DNA of 64,000 bases. Origin: Dipodascopsis uninucleata var. uninucleata (Eukaryota; Ascomycota; Lipomycetes; Lipomycetales; Lipomycetaceae). The notes beneath the pieces were generated by a model, which saw only the letters and a list, made by a program, of their open reading frames with translations, was not told where the DNA came from and did not search any database. Location: contig JAJLTO010000001.1 in NCBI GenBank assembly GCA_030568195.1, positions 1,240,001-1,304,000 of the forward strand, given 5' to 3'. Shown here piece by piece: positions 1 to 64,000 of this stretch (positions are counted from its first letter, which is position 1; each line of letters begins with the position of its first letter). A program made the translations under genes and the position numbers.

Positions 1-2
1 AC

Positions 3-137
3 AGTACACTAGAATCAGTTCAGGATTTTGATACTGTGCAGGCACGTTTAAGGCCCGTGCATGCCGACCAGATGGAAGATTGGGTAAAATATAAAGGTGA
101 TTGCTCAAGTCAAGGTTATATAAAAATAATTATTTAG
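3..137 (+). CDS. C-terminal end of an unidentified protein, cut by the window edge
   Basis: An open frame enters from the left edge and runs 44 codons to a TAG at 135-137. The residues (TVQARLRPVHADQMEDWVKY) have a balanced coding composition with charged residues, unlike the AT-driven K/N/I/F content of the noncoding DNA here. A possible splice donor (AAAG|GTGATTG) follows the WVKYK segment, so the last few codons could instead be intron. The family is not recognised. It converges on RNPS1, with about 350 bp between the two stop codons. Confidence 0.45.
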   Translation, partial: STLESVQDFDTVQARLRPVHADQMEDWVKYKGDCSSQGYIKIII

Positions 138-486
138 TGCGAGAACCTTCATTGTCATAATGAACGACAATTTGCCATAATTTATTGTACATAGTGAGGA
201 TATATTCATTGATTGTGCGCAAAGGATAGACATGTAAAATACTTTCATCTATATAAATTCGTTCTTTGACATAAAATTATACATATATATGTAACATAAT
301 AATATATAGAACGAGAATTGAAAAAAAAATTCTATGCAAAGGCTCTTTTCTTATCTCGTATGAATCTGTATTCTATCTTCCTTTTGTATCTAATAGGTAT
401 GTTAATATATCCAATGCTATGTCAGCATCCACTTACATTTACACAATAATTGTAGAACAGATAAAATTCAAGTAAAATACAGTAAG
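138..486. other. Intergenic, convergent 3' ends
   Basis: About 350 bp of AT-rich DNA between two converging genes. It carries AATAAA-like and TATATA tracts that suit polyadenylation on both strands. I see no coding frame or RNA gene. Confidence 0.6.
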
Positions 487-1573
487 TTAATTTCTACTCC
501 AAGAATCGCGTCGAGTTCTAACAGGTGAAACTGAAGTTCTACGGCCATTCATTGGGCTCCTATATCTCCTAGGCGGCGGAGGTGATCGGCGATGATATGG
601 TGGGGGACTGCGTGATCGCCTCCTTGGTGGAGGAACATAGCTATCACCTCCTCGTCTACCTCCCCATCTTCCACCTCTACCGCTTCTCTGAGGTCCACTA
701 AAACCGCCACCTGATCTTCTTCCATTGCCCCCAAACGAAGACCTAACGCCCCTGTTCCGCGACGGCGGAGGAGATATAGAGTATGGTCTTGATCTTCTGG
801 AGTTACTCATCTTTACAATTATTTGTGCACCATCAATATATCCATCATGCATATGCTGAATAGCTCTTGACGCTTCCTCTGGATGTGAGTATGTAATATA
901 ACATATGCCTCTGTTGATGTTAAGGCGCTTGTTCATTGGGAAGTCTACCTCGTCAATAGTACCGTAATTTCCAAAGATCTCGCGGACATGATCTTCAGTT
1001 ACATTTCGAGTGAGATTTTCAGCCAGGATCTAGTTGTACTAATATCAGCATACTTGTCACGCTTTAATACATATATGTAATCATATGATATCCTACCGTA
1101 GAGTTCCTAGATCGTTCAGGTGTTGGACTTCTGCTATACCCAGGACTCAGACTACGAGAATCGTAACTCAAACTTCTGCTTCTACTGCGGCTGCGACTCT
1201 GACTATCTGGAGTTCGACTTCTGGGACTATAAGACCTTGAATAACTTCTACTAGATCGTGAGTCATAGCTATTAGAGCGTGATCTCGAGTAAGATCTTTG
1301 GGATCCTGAGAGTGATCTTGAGCTGGGTCTTGAACCACCGGAGCTGCTATATGAACGCTCTCTACTTCTACCTCTGACTGGTGATGGTGATTTAGATGGG
1401 CTTCGAGAAACATCATTTAGAGGTGATCTGGATCGTGAAGGGGATCTGGATCCTGCATGTCTCGATGAATTATCCAGACGCGCCCTATAAGAGTAAAAGA
1501 AAACAAGATTCGATATTAGTTATATTCACAACTTTGCAGCACTATCTATTCCGTCAATCAACAGTACTTACAT
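487..1573 (-). CDS. RNPS1: RNPS1-like SR-related RNA-binding protein
   Basis: Predicted 310-residue splicing and exon-junction (ASAP/PSAP complex) factor of the nucleus. Three exons on the minus strand: 1573-1572, 1484-1097 and 1029-487. The long Arg-Ser/Ser-rich N-terminal region (RSYSRSRSNS, QSRSRSRSRS) is followed by one RRM that begins ILAENLTRNVTEDHVREIFG and contains NRGICYITY as the RNP1 segment and PEEASRAIQHMHDGYIDGAQ near its end. The C-terminal tail is rich in Gly-Arg, Pro and Arg-Ser. This order and the EDHVREIFGNYGTIDEVDFP signature match RNPS1. The only in-frame start is an ATG whose AT lies at 1573-1572 and whose G is the first base of exon 2 at 1484; the 87-bp intron between has GTAAGT and TTATAG borders. 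It is divergent from PRS1, sharing about 330 bp. Family assignment is firm; the start is well supported but inferred. Confidence 0.88.
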
Positions 1574-1902
1574 CAATGCATTAAATTATATGTTCTTAAC
1601 TAATAATTTTAGATCATATATCTTTAAACGAGATTTGGACTTCAAATAGCACATATAATCATGTCAAACTGGACTGGCCTGTTAACAACCATTGTACAGA
1701 AGTGGAAGAGCAAAATACAGTACAAATGTAGAACATTTATGCCATAAACATCACATACATCCACTCGTCAGCACGCAAATTTTTCTTATAACGAAAAATA
1801 TTTAGAAAAAGTGCTCCAGGTTGACATGTGCTTCGCTGCAATTTTGGCCATCAGAGGAACTCGGCGCCTTAATTTCAATTTACAAAATTCTTCTAGGCCG
1901 AT
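1574..1902. promoter_or_regulatory. Shared promoter region of RNPS1 and PRS1
   Basis: Roughly 330 bp separate the divergent start codons. The interval is AT-rich with pyrimidine tracts and no credible frame. Part of it is the transcribed 5' leader of RNPS1, whose first exon is almost wholly noncoding. No specific factor site stands out. Confidence 0.5.
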
Positions 1903-3651
1903 ATGAGGAAGTCAAAGGTATTCATTGGTACATCACATCCGGAACTGGGGAAGTTAATATGTGATCGTCTCGGCGTGTCTCCTGCTGCTTGCTCTTTGAG
2001 CAAATTTGCTAATGGAGAAACATCAGTTTCTATTGGTGAGTTGAAGAGGTTTTCTTTACTTGTTCCATAGACGCAACAAAACGTCGGAAAAGTCATGCTT
2101 ACAAGAGATCTTTGTTATAGGTGAATCAATTCGAGATGAGGACTGTTATATTGTTCAAAGTGGCAGTACTAAGTGAGTTAACAGAGTTGTTTATGCTGAA
2201 GTGGGATGAGCAATCGGAATAAAAAGTGCTGGATCTATCATATCTATGATTACCGAGACACTAATATTAGTATTGAAGAGTAAATGATCATATAATGGAA
2301 ATGCTCATAATGATTTCTGCCTGCCGAGGAGGATCTGCTAACAGAATCACTGGTATGCATTTAATATTGTTTATGGTGTGAATGAGATGGATGTATCCTT
2401 ATGACTCTTTATCTTACTGCAGCTGTCATTCCATATTTTCCTTACTCGAAGCAGAGCAAAATGAAAAAGCACAGAGGCGCTATTACTGCAAGAAGTAAGT
2501 TCTATTTAACGTTCTTTAAGAAATAAAGCCAATGATCCAATGTCCTAATAAATTTTTTTTCGATTTGTCTAGTGCTTGCAAATTTGCTCACAATGGCTGG
2601 CGCAGACCATGTTATAACTATGGATCTACATGTAAGTAATTCTTTAATCTCATTTTTTACACTATACAAACTAACATTTTTGTTATGAATTTTGGACTGC
2701 AGGCTACGCAAATGCAAGGTTTCTTCTCGAAGTCAGTCGATAATCTTCATGCTGCTCCCACTCTTGCTAGGTGGATCCGACATAATGTCCCAGATTGGCA
2801 AGATGCTGTTGTAGTGTCTAAGAATCCCGGTGGAACTAAAAGGTTTGTGCATTTTTCCGATTCCAATTTAAACAGACAAATTTGATAATATTATGAACTA
2901 ACCGCATGTTTTATTAAGAGTAACGGCACTTGCAGATGCACTAAAAATAGATTTTGCGATGATAAATACCGATCGCAGACGTAGAAATGACTGGCCTAAG
3001 AGCCGATCGTCACCTACTGTAACCGACAAATCGGATTCGACTATCGGAGGGGACACTAGTTCTATGTCGGAAATACGTACTGCAAGAGTTGTGCAGGGCC
3101 ATGTTGTGGATGACAACTATCAACCTCCATCAACTCAGTCTGAGGATGGAGAGGGATCACATGTTTCACAGGAAATCGAAATTATGCAGTCTTCCATCTA
3201 TTCGCTGAATTCCACGCATGATCATGCGCTTGGTGGAACAATCGATGTCACTGAGTCTGACGATGAAGATGAGCATCAAGGCGATGAACGAATGATCACA
3301 TTAGTTGGTGATGTTGAAGGCAAAACTGCTATAATCGTTGATGATATGATTGACCGTCCGGGATCGTATATCGCCGCTGCGGAGCATTGTAGAATGAACT
3401 GTGGTGCAAAGAAGGTCTACGTTGTGGCCACCCATGGTATCTTCGGAGATGGATGCCTCGAGGCTTTAGAGAAGTCGTGGTGCATTGATCACATTGTCGT
3501 GACTAACACGTTTCCAATCTCACCAGCGCAGCGGGAAAGTTCACGGAAGTTGACGGTCATTGACGTATCACCTATATTGGCAGAGTGCATTCGACGAAAT
3601 CATTATGGTGAAAGTATTTCGGTTCTGTTTGACCATCTTATGACTGTGTGA
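1903..3651 (+). CDS. PRS1: Ribose-phosphate pyrophosphokinase, PRS1/PAP-like with insertion
   Basis: Makes PRPP from ribose-5-phosphate and ATP for nucleotide, His and Trp synthesis, probably as part of a cytosolic hetero-oligomer. Seven exons (1903-2035, 2121-2172, 2279-2352, 2423-2494, 2573-2631, 2703-2842, 2919-3651) join in frame to 420 residues. Visible family blocks are KVFIGTSHPELGKLICDRLG, FANGET, VIPYFPYSKQSKMKKHRGA, GADHVITMDLHATQMQGFF and a C-terminal VDDMIDRPGSY PRPP loop. About 100 Ser/Asp-rich residues (roughly 190-290) separate NTDRRRRN from the PRPP loop, at the place where yeast Prs1 carries a non-homologous region and the animal PRPP synthetase-associated proteins carry an insert. 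The loop reads DDMIDRPGS instead of the usual DDMxDTxGT, so this may be a regulatory rather than fully catalytic subunit. The last exon is unusually large because it holds the insertion. Confidence 0.88.
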
Positions 3652-4361
3652 TGTGTCCAACGTGACTAAAAGATCTACATATACATATTTGGGATGGTGT
3701 CTGGGTATTTTTTTAAAAAAAAAAGGGTGTGTGAAGGAAGATGATGGGGGTGAGAACGTGAGAAGTTCAGTTTTGTTTTATATTTCGATTATATTGAAAT
3801 ATTGATACCAGTGAGAACCTCAAGATTACGATTAAAAAATTATCAAGCGCATGACGACGACAAGCATTTGCTGGAAAGTACCAAATTATTAAGACTTATT
3901 TTGTTTATGCTTATATATTTATAAATGAATACAGAAATTTACAATTTTATCACTATCGCGCTCTGCCGTATAGTGAGATGCTGTTCTAAGCATATATGGA
4001 TATATACTATCCCAGTGATGCAATCCTAGGGTTGCAGGACCTTAGCCTCCTCGCAAGGTATGTGTCCTAACGGAGCACTGGAAAATCAAACATGTTTCCG
4101 TCGCGATCTGTACTCCATATGTATAAGATAGCTAGGGGATTTTAGTCTGTTAAAAGACAAGCACTTGTAAAAATTCCTCTTAATTGAAGAATCTGAAGTG
4201 CTTGTAAGAAACCTTTCTTACAATTTCAAAAAAATCAATTATGCAGTTCCTTGGACTAGATAGTTGGATTAAAAGCTTATAAATGTAAATGAAAAATTAT
4301 ATTTTATAAACGTGTATTCTGAATATTTATAGTAGTAATAGAAGCAGGGAGTACTTAACTT
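3652..4361. other. Intergenic region after PRS1
   Basis: AT-rich noncoding DNA with A-runs just after the PRS1 stop. No frame, RNA or repeat is convincing. It leads into the decayed amidohydrolase. Confidence 0.5.
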
Positions 4362-5345
4362 CTACAAGCTTGCAGCGGTGACACCTAATAGATTCTCTGC
4401 CATTTTAAATGCAAATAAATCGAAGTCCTCTTCTGAAATTTAAGTTACATGTTTAATCTCCTCGATGAAATTCAATTCGTCTTCATTGGATGAAAATGGA
4501 TAGTCAACGCTGTACAACACGTGGCCCAGTGGAAGTAGTCTACAGAAGAAAAGCCAGAGGATTCAGTGAGAACATGCCGCTTGTCGCAATTAAGATATTG
4601 CTCCTCCAAACCTCTCTAAAGCTTCGCTACTTTTACCACACATCTCAGTTATTCTGAAAAAGCGTTCCTGTTGAAATTGTAGCATTTCTCCCATGTGCCC
4701 AATTGCAATCTTCAACTTGGGTGAACGATCAAAGAGTCCACTGGCAAACAATTTCAAAATATGAAGTCCAGTCTCGTCGTGCCAAGCCCAACCATAAGCA
4801 CTCAATGCCAGAGCTACCGAATCGCTATGATTTCCTTTTTAGAGTTCCATCATAGAATCGGATGCAAACGAGGGGTAAATGTAGACCGGGATTAAGTTCC
4901 AAAGCTTTCTCGAACACTGACTAAAAGCACTCGTTATCATAGAACTGCCCGTCCAGGTGATTATCCAGAGCACCAGCAGAGCCCAGACTTTTACATAAAG
5001 CTCCGACTCCTTCGCAGTAGTAGCAGGATCGCTCATCGGGAGTATAACAAAACTGCTAATCGTGTTTGGTTCTGGGAAATGGCAGAACAAAGATCATCAT
5101 TAGCTACAGAACAGGTTGATGATGATATGCTACCAGGACCATGGGAAATAACTTGGAGAGACACCTTCCCTCTATCTAAATGTTGGATATACACCCATCG
5201 CCGAGTGTCTCTAACTTAGAGATTAAATGCGCAGGAAAATTTGCGTAATATTCATGCGCTTCTATACTGGCTTCCACGACCTTTGGTGAGACGATGCACG
5301 TCGAGGGTGATAAGGAGTATTATGGCTGTGACGTTATATTGTGTG
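4362..5345 (-). pseudogene. Decayed 2,3-dihydroxybenzoate decarboxylase-like amidohydrolase
   Basis: Pieces of an amidohydrolase-2 family protein lie in order on the minus strand: VSPKVVEASIEAHEYYANFP, LISKLETLGDG, VISHGPGSISSSTCSVAN, DPATTAKESELYVK, GALDNHLDGQFYDNE, KGNHSDSVALALSAYGW, HETGLHILKLFASGLFDR-type residues (here HDETGLHILKLFASG), KIAIGHMGEML, TSGMFSLNPLAFLL, VLYSVDYPFSSNEDE and ISEEDFDLFAFKMAENLLG before a final stop at 4362. Together they cover essentially the whole enzyme of about 320 residues. The blocks fall in different frames and are broken by internal stops (for example after DNECF and after NPLAFLL) with no GT-AG borders at the breaks, so this is a pseudogene and not an intron-rich gene. 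In life the enzyme would decarboxylate an aromatic acid such as 2,3-dihydroxybenzoate. It sits in an accessory zone beside an MFS exporter. Confidence 0.85.
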
Positions 5346-6971
5346 GGACTACTAATGCAGGAATCCAAGACTGAGAGCATGTTCATGACCGTAATAAACA
5401 CCTATGAACCAGCTGTAGCTCTTTGTGCTATATGAGTAGAATAAGGGGACCATCATTTTAACTCCGACTGTCAGGTACATTACTAAATCCGTTTCACTAG
5501 GAAACTGCGAAGGCACGGCTTCTACTCCAAGCGATCAGCGCATAGCTTGACTTTTAAGTTCAGAGGTACACTGCCCTCGTCATTCAAGACAATGGCGGTA
5601 GCAGAAGGTGTGAGAATGTGCTTGGCGAGGCATTCTATAGCAATGGCAAGCCGATGGACGATGAAGCTACATCTCGACGACGTCGATAAGCAGAGTACAT
5701 TTTATCACGTGCCTAGGGCTATCTTAATAATGTTAGCCATTTTACCTTGCTTGAGTCGTCGACATGATGTAAGCCATCCATTACGTGTCCTGCGCACGGC
5801 TTTACCCTACGTTCGAAGATTCCGGCACCTCTACCTCAGGAAACCAAAAGCTGAGCTACACTCCCTAGAAGGAGGAATATGAAATGGTTTGATCCTCGGA
5901 ATTACGAATGCCAGAGCAGGTATTTAAGCTGTCGCTACATGGTTTTAGAATGTGGATCTGAATTAGCGGACGTGCATAAGTTCTAGTTTTTATTTTTTTA
6001 TCTGCTGCACTACTGCGATTCTTTCATGGATCACTACATTACAATACTTTGAGCCTCTGGTTGCTGATCCTTGGCTTCTGTAGACTGAACTTCAGATATT
6101 CCTGTCAGATATAACTGCCTACAAATAAAAGAGCCTATATATAAGTTGTCAAGGTACATGCAAGTACGGATCTCCATTGACCGTTAGCAGCTTCTGTTTA
6201 TTGTAGTGCACGCAACTCAGTAGGACAATGGGAACCTTTATAAGAGCCTTGCTACGGATCTCAGTATTTCAATGGACACGAGCGGAACACTTCTAGCGAA
6301 TTGTTCCGGAGTAAATGGCCTGATGACATCTCTTACAGGGCCAACCAGCTGACTCAGTATAGTATGTAACTTACTAATCCGACAACTATGTATTAGTAAT
6401 TTAAGTGCTCTGGAGCTCAGTGCGTGACAATACTTCGGATAAGGTTTTGAGACGGTTTAGCTCGCAGAATGTAGATTCCACTTACGCGGAAGTGGATAAG
6501 CTTAGGGCAAAGCAATTTTTCGGCATTAAGATCAGTGTGAGTGTCCGCTTAGCGGATGCTTTATAATACTTACAAAACCACAATGGCAAAGAAAAATAAG
6601 GCTTCCAGAGTGGTCTGAACATGCCTTCTCTAGCAATGACATATAAATATACTTATATACATTATATATGAAATTTTGCTAAACACGCACGCAGATACAT
6701 ATATATACTTGGTTTTAAAGAATTTTTTTCTTTATCCGAGGCCTCAATTGACTCTGGTGTGAGAGCAGATATACAGTAAGATTCGACTTAATCAACTGAT
6801 CGAAACCAGCAAGGGACGGACAGTAAGAATTATTGTTTTAGCTATTAGACGTTCCGTGCGATAATAGCTGAACTCGATCGACAAGCTCGCTGGTTGTAGC
6901 TTTAAACTCTGTGGAAGGTCGTCTAAGAGTTCTCGCTGTCCATAGTTGCCTGAGACGACGGTCATCTAAAA
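5346..6971. other. Gene-poor accessory DNA
   Basis: About 1.6 kb without an intact gene. It contains moderately long open stretches, such as a minus-strand run of about 68 codons around 6170-6370 (begins near QLVGPVRDVIRPFTPEQF) and a plus-strand frame at 5547-5882. Neither matches a family I recognise, and neither has splice sites joining it to more. They may be worn remains of further genes beside the amidohydrolase fossil. The final 250 bp is presumably the promoter of the MFS gene. Confidence 0.45.
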
Positions 6972-8615
6972 ATGCAAGAAGGGCATAATATAGGTCCTGA
7001 ATCATGCAATAACAGATCTGTACTCGACTGTGAAGATGCGAGAAACAGTTTTGCCGAGGAGGCCATTATTCGGGGAGCCAACGTACCACTTGGTCGTCTG
7101 AATAAAGAGAAGCCGACGTGCTCCCCAGAGCAACCGGATGAGAACTCTGATTCACTGGTCGAAGATAATTCAGTTAATATTCAGTTGCCGCTATGGCGAG
7201 AGATCGCCTTTATTAGTGTCATATCTCTATCTCAGCTGCTCACCCAGGCTAGTATTGCGCAATCATTGACACCACTTCACATCATTGGCAATGCTATGGG
7301 TATTACTGAGAATGGAGAGCTCAGTTGGATTATTGCTGCATACAGTTTGACAGTAGGCACTTTCATTCTCCCAGCTGGCCGCTGGGGTGATGTGTTCGGC
7401 CACCGTAAGCTATTCATTTTCGGCTACGTTTGGTTTGGAATTTGGTCAGGTATTGCAGGCTTCAGTGTATATTCAAACTATATGCTATTGATGTTTTGTA
7501 GAGCTATTCAGGGAATCGGTCCTGCTATTCTACTACCAAGCGGAATTGCTCTGCTTGGTCGCTCATATCCTCCTGGACGTCGCAAAAATTTTATTATCGG
7601 TATCTATGGAGCGTGCGCACCCTCAGGTTTCTGCTTTGGGGCTTTATTTTCGAGTATATTTTCGGAGTTTGCTTGGTGGCCATGGTGTTTCTGGGCAGCT
7701 GGACTAGTATGTCTCGGCCTCTCGGTAATCAGCATTTATGTTATTCCGATCTCTCTAGATCATCGTGAGCATCCCGTGGTATCCCCATTTCAGAAGCTGG
7801 ATATTATTGGCTCTGCTATTGGAGTTACAGGGCTGATTTTGTTCAACTTGGCTTGGAATCAAGCTCCTCTGAGTGGCTGGAACTCGCCTTGGATCTGTGT
7901 AGTTCTTGTGCTGTCGATAATCTTTATTGCCTTCTTTTTTATCTATGAGGCTAGATTCGCGAAGTACCCAATTCTTCCTGCAGACTCCCTTTCTCTGAAT
8001 ACTAATTTTGTTTTCATCTGCATTGCACTTGGATGGATGAGCTTTGGAAATTGGATCTACTACTACTGGCAGATCAATGAGGTGATAAAACACACGTCAC
8101 CTTTGATTACCGCGCTAAGAATTCTACCTGTTTCTGTATCTGGATTTTGCGCAGCAATCAGTGTTGGTGCTCTATTATCTATGGGTGTCCATCCTTCCGC
8201 TATTATGCTTGGTGCTCTAGTAAGTTTCACGGTTGGAAATATCCTACTAGCTACGATGCCAGTGAATCAGATCTATTGGGCTCAGATGTTTGTTTCCACA
8301 TGTATTATGCCTTGGGGAATGGACATGTCATTTCCCTCAGGAACCATTTTATTAAGTGACTCTATGGCACCAGAGCATCAAGGCATTGCCGCCTCTTTGA
8401 TAAATACAGTTGTGAATTACTCTGTCTCAATTGGACTTGGATTTGCAGGAACTATTGAGGTAAATATTGATAAGAATGGTGACAAGATTCTCAAAGGATA
8501 TAGATCATCTCTTTACTTTGCTATAGGTACTGCTGGGCTCGGAGTTATAGTTTCTCTTATATTTGTTTTTATTTCGCATCGCAAACCTGCAAAGAGTACT
8601 GTATGCGAGATATAG
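6972..8615 (+). CDS. MFS multidrug/boron-type exporter (Atr1-like, 14-TM)
   Basis: A single-exon gene for a 547-residue plasma-membrane proton antiporter of the DHA2 drug:H+ family. After a polar N-terminal tail of about 70 residues come many hydrophobic segments, starting at ISVISLSQLLTQASIAQSL. Motif A is clear near residues 135-147 (AGRWGDVFGHRKLF), followed by GYVWFGIWSGIAGFS, which is characteristic of the Atr1/YOR378W subgroup. RAIQGIGPAILLPSG is the motif B-like region, and the length fits 14 membrane spans. Substrate cannot be told from sequence; borate, aminotriazole or small aromatics are known for relatives. The start ATG follows an A-rich leader (CTAAAA-ATG). Lack of introns and a position beside a decayed aromatic-acid enzyme suggest an accessory gene, but no transfer is shown. 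Confidence 0.88.
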   Translation: MQEGHNIGPESCNNRSVLDCEDARNSFAEEAIIRGANVPLGRLNKEKPTCSPEQPDENSDSLVEDNSVNIQLPLWREIAFISVISLSQLLTQASIAQSLTPLHIIGNAMGITENGELSWIIAAYSLTVGTFILPAGRWGDVFGHRKLFIFGYVWFGIWSGIAGFSVYSNYMLLMFCRAIQGIGPAILLPSGIALLGRSYPPGRRKNFIIGIYGACAPSGFCFGALFSSIFSEFAWWPWCFWAAGLVCLGLSVISIYVIPISLDHREHPVVSPFQKLDIIGSAIGVTGLILFNLAWNQAPLSGWNSPWICVVLVLSIIFIAFFFIYEARFAKYPILPADSLSLNTNFVFICIALGWMSFGNWIYYYWQINEVIKHTSPLITALRILPVSVSGFCAAISVGALLSMGVHPSAIMLGALVSFTVGNILLATMPVNQIYWAQMFVSTCIMPWGMDMSFPSGTILLSDSMAPEHQGIAASLINTVVNYSVSIGLGFAGTIEVNIDKNGDKILKGYRSSLYFAIGTAGLGVIVSLIFVFISHRKPAKSTVCEI

Positions 8616-9082
8616 TCTACATTGCATTGCGTCTTAAATATTGCTTATTAATGCCTGATTTTCACTTTCTCTGTGCTGATTCTAAATAATGTTACATTTG
8701 CTGCGTGAAACTTATTGACTTGCGATGATTGCTTTTATAATAGATTTATAGATAATTAGTAATAATTAATATCATATATTTTATGCTTGTAGTTATATTT
8801 GCTATCGTAATTTTGTTTCTAGTTGTTCAACTGTAGACTCTTGAATTGGGTATTTGGGTGATTTTAGGGTTTCTGCAATGCGGATTTAGAAGCTTTTTAC
8901 CTTGCGTTGCGATGTATTCGCATCGTCAGCGCCCTTGTCTTCTTCGAAAATCACCTAGCATTTACTTTCTCTATCTGGAACGTATAACTGTACTGCTAAT
9001 ATGCTGGAATATTGTAAATGAAGTTACTAGAGTTGAACGTTTGCTGGCGCGATGATAACAACAGTAAATAGCTACAGTTATA
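8616..9082. other. Intergenic
   Basis: About 470 bp between two co-oriented genes, strongly AT-rich over its first half. A 69-codon plus-strand frame here has unconvincing composition. Nothing else is seen. Confidence 0.5.
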
Positions 9083-11785
9083 ATGAGAGATCAGAGCGTA
9101 CCTTTTCAGAGAGACCCGCTTCAGGATAATTTGTCGCAAGGGCGTCTAACAACCACACAAGAGAATAGCCGAGCAGTATCAACGGTAATAGGCACAGTAT
9201 CGGCAATGAGTGGCCCGACAGTGTCGCCTGTAGGGCAGCAGTCAATACCGCAGTCTGTTCCGGTAGTGAACTGGGCCGAAGTTGAAAAAAGTCGTCGAGC
9301 GGTAATAAGTTCGCAGCTTCAGGCAATGAGAGATGTAATGTCGTCCTTGCAAGTTTTAGATCCTCAAATATTTGAGGAAGAAATTCAAAATATTATCCGA
9401 TCTTCTTCTAATGAGGTTGAGAATGGACTCAATAGTGCAACATACGCACCAGCACCGGCTGCAAATCTACGAAGTAGTTCAATCCTGCAGGGTTCTTTAT
9501 CGCACCCTATCGAATTTGGGCCATCGGCGAGCCACTCTAAAACCATGCCGGGACAATTGATTTCTGGCGAGTGGACAAATAATCCGAGTATGTCTTACGT
9601 TAGAAATCCACATTTACTTGCAATTAGACAATTACCAGCGATACCATACGCGAATGAAGTTGCTCGCCAACAATCAATGGTTACGACTACATCACAATCT
9701 ATGAACAATGATAATAATTCTCCTATTACGGACGGAGAACCTATAATATTGCCTCCAATACTTAACCGTGCACTCATAGGATCTGATAACGCTAGACAGA
9801 ATATTGAAGAACGATCATTACTACTCCAGGAATCTCAACTTGAGGCTCATAACGAGCATTCATATAGAACAGCAGATGAGAATAATTTTGGCACTAGCTT
9901 ATCAACGACACGCGTGTCAGTAGCACAAAAGGGCAATACACCTGCCCAATTGAAACAAAAGCTAATGGAAGTTAATAAATCGCTAAAGAATGCACATCTT
10001 CAGCTAGAGAGTTTTAAAGATGATGAGAAAGTGACCAACCGCATAGTTACGCATATGAAAACTATTGCCGAATACAGGAAACGTATAATCGAAGAGCTAG
10101 TGCGTGCTTCAAATCAGTCGGTATCAGTGCCTGCTAATGGACTACTTGAATATCAGCGGTCGTCCTCAGTGGAGCTTCTTGATCCTCAAATCATTAAGAG
10201 ACATGAAAGAAAATCAATAACTAAGGTGTCATCGAATGCTAATGATATTCAGGTATCCAGAAATGGCAATGCAGAGCTTCTCAGGATATCTAGTTCAAGT
10301 CCTAGAGCTCCGAGTCTCAGTGAGAAGTTTGAAACTATGAAGCAGAGCAATATGGAGCTCTGTGAGACCGCCACCGCGACTACTGCGGAGGTTCTCTCTT
10401 CTAGCTTAACGCCAGACATAACAATAGATGTATCTACTATATGTGCTGATATTATTCGTGTTGCAGGATTATCAGAGCGTAAGCCTGGGCAATTAAATAA
10501 TATTGTGTATCTTAATGAAAAGCTCGTGCCTGTGGCTAATTTTCTTAAATCGCGATCAATGATTCATGAAGATCTGAAACACTTACGCGATACTACTTTT
10601 TTTGATGTATTCGATCCACCACATGTTCAAAAACGAGTAAAAAGCAATAATTCATTTCATACTGATACTATTAGAGATGCCTCTGGTTCAGTACCGACGG
10701 ATGCCACTAGAGACGCTACAACAACTGATGATTTAGCTTTTAATATATCTACAGATAGTTTACAACGAAGAATTTCTGAATCGTGTAATGAATTTGATCA
10801 AGCTACTTCTAATACATTCGGAACACTCGTATCATGCCATGGAGCATCTATTGTTGAGCAAGGAACATATCTTGGGGCAGTTAAAGATGCAGATTCTCGT
10901 GAGTTGTCTACTGATCTAATCAATTCAACTGAATCTGACAAGCAAGTTGCACATACCCAGAATATCAAACGGCGAAAGTCAGCGCTCAATTCAAAATCTA
11001 TACCAAGAAACTCGACTACTTTAGTCAATCGCTACAACTCCGGAGGGCGGAAAAGTGAAAAAGAATTGACAGCGGCAGATCGATTTTATAAGCATTCTAA
11101 CGAGGAAGAACTAATTGAGGCGTTTCCAGAGCGCGGGTTACTTATTTCAGATCATTCTCAAAAAGCTAAGTTCAAAATCTATCGGTGTCTTTGGTCTAGA
11201 TGTGGATGTGAGTTACATAGTAACTCAACTTTGATGAGACATATTAAAAAAAATCACTTGCAGATGGATGGCAGAGAGAATGAAATATTGTGTGCTTGGA
11301 AAGCATGTTCAGATTCGAGATCACGTAAATTTAGATGTACTAGCAAAGAGGAGATGATAAAACATCTCTGTGAGGAGCACATAGACAGTGGATTTGAAGA
11401 TAAAATGATCGCTTCGGCGCTAAATGCATTTGGTGATCAGGCAAAGAGCTATATTCAATCTATGAAAAAAAAATTGGTGACACCGTTGGCATTTCCAGCC
11501 AAGAAAGGACAGAAATTGGGTTTTCCTAATGTTAGAGAGAGCTACTTGAATGCCGACATTCCTAATCGCCTGAAGATAGAAATTTCTAGATTAGCAGAGC
11601 AGGGAGGAGGAGCAGGGTTTGAGTCTGACTCAGACGAAGAGCTTGTTACAGGAGACCACATCAGCAGTAGAAAGGATCGGTTGGAAGTTGAAGATGGGTC
11701 GTCTATCAGCATAGAAAATTTATTTTACAAAGAGCAGGATACCCCAGGAAATGTTGCACCTTGGTTGAGTCTTTCTGATAAATGA
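9083..11785 (+). CDS. Large C2H2 zinc-finger protein of unknown role
   Basis: An uninterrupted 900-codon frame. The first two thirds are low-complexity and rich in Ser, Asn, Gln and Thr, typical of disordered fungal regulators, with a helical stretch near residues 290-345 (LKQKLMEVNKSLKNAHLQLE) that could form a coiled coil. Near residues 697-770 are two divergent C2H2 fingers with four-residue cysteine spacing: CLWSRC...HIKKNH, then CAWKAC..., CTSKEEM..HLCEEH. The tail is charged, with an acidic patch (ESDSDEELV). A nuclear DNA-binding or chromatin role is likely from the fingers, but I recognise no named family. The ATG at 9083 is the first in a frame open only shortly upstream. Confidence 0.8.
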   Translation: MRDQSVPFQRDPLQDNLSQGRLTTTQENSRAVSTVIGTVSAMSGPTVSPVGQQSIPQSVPVVNWAEVEKSRRAVISSQLQAMRDVMSSLQVLDPQIFEEEIQNIIRSSSNEVENGLNSATYAPAPAANLRSSSILQGSLSHPIEFGPSASHSKTMPGQLISGEWTNNPSMSYVRNPHLLAIRQLPAIPYANEVARQQSMVTTTSQSMNNDNNSPITDGEPIILPPILNRALIGSDNARQNIEERSLLLQESQLEAHNEHSYRTADENNFGTSLSTTRVSVAQKGNTPAQLKQKLMEVNKSLKNAHLQLESFKDDEKVTNRIVTHMKTIAEYRKRIIEELVRASNQSVSVPANGLLEYQRSSSVELLDPQIIKRHERKSITKVSSNANDIQVSRNGNAELLRISSSSPRAPSLSEKFETMKQSNMELCETATATTAEVLSSSLTPDITIDVSTICADIIRVAGLSERKPGQLNNIVYLNEKLVPVANFLKSRSMIHEDLKHLRDTTFFDVFDPPHVQKRVKSNNSFHTDTIRDASGSVPTDATRDATTTDDLAFNISTDSLQRRISESCNEFDQATSNTFGTLVSCHGASIVEQGTYLGAVKDADSRELSTDLINSTESDKQVAHTQNIKRRKSALNSKSIPRNSTTLVNRYNSGGRKSEKELTAADRFYKHSNEEELIEAFPERGLLISDHSQKAKFKIYRCLWSRCGCELHSNSTLMRHIKKNHLQMDGRENEILCAWKACSDSRSRKFRCTSKEEMIKHLCEEHIDSGFEDKMIASALNAFGDQAKSYIQSMKKKLVTPLAFPAKKGQKLGFPNVRESYLNADIPNRLKIEISRLAEQGGGAGFESDSDEELVTGDHISSRKDRLEVEDGSSISIENLFYKEQDTPGNVAPWLSLSDK

Positions 11786-12315
11786 AGAAGTGCTGTAGAG
11801 CTTCTACGTAGTCAAAGCACAATTTTATTTGTGGTGGGATCGTGATTAATGTAAAATTTTTTATGTATGCTAGTTAAGATATGTTAATTAATGTGTAGAG
11901 TGCTTGGAAAGAGTATTAATATCGATATACTATTGCATCAAGCCGCCGCGCACCCAGATCTTGGTTAATCTTCTATAATAGAAGCTGAATTTGTGTCAAC
12001 AAATTTAATAATATTCATCTTATTTTCGTCTCTTAATTCATCATTTGGCAGCGGAGAAATGAACTTACGATCAAAAACTTCGATAGTTTGACGCGATGCG
12101 ACGCGTCGCGTGGCGTTACGCGTTAGGGTTAAAATAATATATTGATATATTTCCTAAATCAAACATCATATAAATCGAACTCTCAAGTCTGACACTTTCA
12201 GGCAATAGCTGTTCAGAATCGCCCAAAGCAGATACAATTGTTTATCTAAGGAACACCAAGTTAACAGATTTATACAAGCATCGAACGTCGAAGGGTGATA
12301 TTCTAGTTATTAAAA
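11786..12315 (+). promoter_or_regulatory. Intergenic region and CDT2 promoter
   Basis: A stretch of about 530 bp. The first 150 bp is the 3' side of the zinc-finger gene. A GC-rich island stands out at 12090-12130 in otherwise AT-rich DNA and holds two MCB-like sites. The remainder up to the ATG looks like an A/T-rich leader. Confidence 0.6.
12101..12123. promoter_or_regulatory. Pair of ACGCGT (MluI cell-cycle box) sites upstream of CDT2
   Basis: ACGCGT occurs at 12101-12106 and again at 12118-12123, with partial copies (ACGCGA, TCGCGT) beside them, about 200 bp before the CDT2 start. ACGCGT is the binding core of the fungal MBF G1/S factor, and fission-yeast cdt2 is known to be MBF-controlled. 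The match to a G1/S gene is therefore meaningful, though binding here is inferred. Confidence 0.6.
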
Positions 12316-13989
12316 ATGAATATGTCGTCATCGCCGTCTCATCCTGGCTATCCACCAAGTGCCTGTATGAACTCAGGATCAAGGCTCGTGCCAGCTACTT
12401 CTGATGGTGACTGCCAGAAAGATGTAAAAGAGAATGCGTTTCAAACTCCAAGTCGAACAAAAACTTATGAGCAAACTAGGCTCAGTGTACGTGAAGACAG
12501 TTGTTCTAGTAGTGTTTGTTCGTCTCCTCTCGCAGCTATTACTGACTCCTCGGCACTGAATTCTCGAGCTGAACAAAGTACAAACAGGACATTGCTCACA
12601 CCTGAAACGACACCAAGAATTAAGAAAATAAAGTTACTAGAAGATCATCAATTCGCTGCTGGTGTGCCATTACAAAAAAGATTGTTTGAGCGTGAGCTAG
12701 TGAGCAGGAAATTTTATTCACGAGCCGATTTCATGAGGGAACTTCGAACAGTTTATTCGAAATCGAATGACATATATCGATTGAAATCAAGAAATTCTTC
12801 TCAGTCTCTTACTCTTCCATTCACAATTGCAAGCTTCCATCAATCCCCGTTTGTGGCAATAGGAGATGAAAGTGGCTGTGTTCGAATTCTTGATACTGAT
12901 CGCGAGAATTTTGGTAAGTGTAGACTAACATCTTTCTTTAACCATTTTACTAATTGTTTTCGCTCACTGGCAGACCAGGCACAATTAAATATTATCTGCC
13001 ATGATAATGCGATATTCGACCTTGAATTCTCAATAGACGACAGGTTGTTCGCAACTAGTTCTGGAGATCAGACAGCCAGAGTTTTCGATTTGCAGGCACA
13101 TAAATGTCTCTCAATTCTTCGGCCGATGGATGGAAACTCTGTAAAACAAGTTAAGTTCAGTCCGGATAATAGTAACATCCTTGCAACGTCTACACGAGGA
13201 GGCACAATATCATTGTTCGACTTACGCGTGAGTCTCAGTGCGTCCATTATGCCCATGGCTCAGATCGTTCGAGCACACAATCCAATCAAAGGACGAAAGG
13301 CCAAGTTGACACACGCGCGAAGTGTCACAGCGTTAGAATTTCTTGGACATAATGCTCTAATCAGCGCAGGAGAGAGCAATGGTGTGCTGAGACAGTGGGA
13401 TATACGAAAGATGAGCTTGGAAAAGAAGTTTATTCAGCCTAGCAACGAAACTAAGAATAATTCTGAACATGGAATTACTTCAATAGTGATAGATGAACCT
13501 GGTTCACGTATATGGTCTCTTTCTAGAAACAATTGCCTTTACTCTTATCCATTAGGCAAAATTGACTCTTCACCACTAGAAATACTGAGAAATAAGCGCC
13601 TTAAAGTCGATTCATTTTATATTAAAGCAGCCGTCGGTAGATGCATGAACAATAGCTATACAACACAAAATTACATTGCATGTGGAAGTTCAGATAATTG
13701 CATTGTCGCATTTCCAACATCTACCAGAGGGAAAGGCGATATGCTATTTTACATGTCAAAAAACGATAATCGAGAAGTAGGAGTGCCAATTAATGGTCAC
13801 AAAAAGGAAGTTACGGGGATTGCATGGACGACGGACGGGAAATTAATAAGCATAGGGGACGACATGATTGCCAGAAGGTGGCAGTTTAGCGGAGACGAAA
13901 GAAAGGCCAATGAGATTAGATCTAAACGAAATCCATGTTGGTGGAACGTGGATGAATTTGGCATTTCGATGGAAGGATGCGCAGAGTAA
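12316..13989 (+). CDS. CDT2: CDT2/DTL, WD40 substrate receptor of the CRL4 ubiquitin ligase
   Basis: Substrate receptor that docks on Cul4-Ddb1 and directs PCNA-bound Cdt1, Spd1-like and other S-phase substrates to degradation. Two exons, 12316-12913 and 12974-13989, give 537 residues. The 60-bp intron has a GTAAGT donor, a TTTACTAAT branch and a CAG acceptor; it has no stop and keeps the frame, so reading through would add 20 foreign residues. After a Ser-rich N-terminal tail come WD repeats: CHDNAIFDLEFS..SGDQTARVFDL, VKQVKFSPDNSNILATSTRGG..LFDLRV, SVTALEFLGHNALISAG..RQWDIRK and GHKKEVTGIAWTTDGKLIS. The two WDxR-type ends (FDLR, WDIR) are the DDB1-binding signature of this receptor class. 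The CHDNAIFDLE block is typical of Cdt2. ACGCGT sites lie upstream. Confidence 0.88.
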   Translation: MNMSSSPSHPGYPPSACMNSGSRLVPATSDGDCQKDVKENAFQTPSRTKTYEQTRLSVREDSCSSSVCSSPLAAITDSSALNSRAEQSTNRTLLTPETTPRIKKIKLLEDHQFAAGVPLQKRLFERELVSRKFYSRADFMRELRTVYSKSNDIYRLKSRNSSQSLTLPFTIASFHQSPFVAIGDESGCVRILDTDRENFGKCRLTSFFNHFTNCFRSLADQAQLNIICHDNAIFDLEFSIDDRLFATSSGDQTARVFDLQAHKCLSILRPMDGNSVKQVKFSPDNSNILATSTRGGTISLFDLRVSLSASIMPMAQIVRAHNPIKGRKAKLTHARSVTALEFLGHNALISAGESNGVLRQWDIRKMSLEKKFIQPSNETKNNSEHGITSIVIDEPGSRIWSLSRNNCLYSYPLGKIDSSPLEILRNKRLKVDSFYIKAAVGRCMNNSYTTQNYIACGSSDNCIVAFPTSTRGKGDMLFYMSKNDNREVGVPINGHKKEVTGIAWTTDGKLISIGDDMIARRWQFSGDERKANEIRSKRNPCWWNVDEFGISMEGCAE

Positions 13990-14067
13990 GGAAGGCGTCA
14001 AAACAAAGCAAGTGAAGTACTAAGCTAAGCGTTTTCAGTTTAGCACAAATGACCAATTGAATATTTT

Positions 14068-15209
14068 CTAAATGCCATATATTCGATAGGCATTTTGTCG
14101 TGTTTCTTGAAGTACTTCCTCTGCTGTAGTTCCACTTCCAATAAGTTCGGCAACCTTCTGAGCCGTAAACGGGATCATGCCCGAATGAGAAATAGCATAC
14201 ACGGGCTTTTTCTTTTTCTGGATATTGTTTGGGATCATAAAGGGACTATCTGTTTCTAATACTATTCTAGACAATATGCTCCTGCCTTCAGATCTTAAAA
14301 GTTCAGTGGTGGTCTTCAGCGATGCAAATGTTATTACTCCTGTTATTCCGATAACAGAGTTTGGGAACTCTCGTAGAATTGCTCTTCCCATGGCTTCTGA
14401 GTCAGTAAAGCAATGCACATGCATAGGATGATCCTTCGGCAGCCTAGCTCTCAAAATTTTAAGCGTATCATCTTCTGCTTCCCTAGTGTGAACCACTAGA
14501 GGTTTATTGACAACTTTACTTGCAATCTCAATCTGTCGTTCAAACACTTTTCTCTGTACATCATGTGGTGACTGCGACTTTTTATAATCCTATTGATATG
14601 GAATTTTTGTAAGAATCGAAATAAATCTATATAATAACTCAAATAATAGTATTGAAAGCTTACCAATCCGCATTCTCCCACAGCGACGCATTTGGGACTC
14701 TGCAAAGCTTCGAGTATCTGAGACTCAGCTTTTTCGGTGTAAAACTTCGCAGAATGAGGATGGCATCCAATTGTAAAGTAATATCGACCACTCCATACTT
14801 TTGATGTCGAATCTAGGCGGTTATGCCATTCCTCCTCTAGTGAGAGAGTTTTCCATGCGTTACTAACTGGAATATCACAATAGACATCAACAATGGCTTC
14901 AGTCTCCGATGAAAACAACGCGTTCGACAGTTGAATTTCGTTACTAATATCTAGAGAGTTCTCACATCCTTTACTTAAAGCCATATCAAGCGTAGTTCTT
15001 ACATGACAATGGGTATCGACGTACTTTATATTGTAGTAAGGGCTTTCTATAAAGTGGTTCTTGATATCAAGAAATTTGCTATTCTTCTCGACTGACATTC
15101 TTCCTCTGGTTTTTGTTGTTTGCCTATAATAGCGTCTGTTCTCTGTGAATAACCGACTCGAATGCAATAAAACTGTCTCGCACCACTTTCTCCATAAACT
15201 AATCACCAT
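14068..15209 (-). CDS. TatD-family metal-dependent nuclease (Scn1-like)
   Basis: TatD-type hydrolase, probably a 3'-5' deoxyribonuclease. Exons 15209-14664 and 14589-14068 join at ECGL|DYKKSQSP in phase 0 to 355 residues; the 74-bp intron has a GTAAGC donor and an ATAG acceptor. The metal ligands are visible: DTHCHV near the N-terminus, GECGLDY, HTRE, HVHCFTDS and ETDSP. The family is usually 260-330 residues, and the excess is an Arg-rich, acid-poor N-terminal extension (SLWRKWCETVLLHSSRLFTE) that resembles a mitochondrial presequence; an internal ATG at MSVEKN gives a shorter form. It is divergent from the RAD51-motif gene at 15541. Confidence 0.88.
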
Positions 15210-15540
15210 GTTGTATTATTTCATAATACAAAGTTTATAGTTAAAGCTACCGTCCAATTAATGTAACGGCTACAGTATAAAAGTTCTTAGGAGTTAAGCC
15301 ATGACGCAAGATGCATATACGGAAGTTCATATTTACTTGGGACAAAAAAACTGCGACGTGAATATCAAAATCTAATACGCGTACATTGAGCAGCAGAATA
15401 CACTTTATACGAGATAAATGTTAGATTAGCCTGTATTTAATACAAATAGGATCAAGTTTATGGATCTCAAATATTAGTTGAAGTATGATCAGCGGCCAGA
15501 TGCAATAGTGGAGCAATAATTGATATAAGAACTTGTGTCT
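15210..15540. promoter_or_regulatory. Shared promoter of TatD gene and RAD51-motif gene
   Basis: A 331-bp divergent interval, AT-rich, with one ACGCGT at 15377-15382. One such hexamer per interval is near chance expectation, so its role as an MCB is only suggestive, though it fits a DNA-repair gene next door. Confidence 0.4.
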
Positions 15541-16305
15541 ATGAAGACATTCATTGAGGACTCTGAGTATGAAGAACTATTTACTGACGATTCCTCGGCC
15601 GAGCTAGATAGTAATGAGGAATCAAATGAAGATGAGATATTAAATGGAGTTGTAGGAAATGGACAAGTTCTTCGCAAGTGGAGAGAGACTAGGGGTAGCA
15701 TCGGTCGTGCTGTTGACGGTCATGATGAGTTGACCGAGCACACGGAAAGTTTCAGCGAGCATCTACAATCTAGCCCAGACATTTTAACAACAAGCAAGTG
15801 CACTTCAGATCCACATCCAGGTCTTATATCATGGTATACAGGGAATATTGGTGAGACTAGCGGGGAGTTGAAAATCGAAATGCGCGAACCGCTGTCAGAT
15901 TCTGAGAAATATGCGTCAAGTCAACAGAGCTCTATTTCGCAAACCGATTCCAGTTCTATTACACGAATATCATCCTCTGCTACGACCCATACTAGCTTAT
16001 GCCATAACATAAGCTGTCGTGCAGAACTTACTGACCAAGATACATCAACAGACAAAGATTTCGCGTCAGTCAGGAACCAATATGAAGTAAACCACATAAG
16101 ATATCGGCCCAATAACGCGTCAGTCGCACAGCTCGCATCTACTATAATCAGCGATAATCATAAAAAGGCCACCAATTCAGAGATAATGCAATTTATTCGA
16201 ACTAAATATTCAATATCTACAAAAAGTTCGCTCAGAGTTGGTCTATCGAAAAAACATAAAGTCGAATCATTACATCCATATCTGAAGAGCAAAAACCCAC
16301 AATAA
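15541..16305 (+). CDS. Disordered acidic/Ser-rich protein ending in a RAD51AP1-like motif
   Basis: A single-exon frame of 254 residues from the first ATG at 15541. The first 40 residues are acidic (EYEELFTDDSSAELDSNEE), the middle is Ser/Thr-rich, and the end, about residues 230-254, is basic: LRVGLSKKHKVESLHPYL. The pattern GLS-x4-V-x2-LHP at an extreme C-terminus recalls the RAD51-binding tail of RAD51AP1 and RAD51AP2. If right, this is a recombination accessory protein that contacts RAD51 in the nucleus. Just before it, IISDNHKKATNSEIMQFIRT looks helical. No catalytic domain is seen. The similarity is from memory of a short motif, so the function is inference. Confidence 0.6.
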   Translation: MKTFIEDSEYEELFTDDSSAELDSNEESNEDEILNGVVGNGQVLRKWRETRGSIGRAVDGHDELTEHTESFSEHLQSSPDILTTSKCTSDPHPGLISWYTGNIGETSGELKIEMREPLSDSEKYASSQQSSISQTDSSSITRISSSATTHTSLCHNISCRAELTDQDTSTDKDFASVRNQYEVNHIRYRPNNASVAQLASTIISDNHKKATNSEIMQFIRTKYSISTKSSLRVGLSKKHKVESLHPYLKSKNPQ

Positions 16306-16424
16306 TAGCGCACATGGCTCAAATTTTAAGGATTGCATATTACTATTCAATAGATTACTTCATCGCTTATATGACTGTCAAAAATGTCAACAACTTGTGC
16401 TGACAGGATGATAATTAATGTCTT

Positions 16425-16910
16425 TTACGATCGTCTGATCTGCCATTTTATATCTGTTATGGTCACTTCTTGCCCAGCCTTTTCATCATAATCGAACCAT
16501 TCGCCACTTTGTATATCCATTTCATTGAATACTGTATTGTTTGCCACACTCTTGCAAGTCCATTCGCCCTCTGCCTGAAACTCTACAAATTCCAGACCCC
16601 GAACGTCAATTTCTATGATATTTTTCCAAGATCCGCTTTCTTCTTCTGTATAGGGTGCTGGCTTTGACAAGAATGTAGCCGAGTTTTCTCGTCTACAGGA
16701 TCGACACCTCCATACAAAGTTTGCTTCTCCTCGAGAACCTGATACATCATGCATTTCATGTCTCGAAAGCTCAACGAAATTGGGATGTATTTCTCTGCAG
16801 CTAGTACATTGGACCTTGAACGAATAAGGATATGGTGACTCCATAGAATCCACAGGTTGCAGGTCCGTCACACCTGTCATTTCCGCAGACAAAGCAAGCG
16901 CTAGAGGCAT
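16425..16910 (-). CDS. CZIB: CZIB / UPF0587 CXXC zinc-binding protein
   Basis: A single-exon, 161-residue protein matching the family's usual length of about 160. It carries the diagnostic pair of CXXC motifs, CTSCREIHPN and CRSCRRENSATF, which bind one structural zinc, inside the expected fold markers (FKVQCTSC at the start; GLEFVEFQAEGEW and DYDEKAGQEVTI toward the end). The biochemical role of the family is poorly known; it is a soluble cytosolic protein. The start is the first ATG, a few bases after a short A/T leader. Confidence 0.9.
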   Translation of the reverse strand: MPLALALSAEMTGVTDLQPVDSMESPYPYSFKVQCTSCREIHPNFVELSRHEMHDVSGSRGEANFVWRCRSCRRENSATFLSKPAPYTEEESGSWKNIIEIDVRGLEFVEFQAEGEWTCKSVANNTVFNEMDIQSGEWFDYDEKAGQEVTITDIKWQIRRS

Positions 16911-17453
16911 TTTTTAATTCTACACTGATAAAGTGCTAGTATGAACGTTTATTGTTAGTCCACAGCGATTGCTAGAAATATTACGTTTCAATTGCGCTTT
17001 TTGATTACTGTTTTTTTGTTTTCGAGCTGGTAAATCTGAGTTATAGTTAAGGGTTTGATGGATATTGAAAATAGGATGTTTTCCTCATACGAGATATTTT
17101 TATAATACATTTGCAAATCTATATAACTTAGCGAAATCTGGTCTAAGAACTGCTCATGCACCTAGCGAGAGCATTGATAGATAGCTCTATTAGTGCTTCC
17201 TAGAATAACTATCAAGATTTACCGTCTCGACTTAAGACGTGGTTTAGCGGCCTTGCAACAAACTTTTGATTCTTCATTCATATGGTCGAAATATCTTATA
17301 CGAAATAAAATCGAGGCTCACATCGCCGTCAAGAATAGCTACTCGACTTATGGCCTGAGCCAACGACCGCTGATTGATGATATTAGTAGGAATCAGTCAA
17401 GCAGAATTGGTTCGGGCCCTAAATTTACAGATTCTGGCAATAACTATTGCAGA
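16911..17453. other. Divergent promoter interval
   Basis: About 540 bp between CZIB (-) and the helical-repeat gene (+). From 17193 to 17453 a plus-strand frame stays open and joins the next gene's frame, but it contains no ATG before 17454. It is best read as the 5' leader, or possibly an extra exon of that gene. Confidence 0.5.
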
Positions 17454-19090
17454 ATGAAGCTTTTGGTGAGTATTTTCGCGCAGACAATTTCCGAGTACCT
17501 TTATTCCAGAAGCTGATAAGACTTAACAAGAATATTTACCAGAGGACGTCATTAAATTCGTTCACTTCAAAATTATCTTTGAATTATCTAAGTGTTGTCA
17601 ATCCTCTTAAGTATCCGAGGGTGAATCAATGGAATTGTCAACGTCGGAATATAACGTTCCAGTTTCAAAAAAATCGGAATTCTCTTCAGTTTCAAGTCCT
17701 TTGTACGGAACCGGATGCCATTAAATTTCAGCGGCTGTCAGACATTGCTCTAGATACATCAAGCTTGACTAGACAATTATCAGATGAAGATAGAGTGCTT
17801 AAAAATATTGTAAGCGGTATATCACATGGCGTTCATGAGAGCGACGGAGCCTCGGCGATGGACCAGTTAAGCGAGATGAATGGTGAAGATTTGGATTTTG
17901 ATATGCAAAAAGTTATAGAGAAAGACATCGATATTGTTTATGATATTTTAGATCGTTGCTCAGAAAAAGCGATTGAGAAATCTCCAAAGACAACACAAGG
18001 TCCTGTGCATGAGCCAAAAATGACAAAATTCATTGTTATGTTAGTTTATCGTTTGAATCTCCTGGGAATGCTAATGACACTAATGAGGTCAGCCAAAAAT
18101 CCAACCATTGACAGCAAAATTAAATATATCAAGAGCAGCAAGAGAATTCTTGGAATGAAGGACCTATGTTCCCCTGCAAATTTCCTATCGGAAGTTGAAC
18201 TTAAGACGTTTGAGAAACTGAAAGCAATGCGCATGAATATTGAATCGTTTGACTTGAAAACTGCGCCATTTAACAGCTCTTACATAGCAAAGATAATTTC
18301 GAAGACCCCTCTGAGAGAGGGATTTTATTTGCCGTCATGGAATGGCTCAATGAGACCTTCATTTCGCGAATTTACATCTGACAAACTGAATTATGCTCTG
18401 CGTAATGTGGTAAAACCTCGCTCGGCCAAGCATCCTTCGTCACTGTTTACAATTGGTAAGATATTGATGCACTCCAAGCAAATACCTTGCCAAAAGACAT
18501 TCGATATATTAATTAGGAGATTCGTTATTACGCAAAATTTGGGTGTCGCAGCTTTAATTATATTAGAACTGATGCTTGAGTGTACGATGGATTCTGCTGG
18601 TCCTACAATTGCCAAAAGCATGTCTACTGCAGCCGAACTAAATGACCTCGATCTTGCAGAAAGCATAGTAGACTTGCTCGTTACAGGATCTCGTGACACT
18701 TTAACTGATTCTGACTACATGAAGTCTCTATTTGGCAATAGGGATTTAGTTACTTCTATTATATCTGCTAGCATCAAGCTGAAAAAGCCGGATATATATC
18801 TTAAATTCAGAGACGAATATATTCGTAAGCGCTGTTTCCCGTCGGGTGAAATATTGGCAAAGGAACTAAGATTTGCATATTTTACGGGTAATTCTCGACT
18901 GGCTGAAGATACTTGGAATATGGTCATCTGGTGTGATGAAAACAGTATAGCACCAATAACGGTGCATTCATGCATTTGGATGGCCATGCACGCTGAGCGT
19001 ACTGAGAACGCTGATATTCTGAAGCAGGTTATTGACGCTGCAACTAAGAGGAACCTTTTGGACAAGCTAAAGAGCAAATTGATTGGATGA
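17454..19090 (+). CDS. Probable mitochondrial helical-repeat (PPR-like) protein
   Basis: Proposed exons are 17454-17465 (ATG plus three codons) and 17510-19090, 530 residues in all. The 44-bp intron has a GTGAGT donor and a TTCCAG acceptor and joins the frames in phase 0; without it the first in-frame ATG would be about 130 codons in. The resulting N-terminus (MKLLKLIRLNKNIYQRTSLN and onward for about 50 residues) has many K/R/S and no acid, as in mitochondrial presequences. The rest is alpha-helical with recurring helix pairs around TFDILIRRFVITQNLGVAAL and DIYLKFRDEYIRKRCFPSGE, reminiscent of degenerate pentatricopeptide repeats in fungal organelle RNA factors. No specific orthologue is recognised. 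Upstream exons are possible. Confidence 0.6.
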
Positions 19091-19798
19091 AAGTTTAAAA
19101 TAAAGAATGTTACGATAATCGTACTTGCATATGAAGTAAACATGTATATAAATCCAACAATGAATGCTGCCTAGTCTCTGTGTGTTGATCGTATTTTAAT
19201 AAAGTCACAAATATAATAAATCGAGAAGAGAAGGAAACCATAAACCAGGTAGAATACTATTAGATCACCAAAAACAAAATCAAAACAAATTAAGACAGAA
19301 AAGATTGTCATCGACCTGTATTTCATAGAGGAAAGAGAAAGAAGCATAAGCTACCGTATATATCAAAAACACATACCACTTATTTTATTATAACAAAGAA
19401 TAGAATCAAATGAGAATTAACTCTGTAATTATTACATTGTATAACCATCATCAGCAAGCTTAACGTTAAAAGAAAATATCGTAAATTTATCGAATCGATG
19501 TCTCTATTAGAAACATAAAAACTAGTCAAAATTTTACTTAAGAAAAAAGGCATAACAGAAGTGAATATGAAGCAGAAAGATGAAAATAAGAATTGAAACA
19601 GTATGAATCATAAAAGAAAAATATTGGAACCACAGTGTAATAATTCTATCGCCAGTATTTTTATGCTGATCTTTACAAAACCTACCCGTATAATGTACAA
19701 TAATACATACTCATATATAATTGTTCGCATATCCACCTATATAAACAAAACTCCTACGATAATGGATACGAGATATAGATAGTGCAGAAGTTTTTACT
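19091..19798. other. Convergent intergenic region
   Basis: About 700 bp of very AT-rich DNA between two converging genes, with several AATAAA-like signals (for example TTTAATAAAG near 19195) that suit 3' ends. No frame or RNA is seen. Confidence 0.55.
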
Positions 19799-21729
19799 TC
19801 ATGCGGTGGATGCTATTCCGATTCCTAGCCCAATTAGCTCAAAAATAATTCCATTTATTCCTACCGCAATGAAACCAATTCCTGAATAAACTATAAGTTT
19901 CGTTATGACCTCAACGTCATATTGCACACGAGGCTTAGGGATTTGCTGAAGCATTTCGTCCTCATTAAGTCCAGAAAATTCATCTGGAGAAAGGGACGAT
20001 TCTATTAAATATACTGTTAGTAGCGAAGAAATCATAGTTGTTGCTAAAGAAAAATACTTACCAGAATCAACATCATTGCTAGCGAGAGAGTGCCTTCGCT
20101 TACGTTCTTCTCGATATGCAATAGTTTCATACATATCGGCAGTACTTTGTGGTCCTACGGAGTCAGAACGTAAACGAGCAATATTCTTCACCAAAGAAGG
20201 GATTTCTCTGGCTTCCACCAATGTAGTGTCTGGAATCTTACTAGGAACATCTTTGTACTCTGATGCTTTCAGGAAAAACTCTCTAGGCATTGAAAGACCA
20301 ATACGCTCGATCACGCGATAAAGTGGGGGTAAAGCCTCATGCAAAAAGGGCTTCATGATTGCGCGATATACAAATACTAATACTAGACCAAGGAAAACAC
20401 GAAGTATAGAGCGAATCAATCCAATCTTCTCATAGCTGTATGGAATTGAGCCTGGGAACGCAGAAGAATCTGAGTAAATACTTCGGGAGTACATCCACCA
20501 TCCAATATCCATACCTAAGATGACGCCAGCAAAAGCGACACTATCCTCAAAACACGGACAAGGATCAACAGGTTCCGGGTGAATTCGGACCAGGATAAGG
20601 ATAATAATGGTCCAAAGTATTGGCACAATAATTCCGTTCGAAATCATAAAAGAGTCAATCAAAGGTCCCCAGATCCAGCGCATGTAGAATAGAGCAGCTC
20701 CCAGTAGTGATCCAGCAATGACGTCCGAAAACCCATGCATACCACAATAAATGCGACCTAGCGTTATACTAAATATATAAAGAAATGCGGAAACTTTGAC
20801 GACGAAATAAGTGAAAGGAGAGAAAGAGTCCGCACTCTCGAAAGCTGTATAGAGAAGAAGAAGACCAGCAGAAACAGCGTTCGTACTATGAGTACTCGGA
20901 AATCCATATTCAAGTGCTGCCGAACCAGACATGGTGATACGATGTAATGGCGGCGACAATGGTCGAGGTAAACTGGACGATGTCCACGCTGTTAGCAATG
21001 TGCATAAATGATCTGACGTAATAAAGCAAATAATATCAGCACTTACCATAATAAATCTTTTAAAAATCCACTAACATAGACTCCAATTGCTAATACATAT
21101 ACCAAGCTATATTACAAGGTTAGTCGATATGATTTATGCACGACAGATGATAGAAAATCCAGGAGGTCTGCAATAATTATTCCAATACACTTACGCTCGT
21201 CCTAATTCCGCATAACCAAACCAGAACGGCATTGGTAGCATGATAACAAAGAAAGTATGAGTTCCAAGATTAGCGGTCAATGCAAAATAGTCATCCAACA
21301 GCTTTGATCGTAAAGATGTCTAATGAGTTTAGTCCAGATGTTAGCATTCATGTATGACATGTGTGATGCGGTGCTAAGACAAGAAAAAGAGTGTACAGAA
21401 GCATATACTTGGAGTATAGGTAATACCGCTTCTGCATTACACGCTGTTCCAGTAAAGTGACCATCCGAATCCCGTCTACTCGTCTATGAATGTATAAGTA
21501 CTATTCCTACCTGAATATTTGCTAGATGTGGTGTCTCCCATCTTATTAGCGGAAGACATGCTTGTCGAAATTTGAACCGCAATTTTGACATTGACGATTT
21601 GTAATGATCACGGCTTCGATTGCCTGCATCCTTGATATTGATACTTTCAAAGCCTTTAACGTTATCCGCTGCGTCCTTAATCGCCGTCGGGGTAGTTGCA
21701 TTTTTCATTTCCTTATCCGACTGCTTCAT
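19799..21729 (-). CDS. LCB3: Long-chain-base-1-phosphate phosphatase (LCB3/YSR2)
   Basis: ER membrane PAP2-superfamily enzyme that dephosphorylates sphingoid base phosphates. Exons 21729-21511, 21319-21195, 21106-21047, 20972-20062 and 20001-19799 give 505 residues. The junctions restore family sequence: LIRWETPHLANIQ|TSLRSKLLDDYFALTANLG, then ELGRA|LVYVLAIGVY and FLKDLLC|LPRPLSPPLHR. PAP2 motifs are KDLLCLPRP (K-x6-RP type), PSTHSTNA, and GRIYCGMHGFSDVIAG with its catalytic His. Multiple hydrophobic spans surround them. The last intron, 60 bp at 20002-20061 (GTAAGT donor, CTACTAAC branch), is free of stops and a multiple of three. It would otherwise be read as protein. Confidence 0.92.
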
Positions 21730-22489
21730 AGCTGGTTTCTACTCTTTCGTCTGCAGCTCTTTTAAGACAGATGAACAAAACATCAGTTTGCACAAATAAT
21801 TATATCGTCCGCTTCACAATATTCTCTTCAATATCATCTACTACGCTAAAGAACGAATGCTATCGTTACAAGCTATTCGCTCTTTCAATTATTAGCTTTT
21901 CGTGACTTAGATGTAGATATGCCGAAGCTGCAGGGACAAGTTTAGATTTAGTATGAAAGAGACTGCGCCAGGAAGATTGTACCGTGGCACAATTATCATA
22001 TGTTTGTGGAAGTTGAGACCATTCACTGTATAAAACCTCTGCAGTTATGCTGCAACTTTGTCTAACGATGATATATTTCACTTCGCTTGAAATGTACTGA
22101 ATCTAATAAGAGGAGACAAAATTAGTCAGTAACAACGATTGCTGAAATCAATTGTCTACTTTCTTAACTCATGATTATAGTATAAATCACATATCAGCGT
22201 CATTACTGGTTTTGAATTGCGCCGTAGCTTAATTTTTACTTGTCGATCTTGCGTTGAGTGGCATAAAAGATCATTTTAGGTACGAAACTTATACCGTAAT
22301 CGTTTCAGAGATAGGCTTAATCTTGAAATCTGAATATCACAGATTCACTACAAAACACAGAGGTGTTACTCATTTAAGGTACTGCGTGGAATAATTAAAA
22401 ATTTCAGAAGCATTTTTCGAGCGTGCAGTGCGATTGCCATAGTAAGAAGTAGTCGCTTGTTCACTGCGCGAGTGGGGTTACAAATCAAA
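21730..22489. other. Divergent promoter interval LCB3/RHO4
   Basis: About 760 bp. A 71-codon minus-strand frame at 21866-22081 shows no family likeness or splice context. The remainder is AT-rich and probably holds the two 5' leaders and promoters. Confidence 0.5.
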
Positions 22490-23313
22490 ATGTTCAGCCT
22501 ACAAAAAATCGATGACAATGTATTGGCCGACTTTCAGTTCAAAATTGTAGTGGTAGGAGATGGTATGTGTGGTAAAACTTCAATGTTACTCACATACGCT
22601 TATGGAGTGTTTCCAGCTGTAAGTGCTTATCTAATAGCTGGTTAATATGATACACCATCATAGGATACCGAGGCTGATTTAAGACCATTTCATTTTAGAG
22701 CTACGTACCTACTATATTTGAAAATCACAAAGCGAAAGGAAGGCTCGAAGATGGTAGAATAGTGGAATTTTCATTATGGGATACTGCGGGTCAGGAGGAT
22801 TACGACAGATTGCGACCATTAGCTTTTGCAGACACTTCTCTTTGCTTAATATGTTTCTCTGTTGACAATCCAACAAGCCTGCAAAACGTGTTGGACAAGG
22901 TAAGTAAATTCAGCAGCAATAACTAGCCTAACTTATTTTAACTTATAAGTACCTTTCTGACGCATGCTGTTATTGTGCAGTGGTGGCCGGAGGTCGTACA
23001 TTATTGCGCAACGAAAACGCCTATAGTACTAGTTGCCTTGAAGACAGATTTACGTACTGACAATTCAACGATTGACAAATTGAAAACACAAGGATTGAAA
23101 CCATTGACAGAACAGCAAGGTAAGAGTGTGGCTCTTCTCCTAGGGGGGGTGCCATATGCTGAGTGCTCTGCACTACGTAATGAGGGTGTCAACGCTTTGT
23201 TTGATTTGGCACTTTCATGTCTAGTGACTATCAGAAAGAGTAAGAATAAGTCGTCGAAGCACAACTCTTCTAAGAAAAACGGAAGTGGTGGAGGCAAATG
23301 CATGATTCTATAG
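22490..23313 (+). CDS. RHO4: Rho-family small GTPase, RHO4-like
   Basis: Membrane-anchored switch for polarity, septation and cell-wall synthesis. Exons 22490-22618, 22699-22899 and 22981-23313 give 220 residues. All G motifs are present: P-loop [12 protein letters not shown], effector region [32 protein letters not shown] in place of the usual TKxD, and ECSALRNEG. The Rho-specific insert region and WWPEVVHYC (Rho4-type WFPEVKHFC) are visible. The tail is polybasic ([17 protein letters not shown]) and ends in the CAAX box CMIL, so it should be geranylgeranylated. Met in the P-loop (GDGMCGKT, where GDGACGKT or GDGGCGKT is usual) is a mild deviation. Rho4 rather than Rho3 rests on the WWPE block and tail. 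Confidence 0.88.
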
Positions 23314-23591
23314 ATTATTTGACTTTATTCACGGTCCATCTTGTACTAATCATCCAATTCAATAACTCGATTCATCGTCTTGACTTCTGCATTTAATGTT
23401 CGGGTTTAATATTTTTTGTTACTTCTCACCTGTCTCAAGGTAATTTAGAATTGTCTCTCTGCTCTTCTTGTTGGTGTTTCTATACTTAATTTCGTTACGT
23501 GTATTGGCTTAATGTTCAGCGAAATATTGGTAATAATAATAGAGTAATTATAGTGGTAATATATTATGAGCGTGATATTTGATATATTGCT

Positions 23592-24036
23592 TTAGCTGTC
23601 TTCTGTATCGTCTTCCATTGTAACCTCCATTTCATCGTTTGCTTCATTGTGTGTTTCATGAGCCATACTATCATAGAAACTACTCCATAGCACAGAGACG
23701 CTCTCAAATTCTTTACCAACCTGTTTCTATTGTCAGCTATACCACCATTATCATGAAAAGTTGATCAAAATCACGTACCGAAATAACTCCTTCTAGCGAT
23801 CTATTGAGAGTGTTTATATTGGCTAGAACGTGCTCGAGACTCTAAGATTATAAATGAAAATTTGATTAGTCCTGTTTTATATTCGACAATATAAATCATA
23901 TTTATCAGCTAGTACTCACGACCGCTATCTCTGATATTAGCGCCTCCCTTTGTTTCTCAAAGTATGTCTTCTCGCCCTGTGTATAATTTGATAGCGTACG
24001 ACCTGGCGTTGAGGTAGCAGATGTACTTCCCTCCAT
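23592..24036 (-). CDS. DAD1: DASH/Dam1 complex subunit DAD1
   Basis: Outer-kinetochore subunit that helps form the microtubule-coupling DASH ring. Three exons (24036-23920, 23841-23779, 23720-23592) join in phase 0 to 102 residues, too fragmented to show as one open frame. The core reads YFEKQREALISEIAVSLEHV, then NINTLNRSLEGVISVGKEFE, then VSVLWSSFYDSM, which is the DAD1 pattern (FE-Q-R..LI-EI..VL-N-N-LNR.LE..I-VG.EFE.V..LW..F). An acidic tail follows. Donors are GTGAGT and GTACGT; acceptors CTTAG and ACAG. It lies head to head with DAD3, another subunit of the same complex, 284 bp between the ATGs. Confidence 0.9.
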
Positions 24037-24320
24037 TCTGTAAATGAAACTATAGCTCTACCAGGCTAAATATATTGTAATATCATACAAACAGTGAGAA
24101 TGATACGAGTTAACAACTACTACAGTGTATATATGAGATCCGGTATTCTAGCTATTCTAGCGGCTAACAAATGTATACTATTTAAGGATCCTGTGTTTTT
24201 GAATGCGAGCGCGTAAAACCTAAGCCTATTATTTACAGAGGTGAACGCGACAAGTACAGGTTATCGATGATATTATATCTCTTCTCAAAGCTGCAATATT
24301 ACAGTACGACATAGAGAACA
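24037..24320. promoter_or_regulatory. Bidirectional promoter between DAD1 and DAD3
   Basis: The 284 bp between divergent start codons must hold both promoters and leaders, so coordinated transcription of two DASH subunits is likely. No perfect ACGCGT is present; a GAGCGCGTAAAA segment lies near 24208. Confidence 0.6.
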
Positions 24321-24753
24321 ATGTCTTCCTCACCTGATCTTTTATCAGATAATAGTGACTCGGGACTTGTCATCAAAAATAATATAATTACTAGTGTGGG
24401 CAATACCAGTAGTGTTTCTGATGCTCTTGAAAAGAGTCTTCTCTCAACAACGGAACAAAGCTTGCTAAAAGAATATCGGCTTCTTAACAACAATCTCCAA
24501 AAGGTGCGTTAATCGTATAGCTATCAATTATAACTTAGTCTAACATTATTTTTTAATTTAGCTTTCAGAGGATTTATCGAGACTTTCATCAGTGCCAACA
24601 CCAGAGATACTTGACAATTTACGAGTACTTGAGCGAAAGACTGCTGTGGTATTAACACTTTTGAAAGCATCTGTTTACAGCATATTCCTACAGCAGCAAT
24701 TGCACGATGAAGAAGGCGTTTTGATATCAGAGGACGGTGGAATCGACCAGTAA
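24321..24753 (+). CDS. DAD3: DASH/Dam1 complex subunit DAD3
   Basis: Outer-kinetochore DASH subunit. Exons 24321-24503 and 24562-24753 (58-bp intron, GTGCGT donor, TTTAG acceptor) give 124 residues. The family core is clear: TEQSLLKEYRLLNNNLQKLS, then TPEILDNLRVLERKTAVVLT, then LLKASVYSIFLQQQ, matching the DAD3 pattern of a helical hairpin ending in LLK.SVYS..LQ. The N-terminal 38 residues are Ser/Asn-rich and extend beyond the usual compact subunit. It is transcribed away from DAD1 with a shared promoter. Confidence 0.9.
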
Positions 24754-24888
24754 AGCACTTAAATGTAAGAAACAGTATACAATAAAAATGAGATATATAT
24801 TCACATATTACTTATGTATTTACAAGTTGTCTTTACACTTCTGAGTAAGAAAAAGGAATAGAAATTAGAAAATGAAATGACGGCAAAT

Positions 24889-25955
24889 TTAATGACCAAA
24901 GTACACCTTTTGAACATCGACAAGTTTTTTACCTCGGGCGAGAGCAATATCATGTGGCATTACTTGATCTTGCAGCATCAACCACGCAGCCTTGACAGTG
25001 TTCATCTTGTTTCGTGAGCCACGGACTTTACCAGCTATATCTCGAATTCCAGCACATCGGCAGACCTCATACACAAGGTGATTTGCGCGCAGACCAAATC
25101 CTATAGTTCAAACAATACTTAGCATGAATCATGGGTAATAAAAAATCTTCTAAAACGTAAATATAACATACCTGCTGGACGAGACCATAATTCTACATCA
25201 ACTCCATGGTAGCTCTTCTTCAAGTTACCGTATATTGTTCGCTTATTCAATCGTGGAATGTAAACCATATTTTTGATTGCTTTCCATTTGGACTTCGTTA
25301 CTGCGTTTGATACACTCTCACGGTCCTTACCTTCAGCAATTCCTACCATACCATTTTGATCTCCAACAACCGTCAGACAATAATAACTTCGAATTTTTCC
25401 CAGTCTTGTAACATTGGATACATATTTAACAACAAGAGGGCGAACCAAGAGCTTATTGATGTAATCGGGGCTCAGCTTGTGATTGATGTAAAGATTCTGC
25501 TTGATGGTACCTTCAGTCTGATCTGTAGCTTCAAATTCTGTAGTAGCTGTCAGCTTTGGGATGTCAGACTTATTTGAAGAACTGAATGGCTTAATTGGAC
25601 TATTTATAAAGTCGTAAAATTCTTCCCTTTTTGAGAGGTCATCCACATATGATAATGGAAACATGGTCTTCGCCGGCTCACGCTCCTTGAACATATTTTC
25701 TGTTACTGCTTCCTCAGCAGCAACAATTGCCTTCATCATTTGCGGAGAATAATAGTGACTCAACCGTTCAAGATTACTAGCTCGTCGTTTTTCCCAGAAT
25801 TCGGAGTCATCCTTACTCTCTGAAAATAATATTGAGGCTGTCGATAATAGTCTACTACTAGGCTTACTAGTACCAACATAAGACGAACCAAAAGTCCACA
25901 TTAAGGTCAGTCGACTGAACCCACGTGGTAGCCCCAGTATCGACTTGCTTACCAT
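24889..25955 (-). CDS. MRPS5: Mitochondrial ribosomal protein uS5m (MRPS5)
   Basis: Small-subunit mitochondrial ribosomal protein. Exons 25955-25172 and 25100-24889 join inside SRPAG|FGLRANHL to 331 residues; the 71-bp intron has GTATGT and ATAG borders. The S5 double-stranded RNA-binding fold is seen in the middle (RLGKIRSYYCLTVVGDQNGM, GIAEGKDRESVSNAVTKSKW), and the C-terminal S5 domain in VELWSRPAGFGLRANHLVYE and CAGIRDIAGKVRGSRN. The Arg/Ser/Leu-rich first 40 residues look like an import presequence. It is divergent from TRM2 with about 360 bp between. Confidence 0.93.
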
Positions 25956-26313
25956 CTCCTACTATTAAATAATATCTAGAAGATAAAACGCTATCAACTG
26001 AGGAGTCGATGATTTCCCCTTGCAAATCCTTAACTTTTGGTAAAGTTCCAGTTTACCACAGGAAACGACGAAAAAAATTTGAGATTCTTCATTTGTAGTA
26101 TTTCAGTAGCTTTTGCAGTTATACCGTAAACACAGTAAATTATTAACTAAATTCAGGAGCATGTAAACCCTTGACCAATAATATTTGAAATAATTTTTGA
26201 AATAATCAAAATCATATGCAAAAAAACAATTGTAAGGCAAAATATCTTTAATGGGGATAAGCAGAGGGTCAAAGTAGCTGAAAGAGTCGTGATTTTGTAT
26301 ATTTATGTAGCTT
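25956..26313. promoter_or_regulatory. Shared promoter of MRPS5 and TRM2
   Basis: An AT-rich divergent interval of 358 bp. It holds a CCAAT box at 26175-26179 and an imperfect tandem TTTGAAATAAT repeat just after it. CCAAT boxes bound by HAP factors are common at fungal mitochondrial genes; here that is inference. Confidence 0.4.
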
Positions 26314-28147
26314 ATGATACTATTTAATAGTTTGGAGAGACTTGTTTTTAGTGCAGCTCAAGTATCGAAATACATTCACCACCTTCGACTGACCAACAGG
26401 AAGCATATTGAAATCTTCGCTTTGAGTAGTATCCAGCATTCGTTTTTTAAGTCTCGACTGCCTGACGTACAACGGAATATTACTTATTTTTCAAGTAGAA
26501 TACAGAGAATGAACGAAGTTTTAGTAATACCTGAGAATGCAAAGTTGATGGAACATGGTAGTAAGCGGACCTTAAGTGATTCTGAGAAATCCAAGAACGA
26601 TGGCTTCAAATCAACTGCGGATAGACCGCGAAAGAAGCAGAGAAGATCAAAATCTGTTTTGATTGATGCTACATCTACCGAAGGATGTCTCGTTTACGAT
26701 AGTATTGACATACTCTGCTCTCTCGGACAAACTGTAGATGTCAAAATGAATCAAGATTCATCATCATTTGTCGTGGATAAGCCTGGATATACCGAGTTCA
26801 GAGTAGTTGAAGCTGAAATTATAAAGCTTGGATCGACAGGTGATGGCCTTGGAATATACGAAGAAAAAGATAAGGGAAAGAGAGTTATTGTTGTACCATT
26901 TACAGTTCCGGGAGATCGTGTTCGAGCAAAAATTGTAAAGGACACCACCTATTATTCGTCAGCGGACTTTGTGGAGCTCCTTCAGCCAGGAGAGAAGCGA
27001 AATGATTCTTTAATAAAATGTAAATATTTTGGCAAATGCGCAGGATGTCAGTTACAAATGTATAGCTATGAAGATCAACTTAGTCATAAGAGAAGAGTAA
27101 TCGAGAATGCATATAAGCATTTATGCAATGTTGATAAAACACTGATTCCTGAAATTGGAAGTACCATTGGATCTCCTCTGCAATATTCGTATCGAACGAA
27201 GCTTACGCCTCATTTTGACGTTCCCCGCAATGGGCTTGTACCAGGTGTACTCCCCATCGGATTCACTCAAAAGGGTAGATCCTTTACCATTGACATTGAA
27301 GAGTGTGCGATCGCTACTCCAGCACTTAATAAGGAATATTCAAAGGAGCGTTCACGTATCAAAGACAATTTACACAGTTTTAAACGTGGTGCTACGCTTT
27401 TACTTAGAGAGAGCTCAAAATCAAAAGATGGTACCTTGGAGTCCAAAACAGTTTGTACGGACTCAAAGGATGTTGTGAATGAATTTGTTAATGACTATCA
27501 GTTCAATTATCCAGCTGGTGACTTCTTTCAATGCAATAGCTCAGTGTTACCGCAGGTGACTGAGTATGTCAATGTGCAGCTGAAGTTACCAATTAGGAAT
27601 CAGAAGGATGGCGAGCGAACTGAAGCAGACCCTCCGAAGTATCTAGTCGATGCATACTGTGGTTCTGGCCTTTTTAGTATAACGTGTAACGACAGCGTGG
27701 AAAAAGTCATTGGCGTCGAGATCTCTGCTAACAGTGTGAAGTTTGCATCTAAAAATGCCGAATTGAACGGTATTACAAACTCCAATTTCATTCTTGGTGA
27801 CGCCGCTGTTATTTTCAAAGAAATTGAGACTCCTTCGAACCAGACGTCTATGATTTTGGATCCCCCACGTAAAGGATGTGGCTCGAAATTTTTAGATCAA
27901 TTACTTGCCTATTTACCGAAGCGAATAGTATATGTGTCCTGCAACGTACATACACAAGCTAGAGATATTTCTTACATTTTGAATGATCCCCGAGGAAAAG
28001 ACTATGAGATCAATAGCATATGTGGTTTTGACTTTTTCCCACAGGTATATAGAAGTTTACATCGATATTTCAGGTTACGATACTAACTAAATATTATTAT
28101 AGACTTATCATGTGGAGAGCGTGGCAGTTCTTACACTCAAATCATAA
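26314..28147 (+). CDS. TRM2: tRNA (uracil-5-)-methyltransferase TRM2
   Basis: SAM-dependent enzyme that makes m5U54 in the T-loop of tRNA. Exons 26314-28044 and 28103-28147 give 591 residues. The 58-bp intron has a GTATAT donor, a TACTAAC branch and an ATAG acceptor; only splicing restores the family C-terminus FDFFPQ|TYHVESVAVLTL with its catalytic Glu. A TRAM-type domain spans roughly residues 165-225, then the iron-sulfur cysteines CKYFGKCAGC and DIEECAI, the SAM site VDAYCGSGLFS, DPPRKGC, and YVSCN with the nucleophilic Cys. The N-terminal 65 residues are basic and acid-poor, compatible with a mitochondrial form; an internal ATG (MNEVLVIP) could give a shorter form. Confidence 0.92.
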
Positions 28148-29585
28148 TTAAGAGGTCATGTTTATCGTAGCATTCAATTGAAATAAGTCTCAATTGTGTA
28201 TGTATATGACAGCTGCTATAAAGTAAAATAGAATCGTGTTAAGCAGGCTCTACTTTCTAGATTTGTTGGACTTTCGCTTCAAATGACCCCTGTACTGCAA
28301 AAGTTCATCTTTTATGTTACCACTCTTTCGTATACGCTCTTCTGTCCTTTTTTGTCCTCTGTTCAAACATCAAATAATTAGACAGATTTGTGACGATATT
28401 CGTCCTAATGATAATGGCATATATATTATGTGCATTTTGATATCACGTGATTATTGAGAATCACTTGACAGAAACGGTACTAAATTACACTGAAAGCTGG
28501 TCGCAAGGAAAATCGCATTTAGGACTTAAAAACTAGTTTCTATTTAGAAAAGCCTTCCAAATAATTAGAAGAGGTGCTAAAGAAGACTTTTAATGTAGTT
28601 ACTAGAGCATAAAGTATTGTTGACATGATTTAAAGGAATTAAAAGGGTGAGAGATTTTAAGTCTATGTTATAATGAAATAAATGGCCAATTTCACCTATG
28701 CGACTCTTTCTATGTTCCGAATACCTCATAAGCTAATCAATGCTGCATGTAATTATTTGTGATCGCACATATATGACCTTAAGCAAACAATCTTTAACTA
28801 GGGAAAGCATTGTTTCGCTTGTTTTTGTTTTTAGAGATAATTGCGTAACTAAATAAACCGCTTTTGATAGCTAGGACGAGTCCCTATTTAACAAAGCAGC
28901 TGCTATATAACGTACTAGCACAATAGTAAATAATTTCGATATAGTAGTTTGCTGGCAGTAATCCTCGTATATTGCGCGAATTTTTATGTCTCCTAGCTTT
29001 CAATTCTATGTTTTACAAGGCTTTCTGTTTGAATGGTTCGAAGTGTTGGCGGTTGATACCAAAAAGAGCGTAAATGAAGTTTATATAATATTTATTACGG
29101 TTTGCATTAACTAGTCAACCTCCCACCGAAGTATCCTTGAATTGAGAGCACCAGACCATAAGTCTTCTGAATACAGCATTTGTTAATAAGGCTAGAAGCT
29201 TACAGCACCTACGTACACATTAATCGAATTAAGGCTAAGGAAATACAGACGGTGTGTTTTCTTCTACATCATGTTTTTTTAGACGGTGTGCTGTTTTATA
29301 GACAAGATAGCAAGGACTTTCAAGGCAAATCAGCGCATGCCGAATAACCAGAGGCGGTGACGACTTGTTGCTGCTCAGAATAAGACCAAATACGACTATC
29401 GCTGAAAAGTTCGTCCTGTTTCAAACAAAGGTTCTAGAATATTAACTAAGATTCATTGATTCGACTTGTTAACACCGTGCTTGTGTGAGATTAGCAAAAG
29501 AATCTTTGTCTCCAATAGTTTTAGCGCCTGTAGCTGTAAGACCTAAGGGGAATAGTAGACAACTAAAGAATCCAGCAGCGTCCAG
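28148..29585. other. Gene-poor interval with one orphan exon-like frame
   Basis: About 1.4 kb of AT-rich DNA. At 28358-28250 on the minus strand a frame opens right after an AACAG acceptor-like site and encodes a basic tail (KSGNIKDELLQYRGHLKRKS) to a stop. No matching upstream exon is found, so it may be a leftover. The last few hundred bases are presumably the MIL1 promoter and leader. Confidence 0.45.
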
Positions 29586-32500
29586 ATGTCTCTGTCAGAT
29601 AATAGCAACGCTGACAATCACGAACTTCGGGGTTCGTCGAATGCTATCGATGGAGGAGATTTCGGTAACCAAATTGCGGAAGAGAACGGCGAAATAAAGC
29701 TCACATTCGATCAGCAGTACGATCTCGATGAAGACGCTTCAGCCAGTGTGTTCGATAGCACCGACATGACTTCCACACAAGGTTCACAGAGTACACCCGC
29801 AGCACTATATACTGAAGTTGATTCTTCTGATAATGTTTGGGCTTCTGTACCATCCAAAGCATTGACGAGTGCGCCTCGTGTACGGTCTTCTATGGAGTCT
29901 TCGGCGACTGCCGACTCGATGGCCATGCTGTCATTGACAAACTCGAGCGACGGTATGAACGATCATACAGCGACACCTATTCGGGTATCTACTGAACATC
30001 ATCTGGATCAATTACATGATATTAAGCATAATTCCAGTTCCCTAGTCTCATCTGTAGACTCTATAGCTTCATCCGACATTGCATTACCTCATCCAGCAGT
30101 TCCAGCTAGTGCAGTTCATACCGATACGAGTATGGGCCAAAGCAGTATCCTATTGTCGCCTTCGATTCCTAACGGCTCATCTATTCCTATGAAGAGAATT
30201 GGTTCTAGTCATCAAAATAAGTCTGTGGACGAAATAGAAAAACACTTTTTCCCCGGCTACGCAAATTATTCTGCAGATAATGCACACGGCAATTCAAATC
30301 AGGTTTCTGAATGGTCCTACCAACAAATGGCTCCATCTGTTTTGAAACAAAAGGAGACGGAACGAAACTCTTCTTTTCTAGTGGATAACTCAATTAACTC
30401 CTTGGACATGAAAGTTAGTCCATCAGCGAACATGTCTGCTTATTTAGGTGAAGCGTTGAATGAGAAGACTGTTGATGAAACCACAGAAGGTAGTAGTAAT
30501 GGTAATACTAGTGATAATCACTCCAACTCTAGCAGTCAAGTGAATGAAAATACTAGCGTTAACCGCAATGTCAATCGTGTATTATCGAAGGCAAATGATC
30601 ATGCAGATTCCTCTGAAGCAAATAATGAAGATGGTTGGCAGGAGATGCCAGTTTTTGCGAGCCATGACATTTATGACGAAGAAGGAAATATCGTAGCACA
30701 TCAAGAAGTTGAAAGTGAAAATGAAGAAGAGGAAAATAATAGACGAGGAGGTGCTGGAAAGGGATATACGCGCGTTACAATCGATGAGGACGATGATGCT
30801 AATGGTGTAAACATTGAGAGTGATACACAGTATCTTTTCCACGACGATGATCCCACCAATACCGAGGCACGCAATCCACTTTATCAGATGCGAACTACGA
30901 AGGAACTTTTAACTGATTCGCAACGTATAGCATATGTTGGTCTCTGCAAATTGGCAATGGTTGACATGGCTACCGAGCTTGCGTCAAAAAAGGGTTCTCA
31001 AAGAATAGCTCGTCGGTTAAGTACTGCGCACGGTTCGATGGCAATGTGGTCTCAAAAAATTATAATGAGATTATATGCTCACATGGATATTTCACCGGAA
31101 GAGCAATTAATGATTGAGCAACTTTCCGCCCATGGTGTAGAGACTATGGACCTGACGCCAACTTTAATGCAGAATGCTCGCGTCAAGAATCCTATGAATG
31201 AAGCATCTAGAACATCAGGTTCCTCTGAACTTAATGCATCTCGCTCTGATACACCTTTGCCTGAATATTCACCGACTGCTTCTCCAAATAACGAGGTAGT
31301 ACCTTTGTCAAGTATTTCAAATAAAGAAACGCTAGATATCGACATACGCTGGACTATTTTATGTGATCTCTTTCTGGTCCTTGTCGCAGATTCGGTTTAT
31401 GATTCACGATCCCGTACATTACTAGAAGCTGTCGGCAATGCACTGCAAGTGAATTGGCTTGATATCTCAAAGTTTGAGAAACGACTCACTGATGCTATTG
31501 ACATCGAAGAGTCTAGTTATCAAATTTGGAAGGAAGATGATATCATTGAAGTTCGACGAAAGAAGTCGTTAAAGAAGAAATACATGTACATGGGTTTGGC
31601 TACTATCGGTGGATCGTTGGTTATTGGTCTTTCTGCTGGTCTTTTGGCCCCTGTCATCGGCGCTGGCCTGGCAGCTGGTCTCACAACTATTGGTATTACG
31701 GGAACTTCAGGCTTCTTAGCTGGAGCTGGAGGTACAGCGATTGTCACGACTACTGGTGTGGCAATCGGCGCTAAGATTGGAAGTCAAGGAATGTCTAGAC
31801 GTATGGGTCATGTCAAAACTTTTGAATTTCGTCCATTGTATAACAATGAGCGGGTTAATTTGATTGTAACTGTGTCTGGCTGGCTTATGGGTAAAGAAGA
31901 TGATGTCAGGCTACCATTCTCTACTGTAGACCCAATTATGGGGGATGTATTCTCACTCTTTTGGGAACCTGAGATGCTTTCTTCTATGGGTCAGACAATT
32001 AATATCCTTGCTACTGAGGTCTTAACACAGTCTATTCAGCAAGTTTTGGGCAGTACAATTCTTGTTGCGCTAATGTCATCTATTCAGCTACCTATGATGC
32101 TCAGTAAACTAGGATACTTATTAGACAATCCTTGGAACGTATCTCTGGATCGTGCATGGGCTGCAGGTTTAATTCTTGCCGATACTTTAATTCAGAGAAA
32201 TCTTGGAGTTCGTCCTGTCACTTTAGTCGGCTTTTCTCTTGGTGCCCGTGTGATTGTTTCCTGCTTAATAGAGCTTGCTAAAAGAAATGCATTTGGCTTG
32301 GTACAAAATGTATATATTTTCGGTTCTCCGGTTGTCGTGAAGCGAGATCATTTTGTTATTGCCTCTAGTATGGTTAGTGGAAGATTTGTTAATGGTTTCT
32401 CGCGTAAAGATTGGATTCTTGGCTATCTTTTCCGCGCGACAAGTGGTGGATTGGGCCGAATCTGTGGTCTCGCCCCTATTGAAGATATTCATGGAATTGA

Positions 32501-33050
32501 GAATGTGGACTGTACAGATTTGGTTGATGGCCATATGGCGTACCGAGAGGCTATGCCACGACTTCTTAGAAGATGTGGCTGGGAGGTTTTGAGCGATGAA
32601 TTTACAGAACTCGAAGATCCTGATCCTGATCAACAACGTGAGAGGCAGAGAGAGCTCATTATGGAATTCGAGGAAGCGCGGAAAAAGGCTGAGCGCGAAG
32701 GGAAAGTATCTCATTCGAAATTTAGATTTCCTTGGGCTAAATCTAAGAAGAAAGAGTGGTGGGAGATGTATGAGAACGCGGAAGCTCGAAATTCGTCCTC
32801 GCCATCTTCATCACGATACGATATGGACGATCTTGACCTTGATGATGACTACGATACCGATTCTAGCACAATAGCTCCTAGTAGTAGTGCTAAATCTAAG
32901 GCAGCCAAACAAAATGCTCTAAATTTTCATCCATATCCTCAGATTAGACGTTATTCACCTGATGGAGAAGAAGAAAACGAAACAGAAACGCTTTTCGACG
33001 TCGATGCTATTCGCCGCGAAATTGAGAAGGCTAGAAAAAGTCATCACTAA
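29586..33050 (+). CDS. MIL1: DUF726 / TMCO4-family protein (MIL1-like)
   Basis: A single-exon, 1154-residue membrane protein with an alpha/beta-hydrolase-like domain, related to yeast Mil1 (a clathrin adaptor interactor) and animal TMCO4. The first 450 residues are Ser/Asn/Asp-rich and disordered. A glycine-rich hydrophobic block near residues 667-735 (MYMGLATIGGSLVIGLSAGL and onward) should insert in a membrane. The hydrolase core follows: FEFRPLYNNERVNLIVTVSG, WEPEMLSSMG, then nucleophile elbow GFSLGAR near residue 881, with IFGSPVV and DLVDGHMAYR as likely sites of the other catalytic residues. A charged coiled-coil tail (EEARKKAEREGK) ends the protein. The start is the first ATG in a frame with upstream stops. 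Confidence 0.9.
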   Translation: MSLSDNSNADNHELRGSSNAIDGGDFGNQIAEENGEIKLTFDQQYDLDEDASASVFDSTDMTSTQGSQSTPAALYTEVDSSDNVWASVPSKALTSAPRVRSSMESSATADSMAMLSLTNSSDGMNDHTATPIRVSTEHHLDQLHDIKHNSSSLVSSVDSIASSDIALPHPAVPASAVHTDTSMGQSSILLSPSIPNGSSIPMKRIGSSHQNKSVDEIEKHFFPGYANYSADNAHGNSNQVSEWSYQQMAPSVLKQKETERNSSFLVDNSINSLDMKVSPSANMSAYLGEALNEKTVDETTEGSSNGNTSDNHSNSSSQVNENTSVNRNVNRVLSKANDHADSSEANNEDGWQEMPVFASHDIYDEEGNIVAHQEVESENEEEENNRRGGAGKGYTRVTIDEDDDANGVNIESDTQYLFHDDDPTNTEARNPLYQMRTTKELLTDSQRIAYVGLCKLAMVDMATELASKKGSQRIARRLSTAHGSMAMWSQKIIMRLYAHMDISPEEQLMIEQLSAHGVETMDLTPTLMQNARVKNPMNEASRTSGSSELNASRSDTPLPEYSPTASPNNEVVPLSSISNKETLDIDIRWTILCDLFLVLVADSVYDSRSRTLLEAVGNALQVNWLDISKFEKRLTDAIDIEESSYQIWKEDDIIEVRRKKSLKKKYMYMGLATIGGSLVIGLSAGLLAPVIGAGLAAGLTTIGITGTSGFLAGAGGTAIVTTTGVAIGAKIGSQGMSRRMGHVKTFEFRPLYNNERVNLIVTVSGWLMGKEDDVRLPFSTVDPIMGDVFSLFWEPEMLSSMGQTINILATEVLTQSIQQVLGSTILVALMSSIQLPMMLSKLGYLLDNPWNVSLDRAWAAGLILADTLIQRNLGVRPVTLVGFSLGARVIVSCLIELAKRNAFGLVQNVYIFGSPVVVKRDHFVIASSMVSGRFVNGFSRKDWILGYLFRATSGGLGRICGLAPIEDIHGIENVDCTDLVDGHMAYREAMPRLLRRCGWEVLSDEFTELEDPDPDQQRERQRELIMEFEEARKKAEREGKVSHSKFRFPWAKSKKKEWWEMYENAEARNSSSPSSSRYDMDDLDLDDDYDTDSSTIAPSSSAKSKAAKQNALNFHPYPQIRRYSPDGEEENETETLFDVDAIRREIEKARKSHH

Positions 33051-34302
33051 TCGAACAAATGTGGGTGTGCTTGCGCATCCTTTTGTTTAAATTACTTCTT
33101 ACACTGCTGCATAAGGCATCTTGTTGGTTTGTCTATTCTATGTTGTCAAACACTCATATTTCTACGCCTTTACAGTTTTTGTTAAATCCCAGTCATTTCT
33201 CATGATCCTGCTAATTCTTATTTCACACCATTTCTCTAGTTTCATTCACCATCTGTAATTTACGAATATAAATCTTCTTTTATTTTACAATTATTGTTTA
33301 TAGCTTCTAGGAAACAAAGAATTTTGTGAATAGTATATTAAATATTGTACGTCTACATAGGCGTAGCATACATCTGCGTCGTAAATAAATGCATTAAAAA
33401 AAGAAGCATTGGTATGTTGAAAGAACTGACTTGACATAGCTAGCATAACTAGCTACTATAGATCTCTATGTGCATATGGCAGAATTAATATGACAAGTGC
33501 ACTCGATGACTATCCTCATCGACACAGAAACTAAGCTGAGCTTGCCCTTCTCGATACATTTATATTTCTAGATTTTACCTATCTCATGAAACATTGTACC
33601 TCTTTATTTGTTTCACGTTTCACTAGCATCTAATTGCTTCATGAGACTCCTTATCAGATGAGACTCTTACCTGGCGCGCACACAGTCCAGTCTCTTCGAT
33701 ACGAAGCTTGATAGTCTATATCTCGAATTCAGCTTCCTCCTTTCACCTTTAAATATTTTAAACTGTTTCATTTTCTGATGGCTATCGTTATACACGATGA
33801 TCTCTGTCACACGGCCTCACTCTACAATCGATAAAGTACTTCGTCTCCGTATCATGACGAACTTTGTCTTTGTCCGGCTAATCCCTTGACGCAAATAGAA
33901 TCATATTAGTCAGGGAGCGTTAATTACTGACAATACCCTTACCCCGTAGATATTGTTTGAGTTTATTGCGGATATATACCCTAAACCATATTTAGTCAAG
34001 TACAGTAAACGGATGATGAACGAGGATATCGGGCACGTGAAACACGAGAATGTGTGTAGACCGATGATAATTACATAGTAAAGATGCCTGAAAGAACTGT
34101 CAATATGAGGGAATAAGTAGCAGATGGATGATCACTACTAACATTATTCAGGTAGATCAGGGATGTCTATCTAGCTTTAAAACCATGTAGAGCAAAATAG
34201 ATATCAGAGCATAGAGTATTTAGGATGTTTGCTATCCTCCTCCAATCTGTGTTTTTGAGCTCCGTGTAGAATGGCCATTCGATAAAATAGTATTACAGAA
34301 GA
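33051..34302. other. Intergenic, about 1.25 kb
   Basis: T-rich 3' flank of MIL1 followed by mixed noncoding DNA. No frame of useful length, no RNA gene and no repeat. A TATTACAG directly before the next gene's ATG could be a splice acceptor of an unseen 5' exon. Confidence 0.45.
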
Positions 34303-36116
34303 ATGGCAGCGCGAGGTTTTAGACATGATCGAAGCGCTTGTGAAGAGAGTATAGAATACATTTTTACACATGCCAGTAAGCACGCAAGAAAAGCAGGTCT
34401 GAAGAAGAGGACATCGATCCTAAAGAATATTGCTGGCTCCACAACAATTAAAAAAATCATTTTGTTGATGGCGCTTCGAGAAATAAGGAGTAATCAAAGA
34501 ACTCTATCCGATATTACAGAAAAAGGTGGGCATATAGCGTTGAGTGAGGTTCGTGGAGTAACACCTTCTGACGCGGAATTAGAAGCCGTCGAAACAAATG
34601 ATGATTACAATGCCTATTTGATCAACTTGAATATGACCATCAATACGAGCTCGGAACGAGGAGGTGGCATTTTATTCGAGCCTAGACCTAAGCGTAAAGT
34701 TGAAGTATGCGTGGGGCTAATAAAAGCTACGGCAGATCAGGCGGTAGAAGTTTCAAGTGAAAAAATTCGAGCAGATCGACGAAACAGTCATTTGGAGTCG
34801 CTGACAAAAATTTGTGCTCGGGTGATCACAATAAATGGAATAAAGTGGCGTGAACTTGAACTACCTCTCATTTGTCAAAATACTCTAAAAGAGGATCAAG
34901 GATATTATGTTGTTTCTGACCCGGAGATAGACAGTTCGGAGGATGACGAGTCTATGCAAAGTGTCTCCTCGCAACAGGAAGATATCGGGAAAGCTAAGAA
35001 AGAAAAGAGGATTTTCCTTTCTAGCGGAACTTTAGTGATCTGTCCAGATGAAGAATTCACGAACTGGACAGAGGAGCTAGAAAACAACAACACCAACTCT
35101 CAGATGCTGCGGGTATTAGAACATAGATTCGGACTTGACGTACCATCATGTGAAAAACTAATCGTGTACGAAGTCGTGCTTATTAGTCATTCAAGATTTT
35201 ATAGAGAGAGCTTACATGGTATGTATTAAGATTTTTTTTTACTGTCTCATCAGCTCTTTTGATAGAGCTAGGAGAACTAATACGGCTAGCGATAGAGCGT
35301 AAATAGCTTCTAGACGAACTGTAACTAACGTTAAAATTTGATCTACATTCAGCTTACCAATCGCCAATTTTCCAAATACATTGGCGAAGAGTGATACTAG
35401 ATTCTACTACAGAACATAGTTCATGGTGGCTAAATACTGTCAGTCTTGCAAGTAAACTACGCTCCAATATGCGCTGGCTTGTAGGCGGTCTAGGGGTTTC
35501 TGAAGGCCAACGAGAAGAGTCCAGCTGTCCCATAAGCAACGAACAAATAAAGAGGCGCTGTAGCAGCCGAGACAATAATGAGAGAAAAGCCGCACATGGA
35601 GCCGCAGATGTGACAGGTGACATGGGAGCTGTCGGAAATATTCTAGAGACAAAGCTAGAAAAATCAGCTGGTATAGTTCGTGGCAATATCTCCGAAAAAT
35701 TTGAGGAATCAGGCGACGATAAAGATGACGATGCAAGTGAGTTGGATATCACCTGTTACTACAATGAGTTCGAGAGCTCCTTAATTGATCGATACGAAAG
35801 ATTATGGCCGCTTGCAAAATTTTTCTGTGACCTTGACACAGAGAAGGACGTGCAGGCAGAAAACTCTCCCAAATGTGCAAATCTACAAGATACTAGAGTT
35901 ATTAGCAATGGAGACTGTACGGGAATCAAGGATAAAAAAAAAAAAAAAAGAAAAAGAACTACGGCGGCTGCAGACTTGTCAAAGCTGTGGCAAGACAAAA
36001 GTGATGTGATGATAATAGATTCGAAGGTCATAAGTCAATTAGAATTCAGGGTGGCTCAAATAGTGAGAACACTCAAAAGACTAGTCGTATGGAATCCCAT
36101 ACCTGCGGAAATTTAA
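34303..36116 (+). CDS. Degenerate SNF2-like protein lacking ATPase motifs
   Basis: Exons 34303-35218 and 35353-36116 (134-bp intron, GTATGT donor, GTAACTAAC branch, TTCAG acceptor) give 559 residues. Segments follow the order of the intact SNF2 ATPase at 51107-54604: LTKICARVITINGIKW with a following YYVVSDPE (there LSKICALTINRHGLPW, YVVED), SSGTLVICPDEEFTNWTEEL (there SGTTLIICPDALQAQWYGEI), EVVLISHSRFYRESLH, and PIFQIHWRRVILDSTTEHSS (there PLHEIHWKRIIVDEGHSMSS). Every ATPase motif is lost: the P-loop region reads NIAGSTTIKKIILL, DEGH reads DSTT, and TGTP reads VGGL. The helicase C domain is absent; the frame ends after RVAQIVRTLKRLVVW. Lys-rich coding includes a run of 16 A. It is either a retained pseudoenzyme or a young pseudogene; open frames and a clean intron favour retention. 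Confidence 0.65.
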
Positions 36117-39100
36117 TAGTCCGGCAGCTGACATAATCTCGTGCTGGGCAGCCATTTTCGCTTTTTGCTAGAGGTCGGAAATGCCAGACAATAAAAGCTT
36201 GTTAGCACATAGGACAGGCACCCGAATCACATGCGGTATGTGTGCACATTAAGCACTATACATATACACGAGACATTTCTTATCTGGCATACAAGCAGCC
36301 GAAATCTTCGACGATGTGTCGAGTGCGACATTTTTTCTTGCTGCTCGGTTCGGAAGGATTTAGGGTGTTATAGTAACGTTTCGTGATGTTAAAATGCAGA
36401 ATTTGGCTCCTTACGGTCAGCAATATACTAAAGTAGGAATCACATGGCTATAGTAGACAGTATATAATAGCTAATATAAAGATTATATGAAAACAAGTAG
36501 CAAATGACAATTATAGACTTTATATAGCACTTATTACGCTTCCTATTAACTTAACTCTGTAAGTCTATTCTAGAAAATAATTTGGTCAATAAATGTAGAT
36601 CTGAATATAGTCATATAATAAAAAAAAATTGAAGGTAAATACACAAGAACATTGGCAATGTAGCGACGTGCTATATTAATGCCTATTATGTATGTGTAAA
36701 GCTCTTCTCGTGCTTAACAAGGCTGTCGTTCGTAGATCCGTGCAATTAAGGAGAAAAAGAGAAGCTAGTTGCAATTCTTTTGGTAGATTTTACCTACGGA
36801 ATCCTGCTGACTCAATCGCCATGCGCGCTGCATAAATTCCGAAATCTGTATAAGAGACTGATTAATGTGTAGAATTGCAATCATATCTATCAGAGCTATC
36901 AAGCTCATCGTAATCTTACCCTAGACACAATGATTACATACAGGATGAGGTCCAGATAATGCCGAGCGGAGCTGAAGAGCAAAAAGCATCTTGAAAGCTA
37001 ATCAGCAAATCCGCATTAACCGTACAGAGAAATTATAGGCACTTTGAGCTTAATGAAATAGTGCATACCGTTTTCGAGAATATTACAGAATGTCAAGTGT
37101 AGCTCAGGCACCTAGGCTGTTTTAGAGCGTATCCAACAATTTGGTACAGGCAAGAGTACTAAAAGTCATACATGCATAGTTTATTCGTGACTGACCCTAC
37201 GCCGGTATCTACATATAATCTCACTACGCGAAATATCCATGCAAAAGTTTACGGCCCTCTTCGATCTGTAGGGTACAAGTTCCTCTTATTAGCATGCCGT
37301 GGTAGACAGACAGGTACGACTAGCTAGCATTCTAATCAATGGCGGCAATTGACCTTACAGTAAGAGGAACCCAAACCTAGTTCCTTTGCTTAGGAGAAAG
37401 AAAGTGCTATTAAACAGGAGTCTGGCATCTTAACAGCAGGCAGACTAGGCGACATATGTTATCCCCAAAAGAAAAGTGACTTGACTGTTATTATCATGCA
37501 TGTACTGGGTTGAATGAAAGGCCGATATGAATAACGAGAAATCCAATTCCAGTATACTAACTTTCCACTAAGAATTGATTACATACACGAAAGAGTAATA
37601 AACACCGGTTCGACGCTCTAACAGGCCAAGCCAGGAAAAGTCTTTTCTGCACAGCAGAGACAGGGCTATGGCGTAGATAATGTGTCAACATACCATATAG
37701 TACTGGTATTGAAACCAAGTTAGTTTATGAGAGCTGATGCTGTCGGTACTGTCTGATCAAGACATCACGGTGTGCTACTGGCCAGGGAAAAGCCATATTT
37801 GCAGTATACAGAAGTGAGAAGGTCAGTAGCAGATTGCATCCTCTAGAGAACATGGATGTTTTTTAATACGATCAAAATATCATAAACATATCCGATATGC
37901 TAGTTCTAGTCTCTGTGGTATATCGATCGGCCATCTTTCTCGAAATGACCAATATCGCTTTCAAGCGACTAGAAAATATCTAGACATCGCGTATGGTGCT
38001 CTTAACGGGCTTGCAATGCTCTGTGTCTTTGATCTAGATGTCCTCCTCACAAGCTATGTGAGCATACTTGAGTTTGCACTAGCTAAAGTGCATAAGTCTA
38101 TATTGCTCCTTAGCCTCGAGTTAATTCAATGTCAGTGAGCAGCATAAGTTTTGGGTTGACGAGCATGATTCAGCTGTGGATAATTACAGTTCTAATACTC
38201 GTTTCATAAGCTATTGCAGGTAAGAAAGTAATCTAGGACTATCTGCTTCGCCATCCATAACTAATTTCGTAAGACTAGAATCAGAGCCATAATGAGGAAA
38301 AAAAACCAGAATTCTGTTCAGCAGTGGTGCAAAAATGCAGCAATCGGCTTACACTCGCTACGTATGCAGATATAGAAGCTCCCACTGGTGTCGTATCATG
38401 CTATTTTAGTTACCTTCGATGACCTTCAGTCTTCTTCGGTTCTGTGACTACAGAGACACATACGCAGTTCCGGGTGGGAGAGTCTTATTCGTCGGGTAGC
38501 TCTCTGTGAGCGCAAGCCATGCGTCATGGCACATCATACGCAGTTAACCAGCAGCAAGATTCGTTCCATACAGATAGAGAGTGCAATAACGAATATGAAA
38601 GAGCGCCCCATGAGAGTAAAAAGAAAAGAAAACAGCATCTTCACTTCCCTCTTCGTAAGACCCGATTAACCAAGCTGTCTTGCTTTTATGAGGTTTAATG
38701 CTCTGGACTATGACAACAAGCTTGTTTAGTGTAACCGACATCTGTCTTGCTTACTGTGCTATACGTAGGCATGCACGGATGAACATCTTATATTATATTT
38801 GCGAGATTTAATAAACTATTTGATATCTAAGGATTAGACTGGCAAACTCTATGTATCTTTTGCATTGCAAACAGCCGACAGAAATCTTGAAATTCATTTA
38901 AGATTAGAGGCAACGGGCGTAGAGAGACAAGCAATTTCGATCTGTATTTTCCTATGCCTATCCAGATAAACAGCCGACAAATATTAAAAACGAAAGAAGA
39001 CAAAGAATTCAGAGGTTTATATGATATTAATCAAAATTGGAAACAAAATAATTATCATGAAATTAAAAAACCAAATCAATTATCAATTATCAATTTTAAA

Positions 39101-40802
39101 GCAAATAACGACATGTCAATTAAAAGTGACAAGCTAAAAAATTTAAGAGGACAAAGAGTTTGAAGTATATATATCTTTGTAGTATCTTGGAGCACTGAAA
39201 TGTTGATTCATGTCTCCCCTAAAACAAGATCAGGCAGATACTGGAAACACTATTCTACACAGTCCTATATTAACCCTAGGCTGACGACGTCATGAATTGT
39301 TTCCAATCCGCAATGGTCATCGAAATTTAGGATCTTACTAGATAGTAGATCAAGAATCTGATCACGTTGTACGGAGCAGAGTAAGTATCGTAACATCAGA
39401 GTATCACTTGACAATTGATACTATGAGTCTCGAATTAGCAGAAGCTACGAGTGGATTGTATTGGATGATTTTCTGTAAGGTCAGCAATGAAAAAGTCACC
39501 ATAGCTGCCAAAAAGAAAGTTTCTATATGACAAAACATTTCATATAGACCTTATGAGGTCACGGGTAAATTCAAATTTCAACAAGAGTAAACGCTATATT
39601 CAAGTTGCTAGTAGTAGTGGTACTATAGCAACTACTATTTTTAATACTAGTAGTAGTATAAAGCAGTAAATTAATAACAATAATATTAATAATAATAATT
39701 ATACTTAATAAATAAGTACAGGCTAACACGTTGAAACGCTAAGAAAAATAGAAACTCACAAAGCATAGTTTGAAATCTCCCGACTTTCAGTGCTCATTTG
39801 GTTTCACTAGTGCAGCTAGAAGAAGTTAATTGAATGAATTCTCCTTCGCTGTGAGACATGCAGAATGCAAGACACTTGCTAAAAGTGCCGAACCTTAAGA
39901 CGAATGCACTGTAGAGCTAGCATGTTTGGCGCGAGTTTTTAATATTAGACACTCTTCATTAGGAATAAACGTGAAAACACTGACCCGCCAAGCTTCTACA
40001 AGAGTTTAATAAACGAGTCACAAAGTTAGTTATTGCAGTTATCGTTGAAATAAACATCGCAAGAGTTTGACTGACTTAGGCGAACTCTTACGGCGTCGTG
40101 CGAGATATATTCTGTATGCAATTATCAATTTTGCGTTATGGTGGCTTCTATAGTTCTGTAAAACCTAGCTGTCAATTGCTAGTTGCATTAGTGCATCTAT
40201 CTAACTTAAGCTCCGTGGCCTCTACTGATGTTAAGTTATATTCTGTGGCTTGTGACTGAAAAATATCGTAGCTAGCATATTCTCTGCCAGGGTGCAGTGA
40301 ATACGGCCGCTGTTTTCCTTTGGTGGATGTAGAAAAGTAGTACCCGACTATCGGGTACTACTTTCCATTAATAGTCTTTTCTGAACCCGACAGTTGCCTT
40401 TTCATCCCATCCTTTAACGCGATATACCATCGCCACCATAGCCTGCTCTTATTTTCCGGTAATCATTCTTCTTACTCCAAGTATATCCTACTTGGAATTC
40501 CTTTTATTTGTAGATTTTTTGTTACTCTATCTTTGTTTTGTACTTGGTTCCTATTCCTGCGTTTTGTACATCAAAAAATTGATTGCTTTCATAGGATACG
40601 TCTATTATTCCTGAAAAAATCGGTTCCTGTTATAATTATAACGTCTCCGACTCGATTTTGTCGATTAGATCTCATTCGTGGCGGGTTTAGTCATCCGCTT
40701 ACCAGCACATGAAATAGCGGACCGTATATTTTGATTCGATACGTCTCATTCAGCTTTCTATCTTTGACATAGAAAGCTCTGGCAGTAAAGAGCGCTAGCT
40801 AT
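36117..40802. other. 4.7 kb without a recognisable gene
   Basis: The longest empty stretch of the window. It contains scattered stop codons in all frames, an AT-rich island at 38950-39165, a triplet-rich tract of TAG/ATA repeats at about 39605-39715, and a 12-bp direct repeat (AAACAGCCGACA) at 38869-38880 and 38968-38979. One minus-strand bit near 36795-36850 (FGIYAARMAIESAGFR) looks like protein but stands alone. The last 400 bp, with pyrimidine-rich stretches, is probably the leader and promoter of the zinc-finger gene. No terminal repeats, reverse transcriptase or transposase traces are recognised. Confidence 0.5.
39605..39715. repeat. Triplet-rich low-complexity tract
   Basis: Short runs of AGT/TAG and ATA/AAT triplets, including an inverted arrangement around TAGTAGTAGT and ACTACTATT that could fold back on itself. 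It looks like a decayed microsatellite, not a gene. Confidence 0.55.
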
Positions 40803-42455
40803 ATGTCTCGACAATTTTCTTTCTCTCCGCACCGAACTGCGGATGCAAACTATGATATGTTCATGTTGTCCTCTTCAGCGCCGGAAGGAATCGCGACGTC
40901 CCACGATTTATTTGATTTCGATCTTCCGTTGATGCCAGAGTCATTCAGTAATGAACGAAACTCATTGGATTCAAGTTTTAGTGATATGTCGAATTGTGGA
41001 CCGTTCTTCTCTCGCTCCTTTTCTACCGATCCTTCTATCAACTCTGAAGCTTTAGTGTTTGAGCAACAAGTAGGTGGCCGGGCTTCTCCGTCCTCATCTT
41101 CATCTTCTCCTAGCTCATCATCACCGGCCTCTCCAAAATCTGAGATATCACAGTCTGCAATTTCAATGTCTACTTCTGCTCCTGCTCCTTTGAGTGTTGT
41201 TCCACCTCGGAAGGGCTCTCTTATTACAGCAGCTACTTCTAATGCTACTAATTCTACTGCACCAGTTACTAGCGGCAGTTTCAACACTCTGTCCAGAAAT
41301 AACACGAATAGTTCTAACAGCAATGCAGCTAACAAGGCTGCGAACAGTTCTCAGAGTACTTCGGGAAATGCTAGCCAGACTGGTCCAAGGTCTCGGCGGC
41401 CAACATTAGCATCATCAAGGTCAGCTCCTGTTGTATCTCAGGCTGCACCTCAAAAGAATGCTGCTGGAAAATATCCATGCAAAGAATGTCCTCGTGCATA
41501 TTTACATGCCAAGCATTTGAAACGACATATGCTCAGACGTAAGTTGTCTATTAGTTTCAAATGACGTATAATTATATCTAATTCATTCTTCTATTAGATA
41601 CTGGTGATCGACCTTATAAATGTTCACTTTGTTCAGACTCGTTTTGCCGAAGGTATTTTTAAATGATATTACATTCTAATTTTCTGATTATATGCTAATT
41701 AATTGAAGTGATATTCTCAAACGACATTACGAAAAATGTCAGAATAGAAGAGCTGCTGCTCTGGCTGCGTCCAATGCCAATGCTAATAATGCCAACGCTG
41801 GATCGACAACAGTAGTTAAGGTGGATGGCCGGCAACAATCAACAACTCCTAAACCTTCACCTTTGGTGTCGAAAGAAAATTCAGTGTCGCCTACGTTAAT
41901 AACGCCATCAAGTGGATTACAGCAGGTTGACGAGGTTTCTACGTCTCCACCACCTCAATTAATTCATAATGGTAGTATTGGGTCGACTCCATCCGATTTC
42001 ATGTCGCCTGCCTCTGTTGGATCAGCAGGTGGCTATTTTGGAGGAGTTAATGCTAATGTTATATCTATGAATGGCGGTAACTATTCGTTAAAGGATATCC
42101 CTCGGTCATCAGATGATGACGATTTTACCGAGTTCGAAAGCCAAATGGTCATGCCAAACGTTGGTGCTAGTGAAAGCGTAGCGACACTTGGAACTTGCGG
42201 AAATAGCTCGTTCGACATGCAGTTTTTGTCTTATTATTCAGAAATGATGGGTGAAGGTCACGCATATAGTAATGATAAGACGCGTAACAATGTCGACTTT
42301 GGTGGCCAGCATAATCAGCATGTTCAAGTTTATGGCGACAGTAACAATGTAAATAATGGTATCACTCTTGGTAGTTCGGTATTTTCGGGCACCCAATCAC
42401 AGGTGAACAGCAATATGAACCAAATCCAGCAACAGCAACGGCAATATCAAGAGCA

Positions 42456-42487
<32 letters not shown>

Positions 42488-42735
42488 AGCAGCAGCAGCA
42501 GCAGCAATCGCCTGCGAGACAACAGCATCAATACCTGTCACCGCAACAGTTCAACGGCGCCTTAACTCCAGATTTTCCAGATCTGATATCTCGAATGCAA
42601 TCTCATTATCCTAATGACTTCTCACAATTTCAAGCGGATGCGACTCTTTTCGGTTCGACTCCCTGTTACAACAATCAGATGGTTGAGTCGCTTTCACCAA
42701 TTTCTTTTGTTGTAGGTGATATTACACTGCAATGA
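40803..42735 (+). CDS. C2H2 zinc-finger transcription factor with polyglutamine tract
   Basis: Nuclear regulator of 605 residues from exons 40803-41538, 41598-41652 and 41709-42735. The DNA-binding unit is spread over all three exons: YPCKECPRAYLHAKHLKRHM in exon 1, HTGDRPYKCSLCSDSFCR spanning exons 1-2, and SDILKRHYEKC in exon 3. The DILKRH-x-KC ending in place of a second HxxxH is a mark of a fungal C2H2 subfamily. The N-terminal half is Ser-rich with candidate phosphorylation sites (SFSPHRTAD, RSFSTDPS). A run of 18 glutamines (mixed CAG/CAA) lies at about 42453-42507. The two introns of 59 and 56 bp use GTAAGT and GTATTT donors. Targets cannot be inferred. Confidence 0.85.
42453..42507 (+). 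repeat. CAG/CAA polyglutamine microsatellite
   Basis: An uninterrupted run of glutamine codons inside the zinc-finger gene, with CAA interruptions within CAG repeats. Length variation between strains is likely at such a tract. Confidence 0.8.
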
Positions 42736-44663
42736 AGGAAATTTTTCAATATCTGTATTTGCGTTATTGTAACTATTAATTTATATTGGATACTTGGATA
42801 TCGTTATTTAACTATCATGATGTATACTTGATTCTAGCACTATACTCTTTTTTGTTTGAGGAAAAAAAAGCTTTTTGATAAGGTCGTTTTTGTTACCTGG
42901 ACCCCCCTTTTTTTTCGATTTCGTTTTATTTTTATATGGATATCCGTTTTCGTTCGATTGATCGTTTCTGGCATTGTTTTCTGGTGAGCTGCTACCGCAG
43001 TTTCTTGAAGATTGTCGTAATACATACGATATTGGTTTAAAATACGTTTTGATTCTATTTTTTATTCCTTTTTCCTTTTTTTGTTTGCAAATAATAGGAT
43101 TTTCTCTTTGCTACGTGTATTTTTTTGTACGGGATATTCTTTGAGTTTACTGTTATGTCAACTAATAGCTTTGCTGTCGATTATTTTGCGCTTGATGTTT
43201 TTACTCTGTCGGTGAATTGGTATTTTATGTTCAATTATGAGTTACACTCTCTGGTATATAACAGTTTTTTTGTCATTATATTTAATAGTTGTCGATGGAG
43301 TAACCTGGTTGTACAGGTGTTATATAATATATTAATATTTCTATACGCATGTATATTTCTTAGTAGCGCACATGTAAGAACGTCTAAACTCGTACCTTGT
43401 AAGCAGGTTATGAATCTTTAAAAGGTGTTGTGAGAATAGTTTAATCAACGAGCGTTAAAGCGATTTACTGAAGGAAAGCTATGTTTAAGTTATGACAATT
43501 ATGAATATTAGTGGTGTTGCTTGTCTGATTACTATGATATTTCTCCACTTTAATGAGCTCCGACACTCGATTCTATTAGTTTTTCTAGTCTCACGGTTCT
43601 GTAAGTCCTTTGACTAAAAATCATAGCTAATCACAAATAGTTTTGCCGAGTCTTAAGTATTTAAAGTAATGGATAATTTATAATTCATTGGCACGAATAT
43701 AAGGCAACCTGATCTGTCTTTGTTATGTAGATCAGTACAAATCTCCGTCTTCAAGTCCCCTCATCTCAGCTGGTTTCTGGAAGAGGAGAAAGCACCAAGT
43801 GACTTGCTCAGCTAGAGAAATCTGTAAGCTGTTACTTTCATGTAGTGCTTATCGTTACTTTGTTGTCTAACAAAGCTGCACGGCGCTAAGATAGTGCCAG
43901 CTCCAGAGGATTTCTCTAGCGACCGTTGAAAGGATTTACATTGACTTTTGTCAACCGAGCACTGTTTTGTTGGATTCCGTCGCTAGCTCTCAGCACTGTC
44001 CACATGACAATACATGCTTAAGCGAAAGTCAACAACTATCTATAAGCTATTTGCAACATAGAATAAGGTCAGCCACACAATAGAATGCTAACTACAGTCG
44101 TGTGGATGCTCCGCATATGTGTATTAGGGTTTTAATGCGTGTCGAGCATATAGTAATATATTAGATTCTATCCCTAATGAGGAGGTGATTATACTAAAAT
44201 GCGGGGAATTCGACACTTGACAAAGGAGTAAGTGTTGGATATGAGTCAAATCGTTACAATAGTAGAGCAAAACAAAGAGAATAGGTGTAAAACGTTAGCT
44301 CGTGTATGCCATTAATGATCTTATCACTGGGAATACTGCTTGCGATATTCCCGTTTCCGCACAAGCTGGAGGAGTAACGCGCAAGGAAGGCATACGATCA
44401 GATTTATATTTATATATCTAATTAGATCGTCGGCTTCCTTTTCGTTCCTCTTCTAGACTTTATATTACTAGTATGAGCTTTTTCGCGAGTAGAGCTTAAG
44501 CTGTCAAATCAAAAAACTTCCTTTAGATATTCGCCTCTGTTGTGTCAAGTTGCCGTAAACACGCTATAGTGAGAACGATCGCCAGTGCATTTAATTCAGG
44601 TACAGAATAGCTTTGAGTAAGTAAACTACTTCTACGCTCTTAGAGCGCTTTTTTAGTCATTAC
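42736..44663. other. Intergenic, about 1.9 kb
   Basis: The first 600 bp is strikingly T-rich and probably a long 3' UTR. A 98-codon frame at 43125-43421 is rich in F, Y and L only because of this base bias. The rest is noncoding, with no RNA or repeat seen. A promoter for the next gene is expected near its right end. Confidence 0.5.
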
Positions 44664-45603
44664 ATGAGCGATTCCTTGTTCCCCGAACTTGATATAGCAT
44701 ATAGTAATGATATATGTCGTTTAGTTTCTAGTTATATTGTAGGAATCAAAAAATCTCATTTACAAGCAATGGAACCGTCAAAAAGACAAGCACATCACTC
44801 TAGATCACTCACTGATCCGAACATTTGTGATTTACCACCATTACCGCACAGGGCGTCAAATCAAACACAGCCATCATCTTCACCCTCATCTAAGCTGTCT
44901 GATATATCCTCTAGACGTTGTCTACTCCTCTCGCGGGAGTACGCCGCAGGCAAGTTATGGAAGAAGGATATTGTGAGATATATCGGTACGCGACCGTGCT
45001 AACCAAATTACAGACTCTGAAGTACAAAATGCAAGCCGGCATTTACACTTCAGCCCAAATCGAGCAGCGTGGTACGATATGTCAGCTTCTTCTCGTCAGC
45101 TAACTCTAGATTCAGATCCCGACTCTGACGTGCTAGATTCGATATTACTGCCTCCGTCGTTTGATGACGAGTACGTCGGCTATGGCGACCCACACTATAA
45201 CATTAATGATGGCCACATCATTCCTTGTACCCATCGGCGTCGTCAATCTGATTCCTACTTTACTCTATCCTCTCATAGACCTGATAAAAGTCTCAATTAC
45301 TCTTTCTCACCGTCGCCGTCAGTTTCATCAGTTTCGTCATTAGGTACATGCTCTTCCTCGTCTTCCTCTACATCATCCTGCCAAGGTAGTTATTATTCAT
45401 CGACACACCCAGCCAACAGCCCATTTCATTCTATTTTCTCTCTTCTCAGTAGGCCACAGCGAAGCGACTACTTCGATAAATCAAATCGTCTTTCAAATGA
45501 GTCTGGAGCCTCGTCAGACAAAATTCCATGCTCTCAATCAGAGCCTTTGATAGTTCGTAAGCGTCGTCGGGGACCGTCTGGGCCAGGATCTCCGTCTCTC
45601 TAG
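44664..45603 (+). CDS. Ser-rich protein of unknown function, probable GC-AG intron
   Basis: Two frames join into 291 residues if a 64-bp intron at 44950-45013 is removed. Its borders are CAG|GCAAGT and TTACAG with a GTGCTAACC branch, giving REYAAD|SEVQNASRHLHFSP. A GT-AG alternative from 44986 would be only 28 bp and keeps the same frame, adding 12 residues. The protein is Ser/Pro-rich (SSSPSSKLSD, SPSPSVSSVSSLG, CSSSSSSTSS), begins MSDSLFPELD and ends in a basic patch VRKRRRGPSG that could be a nuclear localisation signal. No domain is recognised. Confidence 0.65.
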
Positions 45604-46000
45604 ACACTCGAGTGAGCCGTCCTTCTCCCTTATATCCATTTCCATATATTATATAGTTAGAATTTAGATTTTTTATTGTCTCTTGGGATTTGTGGGTAAA
45701 TAAGCATGTTTCATTTCTTTTGTTAGGTATACACATTCAAACATATACACGCATATATATTATCAATGTCGGACAACGTTTGCGTATATAAAAATCTCGC
45801 TGGTGTCTGTACGTACAATATTTTTCCATACTAGGATCTGCGATTTATTTGGGTAGATATCTCGTCAACTTTGCTGTGGTCATTCAAACTAAGTGTATTT
45901 CGCTAGCTATACTCATAAAACAACAACAATAATTTCAAGAGGATCAAGTAGGCTAATGTAAATCCTGACCAGCATCAATGACATTCACGAACTTAAAATT
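45604..46000. other. Convergent 3' flanks
   Basis: About 400 bp of T/A-rich DNA between the Ser-rich gene and ACB1. A minus-strand frame here is only an antisense shadow of the preceding gene. Nothing else is seen. Confidence 0.55.
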
Positions 46001-46615
46001 TTAAGAGCTGTACTTAGCAATCAATTCCTCAGCATATTTGATATACCTAATTTCGCATTGTTAGCGCAAAAAATCATTATGACTAGCACATATCATGTGG
46101 TTCCATACTCTTGCTCTGCCTCTTCCTGAGGTTTTCCTTTCAGCTTGTCCCAAGCATTCCATTTGTATTTGCCCTTCAGATCAAATACACCTGGCTTGGG
46201 GGTGTTGTTGTCGCCGACTGTAGCTTGCTTGTACAAACCGTAAAGCTATTCAAATAATATTGTCAATTTTAACTGAAAATAAGGCCTGATGCACCAAGCG
46301 ACCTAGGACTAAAATTCGACTTACATTCAAAAGCTCGTCGTCAGTTGGCTTAGTAGTCAACTGCTGAACAGAGTCGGCCTATAATATTTGTTAGAATCAT
46401 ACAATAGTCTCTACTTAAATTACACATAAAATTGATATTCAAGTCTCTGAAATTTATGTTCATTATCTAGTGGTCATAAACTTCTAATCCTCCTTCGCTC
46501 TCCCCAAAAACCAAGAAATCGACTGAACACGGTTCCCTTGCAGGTTATCTCCAATTTTGTAACGAGTATTCAATCTATCATAACTTACAGCCTTCGTAAA
46601 TGCTTCAGAAACCAT
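46001..46615 (-). CDS. ACB1: Acyl-CoA-binding protein
   Basis: Small cytosolic carrier of medium- and long-chain acyl-CoA esters. Four exons (46615-46589, 46378-46325, 46245-46109, 46046-46001) give 87 residues, the standard length. Family signature is complete: [60 protein letters not shown], then [18 protein letters not shown]. The Tyr and Lys ligands for CoA ([16 protein letters not shown]) are kept. Introns are 210, 79 and 62 bp; the last has a weaker GTATGG donor. No long open frame exists, so the gene is easily missed. Confidence 0.93.
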
Positions 46616-47499
46616 GTTGACAGATTTGATTTGATGGGAAAGTATTAATCCTGTTGTGTAAGGTAGATGTGAATAATCAAATGTATAAATTGTTGAGCTA
46701 AATTTTAAGTAGGACAGGCTCTGAGACGCTGTAGCATTAGGTAACTGGTAAATAGAGACTCCTCACAGAATAATTCAGCGATTAGTGATATATTATATAT
46801 GGTAATAAAAGGGATTTGTACCGTAAGTCAAAGAGATGTTAGGGATATTTAGGTCGGGTCCGAAAAGCATCAATAAATGTTAGGTGTACCCAAAGAATAC
46901 TTTAGAGGGATTTCGACAACCTTTCAGTTCTAATCGAAGTTGGTGATCTACACTCGTCAAAATGACCGTGTGCTCTACGTATAGCACTATTCCTTACTAT
47001 CACACCTCGAATGTGGGACATAGAATTCCCTAGCTTAGGCTGTGTGATAGCACTGCGTATACGTTGGCAGTGACTGCGCGTCATGTCCTGTATAGATGCA
47101 TTCCGAGTGAGTCGTTTAACTGGTGTCCTAATAGTTAGTACTCTTGACACTTTCAAGGTATTGATTACATGTGCTGGTCAGAAAATAATCAAGCCGCAGA
47201 GCATGTTTACAAGCAGATTAAAATTGAGAGTTTCGAGGTTCCAAACATTTGCTATTTATGCCACAATGAGCACTAATGTATTTTAGTCCATTTATGGAGT
47301 AAAGTCGCATGAAACATGACATTCTAATCGACCAACCACAGAGCCGGTGATTTTTTATTTGCGGACATTGTAAAATGAGAAGTGGTCGTTGAAGAAATCA
47401 ATTTCTTTACTATTAACTACATTTGTCTGTTTTTACGTGTTGTTCAAGTATTAGCTATAGATAATTTCAGGTTGATAAAACGACTAATTTTGTGACACT
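46616..47499. promoter_or_regulatory. Divergent interval ACB1/NDUFA5
   Basis: About 880 bp with no supported gene. Short frames on both strands near 46900-47290 overlap each other and show no family likeness. It must contain both promoters; no clear factor site is seen. Confidence 0.45.
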
Positions 47500-48133
47500 A
47501 TGAGATTTGCGCCTATACTTCGCATGAGAGTCGCTAGTAGACTGCTGGCGGCTGAGAGCAAGTCTCGTATCAATGTTCCGTATCGTGCTCCTAAGGAAGG
47601 AAACAGTATGTGTCAAGTAATATGATCTGTCTATCATTGAAGAATTTTACTCTACAGGATTTCTTCTTGTTCTTATTTGTTTTGTTTCTATATATCCAAT
47701 TAATTGACGGCTAACACATTTGTGTGATTCTTAGATGAGACTGGTTTGACCGGAATCTATACGTACCCCGATGCTATTCCTCGTTTACGAAGATTATACT
47801 ACGAGACTCTGGAGCTTCTAAAAGACTTTCCTGAAGATAGTGTCTATAAAAAGTCCGTTGAGGGCTTAACTACATTCCGAAAGTCCATTGTTGATGAAGT
47901 AGAAGATATCCAGGAGGCTGAAAAGAAAATTGGAGGTGGATTGATTGAAGAGATTTTGATCCAAGCAGGCGAGGAATACAGATTAGCAGAGAAAATGCTT
48001 GAATGGAAACCGTAAGTTATATTTACATTATTCTCTATTGTCATAGGTGTACTAATTTACTGCCACTAATAGATGGGAACCTCTGCAAGAGCAGCCTCCT
48101 GAGGGCACCTGGGAATATTTTGAGCGTAAATAG
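47500..48133 (+). CDS. NDUFA5: Complex I accessory subunit NDUFA5 (B13/29.9 kDa type)
   Basis: Matrix-arm accessory subunit of mitochondrial NADH:ubiquinone oxidoreductase. Exons 47500-47605, 47735-48011 and 48073-48133 give 147 residues. The family core TGLTGIYTYPDAIPRLRRLY, LLKDFPEDSVYKKSVEGLT and ECEDIQEAEKKI-like residues (here DEVEDIQEAEKKIGGGLIEE) is plain, and the C-terminus WEPLQEQPPEGTWEYF is the fungal ending. The first 35 residues are Arg-rich and acid-poor (MRFAPILRMRVASRLL), as for an import signal. Its presence implies this fungus retains complex I. Confidence 0.93.
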
Positions 48134-48622
48134 ACCATGTTTTGACTGAGTACAGATATAAATATATGTTTTAATTCACGTCATTTTTTATATTCTATTA
48201 TATTAGGTTACTCTTAAATATATATTTGTATTAGAAATCGAGGTTCTATTGATAAGTTTACAGGTAGAGATAGTGTATATGGTTGTACCTTTTTTAGGAC
48301 GTACAATTCAGGTCAAAACTTTTCTTCATATTCGATTGGCCTTCAAACAGAAGAAACAATTGCTCTTAAATCTTCATCTCGTTGGAAGCTTAGGACCGTC
48401 CTTTCTGTAAGCAATCAAGTTGTCGTAATCTACGTCCGTAAGAATGAAATCAATATTCAAAGAACATGAAACATCTAAATATTTAGCAAGTAATACACAT
48501 TCATCTCTCTTAAAACTACACTACTAAATGCTTTTTATTTTAATACGCAAACAAAAATTTTATTGTTCACGGTGCCCTAAAATTCTCAATCTATATATAG
48601 TGTAATATATCCCTTTTTAGTA
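48134..48622. other. Convergent interval with an orphan minus-strand frame
   Basis: About 490 bp between NDUFA5 and PWP1. On the minus strand, 48515-48374 is open after an AG and encodes DECVLLAKYLDVSCSLNIDF, then TDVDYDNLIAYRKDGPKLP before a stop. It has no ATG and no partner exon, lying just downstream of the PWP1 stop. It might be a leftover fragment or an alternative 3' exon. Confidence 0.4.
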
Positions 48623-50294
48623 TTACTCATCTCCATCTTCCTCTTCATCCTCAAAATCATCTTCATCAGTAGACATTCTAACTGCTTCGTTGCGCTTAGT
48701 ATCCCATATTTGCACAACTCCATTACTACCACCGACAGAGAGAGTATGTGATGCTGACTTATCTGGTAGCCAAGAAGCCGCAAATACCTTTCCTACCCCG
48801 AGATCGCGGTTTAACACAAGCGAAGGTGCATTTCCATTGATGTTCCAGAGTTTGACAGTTTGATCGGTAGATCCAGTAGCAATCAAACCTTTTATGTGAG
48901 TATTCACATCGAAAGTAGTGACTTCAGAGTCATGCGCCTGTAATGTCCATAAAGGTTTTGATCCTGCATTACGCGCGTCAAAGTAGTAAACACATCCATT
49001 TTCTGCCGTTACGAAAAAGTAAGTCGGATTATGTGGATCCCATTTAACAGTTTCAACGTCACTTGTGATCGTCCATCGTCGCGTGCCCTGCTCTGCATCA
49101 AAAACACGCATGTCGCTGACAACCGCGGTACGGTCATATGCACCTGTGAGTAGAACAGGTCCTTCTTCTGGATGCCAAGACAATGTACATACCTTATCTG
49201 AGTGGAAACTGTAACTTCGAGCACATGTTTGTGTGGATAGGTCCCATAGTTTCACGGTCTTGTCCGCAGAACCTGATGCAAGTATGTTACGGTGAAGTCT
49301 ATTAGCTGAGAGTGTCAGAACTGCATCAACATGGTATTCTGTATTAGCTTTGAGCTCTCGTCCTTTATTTTTTGATATCTTCTTTTTTTTCTTGTCTTTC
49401 TTCGATTTTGATTTATCTTCTGCTGCATCAGCAACCGCTTGATTCTCAATGTGCTTGTCTCCAAGAATAGCATCAGGATACATTCCGTCAACAACATCCA
49501 AATTCCAAATCTCAATGTTAGGCTCGAAAGTACCAATCGCAGCAAAATTTCCCCGGTCATTCTCTTCTGTTCTTGTCTTTCCTACTCGGACATCAAGCCA
49601 TTCTACGCAGAGAGGAAAAGAAGGCAGTAAAATATCATGATGTACATAGAGGTTTGAGTTTGATTCCTCGTAGACGCAAACTTCCATGTGTGAGAGATTA
49701 TCTTCAGTTTTGGTAACGAGAAGAAGATTATCACTATCATATATCTGTAGCTCCTCCTTTTCTTCATCCTCTAAAGCATCTCCTTGGCCATTTTTGCTTT
49801 CTGTTAAAACAATGTACGGATCTTCGTCGTTTGATTTGTAGTATGCCAGTGATTTGATGTTAGAAAACATATGCAATGAACGCTCCTCCGTGTCAGGCTC
49901 GGCATCGTAATTGTCAAGATTATACTCTTTTATGATAGCATCGTCGTCATCTACAGCGCTCTTTATTAGGCTAAACAATAATCATGTGTCAGTTTGTATC
50001 TCCAAGCTTTCCTTATTGTTCTCTCTTCCTCTATTACAGCACTTACTTCGTTGCAGCTTCTAGAGCAATCTTAGTAGCTTCGTTTCCTTCTTCATCCACC
50101 ATGATACTTCCAGCTTCTTCAACTGCATCGTCACCTTCTATTTCATTTTCGGCATTTTCGAGATCATTTCTCGCATCGTCCAGACGCAATTGAGCAAACT
50201 TCGAAATTCTGTCTAGCTCTTGGTCATCCAGTTCATATTGGACAGGAAATTCTGCTGCATAGCCTCTGGGAACCCAGGTTGTGCAGGATATCAT
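48623..50294 (-). CDS. PWP1: PWP1, WD40 ribosome-biogenesis protein
   Basis: Periodic tryptophan protein 1, a nucleolar WD40 factor in 60S subunit assembly. Exons 50294-50047 and 49970-48623 (76-bp intron, GTAAGT donor, TTTAG acceptor) join as ALEAAT|NLIKSAVDD to 531 residues. The start MISCTTWVPRGYAAEFPVQY is the hallmark of the family. Then come an acidic linker, VEWLDVRVG, IEIWNLDVVDGMYPDAILG, a Lys-rich insert (KSKKDKKKKK), and WD repeats HVDAVLTLSANRLHRNILAS, SADKTVKLWDL, VCTLSWHPEEGPVLLTG, STDQTVKLWNI. The tail is acidic (DEDDFEDEEEDGDE). Both length and order match the family. Confidence 0.94.
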
Positions 50295-51106
50295 TCTAAT
50301 GATTGGCCGATTCTTACTATATTGAATGGTTTCCTTTAATTCTTATGAGTATTTAGACTATGCTTCCCCTGTCCACAACAGATCTTAGTATTATGATAAA
50401 AAATTTATAACAATTTTTTCTTAGTTGGGAGAAATTGTTTGTTCGTGTATTTTCAGTATAGAAGCAGGGTTCGCAGATTTGTATGAGTTTTCGCTAAATT
50501 TTTTTCTAATTTTTTTTTTTTTTTAGCCAGCGAATTTTTTTGGTAGAATCAATATTATATAGAATATGTTTAGTCGAGTCATGGTCCTTAAAGATATTTG
50601 TTAGAGATATGACTTCTCTTTCTAGTAATTAGGTATGTTTTACACGTAGTCAGCTAAGATTTTTTTTACTATGACTAGGTGGCTAAGAAGATATCTTCTA
50701 CTTACTCATTGTTGTCGTATTAATCAGTTCCTGTGTAAGCTTATTATCTATCCATGTTCATGATGAACTATACCCAAATATTTAATAGTATATAGGAAGT
50801 GCCGGGTGATGCTATTATTTTGCACTTGATCATAAACGGGTCTCTGAGAAAATGTTACAATATGTGGATTATAATGAATTATTACAAAACGGAACTGGTT
50901 TCTATTGATTTGGCTGAATATCCTCTTTTACTATAGTCTTTCTAACATTTGATTAATATAGGTTTGATTCGTATCTATTAAATATATTTAAATGCAAATA
51001 ATGAAATTATCTAAAATTGTCTAAAAAATTTCGTAAAATTTCGTAATTTCTATTCCGCTTGTTCATTCGTTAATAGAATTAAATTAAACAGCTTAACACT
51101 ACCTAT
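50295..51106. other. Intergenic, about 810 bp
   Basis: AT-rich DNA with a T17-like run near 50512-50525. It should contain the PWP1 promoter and the SNF2 3' end. No coding frame or RNA is seen. Confidence 0.55.
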
Positions 51107-54100
51107 TCAAATATCAGCAGCTTTTGAATTCTGGTCTATTTGTTTTTCAATCTTTCCAAAAATATATACTGGGGGATCAAAATATTGTCCATAAGAATTG
51201 TGGTCTTCTGTTTCAATAAATTGAGGATCGGAGATAATCCTGTTCATCGGAGCATCATCTGTTAATGTTTTGGCAGCTGCAAACTCGTCCTGAGTCATAG
51301 CACGTCGTCTATTATATATCGCTTCTTCAATAGTTCCTCTTAAGATAAGTGTCTCTACATGTACAGGTCTCATTTGACCGATTCGATGTGCTCGTCTCAT
51401 GGCTTGAGCTTCAATATTCGGTTGCCAAACAGGATTTATGAATATAATTCGCGACGCACCTGTGACATTAAGGCCATGTGAAGCTAGACCAAGGTCCATA
51501 AGCATGACTCGATATATTTCTGTCGTATTAAAAGTCATGAGGTTTGTTGCTCTTGCTTGTGAGTTGAGCGCCGTAGTATAAAAACAGTGATTAATACTCA
51601 TAATTTCTAGTGCTTCTCCGATGTAAAAGGCAACGTCGTCAAATTCATAGAATATTATAATCTTTTCTTTCTCATGCAAATCCCTAATACGAGACAAGAG
51701 ATAAGTCAGTTTAGATGAGAAGCATCCCCGTATATTGCAGTTTTTGAAACGGGAGTCTGCAGTTAGTCGAAGATTACTTCTTGTAGCAATATCATCATAA
51801 CTATGGCTAGAAAAGTACTTATGACTCTGAGTACTTGCCGTACGCTCCTGTGTAGTCGTGTGAGATGGAACACCAGGAAGTCCTTTATTATCTGAATTAG
51901 ACTTTAACCTCTGTCCTTTCTGAGATTTTGAGCCTGTTATGGAACCTTTTGATTTCGCGTCTACTTCATCCCCAGAAGTTAGTTTGATCAATTTCACGAT
52001 CTCGGCGTCAGTCAGATTACCGTCCGCATCTCTTCTTTTGTGCTGTCCCATTAAATTCTGGAAATTGAGAATCTTCTGACCAGACATTATACCACTACAT
52101 TCATTAGATTGTACTTCAAGTAGTTGAGTATTGATCTCACCAGGTATTCCGTTTAAAAAGTATCCCATTTCATGAAATTTTGAAGAAAAGGTCCATTCAT
52201 CATTCGATAATGCTCGCTTTCCAGCAAGAATTGATAACCGCAGGACACTCTTATCTTCTTCTGAATACTTATTTTTTTCCATGCATTTTGTTGCAACATC
52301 TATCATAAGCTGAACGTCTTCAATTGAAAATCCTGTCCAATAGAAAGTACTGTGCTGCAAATTAGTTACTAGTCTTCTAAGCTGCATTCTATTATTTCTA
52401 TGAAATAAATAATCTTGATCCTTACGATCAGAGGTTACAGCATTAACTGCGACAAAAGCATGAAACAAATTAATATTCAGCTTATTGAACAATGAAGGTT
52501 CCACTAGGATGACTGTGTGAGTCAACTTAGGTAGGTGAATATCAACCTCCAGATCTATTCGCCTATGTCTAACCATAACCTGACGTAATACTCGCTCAAC
52601 GATCTCATATCTACCTTTATCAAGGAATGGTCCTGAGCAATAGCGTTGCCACCAAGTAGGATTTGTGTTCCAAGGCGGAAGACCCAAAAAATCGGCAATC
52701 AAATGGCCCAGCCGAGCCAAGTCGAGAGCAGTTTTTGTATGCATAGGAACAGATTGGCGCCCCGATCCTGTCGACATCACCGAATCTGTTCCCACATCAA
52801 CTCCTAGTAGTCCGGGTACTGGTGTTCCCGTGACTGCCCACTTTCTATCGACCCTAAGAGCCTTGACAGCCGCTACAGAGAGCGTTTGGGAAGAACTCAT
52901 TGAATGACCTTCATCGACGATTATTCTCTTCCAATGTATTTCATGCAATGGAGATGAATCTCTTTTGGATTCCAGACCAAAGCGCCTTTGTGTCATCAAA
53001 ATTACATCGTATTGGTTGTAATCGACGACAGAACTATCTTCCAACTCTCTGGCATTATGATACAAAACATTTAAATAGCCATGAGAGACGTGCTTTTGTA
53101 TTTCACCATACCACTGAGCTTGTAGTGCATCAGGACATATTATCAAAGTCGTTCCCGATAATATTATTCTGCGATGTTTAATAGCTTCACCTCTTCTTCT
53201 TGTTTCTGTGCGTCTGCGTGACATATACGAGTCTTCAACCACATAAGATACTCTGTTTTGGTTTAACAATTCAATACAAGAATTAGGTAGTTTGCTCTTA
53301 TACCTTAACCAAGGAAGACCATGTCTATTGATAGTTAAAGCACAAATCTTCGAAAGAGCAAGTGTCGTCAAAGTAGGGGTTGATACAATGGTTTCGTTAT
53401 CCGGAAGTCGGCTACCTTGATATTTTGTTGCACAAATCAGGGCAATACAAATGCACGTTTTTCCAAAACCCATATCTTCCGACAGTACTCCACCATATGC
53501 TCCTTCGAAGAAATCAGGATATAATCTGATTGCACAAGTATCAGTGTCAAGGTACATAATTCTACCAGTAGGAGATCTGATTTCAGTAATTCTAGGGTCT
53601 GCCATCTGTACAGGCACTAGTTCTTTTCTGATCATCTCCACCACAGTCTCACGCTGATATGGATATAATGTTGATTTCATTCCTTCAACGTATCCCGTCA
53701 TCACATTTTTGATAATTTCTTCATTCTCAGGATCATCAATGCTCACTTCTCTTTCTGTACCAGCTGATATTTGATTAAAAATGTCCGATAGCGTTATATG
53801 TTGTTCTGGCGGAGGCTTCAGGAGAGGTTCGAATGGAGCATCTACTTGACCTTCCCATGCAGTCGAGCTCGTATTTATTAAAATCAAAACATCTCTAAGC
53901 CGTTTCTTAATGATTTGTTGTGAGGGTGGTAAAAATCTTCGACCTTCTACATCTTCAGGAATGATATAAATGCGTAACCGCACATGCTTGCCGTTTAGTA
54001 TTTTATAAGTAGCTCTTAAGTACATCTTATTGTACAAGTATACCATTGAATTTAAAGGCTCTGGCAGAATGACTTTTTTATCCCACGGAGGCTCTATCCA

Positions 54101-54604
54101 TTGCCAGGAATCTGGGGCTTCTAAGCCTGGAGCAATAAGGCGTGGCATATCATAAATATCAATCGTTCCAACAGCAGCGAGACGCTCTAACGAATTCAGA
54201 ACATTTGCAATTTCTGCCTCTCTGCAAATTTGCTCAGAAGACTATGTCGATATATAGTTCGTTAGTTGGTTAAATAATTATAGGCATGTTATTAGTAAAA
54301 ATAAAAATACCTTTGTCCGCGATCGTTTGTATCGAACTTCATCTCGATTGTAAATGCATGACCTGGAATTATTTCTTTGATTACTTTCTAAAATATATCA
54401 ATATATATATTAACAATAAATCTAAAATAGAGATATCAGCAGGCCAAGGTTTACTGTTTAATTACCTAACTTCTTTCTCTTTCGTCTGGTATGGGAATAT
54501 GGCTCATCACTAGTCGATGTCACCCTCACTCCAAACGTATCATTGATATCCGAATAGGTATCGTCTCCATTCCTATCCGAGAATTCTATCTGAATTGCTG
54601 ACAT
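51107..54604 (-). CDS. SNF2-family DNA-dependent ATPase/helicase
   Basis: Nuclear chromatin or repair translocase of 1116 residues from exons 54604-54466, 54387-54311 and 54241-51107. The start is MSAIQIEFSDRNGDD, and a basic patch TRRKRKK follows. Motifs are intact: Q-like TLYPYQRETV, P-loop SEDMGFGKTCICIAL near residue 328, TTLIICPDALQAQW, DEGH at about 514 (VDEGHSMSS), WAVTGTPVPG at about 542, and in the helicase C lobe KIIIFYEFDDVAFY, DLGLASHGLNVTGASRIIF, NPVWQPNIEAQAMRRAHRIG. Between motif I and Ia lies an insert of about 100 residues typical of Rad5/Irc20-like branches, but no RING finger is seen. The exact subfamily is not named with confidence. It is divergent from the RRM gene, 274 bp apart, and is the functional relative of the degenerate copy at 34303-36116. 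Confidence 0.9.
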
Positions 54605-54878
54605 TCCTTGTATATCCAAGCATTAATACCTGGGGATAACATAAGAATGAGTTAGAACGGCGGTCCATACGCGGAAGCTTGGGGTCAGACGAAGGAGCCA
54701 CGATAGTCGAGTAAAAGACATTAGATACTTCTGTCAGTTGGCTGGGACTTTTTTTTCTCATATTTGGTTCGTTGCATCTGCTTTCTCATTCCATTATAGT
54801 ACTACACATCTAGATAACTGCAATTTATACCATTTGAAAGTGAACTATTAAAAGAAGTAAAAATATACCACTGCTATA
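54605..54878. promoter_or_regulatory. Shared promoter of the SNF2 and RRM genes
   Basis: A 274-bp divergent interval between start codons. It is AT-rich; a short minus-strand frame (RKKSPSQLTEVS) has no support. No factor site is clear. Confidence 0.45.
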
Positions 54879-55512
54879 ATGAGTAGTCTTACTAGACAAC
54901 AGAGAAGCAGAATCCATATCGGTAAGTACAGATTGCATAAATCAAAAGTCACTTTAACATCAACTGAAGTACGTAACGAAACTAACAAATGCATCTGCCA
55001 ATAGCGGGTCTTGATATGGCGGTGACAAACGAGACACTGCTAGATGCATTTATTCCTTTTGGAGATATCGTTAATATTGATCTGCCTAAAGATTTAAAAT
55101 CAAGTGAGTTAAAGATGATTACATTACTGTAATAATCGAAGAACGACATATATTAACCGCAGGTTATACTTTTGATTCAGATAATTCTCACAGAGGTTAT
55201 GCAACGATAGAATATGAGAGCCCAGAAGATGCAGAGGCAGCTATAGACAACATGGATCAGAGCCAGCTCTATGGAAAGACTCTGAGAGTGACGATCTCCA
55301 AAACTCAGATGGAAACATTTAATATACACAATTCCAAGGCAGCAGGTGCGTAGTTGAAATTTGCTTTGAGAAACAGTGTCATTCAGACAACACTAACTAT
55401 ATTTTATACAGTATGGGAGCAGGAAGGTTGGCTACAAAAGAATGTAGTAAATGAGAGTGAAAATATCGTTTCTGAAGTTGCTCCTGACGCTATGGAGAGT
55501 TTGGAAGAATAG
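54879..55512 (+). CDS. PPIE/Cyp33-type RRM protein without a cyclophilin domain
   Basis: RNA-binding protein of 141 residues from exons 54879-54921, 55005-55103, 55163-55345 and 55412-55512. It has one RRM: IHIAGLDMAVTNETLLDAFI as RNP2 region, then PFGDIVNIDLP, HRGYATIEYESPEDAEAAID as RNP1 region, NMDQSQLYGKTLRVTISK. The AFIPFGDI block and the later VWEQEGWLQK segment are those of cyclophilin E, in which VWSDDDWLKK leads into the isomerase domain. Here the protein ends within about 25 acidic residues, so the isomerase is absent. A splicing-related nuclear role is likely by family. Exon borders all follow GT-AG. Confidence 0.85.
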
Positions 55513-55799
55513 ACGGGAGGTAACTACAGCATTGTACACTACTTGATTCTCATATAACAAAGAATGTATTATAGAAGAGAATACTATAGCGTCTTGTAAT
55601 TTAAATCTCAAAATTGAGAGAATATTTGAAGATTGCATTTGATATTACCAATCAACAGGATCAATTATAGCCATACTAAGCATTAGTTATTAACTGCCAT
55701 TTTACGGCCCTAAAAGAATCACAATAGTGGGAGATTTATCTATAACACCGATTTATTATGACTTGAAAATTGATCATTAAACAAATGTATGAAATGAAT

Positions 55800-56458
55800 T
55801 TACTTCTCGTTCGATCGGGCGACACGGACCTATATTAAAATGTTAGATAGTTCTCAGCGAGATACCGTCAACACTACACATTGAAAAACGTTGGATGATG
55901 CTGTGATCATGTAAAACTTACAGCTGGGTCATAGAGGAGCTATAATAAAGATTAATTGTTAAAACCAACATTCAGATTGCAATAATAAGACCTGCAACAA
56001 GCTACAACGATAATAACATACCTTTCGAGACAGTGCAACAGCAGCAGCCAAAATACCACATCCAAGCGTGAAGACTATAATTCAAATTATTAATAAGACT
56101 ATTCTCCATAATAAAGTACCATTGCCAGAAAATTAATTATTATAGTAACAAGATTCACCTACATAAAGGATACAACTCAGCTGGTATCTCCTTCAACTTC
56201 TTCATCTTGCTAGAAGGGGTCTCAGCCTTGGTCTAGATTGAACGAGAATGAAGTTAGCTAAGAATACACCGACGTCTCTAGTGCTCACAATAAAATCTTC
56301 CATATGCTCCATCCGCTGTAATCATCGATCTATATTCGAGAAACAGTCCAGCACTAACTATGTAATGAGAAGAGACATACCGAGTACTTCATCATGTTAA
56401 GAGCAGAGCGAGCTGCAGACACACGAGATGCACGCAAAACAGAATATCCGACTGGCAT
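55800..56458 (-). CDS. NDUFA4/B12D-like small mitochondrial inner-membrane protein
   Basis: Five exons (56458-56381, 56232-56163, 56074-56022, 55939-55922, 55829-55800) give 82 residues. The N-terminus is a basic presequence (MPVGYSVLRASRVSAARSAL). The mature part KLKEIPAELYPLFFTLGCGI, LAAAVALSRKLLYDPAVRVA has the single membrane span and ELYPLF...DPxVR pattern of the B12D / MLRQ (NDUFA4) family, members of which associate with respiratory complexes I or IV. The fourth exon is only 18 nt (LLYDPA). Donors are GTATGT, GTAGGT, GTATGT and GTAAGT. No single frame is long enough to reveal the gene. Family assignment is from a short pattern, hence moderate confidence. Confidence 0.78.
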
Positions 56459-57484
56459 TTTCGTATTAAAATATTTAGATATTTTCGTATTGAAATTTAA
56501 CGTTGTTGGATCCCAGAATTCTAATAAAATGTAATGAATCTGTGATGAATCTCGAAAAAGAAAAATAGTGGTGAGATTTCTAGCGACTCAACTTTTTGGT
56601 GTTGCATTTTAGGAAATTGAGCGATAGCCACCAATATTATTGGTCAGTACCAGACGGAAATGTACGCTCTAATCTATTTTCAGTGTATATTACAGTCCTA
56701 AACCAGACTGTGGCTACTTCGAAACGTCTGCAAGTGATTCAGCTTTTGTCAGTTATATGGGGAAGCCCGAGAGTATTTATAAATACGAAAGGAAACAAAA
56801 AAAAAGTTGGTCACATCAGACGTATTATATTGGGTGTAATTTAGATTGCAGATAATAGTTCCAGTCAAGATAAAGGAATTTTTGGATATTGTTAATGAAT
56901 TTATGGGCTTCATTGGACTCAGTTTATGATTCGTAACGAAAGAACTTCAATATCTCTTAACATTCGTGCTTACGAGTCTAGCTGTCCGCAATCCATAGAG
57001 TAAACAAATCATAATAGCTTTACGTGATACAAAGTTCATCTTATCAGCTTCCTACTTTCAATTGTGCTATCCTTGTAGAGCTTACAGTGTCGAAGGCGGC
57101 GCTGCCAATTCACAACATAAATTGTAATCCCAAGGTAGCCTGTATATACGTGTGTGAGAAAGAAAAATGATAATGAATATAAAGGTCATAAAGAAGTAAT
57201 TAATACTGAAAATAAGAGAAGTAAAAATGTCACTTCAACTCAGATTCACAGCAGATCAGCATTGAGCTTTCATGTCGGAGACGACGACGTAGTGTTTGGG
57301 ACTTAGTTACGTTATAATGCACTTAATATTAGTAACAGTTCTCTTTTTTAGACTACTAAAAAAATACTATGGAACAACATTTGTAATAACCTACCAAGCA
57401 ATTTATTAGAATAATTGGAGACCTTTGATCTGAAGACAAACTATAGAGGTCAGGATCTAGGGTTAATCAATTCGAGGAATAGGA
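56459..57484. promoter_or_regulatory. Divergent interval NDUFA4-like/MDL1
   Basis: About 1 kb without a supported gene. An 82-codon plus-strand frame at 56596-56844 has no likeness to known proteins. An inverted CCAAT pair lies at 56631-56643 on the NDUFA4-like side. The remainder is AT-rich. Confidence 0.5.
56631..56643. promoter_or_regulatory. Inverted CCAAT pair
   Basis: CCAAT at 56631-56635 faces ATTGG at 56639-56643, about 175 bp before the start of the NDUFA4-like gene. Fungal HAP (CBF) complexes bind CCAAT at respiratory genes, so a role is plausible; this is inference from a short motif. Confidence 0.4.
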
Positions 57485-59923
57485 ATGCAGTCGCTGATAT
57501 CGCCTTTGAGGTGCGGAAACAGGAGACTGCTTACTGCATTTAGAACACCAAGACTGGACATAGCAACAGGAGAGCCAAGTACTCTTACGTTCCAACAACG
57601 TCCACATCTGAAATCACTGATAGTCAGTAATATAAACGCAGATTATCTGTCAAATATAAGGCCTTTCTTTTCCAGTGCCATTTGCAGTGAAATTAAAAAG
57701 CGACATGATCAACAGCTGCTATCGTCTTTGCAGCAAAGGTACTTAGCTAGGAATCCTGGATCAAATCTCGGAGTCCCCCAGAAGAGATCAGTATCTCCGT
57801 CTAGTGAGCGTAATACAATAACTAAACAATTCAAAGAGGAAATAGACGATGAAAATATTAAAAGAGTAAAATTCGAGGATGTCAGTCGGCTATTTAGACT
57901 AGCTTCGAAAGAAATATGGTCTCTAACTGGTATGATTATTTAATAGAGGTTTACCGTATTAATTGACAAAGTATCAGATAGATATTAACTAACTATGGTG
58001 ATAGGTGCTTTTCTCTTCTTATGCGTGTCTTCCGGTGTATCGCTATGTATCCCGTACTCAATTGGAAAAATACTTGATTTAGCATCTAAACCTCCAGAGG
58101 AAAGAAAGATACTTGGATTTTCATTGTTCGAAATTGGAGTCAGTCTCGGTACGTTGGGCCACTATTGCCTAAGAGTATAAAACTTACTAACAAGTGCATA
58201 TTAGCTATTCTGCTTACTCTTGGATCACTAGCTAATTTTGGACGAGTGTATATTCTAAGAATAGTTGGTGAAAGAGTTGTCGCACGACTACGGTCACATC
58301 TTTACAAGCAAACAATTATGCAAGGCAAGTATACATTTTTCATACTCTTTCTATAGATTAAACTAACTTATAAGTATATAATAGATCTTGCTTTCTTTGA
58401 CACAAATAGAGTAGGTGATCTCTTAACTAGATTCTCAAGCGATACAAATATCGTTGCGAAGTCTCTAACCCAAAACATTTCTGATGGTCTAAGAGCAGTT
58501 ATTACTGGTATTGCTGGTTTGAGTATGATGACGCTTGTCAGCTTGGAACTAACGGTGCGTATTCTTTTTTTGCTATATTGTAAATTGTCCGTCTTCTTAC
58601 AAGAAATTTTTAGTGTATCATTATGGCCGTCGTACCACCTGTCGCTGTTGGTGCATATTTTTATGGTCGCAAAATACGCAATATCACAGCAGACTCTCAG
58701 AGAGCATTAGGTTCATCAACGAGAGTTGCAGAGGAGAGCTTAAACAATATTAAAACAGTTCAATCATTTTCAGCTGATATCGTTGAGGTTAGGAAATACA
58801 ATCATCAAATCCGCAATATTTTTAGAATTGGCCAGCGAGAAGCTTTAGTCAGTGCAAGCTTTTTCAGTGCTGTAAGTACTCAAGTATTGAAACTTTTATT
58901 GACAAGTCCTTGCCAATAACTAATAGTATGACTTAGACAAACTTTGCAGGAAACATGACCGTCTTGACAGTTCTTTCTGTTGGTACTCAGATGGTCTTTA
59001 GTGAAGCGATCTCGTTGGGGGACCTCTCTTCCTTTATGATGTACTCAGCATATACCGGAAGCGCTATGATCGGACTTTCGTCTTTCTACAGTAAAATGAT
59101 GAAAGGTCTTGGTGCGGCAACTAGAGTATTTGAATTGGAAGATATCAAGCGAACTGTGAGTCAGCCATTTGCAGGCATGATATCAGATGCGGATGCCAAG
59201 GGGATTATCGAATTTAAGGATGTTTCGTTTGCATATCCTAAGCGACCTTCCGTAAAAATATTTGAAAATTTCTCTCTGAAAATCCCTTCTGGATTTAATG
59301 TATGCATTACGGGCCCGTCGGGTAGCGGGAAATCGACAATTAGCCAGCTGTTGTTGAGATTCTATGATCCGACTTCTGGCTCGATAACACTTAATGGTAA
59401 AGACATTCGAAACTTCAATGTTCTGTCATTACGTAGAACTATTGGAATTGTTGGACAGGATCCTGTCTTATTTTCTGGTACAATAAAAGATAATATAGCT
59501 TACGGAAAGCCGAGTGCGACAGATGAAGAAATCGAAGCAGCGGCGGAACTGGCAAGCTGTTCATTTATATATGATCTTCCTCAGAGGTTTCAGACATCTG
59601 TTGGTCCTCGAGGTGCACAACTCAGTGGTGGTCAAAAGCAGAGAATTGCTATTGCAAGAGCTCTAATGAGGACTCCTCCAATTTTAATCCTCGATGAGGC
59701 GACCTCGGCTCTTGACGCAGAATCCGAATCAGCGATTGGCGATGCTCTAAGAAAAATAATTGATAGTGACTGTACAACAATATCAATATCACATCGACTC
59801 TCAGCAATCAGAAGAAGTGATTTGGTCATTGTTCTTGACCATCATGGGAAAATAGTAGAAACAGGCAAATTTCAGGACTTGGTAGCGAACGAGAACAGCT
59901 ACTTTATGAAAGTCTTGACGTGA
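57485..59923 (+). CDS. MDL1: Mitochondrial ABC half-transporter (MDL1/ABCB10 type)
   Basis: Inner-membrane peptide or metabolite exporter of 707 residues, working as a homodimer. Six exons: 57485-57929, 58005-58148, 58205-58324, 58385-58554, 58614-58871, 58937-59923. The 150-residue N-terminus is Arg/Ser-rich (import signal plus linker). The ABC membrane domain follows (CIPYSIGKILDLASKPP, ARLRSHLYKQTIMQDLAFFD, RVGDLLTRFSSDTNIVAKSL). The nucleotide-binding domain is complete: Walker A GPSGSGKST near 505, Q-loop IGIVGQDPVLF, signature LSGGQKQR near 608, Walker B ILILDEATSALD, H-loop ISHRLS. Intron 3 (58325-58384) starts CAAG|GCAAGT, a GC-AG intron, needed to keep MQ|DLAFFD in frame. MDL1 versus MDL2 is not firmly separable. 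Confidence 0.92.
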
Positions 59924-61075
59924 TGGATGCCCAAGTAACATATTTAATTCGTATAGCGCTGCTTCTAGTTTTTACTAGCACATATCGCTGTGAACATCAT
60001 TGATTCATTCACTATTGTTTAGTTAATGTACATAGAAATACAAATGAAGAGGAGCTCAAGTGGACGAAGATACCAAAATTTATTAATAACGTACAATATT
60101 ATATCGATTATTCAAGAGACGTAGATATTGGAATTAGATAGCGGAGTAGAATATCGGCATGCAATATAATACATAATGAATAGAGAGTAGTCTCCATTAT
60201 AAAAAAATTGATTGTTAGACGGATAAACACGATCCACATTTTCACTTATATCTTTTAATTCATTGCTGCTATATATGATTCACCATGAGATCATATACGC
60301 CATAAATCTGATATAGTTCTAATTGGCTAGCTCTCTACGCAATAGTAAAACGCAACATTCTCCACACCATAAAATATTTTGTATAGTATTATTCATAATT
60401 TTTCCATGCTCGAGTATATTAACAATTGGGTCCTTTTACACTTCATTATGCCTAATGCACCGCTTAAGGACCCGAGACTGAGAAAGGTACAGTATGAATA
60501 AACGACAAAAATCATAAGTAGCCATTATGTACATGATAAAGTTTTAATTTAAAACGTATGTTATCTTATAAACTTATACTGATATGGATATAGCGTAACT
60601 GAAGAGGTTAGTTAAACTGTATTTGGGATCTGTTTGGGACTTGCTCTTCACTAGTGCGATGAGATCGATTCGACTCATCTTGCCGCCTTCTTTGAGAGCA
60701 CATAGTAATTAGGATATATTGGGCTATTGAGAATATCGCGATATTCAAGCCCATTTTGAAGTGTTTAAATACTATAACTAGCTTTTGTCTATAATATCTT
60801 TACTGCTTTTTATATCTATTATCTTTACGTTTTGCTTTGTTCTATCACGTAGGCTGAACAAGAGTTAGTGGTTTGGTAGGCTTAGAGAGGCGAGAAAACG
60901 CTGGCGTATGATAACTAGGGTCGCCTCAAACATTTGACAGTTTAGGACAAATATTTACGTCTGCACTGAAATCTGTCATATATCACGCTATAACAACTAT
61001 CAAATAGTGAATTTCACTCAGACCGTGAAGTGCCTAATAGAGAGACGGTCACGCGAAATATAAGTGTTAGATGAA
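59924..61075. other. Intergenic, about 1.15 kb
   Basis: AT-rich DNA between two co-oriented genes. Apart from a 48-codon minus-strand frame at 60608-60754, listed separately, no coding or RNA signal is seen. Confidence 0.5.
60608..60754 (-). CDS. Possible 48-residue membrane micropeptide
   Basis: A short frame with a favourable start context (CAAAATGG) encodes MGLNIAIFSIAQYILITM as a hydrophobic helix, followed by a basic polar tail (CSQRRRQDESNRSHRTSEEQ). The layout resembles small single-span ER or mitochondrial proteins, but I recognise no family. Such a frame could arise by chance; support is weak. Confidence 0.25.
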   Translation of the reverse strand: MGLNIAIFSIAQYILITMCSQRRRQDESNRSHRTSEEQVPNRSQIQFN

Positions 61076-62513
61076 ATGTCGTTCTATTCTCCCTCGCAAC
61101 ACCCGCTATTGGTGCGTGATGTCAACGGAAGTGGTGGAAACTCGTCTTCCAGAACGTCAGAATCTCTCAATAATGTGGAGCGGAACTTCTCTAATAGTAG
61201 TGTAGTTTCTTCTTCAATGACTTCAGTACGAAGACAGCGAGGTCCTGCCTATGCGCTGTCTCTTTCAACGCTTTTGAGTCAGTCAGATTCAGCAATTTCA
61301 ACAACAGAATCGGAAGTATCTGCCGGCAACATTCTTCAAGATGAGGAATGGGTACTATTTTCTGCTGGTGGAAGTTCATCACTAATACAAGAGGAAGAAG
61401 TCAATGAAGATGAAGATAAAAATGAAGACCAAGATGAGGATAATGACAATCCTAATGATGTATATGATATGTCTATATTAGCCATAGGAGATCGTGATAA
61501 TGAAGGTTATGTAAGTGATACCGACTGTGTAAATTATTTCAAAGTTCCTGCTTGATTATGGATCGCTAATTAATTCGATATTTTTCTTCTTACAGGCTAT
61601 TGCTACGCCTGGCAGAAGGCCAGAGCACGGTTTTGCTTTTCCAGAGCATGATGGACATGGCTCCTTCGTAGCCACGCCTACTCAGCATGCTATAACTGCA
61701 CTTCCCTCATATTCATCAGCTGAGACAACAGCTCGAATCAATGCATGGCGATTAGATCATTCTGAGCAGTTGTTCAGAGAATTACAGCGCCTACAGTCTC
61801 GTTCTCTTGCGTCACATAATCGGCGATCCGATAGTATATCAAGTTGGGGTATCCCTTCTGAAGAGCACATTGATGAGAGCAACTCAAATATGTATCACAA
61901 TGATGCCAATCGTAACGAGCTGGATGACGGAGATTTGGATAAATATTCAGACGTGGATAGCGAAAACTTCTTGGTTATGAGACCTGCAAGAGGCGTTATG
62001 TCATCAGTAGCTAGGCAATCTAAAGCAACAGACGAAAGTACTAGATGGGGTTTATTTAACTCTGCACCAAATATGGCAGATGCTGTTAATCGAAGAGAAC
62101 AAGTAAATGATGATAATTCACAATCTTTGCAATCTTCAGGAGGATTTTGGCAAAGGCTCACTAGACGCGTCATACATGATATTATTGGGATAAATGATGA
62201 AGTATTAGATGTTTTATTTGGTGAACGCTCACAAGGTGATTCTGCGTTACACACTTTGTCAGCTGAGGACGGAGGTGTGGCAAAGACTACCTTAGGGCCG
62301 GAGCTGATGAAATTATTATATCCTCCTGCGGTGAAAGACTTCTCTCAAGCAGAAATAGTTAGCGAAAGGGCTAGCTCTGTAATCAGTTCATCTTGCAGTA
62401 GTTATCCTCAGTTATGGGAAGAGAAGTTAATTGCACGTATTGGCCGAGAATTAGGATTAAGATATTGTAATGACTATGGTAGCATTGAAATTTGTCATGG
62501 GCTATTTGTTTGA
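61076..62513 (+). CDS. Ser/acidic-rich protein of unknown function
   Basis: Exons 61076-61510 and 61596-62513 (85-bp intron, GTAAGT donor, TTACAG acceptor) join as DNEGY|AIATPGRR to 450 residues. The N-terminal part is Ser-rich (NSSSRTSESLNNVERNFSNS) with RRQRGPAYALSLSTLLSQSD, then an acidic stretch (EEEVNEDEDKNEDQDEDND). Past the intron FVATPTQHAITALPSYSS and ARINAWRLDHSEQLFRELQR form a recognisably ordered segment, and a C-terminal block WQRLTRRVIHDIIGINDEVL ... IARIGRELGLRYCNDYGS is probably helical. It may be a fungal family without a name known to me. The start used is the first in-frame ATG. Confidence 0.75.
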
Positions 62514-62980
62514 TTTTATTGAGATCATATAATGTGTATGTCTTCGCCGCCACTTTATAAACAGCATTGAACATTAAAATTTATTAACTCATATACACAT
62601 TGAAATACTCAAATAAGTACATAGACAATTGGTTTATTCAGCTGTCTAATTAAGTCAAATATAAACATTGAGAAGTCATAGCCAATACAGCTAATAGAAA
62701 ATTATTTGTGAAATAGTTTGCTGCATATATGGGTATTAAAATTATATTGTGTACATACGTAAATCCTCACTAATCTATACATTACAGATCGGATCAATGA
62801 AATGAACGTTCAGATGCTTTAACAAAAGGTACTTTTTATTATACTATTCTTTTATTCACATGACTCGTGAAATTGTTGTACATTTTAGACCAAATGCACA
62901 TTGGCCACAAATTCCATACATACAATAAATCCACCATACTTGCACACACACACAGAAAATATGAATATATGAATGCATAT
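62514..62980. other. Convergent 3' flanks
   Basis: About 470 bp, very AT-rich, with a CA-repeat (CACACACACACA) near 62940. It holds the 3' ends of the Ser/acidic gene and RPL18. No gene is seen. Confidence 0.55.
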
Positions 62981-63896
62981 TTAGACCTTGAAACCACGAG
63001 AACGACGACGACCACGGGCCTGCTCGAACTTGCGTCCCACAGACAAAACCTTTGGAACCTTGTGCTTGTGAGGACCGAAACCAAAGCTCTTGACCTCCTT
63101 TCGAGCGTTCTTAGGACCTCTCAGCAACAAAGTGTTCTGTCCAGTTGGTGCACGAAGGGCAAGCTGATCAAGGGTAATAGTCTCACCACCAGCCTTAAGA
63201 ATCTTCTCCTTTGCACCAGCAGTGAACTTCAAAGCAGCAATGGTTGCCTTTGGGAAATCACCGAGTAAACGAACATCATTAGTAACGGTACCAACAACAA
63301 CAACGATCTTGTCCTTCTTATCTTCATCCTTCAGGGTAGAAGCGATGCGGGAGAGAGAGACAGGAGGACGGTTAACCTTAGAAAGGAAAAGTCGTCGGAG
63401 GATAACCTTATTGAAATTGGAGTCAGTTCGACCTGAAAGAGAATGTCAGTAAATGCACATAATGACCATAAAAGTCTTTGCATCAATTTGATGAAACAGA
63501 AATATACGGCATGTCTAGCAATAGTCCCAAGACTGCTAGAAAAATCAAATTATTGATAATATACAAGATTCTTATAGATCGCACTTATATCCAGATTTCT
63601 CGGTCATCCACGCAGTATCACAATCGTACAATTGACATTTCTGCGAGTACAAATGCAAATAACTTCCTTCATAATAAAAGCCCGTATCAAACTTAGAATC
63701 CCTGTTCTGAAGTAATGCAGCCTCTATGTACACCTAAACTTTCTGTTTCTCTCTCTGCAATCAAAATATTAAAATGCCACTTACGGGCCAAGAATCTGTA
63801 AAGCTTGACCAAAAGCTTTAAGTAGACATTGTCCGACTTAGGGGCAGTACGGTGACTGTTCTTAATATGTTGCTTCTTCGTTAAATCGATACCCAT
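62981..63896 (-). CDS. RPL18: 60S ribosomal protein L18 (eL18)
   Basis: Large-subunit cytosolic ribosomal protein. Exons 63896-63785 and 63432-62981 give 187 residues, the normal length. The start [20 protein letters not shown] and blocks [81 protein letters not shown] and the C-terminus RRRSRGFKV are diagnostic. Codon choice in exon 2 is less AT-biased (many AAG, ACC, GTC) than in neighbours, as expected for a highly expressed gene. The single intron is 352 bp, the longest in the window. Confidence 0.96.
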
Positions 63897-64000
63897 TGTT
63901 GATTATGCAGCCGACGTATATCTATGAACCGTTGCTGATGAAAGTATATACAAGAAATTTCAACAGTAAGTGAAGACGAAATTTTGCGTTGTGTATAGGC
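63897..64000 (-). promoter_or_regulatory. Start of the RPL18 upstream region, cut by the window edge
   Basis: Only about 100 bp upstream of the RPL18 ATG is present. It is AT-rich with pyrimidine stretches on the coding strand. No motif can be judged at this length. Confidence 0.4.

Follow-up and report, generated by a model that had tools for sequence, protein, structure and literature searches.

We consider it likely that two small, intron-split genes lying head to head in Dipodascopsis uninucleata var. uninucleata are genuine orthologues of the genes for Dad1 and Dad3 of the DASH/Dam1 complex, and that in this yeast-like fungus they are transcribed divergently from an intergenic region of 284 bp. 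The pair lies in a contig stretch of 64,000 nucleotides, which was analysed as a whole and is called the window here; all coordinates count from its first letter. The DASH complex is the ring by which yeast chromosomes are attached to the spindle. Its subunits are required jointly in a single complex, and a passage of a published survey (PMC9998035) reports their genes as scattered in 32 species. The DAD1–DAD3 pair offers a natural way to ask whether the order of genes can keep kinetochore parts in balanced supply. It also poses a simple comparative question across yeasts, although its interest stays modest if conservation and co-expression do not hold.

Gene models and protein identities

The sequence was read directly and the exons were joined by script. 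The coordinates, exon counts, orientation, and 284-bp gap proposed by a sequence-only reading of this DNA proved exact on direct re-reading and splicing, and the three protein motifs that it had quoted were all found in the DAD1 and DAD3 translations. The features of the locus are as follows.

24036–23920, minus strand: DAD1 exon 1 (117 nt, 39 codons; ATG at 24036)
23842–23919, minus strand: DAD1 intron 1 (78 nt, GTGAGT...CTTAG, phase 0; in-frame stops on read-through)
23841–23779, minus strand: DAD1 exon 2 (63 nt, 21 codons)
23721–23778, minus strand: DAD1 intron 2 (58 nt, GTACGT...ACAG, phase 0)
23720–23592, minus strand: DAD1 exon 3 (129 nt with stop, 42 codons plus stop)
24037–24320, no strand assigned: DAD1–DAD3 intergenic gap (284 bp from ATG to ATG, 35% G+C; putative bidirectional promoter)
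24321–24503, plus strand: DAD3 exon 1 (183 nt, 61 codons; ATG at 24321)
24504–24561, plus strand: DAD3 intron (58 nt, GTGCGT...TTTAG, phase 0)
24562–24753, plus strand: DAD3 exon 2 (192 nt with stop, 63 codons plus stop)

Spliced DAD1 comprises 102 aa encoded by three exons on the minus strand, and spliced DAD3 comprises 124 aa encoded by two exons on the plus strand. In both genes, the start codon (24036 for DAD1 and 24321 for DAD3) is the sole in-frame ATG within its stop-to-stop frame. The names DAD1 and DAD3, which had been assigned from the letters alone, were borne out by a profile search of both spliced proteins against the DASH families, which returned DASH_Dad1 and DASH_Dad3 with Pfam scores far over the cut-offs, and the PDB matches agreed. 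DAD1 matched DASH_Dad1 (PF08649) with 94.5 bits (4.3e-27; cut-off 31) over profile positions 1–55 of 55, from residue 25 on. Its sole other Pfam match was the Dad4 profile (19.6 bits, 9.1e-4), under the cut-off of 29.8, and by these scores DAD1 is closer to Dad1 than to the paralogue Dad4. DAD3 matched DASH_Dad3 (PF08656) with 86 bits (1.8e-24; cut-off 23.1) over profile positions 1–74 of 76, from residue 41 on, and its sole other Pfam match, WWC1 (0.04), was under the cut-off of that family.

The best PDB matches of both proteins were the same-named subunits of one solved complex, 6cfz. For DAD1, the top match was 6cfz_F (Dad1; 2.7e-19), followed by 8q84_L (DAD1; 4.5e-11) and one weak match (0.8), and for DAD3, the top match was 6cfz_B (Dad3; 1.9e-16), followed by 8q84_N (DAD3; 3e-5) and two weak matches (0.031 and 1.4). 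The alignment of DAD1 with 6cfz_F was free of gaps through both joins, at residues 39/40 and 60/61, as was that of DAD3 with 6cfz_B through the join at residues 61/62, whereas the alignment of DAD3 with 8q84_N contained a two-residue gap. The gap-free 6cfz alignments offer the best available support for the three predicted exon joins. DAD1 is similar in size to the Dad1 chains 6cfz_F and 8q84_L (92 and 94 aa) and carries an acidic C-terminal tail past the Pfam match, along with two phase-0 introns. DAD3 has one intron, and approximately 40 residues precede its domain in a serine-rich segment (11 of 40). Judged by their protein sequences, the two genes encode true orthologues of Dad1 and Dad3 of the DASH/Dam1 complex.

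The statement that neither gene forms a long open frame also held: unspliced, both are broken by stops. Because both genomic spans run into stops, DAD1 and DAD3 are not visible as long frames, and the stop-to-stop pieces bearing their exons are 34–65 aa. Tiny intron-split DASH subunits could easily be overlooked by annotation built on long open frames.

Splice signals were compared among six introns, in three of which, from neighbouring genes, the edges were placed by eye. The three DAD1 and DAD3 introns follow the pattern GTNNGT...YAG, with a CTRAY branch-like site 16–28 nt from the 3' end. In the adjacent Ras-family gene, CTRAY sites lie 24–25 nt from the 3' end in two introns (GTAAGT), and the one intron looked at in the adjacent S5 gene (GTATGT) has no CTRAY site. 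The predicted splice signals of DAD1 and DAD3 are thus consistent among their three introns. The sequence has 39% G+C, and its introns are short.

Genomic setting and organization of the complex

The two genes flanking the pair were recognized by Pfam.

22496–23313, plus strand: pieces of a Ras-family gene, converging on DAD1
24889–25958, minus strand: ribosomal S5 gene, converging on DAD3

The Ras-family neighbour reads as a Rho type, and the S5 neighbour is presumably mitochondrial. Between 14068 and 28086 of the window, a run of ten detected genes or gene-like frames has alternating strands: a TatD-type DNase, a 258-aa frame, a CXXC zinc-binding protein, a 548-aa frame that had no match in the Pfam scan, a PAP2 protein, the Ras-family GTPase, DAD1, DAD3, S5, and a tRNA uracil-5 methyltransferase-like protein, which we take to be TRM2. 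The five divergent pairs in this run have first-ATG gaps of 331, 947, 1440, 284, and 358 bp, of which the four outside the DAD1–DAD3 locus are approximate, like the run itself, since the neighbours were taken as detected frames rather than as full exon models, and small split genes could lie between them. As the ten genes and frames form five divergent gaps, the head-to-head layout is locally ordinary; what sets the locus apart is that its two partners are subunits of the same complex. By a hand calculation, nine alternations would arise by coin toss in approximately 0.2% of cases, for a stretch that was picked after the fact and from which split genes may be missing.

In the passage cited above, the 2023 survey of 32 species (PMC9998035) states that Dam1-complex genes 'do not cluster'. 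It places them on different scaffolds in 18 of the 32 species and finds two or three genes per scaffold, approximately 560 kb apart on average, in 13, so that the passage accounts for 31 of its 32 species. The same gene set that is scattered there has two subunits 284 bp apart here, and the DAD1–DAD3 locus is a counter-example to the statement in that passage. For ten randomly placed genes, giving 45 subunit pairs, and with a quarter of adjacent pairs divergent, 0.013–0.018 adjacent DASH pairs (about 0.015) and 0.003–0.0045 head-to-head DASH pairs are expected by chance per genome of 5000–7000 genes.

Divergent pairs of partner genes have fungal precedents. According to passages of PMC2871058, divergent gene pairs that are conserved among fungi are mostly separated by short gaps, and their members are often related in function. 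The DAD1–DAD3 pair resembles the fungal H2A/H2B and H3/H4 pairs described there in its head-to-head order, its short gap, and its origin from partners in one complex, but those are conserved pairs, whereas DAD1–DAD3 is known here from one genome. The word kinetochore is absent from the main text of that study. The sequence-only reading knew of no account of the DAD1–DAD3 pairing, which is compatible with the PMC9998035 statement on the surveyed species and with our search: we found no description of this gene pair in the open-access literature, most subscription papers and synteny databases lying outside its scope. Pattern scans gave 5 matches for DAD1 in viral contigs and 54 in genome contigs, and 30 for DAD3 in viral contigs, with no confirmed relative of either; because the collections were viral or prokaryotic, these misses say nothing about fungi. 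What may be new here is the pairing of DAD1 with DAD3; each of the families is already known, as are divergent gene pairs that encode partners.

The published organization of the complex bears on how closely the two products are associated. A passage of PMC9998035 describes two arms of structural paralogues, with the pairs Ask1–Dad3, Dad2–Duo1, Dad4–Dad1, Hsk3–Dam1, and Spc19–Spc34; the weak match of DAD1 to the Dad4 profile agrees with the Dad1–Dad4 paralogy given there. In a passage of PMC4660060, Dad1 and Dad3 stay with Dam1, Duo1, Spc34, and Spc19 in the absence of Hsk3, and this subcomplex is separate from Ask1, Dad2, and Dad4. Combining these two passages, we read Dad1 and Dad3 as members of the same arm. 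A cross-linked seven-protein species described in part of PMC4821239 lacks Dam1, Duo1, and Dad1 and therefore keeps Dad3, and PMC4660060, again in a passage, reports that Dad1 and Dad3 point their C termini to opposite microtubule ends. A species with Dad3 but without Dad1, together with the opposed C termini, suggests that Dad1 and Dad3 are not an obligate tight pair. Losses of DASH genes in some fast-evolving yeasts are noted in a passage of PMC12322030.

The intergenic region and explanations for the adjacency

In a bidirectional pair, under 1 kb separates the transcription starts of the two divergent genes; the distance measured here, between start codons, is 284 bp. Given so short a gap, both core promoters probably lie within it, in one common region of open chromatin, and on general grounds the two small subunits would probably be co-expressed to some degree. 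The sequence-only reading had the two genes share one promoter and found joint control of stoichiometric partners an attractive idea. Both proposals are suggested by the geometry of the locus, and co-regulation through the common gap is plausible.

Motif counts in the gap covered 13 simple motifs, partly nested or overlapping, and placed two ACGCG cores.

24210, minus strand: ACGCG core
24245, plus strand: ACGCG core

CGCG was seen twice against 0.34 expected, and ACGCG/CGCGT twice against 0.21 expected from the window rate or 0.33 from shuffles. ACGCGW, a forkhead-like word, and a TATA-like word occurred once each, and the other eight of the 13 motifs had no occurrence in the 284 bp. ACGCG is, we assume, a possible cell-cycle element. 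The doublet was not significant, being equalled in 6.8% of 2000 dinucleotide shuffles and in 4.8% of the 284-bp intervals of the window (taken every 10 bp). Any ACGCG core was found in two of the six divergent gaps examined, namely the DAD1–DAD3 gap and the gap on the TatD side. The full ACGCGT is absent from the former, and one is present in the latter, which is unrelated. DAD1 is listed in a table on Msa1/Msa2 in PMC4894574, and its MBF/SBF column is empty in the portion concerned, which therefore gives no support for MBF control.

Several histories could have brought the two genes together. Most likely, an ordinary rearrangement within this compact run of alternating strands produced the adjacency. 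The first two explanations considered here divide between them the part that divergent transcription of genuine Dad1 and Dad3 orthologues leaves open, and their chances are not exclusive of that reading. We give an even chance to the explanation that the adjacency is accidental, that is, that neutral rearrangement joined two genes, each with its own promoter elements, and that their order is without significance for regulation. Divergent neighbours are typical of this part of the window, the ACGCG doublet is not significant, and the Dam1-complex genes were reported as unclustered in the 32 species of the PMC9998035 passage; at 0.013–0.018 per genome, many hundreds of fungal genomes should include some pairs of this kind. 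The prior is only approximately 1.5% for any one genome, which argues against accident, as does the fact that both genes encode members of one subcomplex (passage of PMC4660060). The effective prior is above approximately 1.5%, because any striking pair in the window would have drawn notice.

A selected bidirectional promoter, in which a single group of cell-cycle elements within the gap drives both genes and keeps Dad1 and Dad3 balanced, is a tentative alternative that we regard as somewhat unlikely. The short gap of 284 bp would suit it, and so would the co-occurrence of Dad1 and Dad3 in the subcomplex that forms without Hsk3 (PMC4660060, in part) and the precedent of the conserved fungal H2A/H2B and H3/H4 pairs (PMC2871058, in part). 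The two ACGCG cores, against 0.33 expected from shuffles, point in the same direction, but a doublet recurring in 6.8% of shuffles and 4.8% of intervals, for one of 13 overlapping motifs, argues against such a promoter, as do the full ACGCGT in the unrelated TatD-side gap, with none between DAD1 and DAD3, and the published subcomplex that contains Dad3 without Dad1 (PMC4821239, in part). In its most far-reaching form, which we think improbable, an early-branching yeast lineage would have placed two DASH subunits of the same arm under a single bidirectional promoter that is timed by the cell cycle and that selection has kept for balanced dosage. If true, this would be a regulated two-gene kinetochore module within a complex whose genes were reported as unclustered.

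It is highly improbable that the pair survives from the ancient duplications by which the complex was built, with Dad1 and Dad3 arising side by side: passages of PMC9998035 describe eight of the ten subunits as thought to be homologous and report a profile link between Dad3 and Dad4, and DAD1 here weakly matches Dad4 (9.1e-4, under the cut-off), but the closest published pairs are Dad1–Dad4 and Ask1–Dad3 rather than Dad1–Dad3, and the linkage would have to date from before the last eukaryotic common ancestor and to have survived since, although the survey found the genes dispersed. An ancient inverted duplication was likewise judged unlikely, as DAD1 and DAD3 showed no similarity by BLASTP (best E 1.6), which is not a profile comparison.

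Other features of the window

The Pfam scan covered 35 of the 38 frames of at least 120 aa, together with three smaller gene pieces, and left out the frames at 19950–20321, 35354–35755, and 61895–62344. No further DASH families were among the matches listed for the scanned frames; because these three frames and smaller ones were left unscanned, a further small intron-split DASH subunit could be missed. Rfam gave no matches over the window at gathering scores. The 258-aa frame of the alternating run (15529–16305, plus strand) showed a C-terminal RAD51-interacting motif under the cut-off (20.2 versus 25 bits), and a frame of 1163 aa (29559–33050, plus strand) had a strong Pfam match to DUF726 (1.6e-133). 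A WD40 frame (48623–49981, minus strand) was considered as CDC20/Fizzy, its top Pfam family, and was rejected: that match was under the cut-off, and the best solved relative of the frame is periodic tryptophan protein 1 (PWP1; 2.5e-87).

The ribosomal L18 frame (62981–63445) matched the PDB entries 9spj (234 bits), 7pzy (224.9 bits), and 6woo, 4u3m, and 3j6x (approximately 222 bits), with lower scores for 5it7 and 6uz7 (213.3 bits each), 7r81 (206.9 bits), 7olc (203.7 bits), and 8esq (193.4 bits). With organism labels as we take them to be, budding yeasts score over Pezizomycotina and fission yeast; weighed with the short introns and the 39% G+C, our guess would be an early-branching, intron-rich budding yeast. 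In contrast to L18, both DAD1 and DAD3 score higher with the chains of 6cfz, presumably from Chaetomium, than with those of 8q84, presumably from budding yeast.
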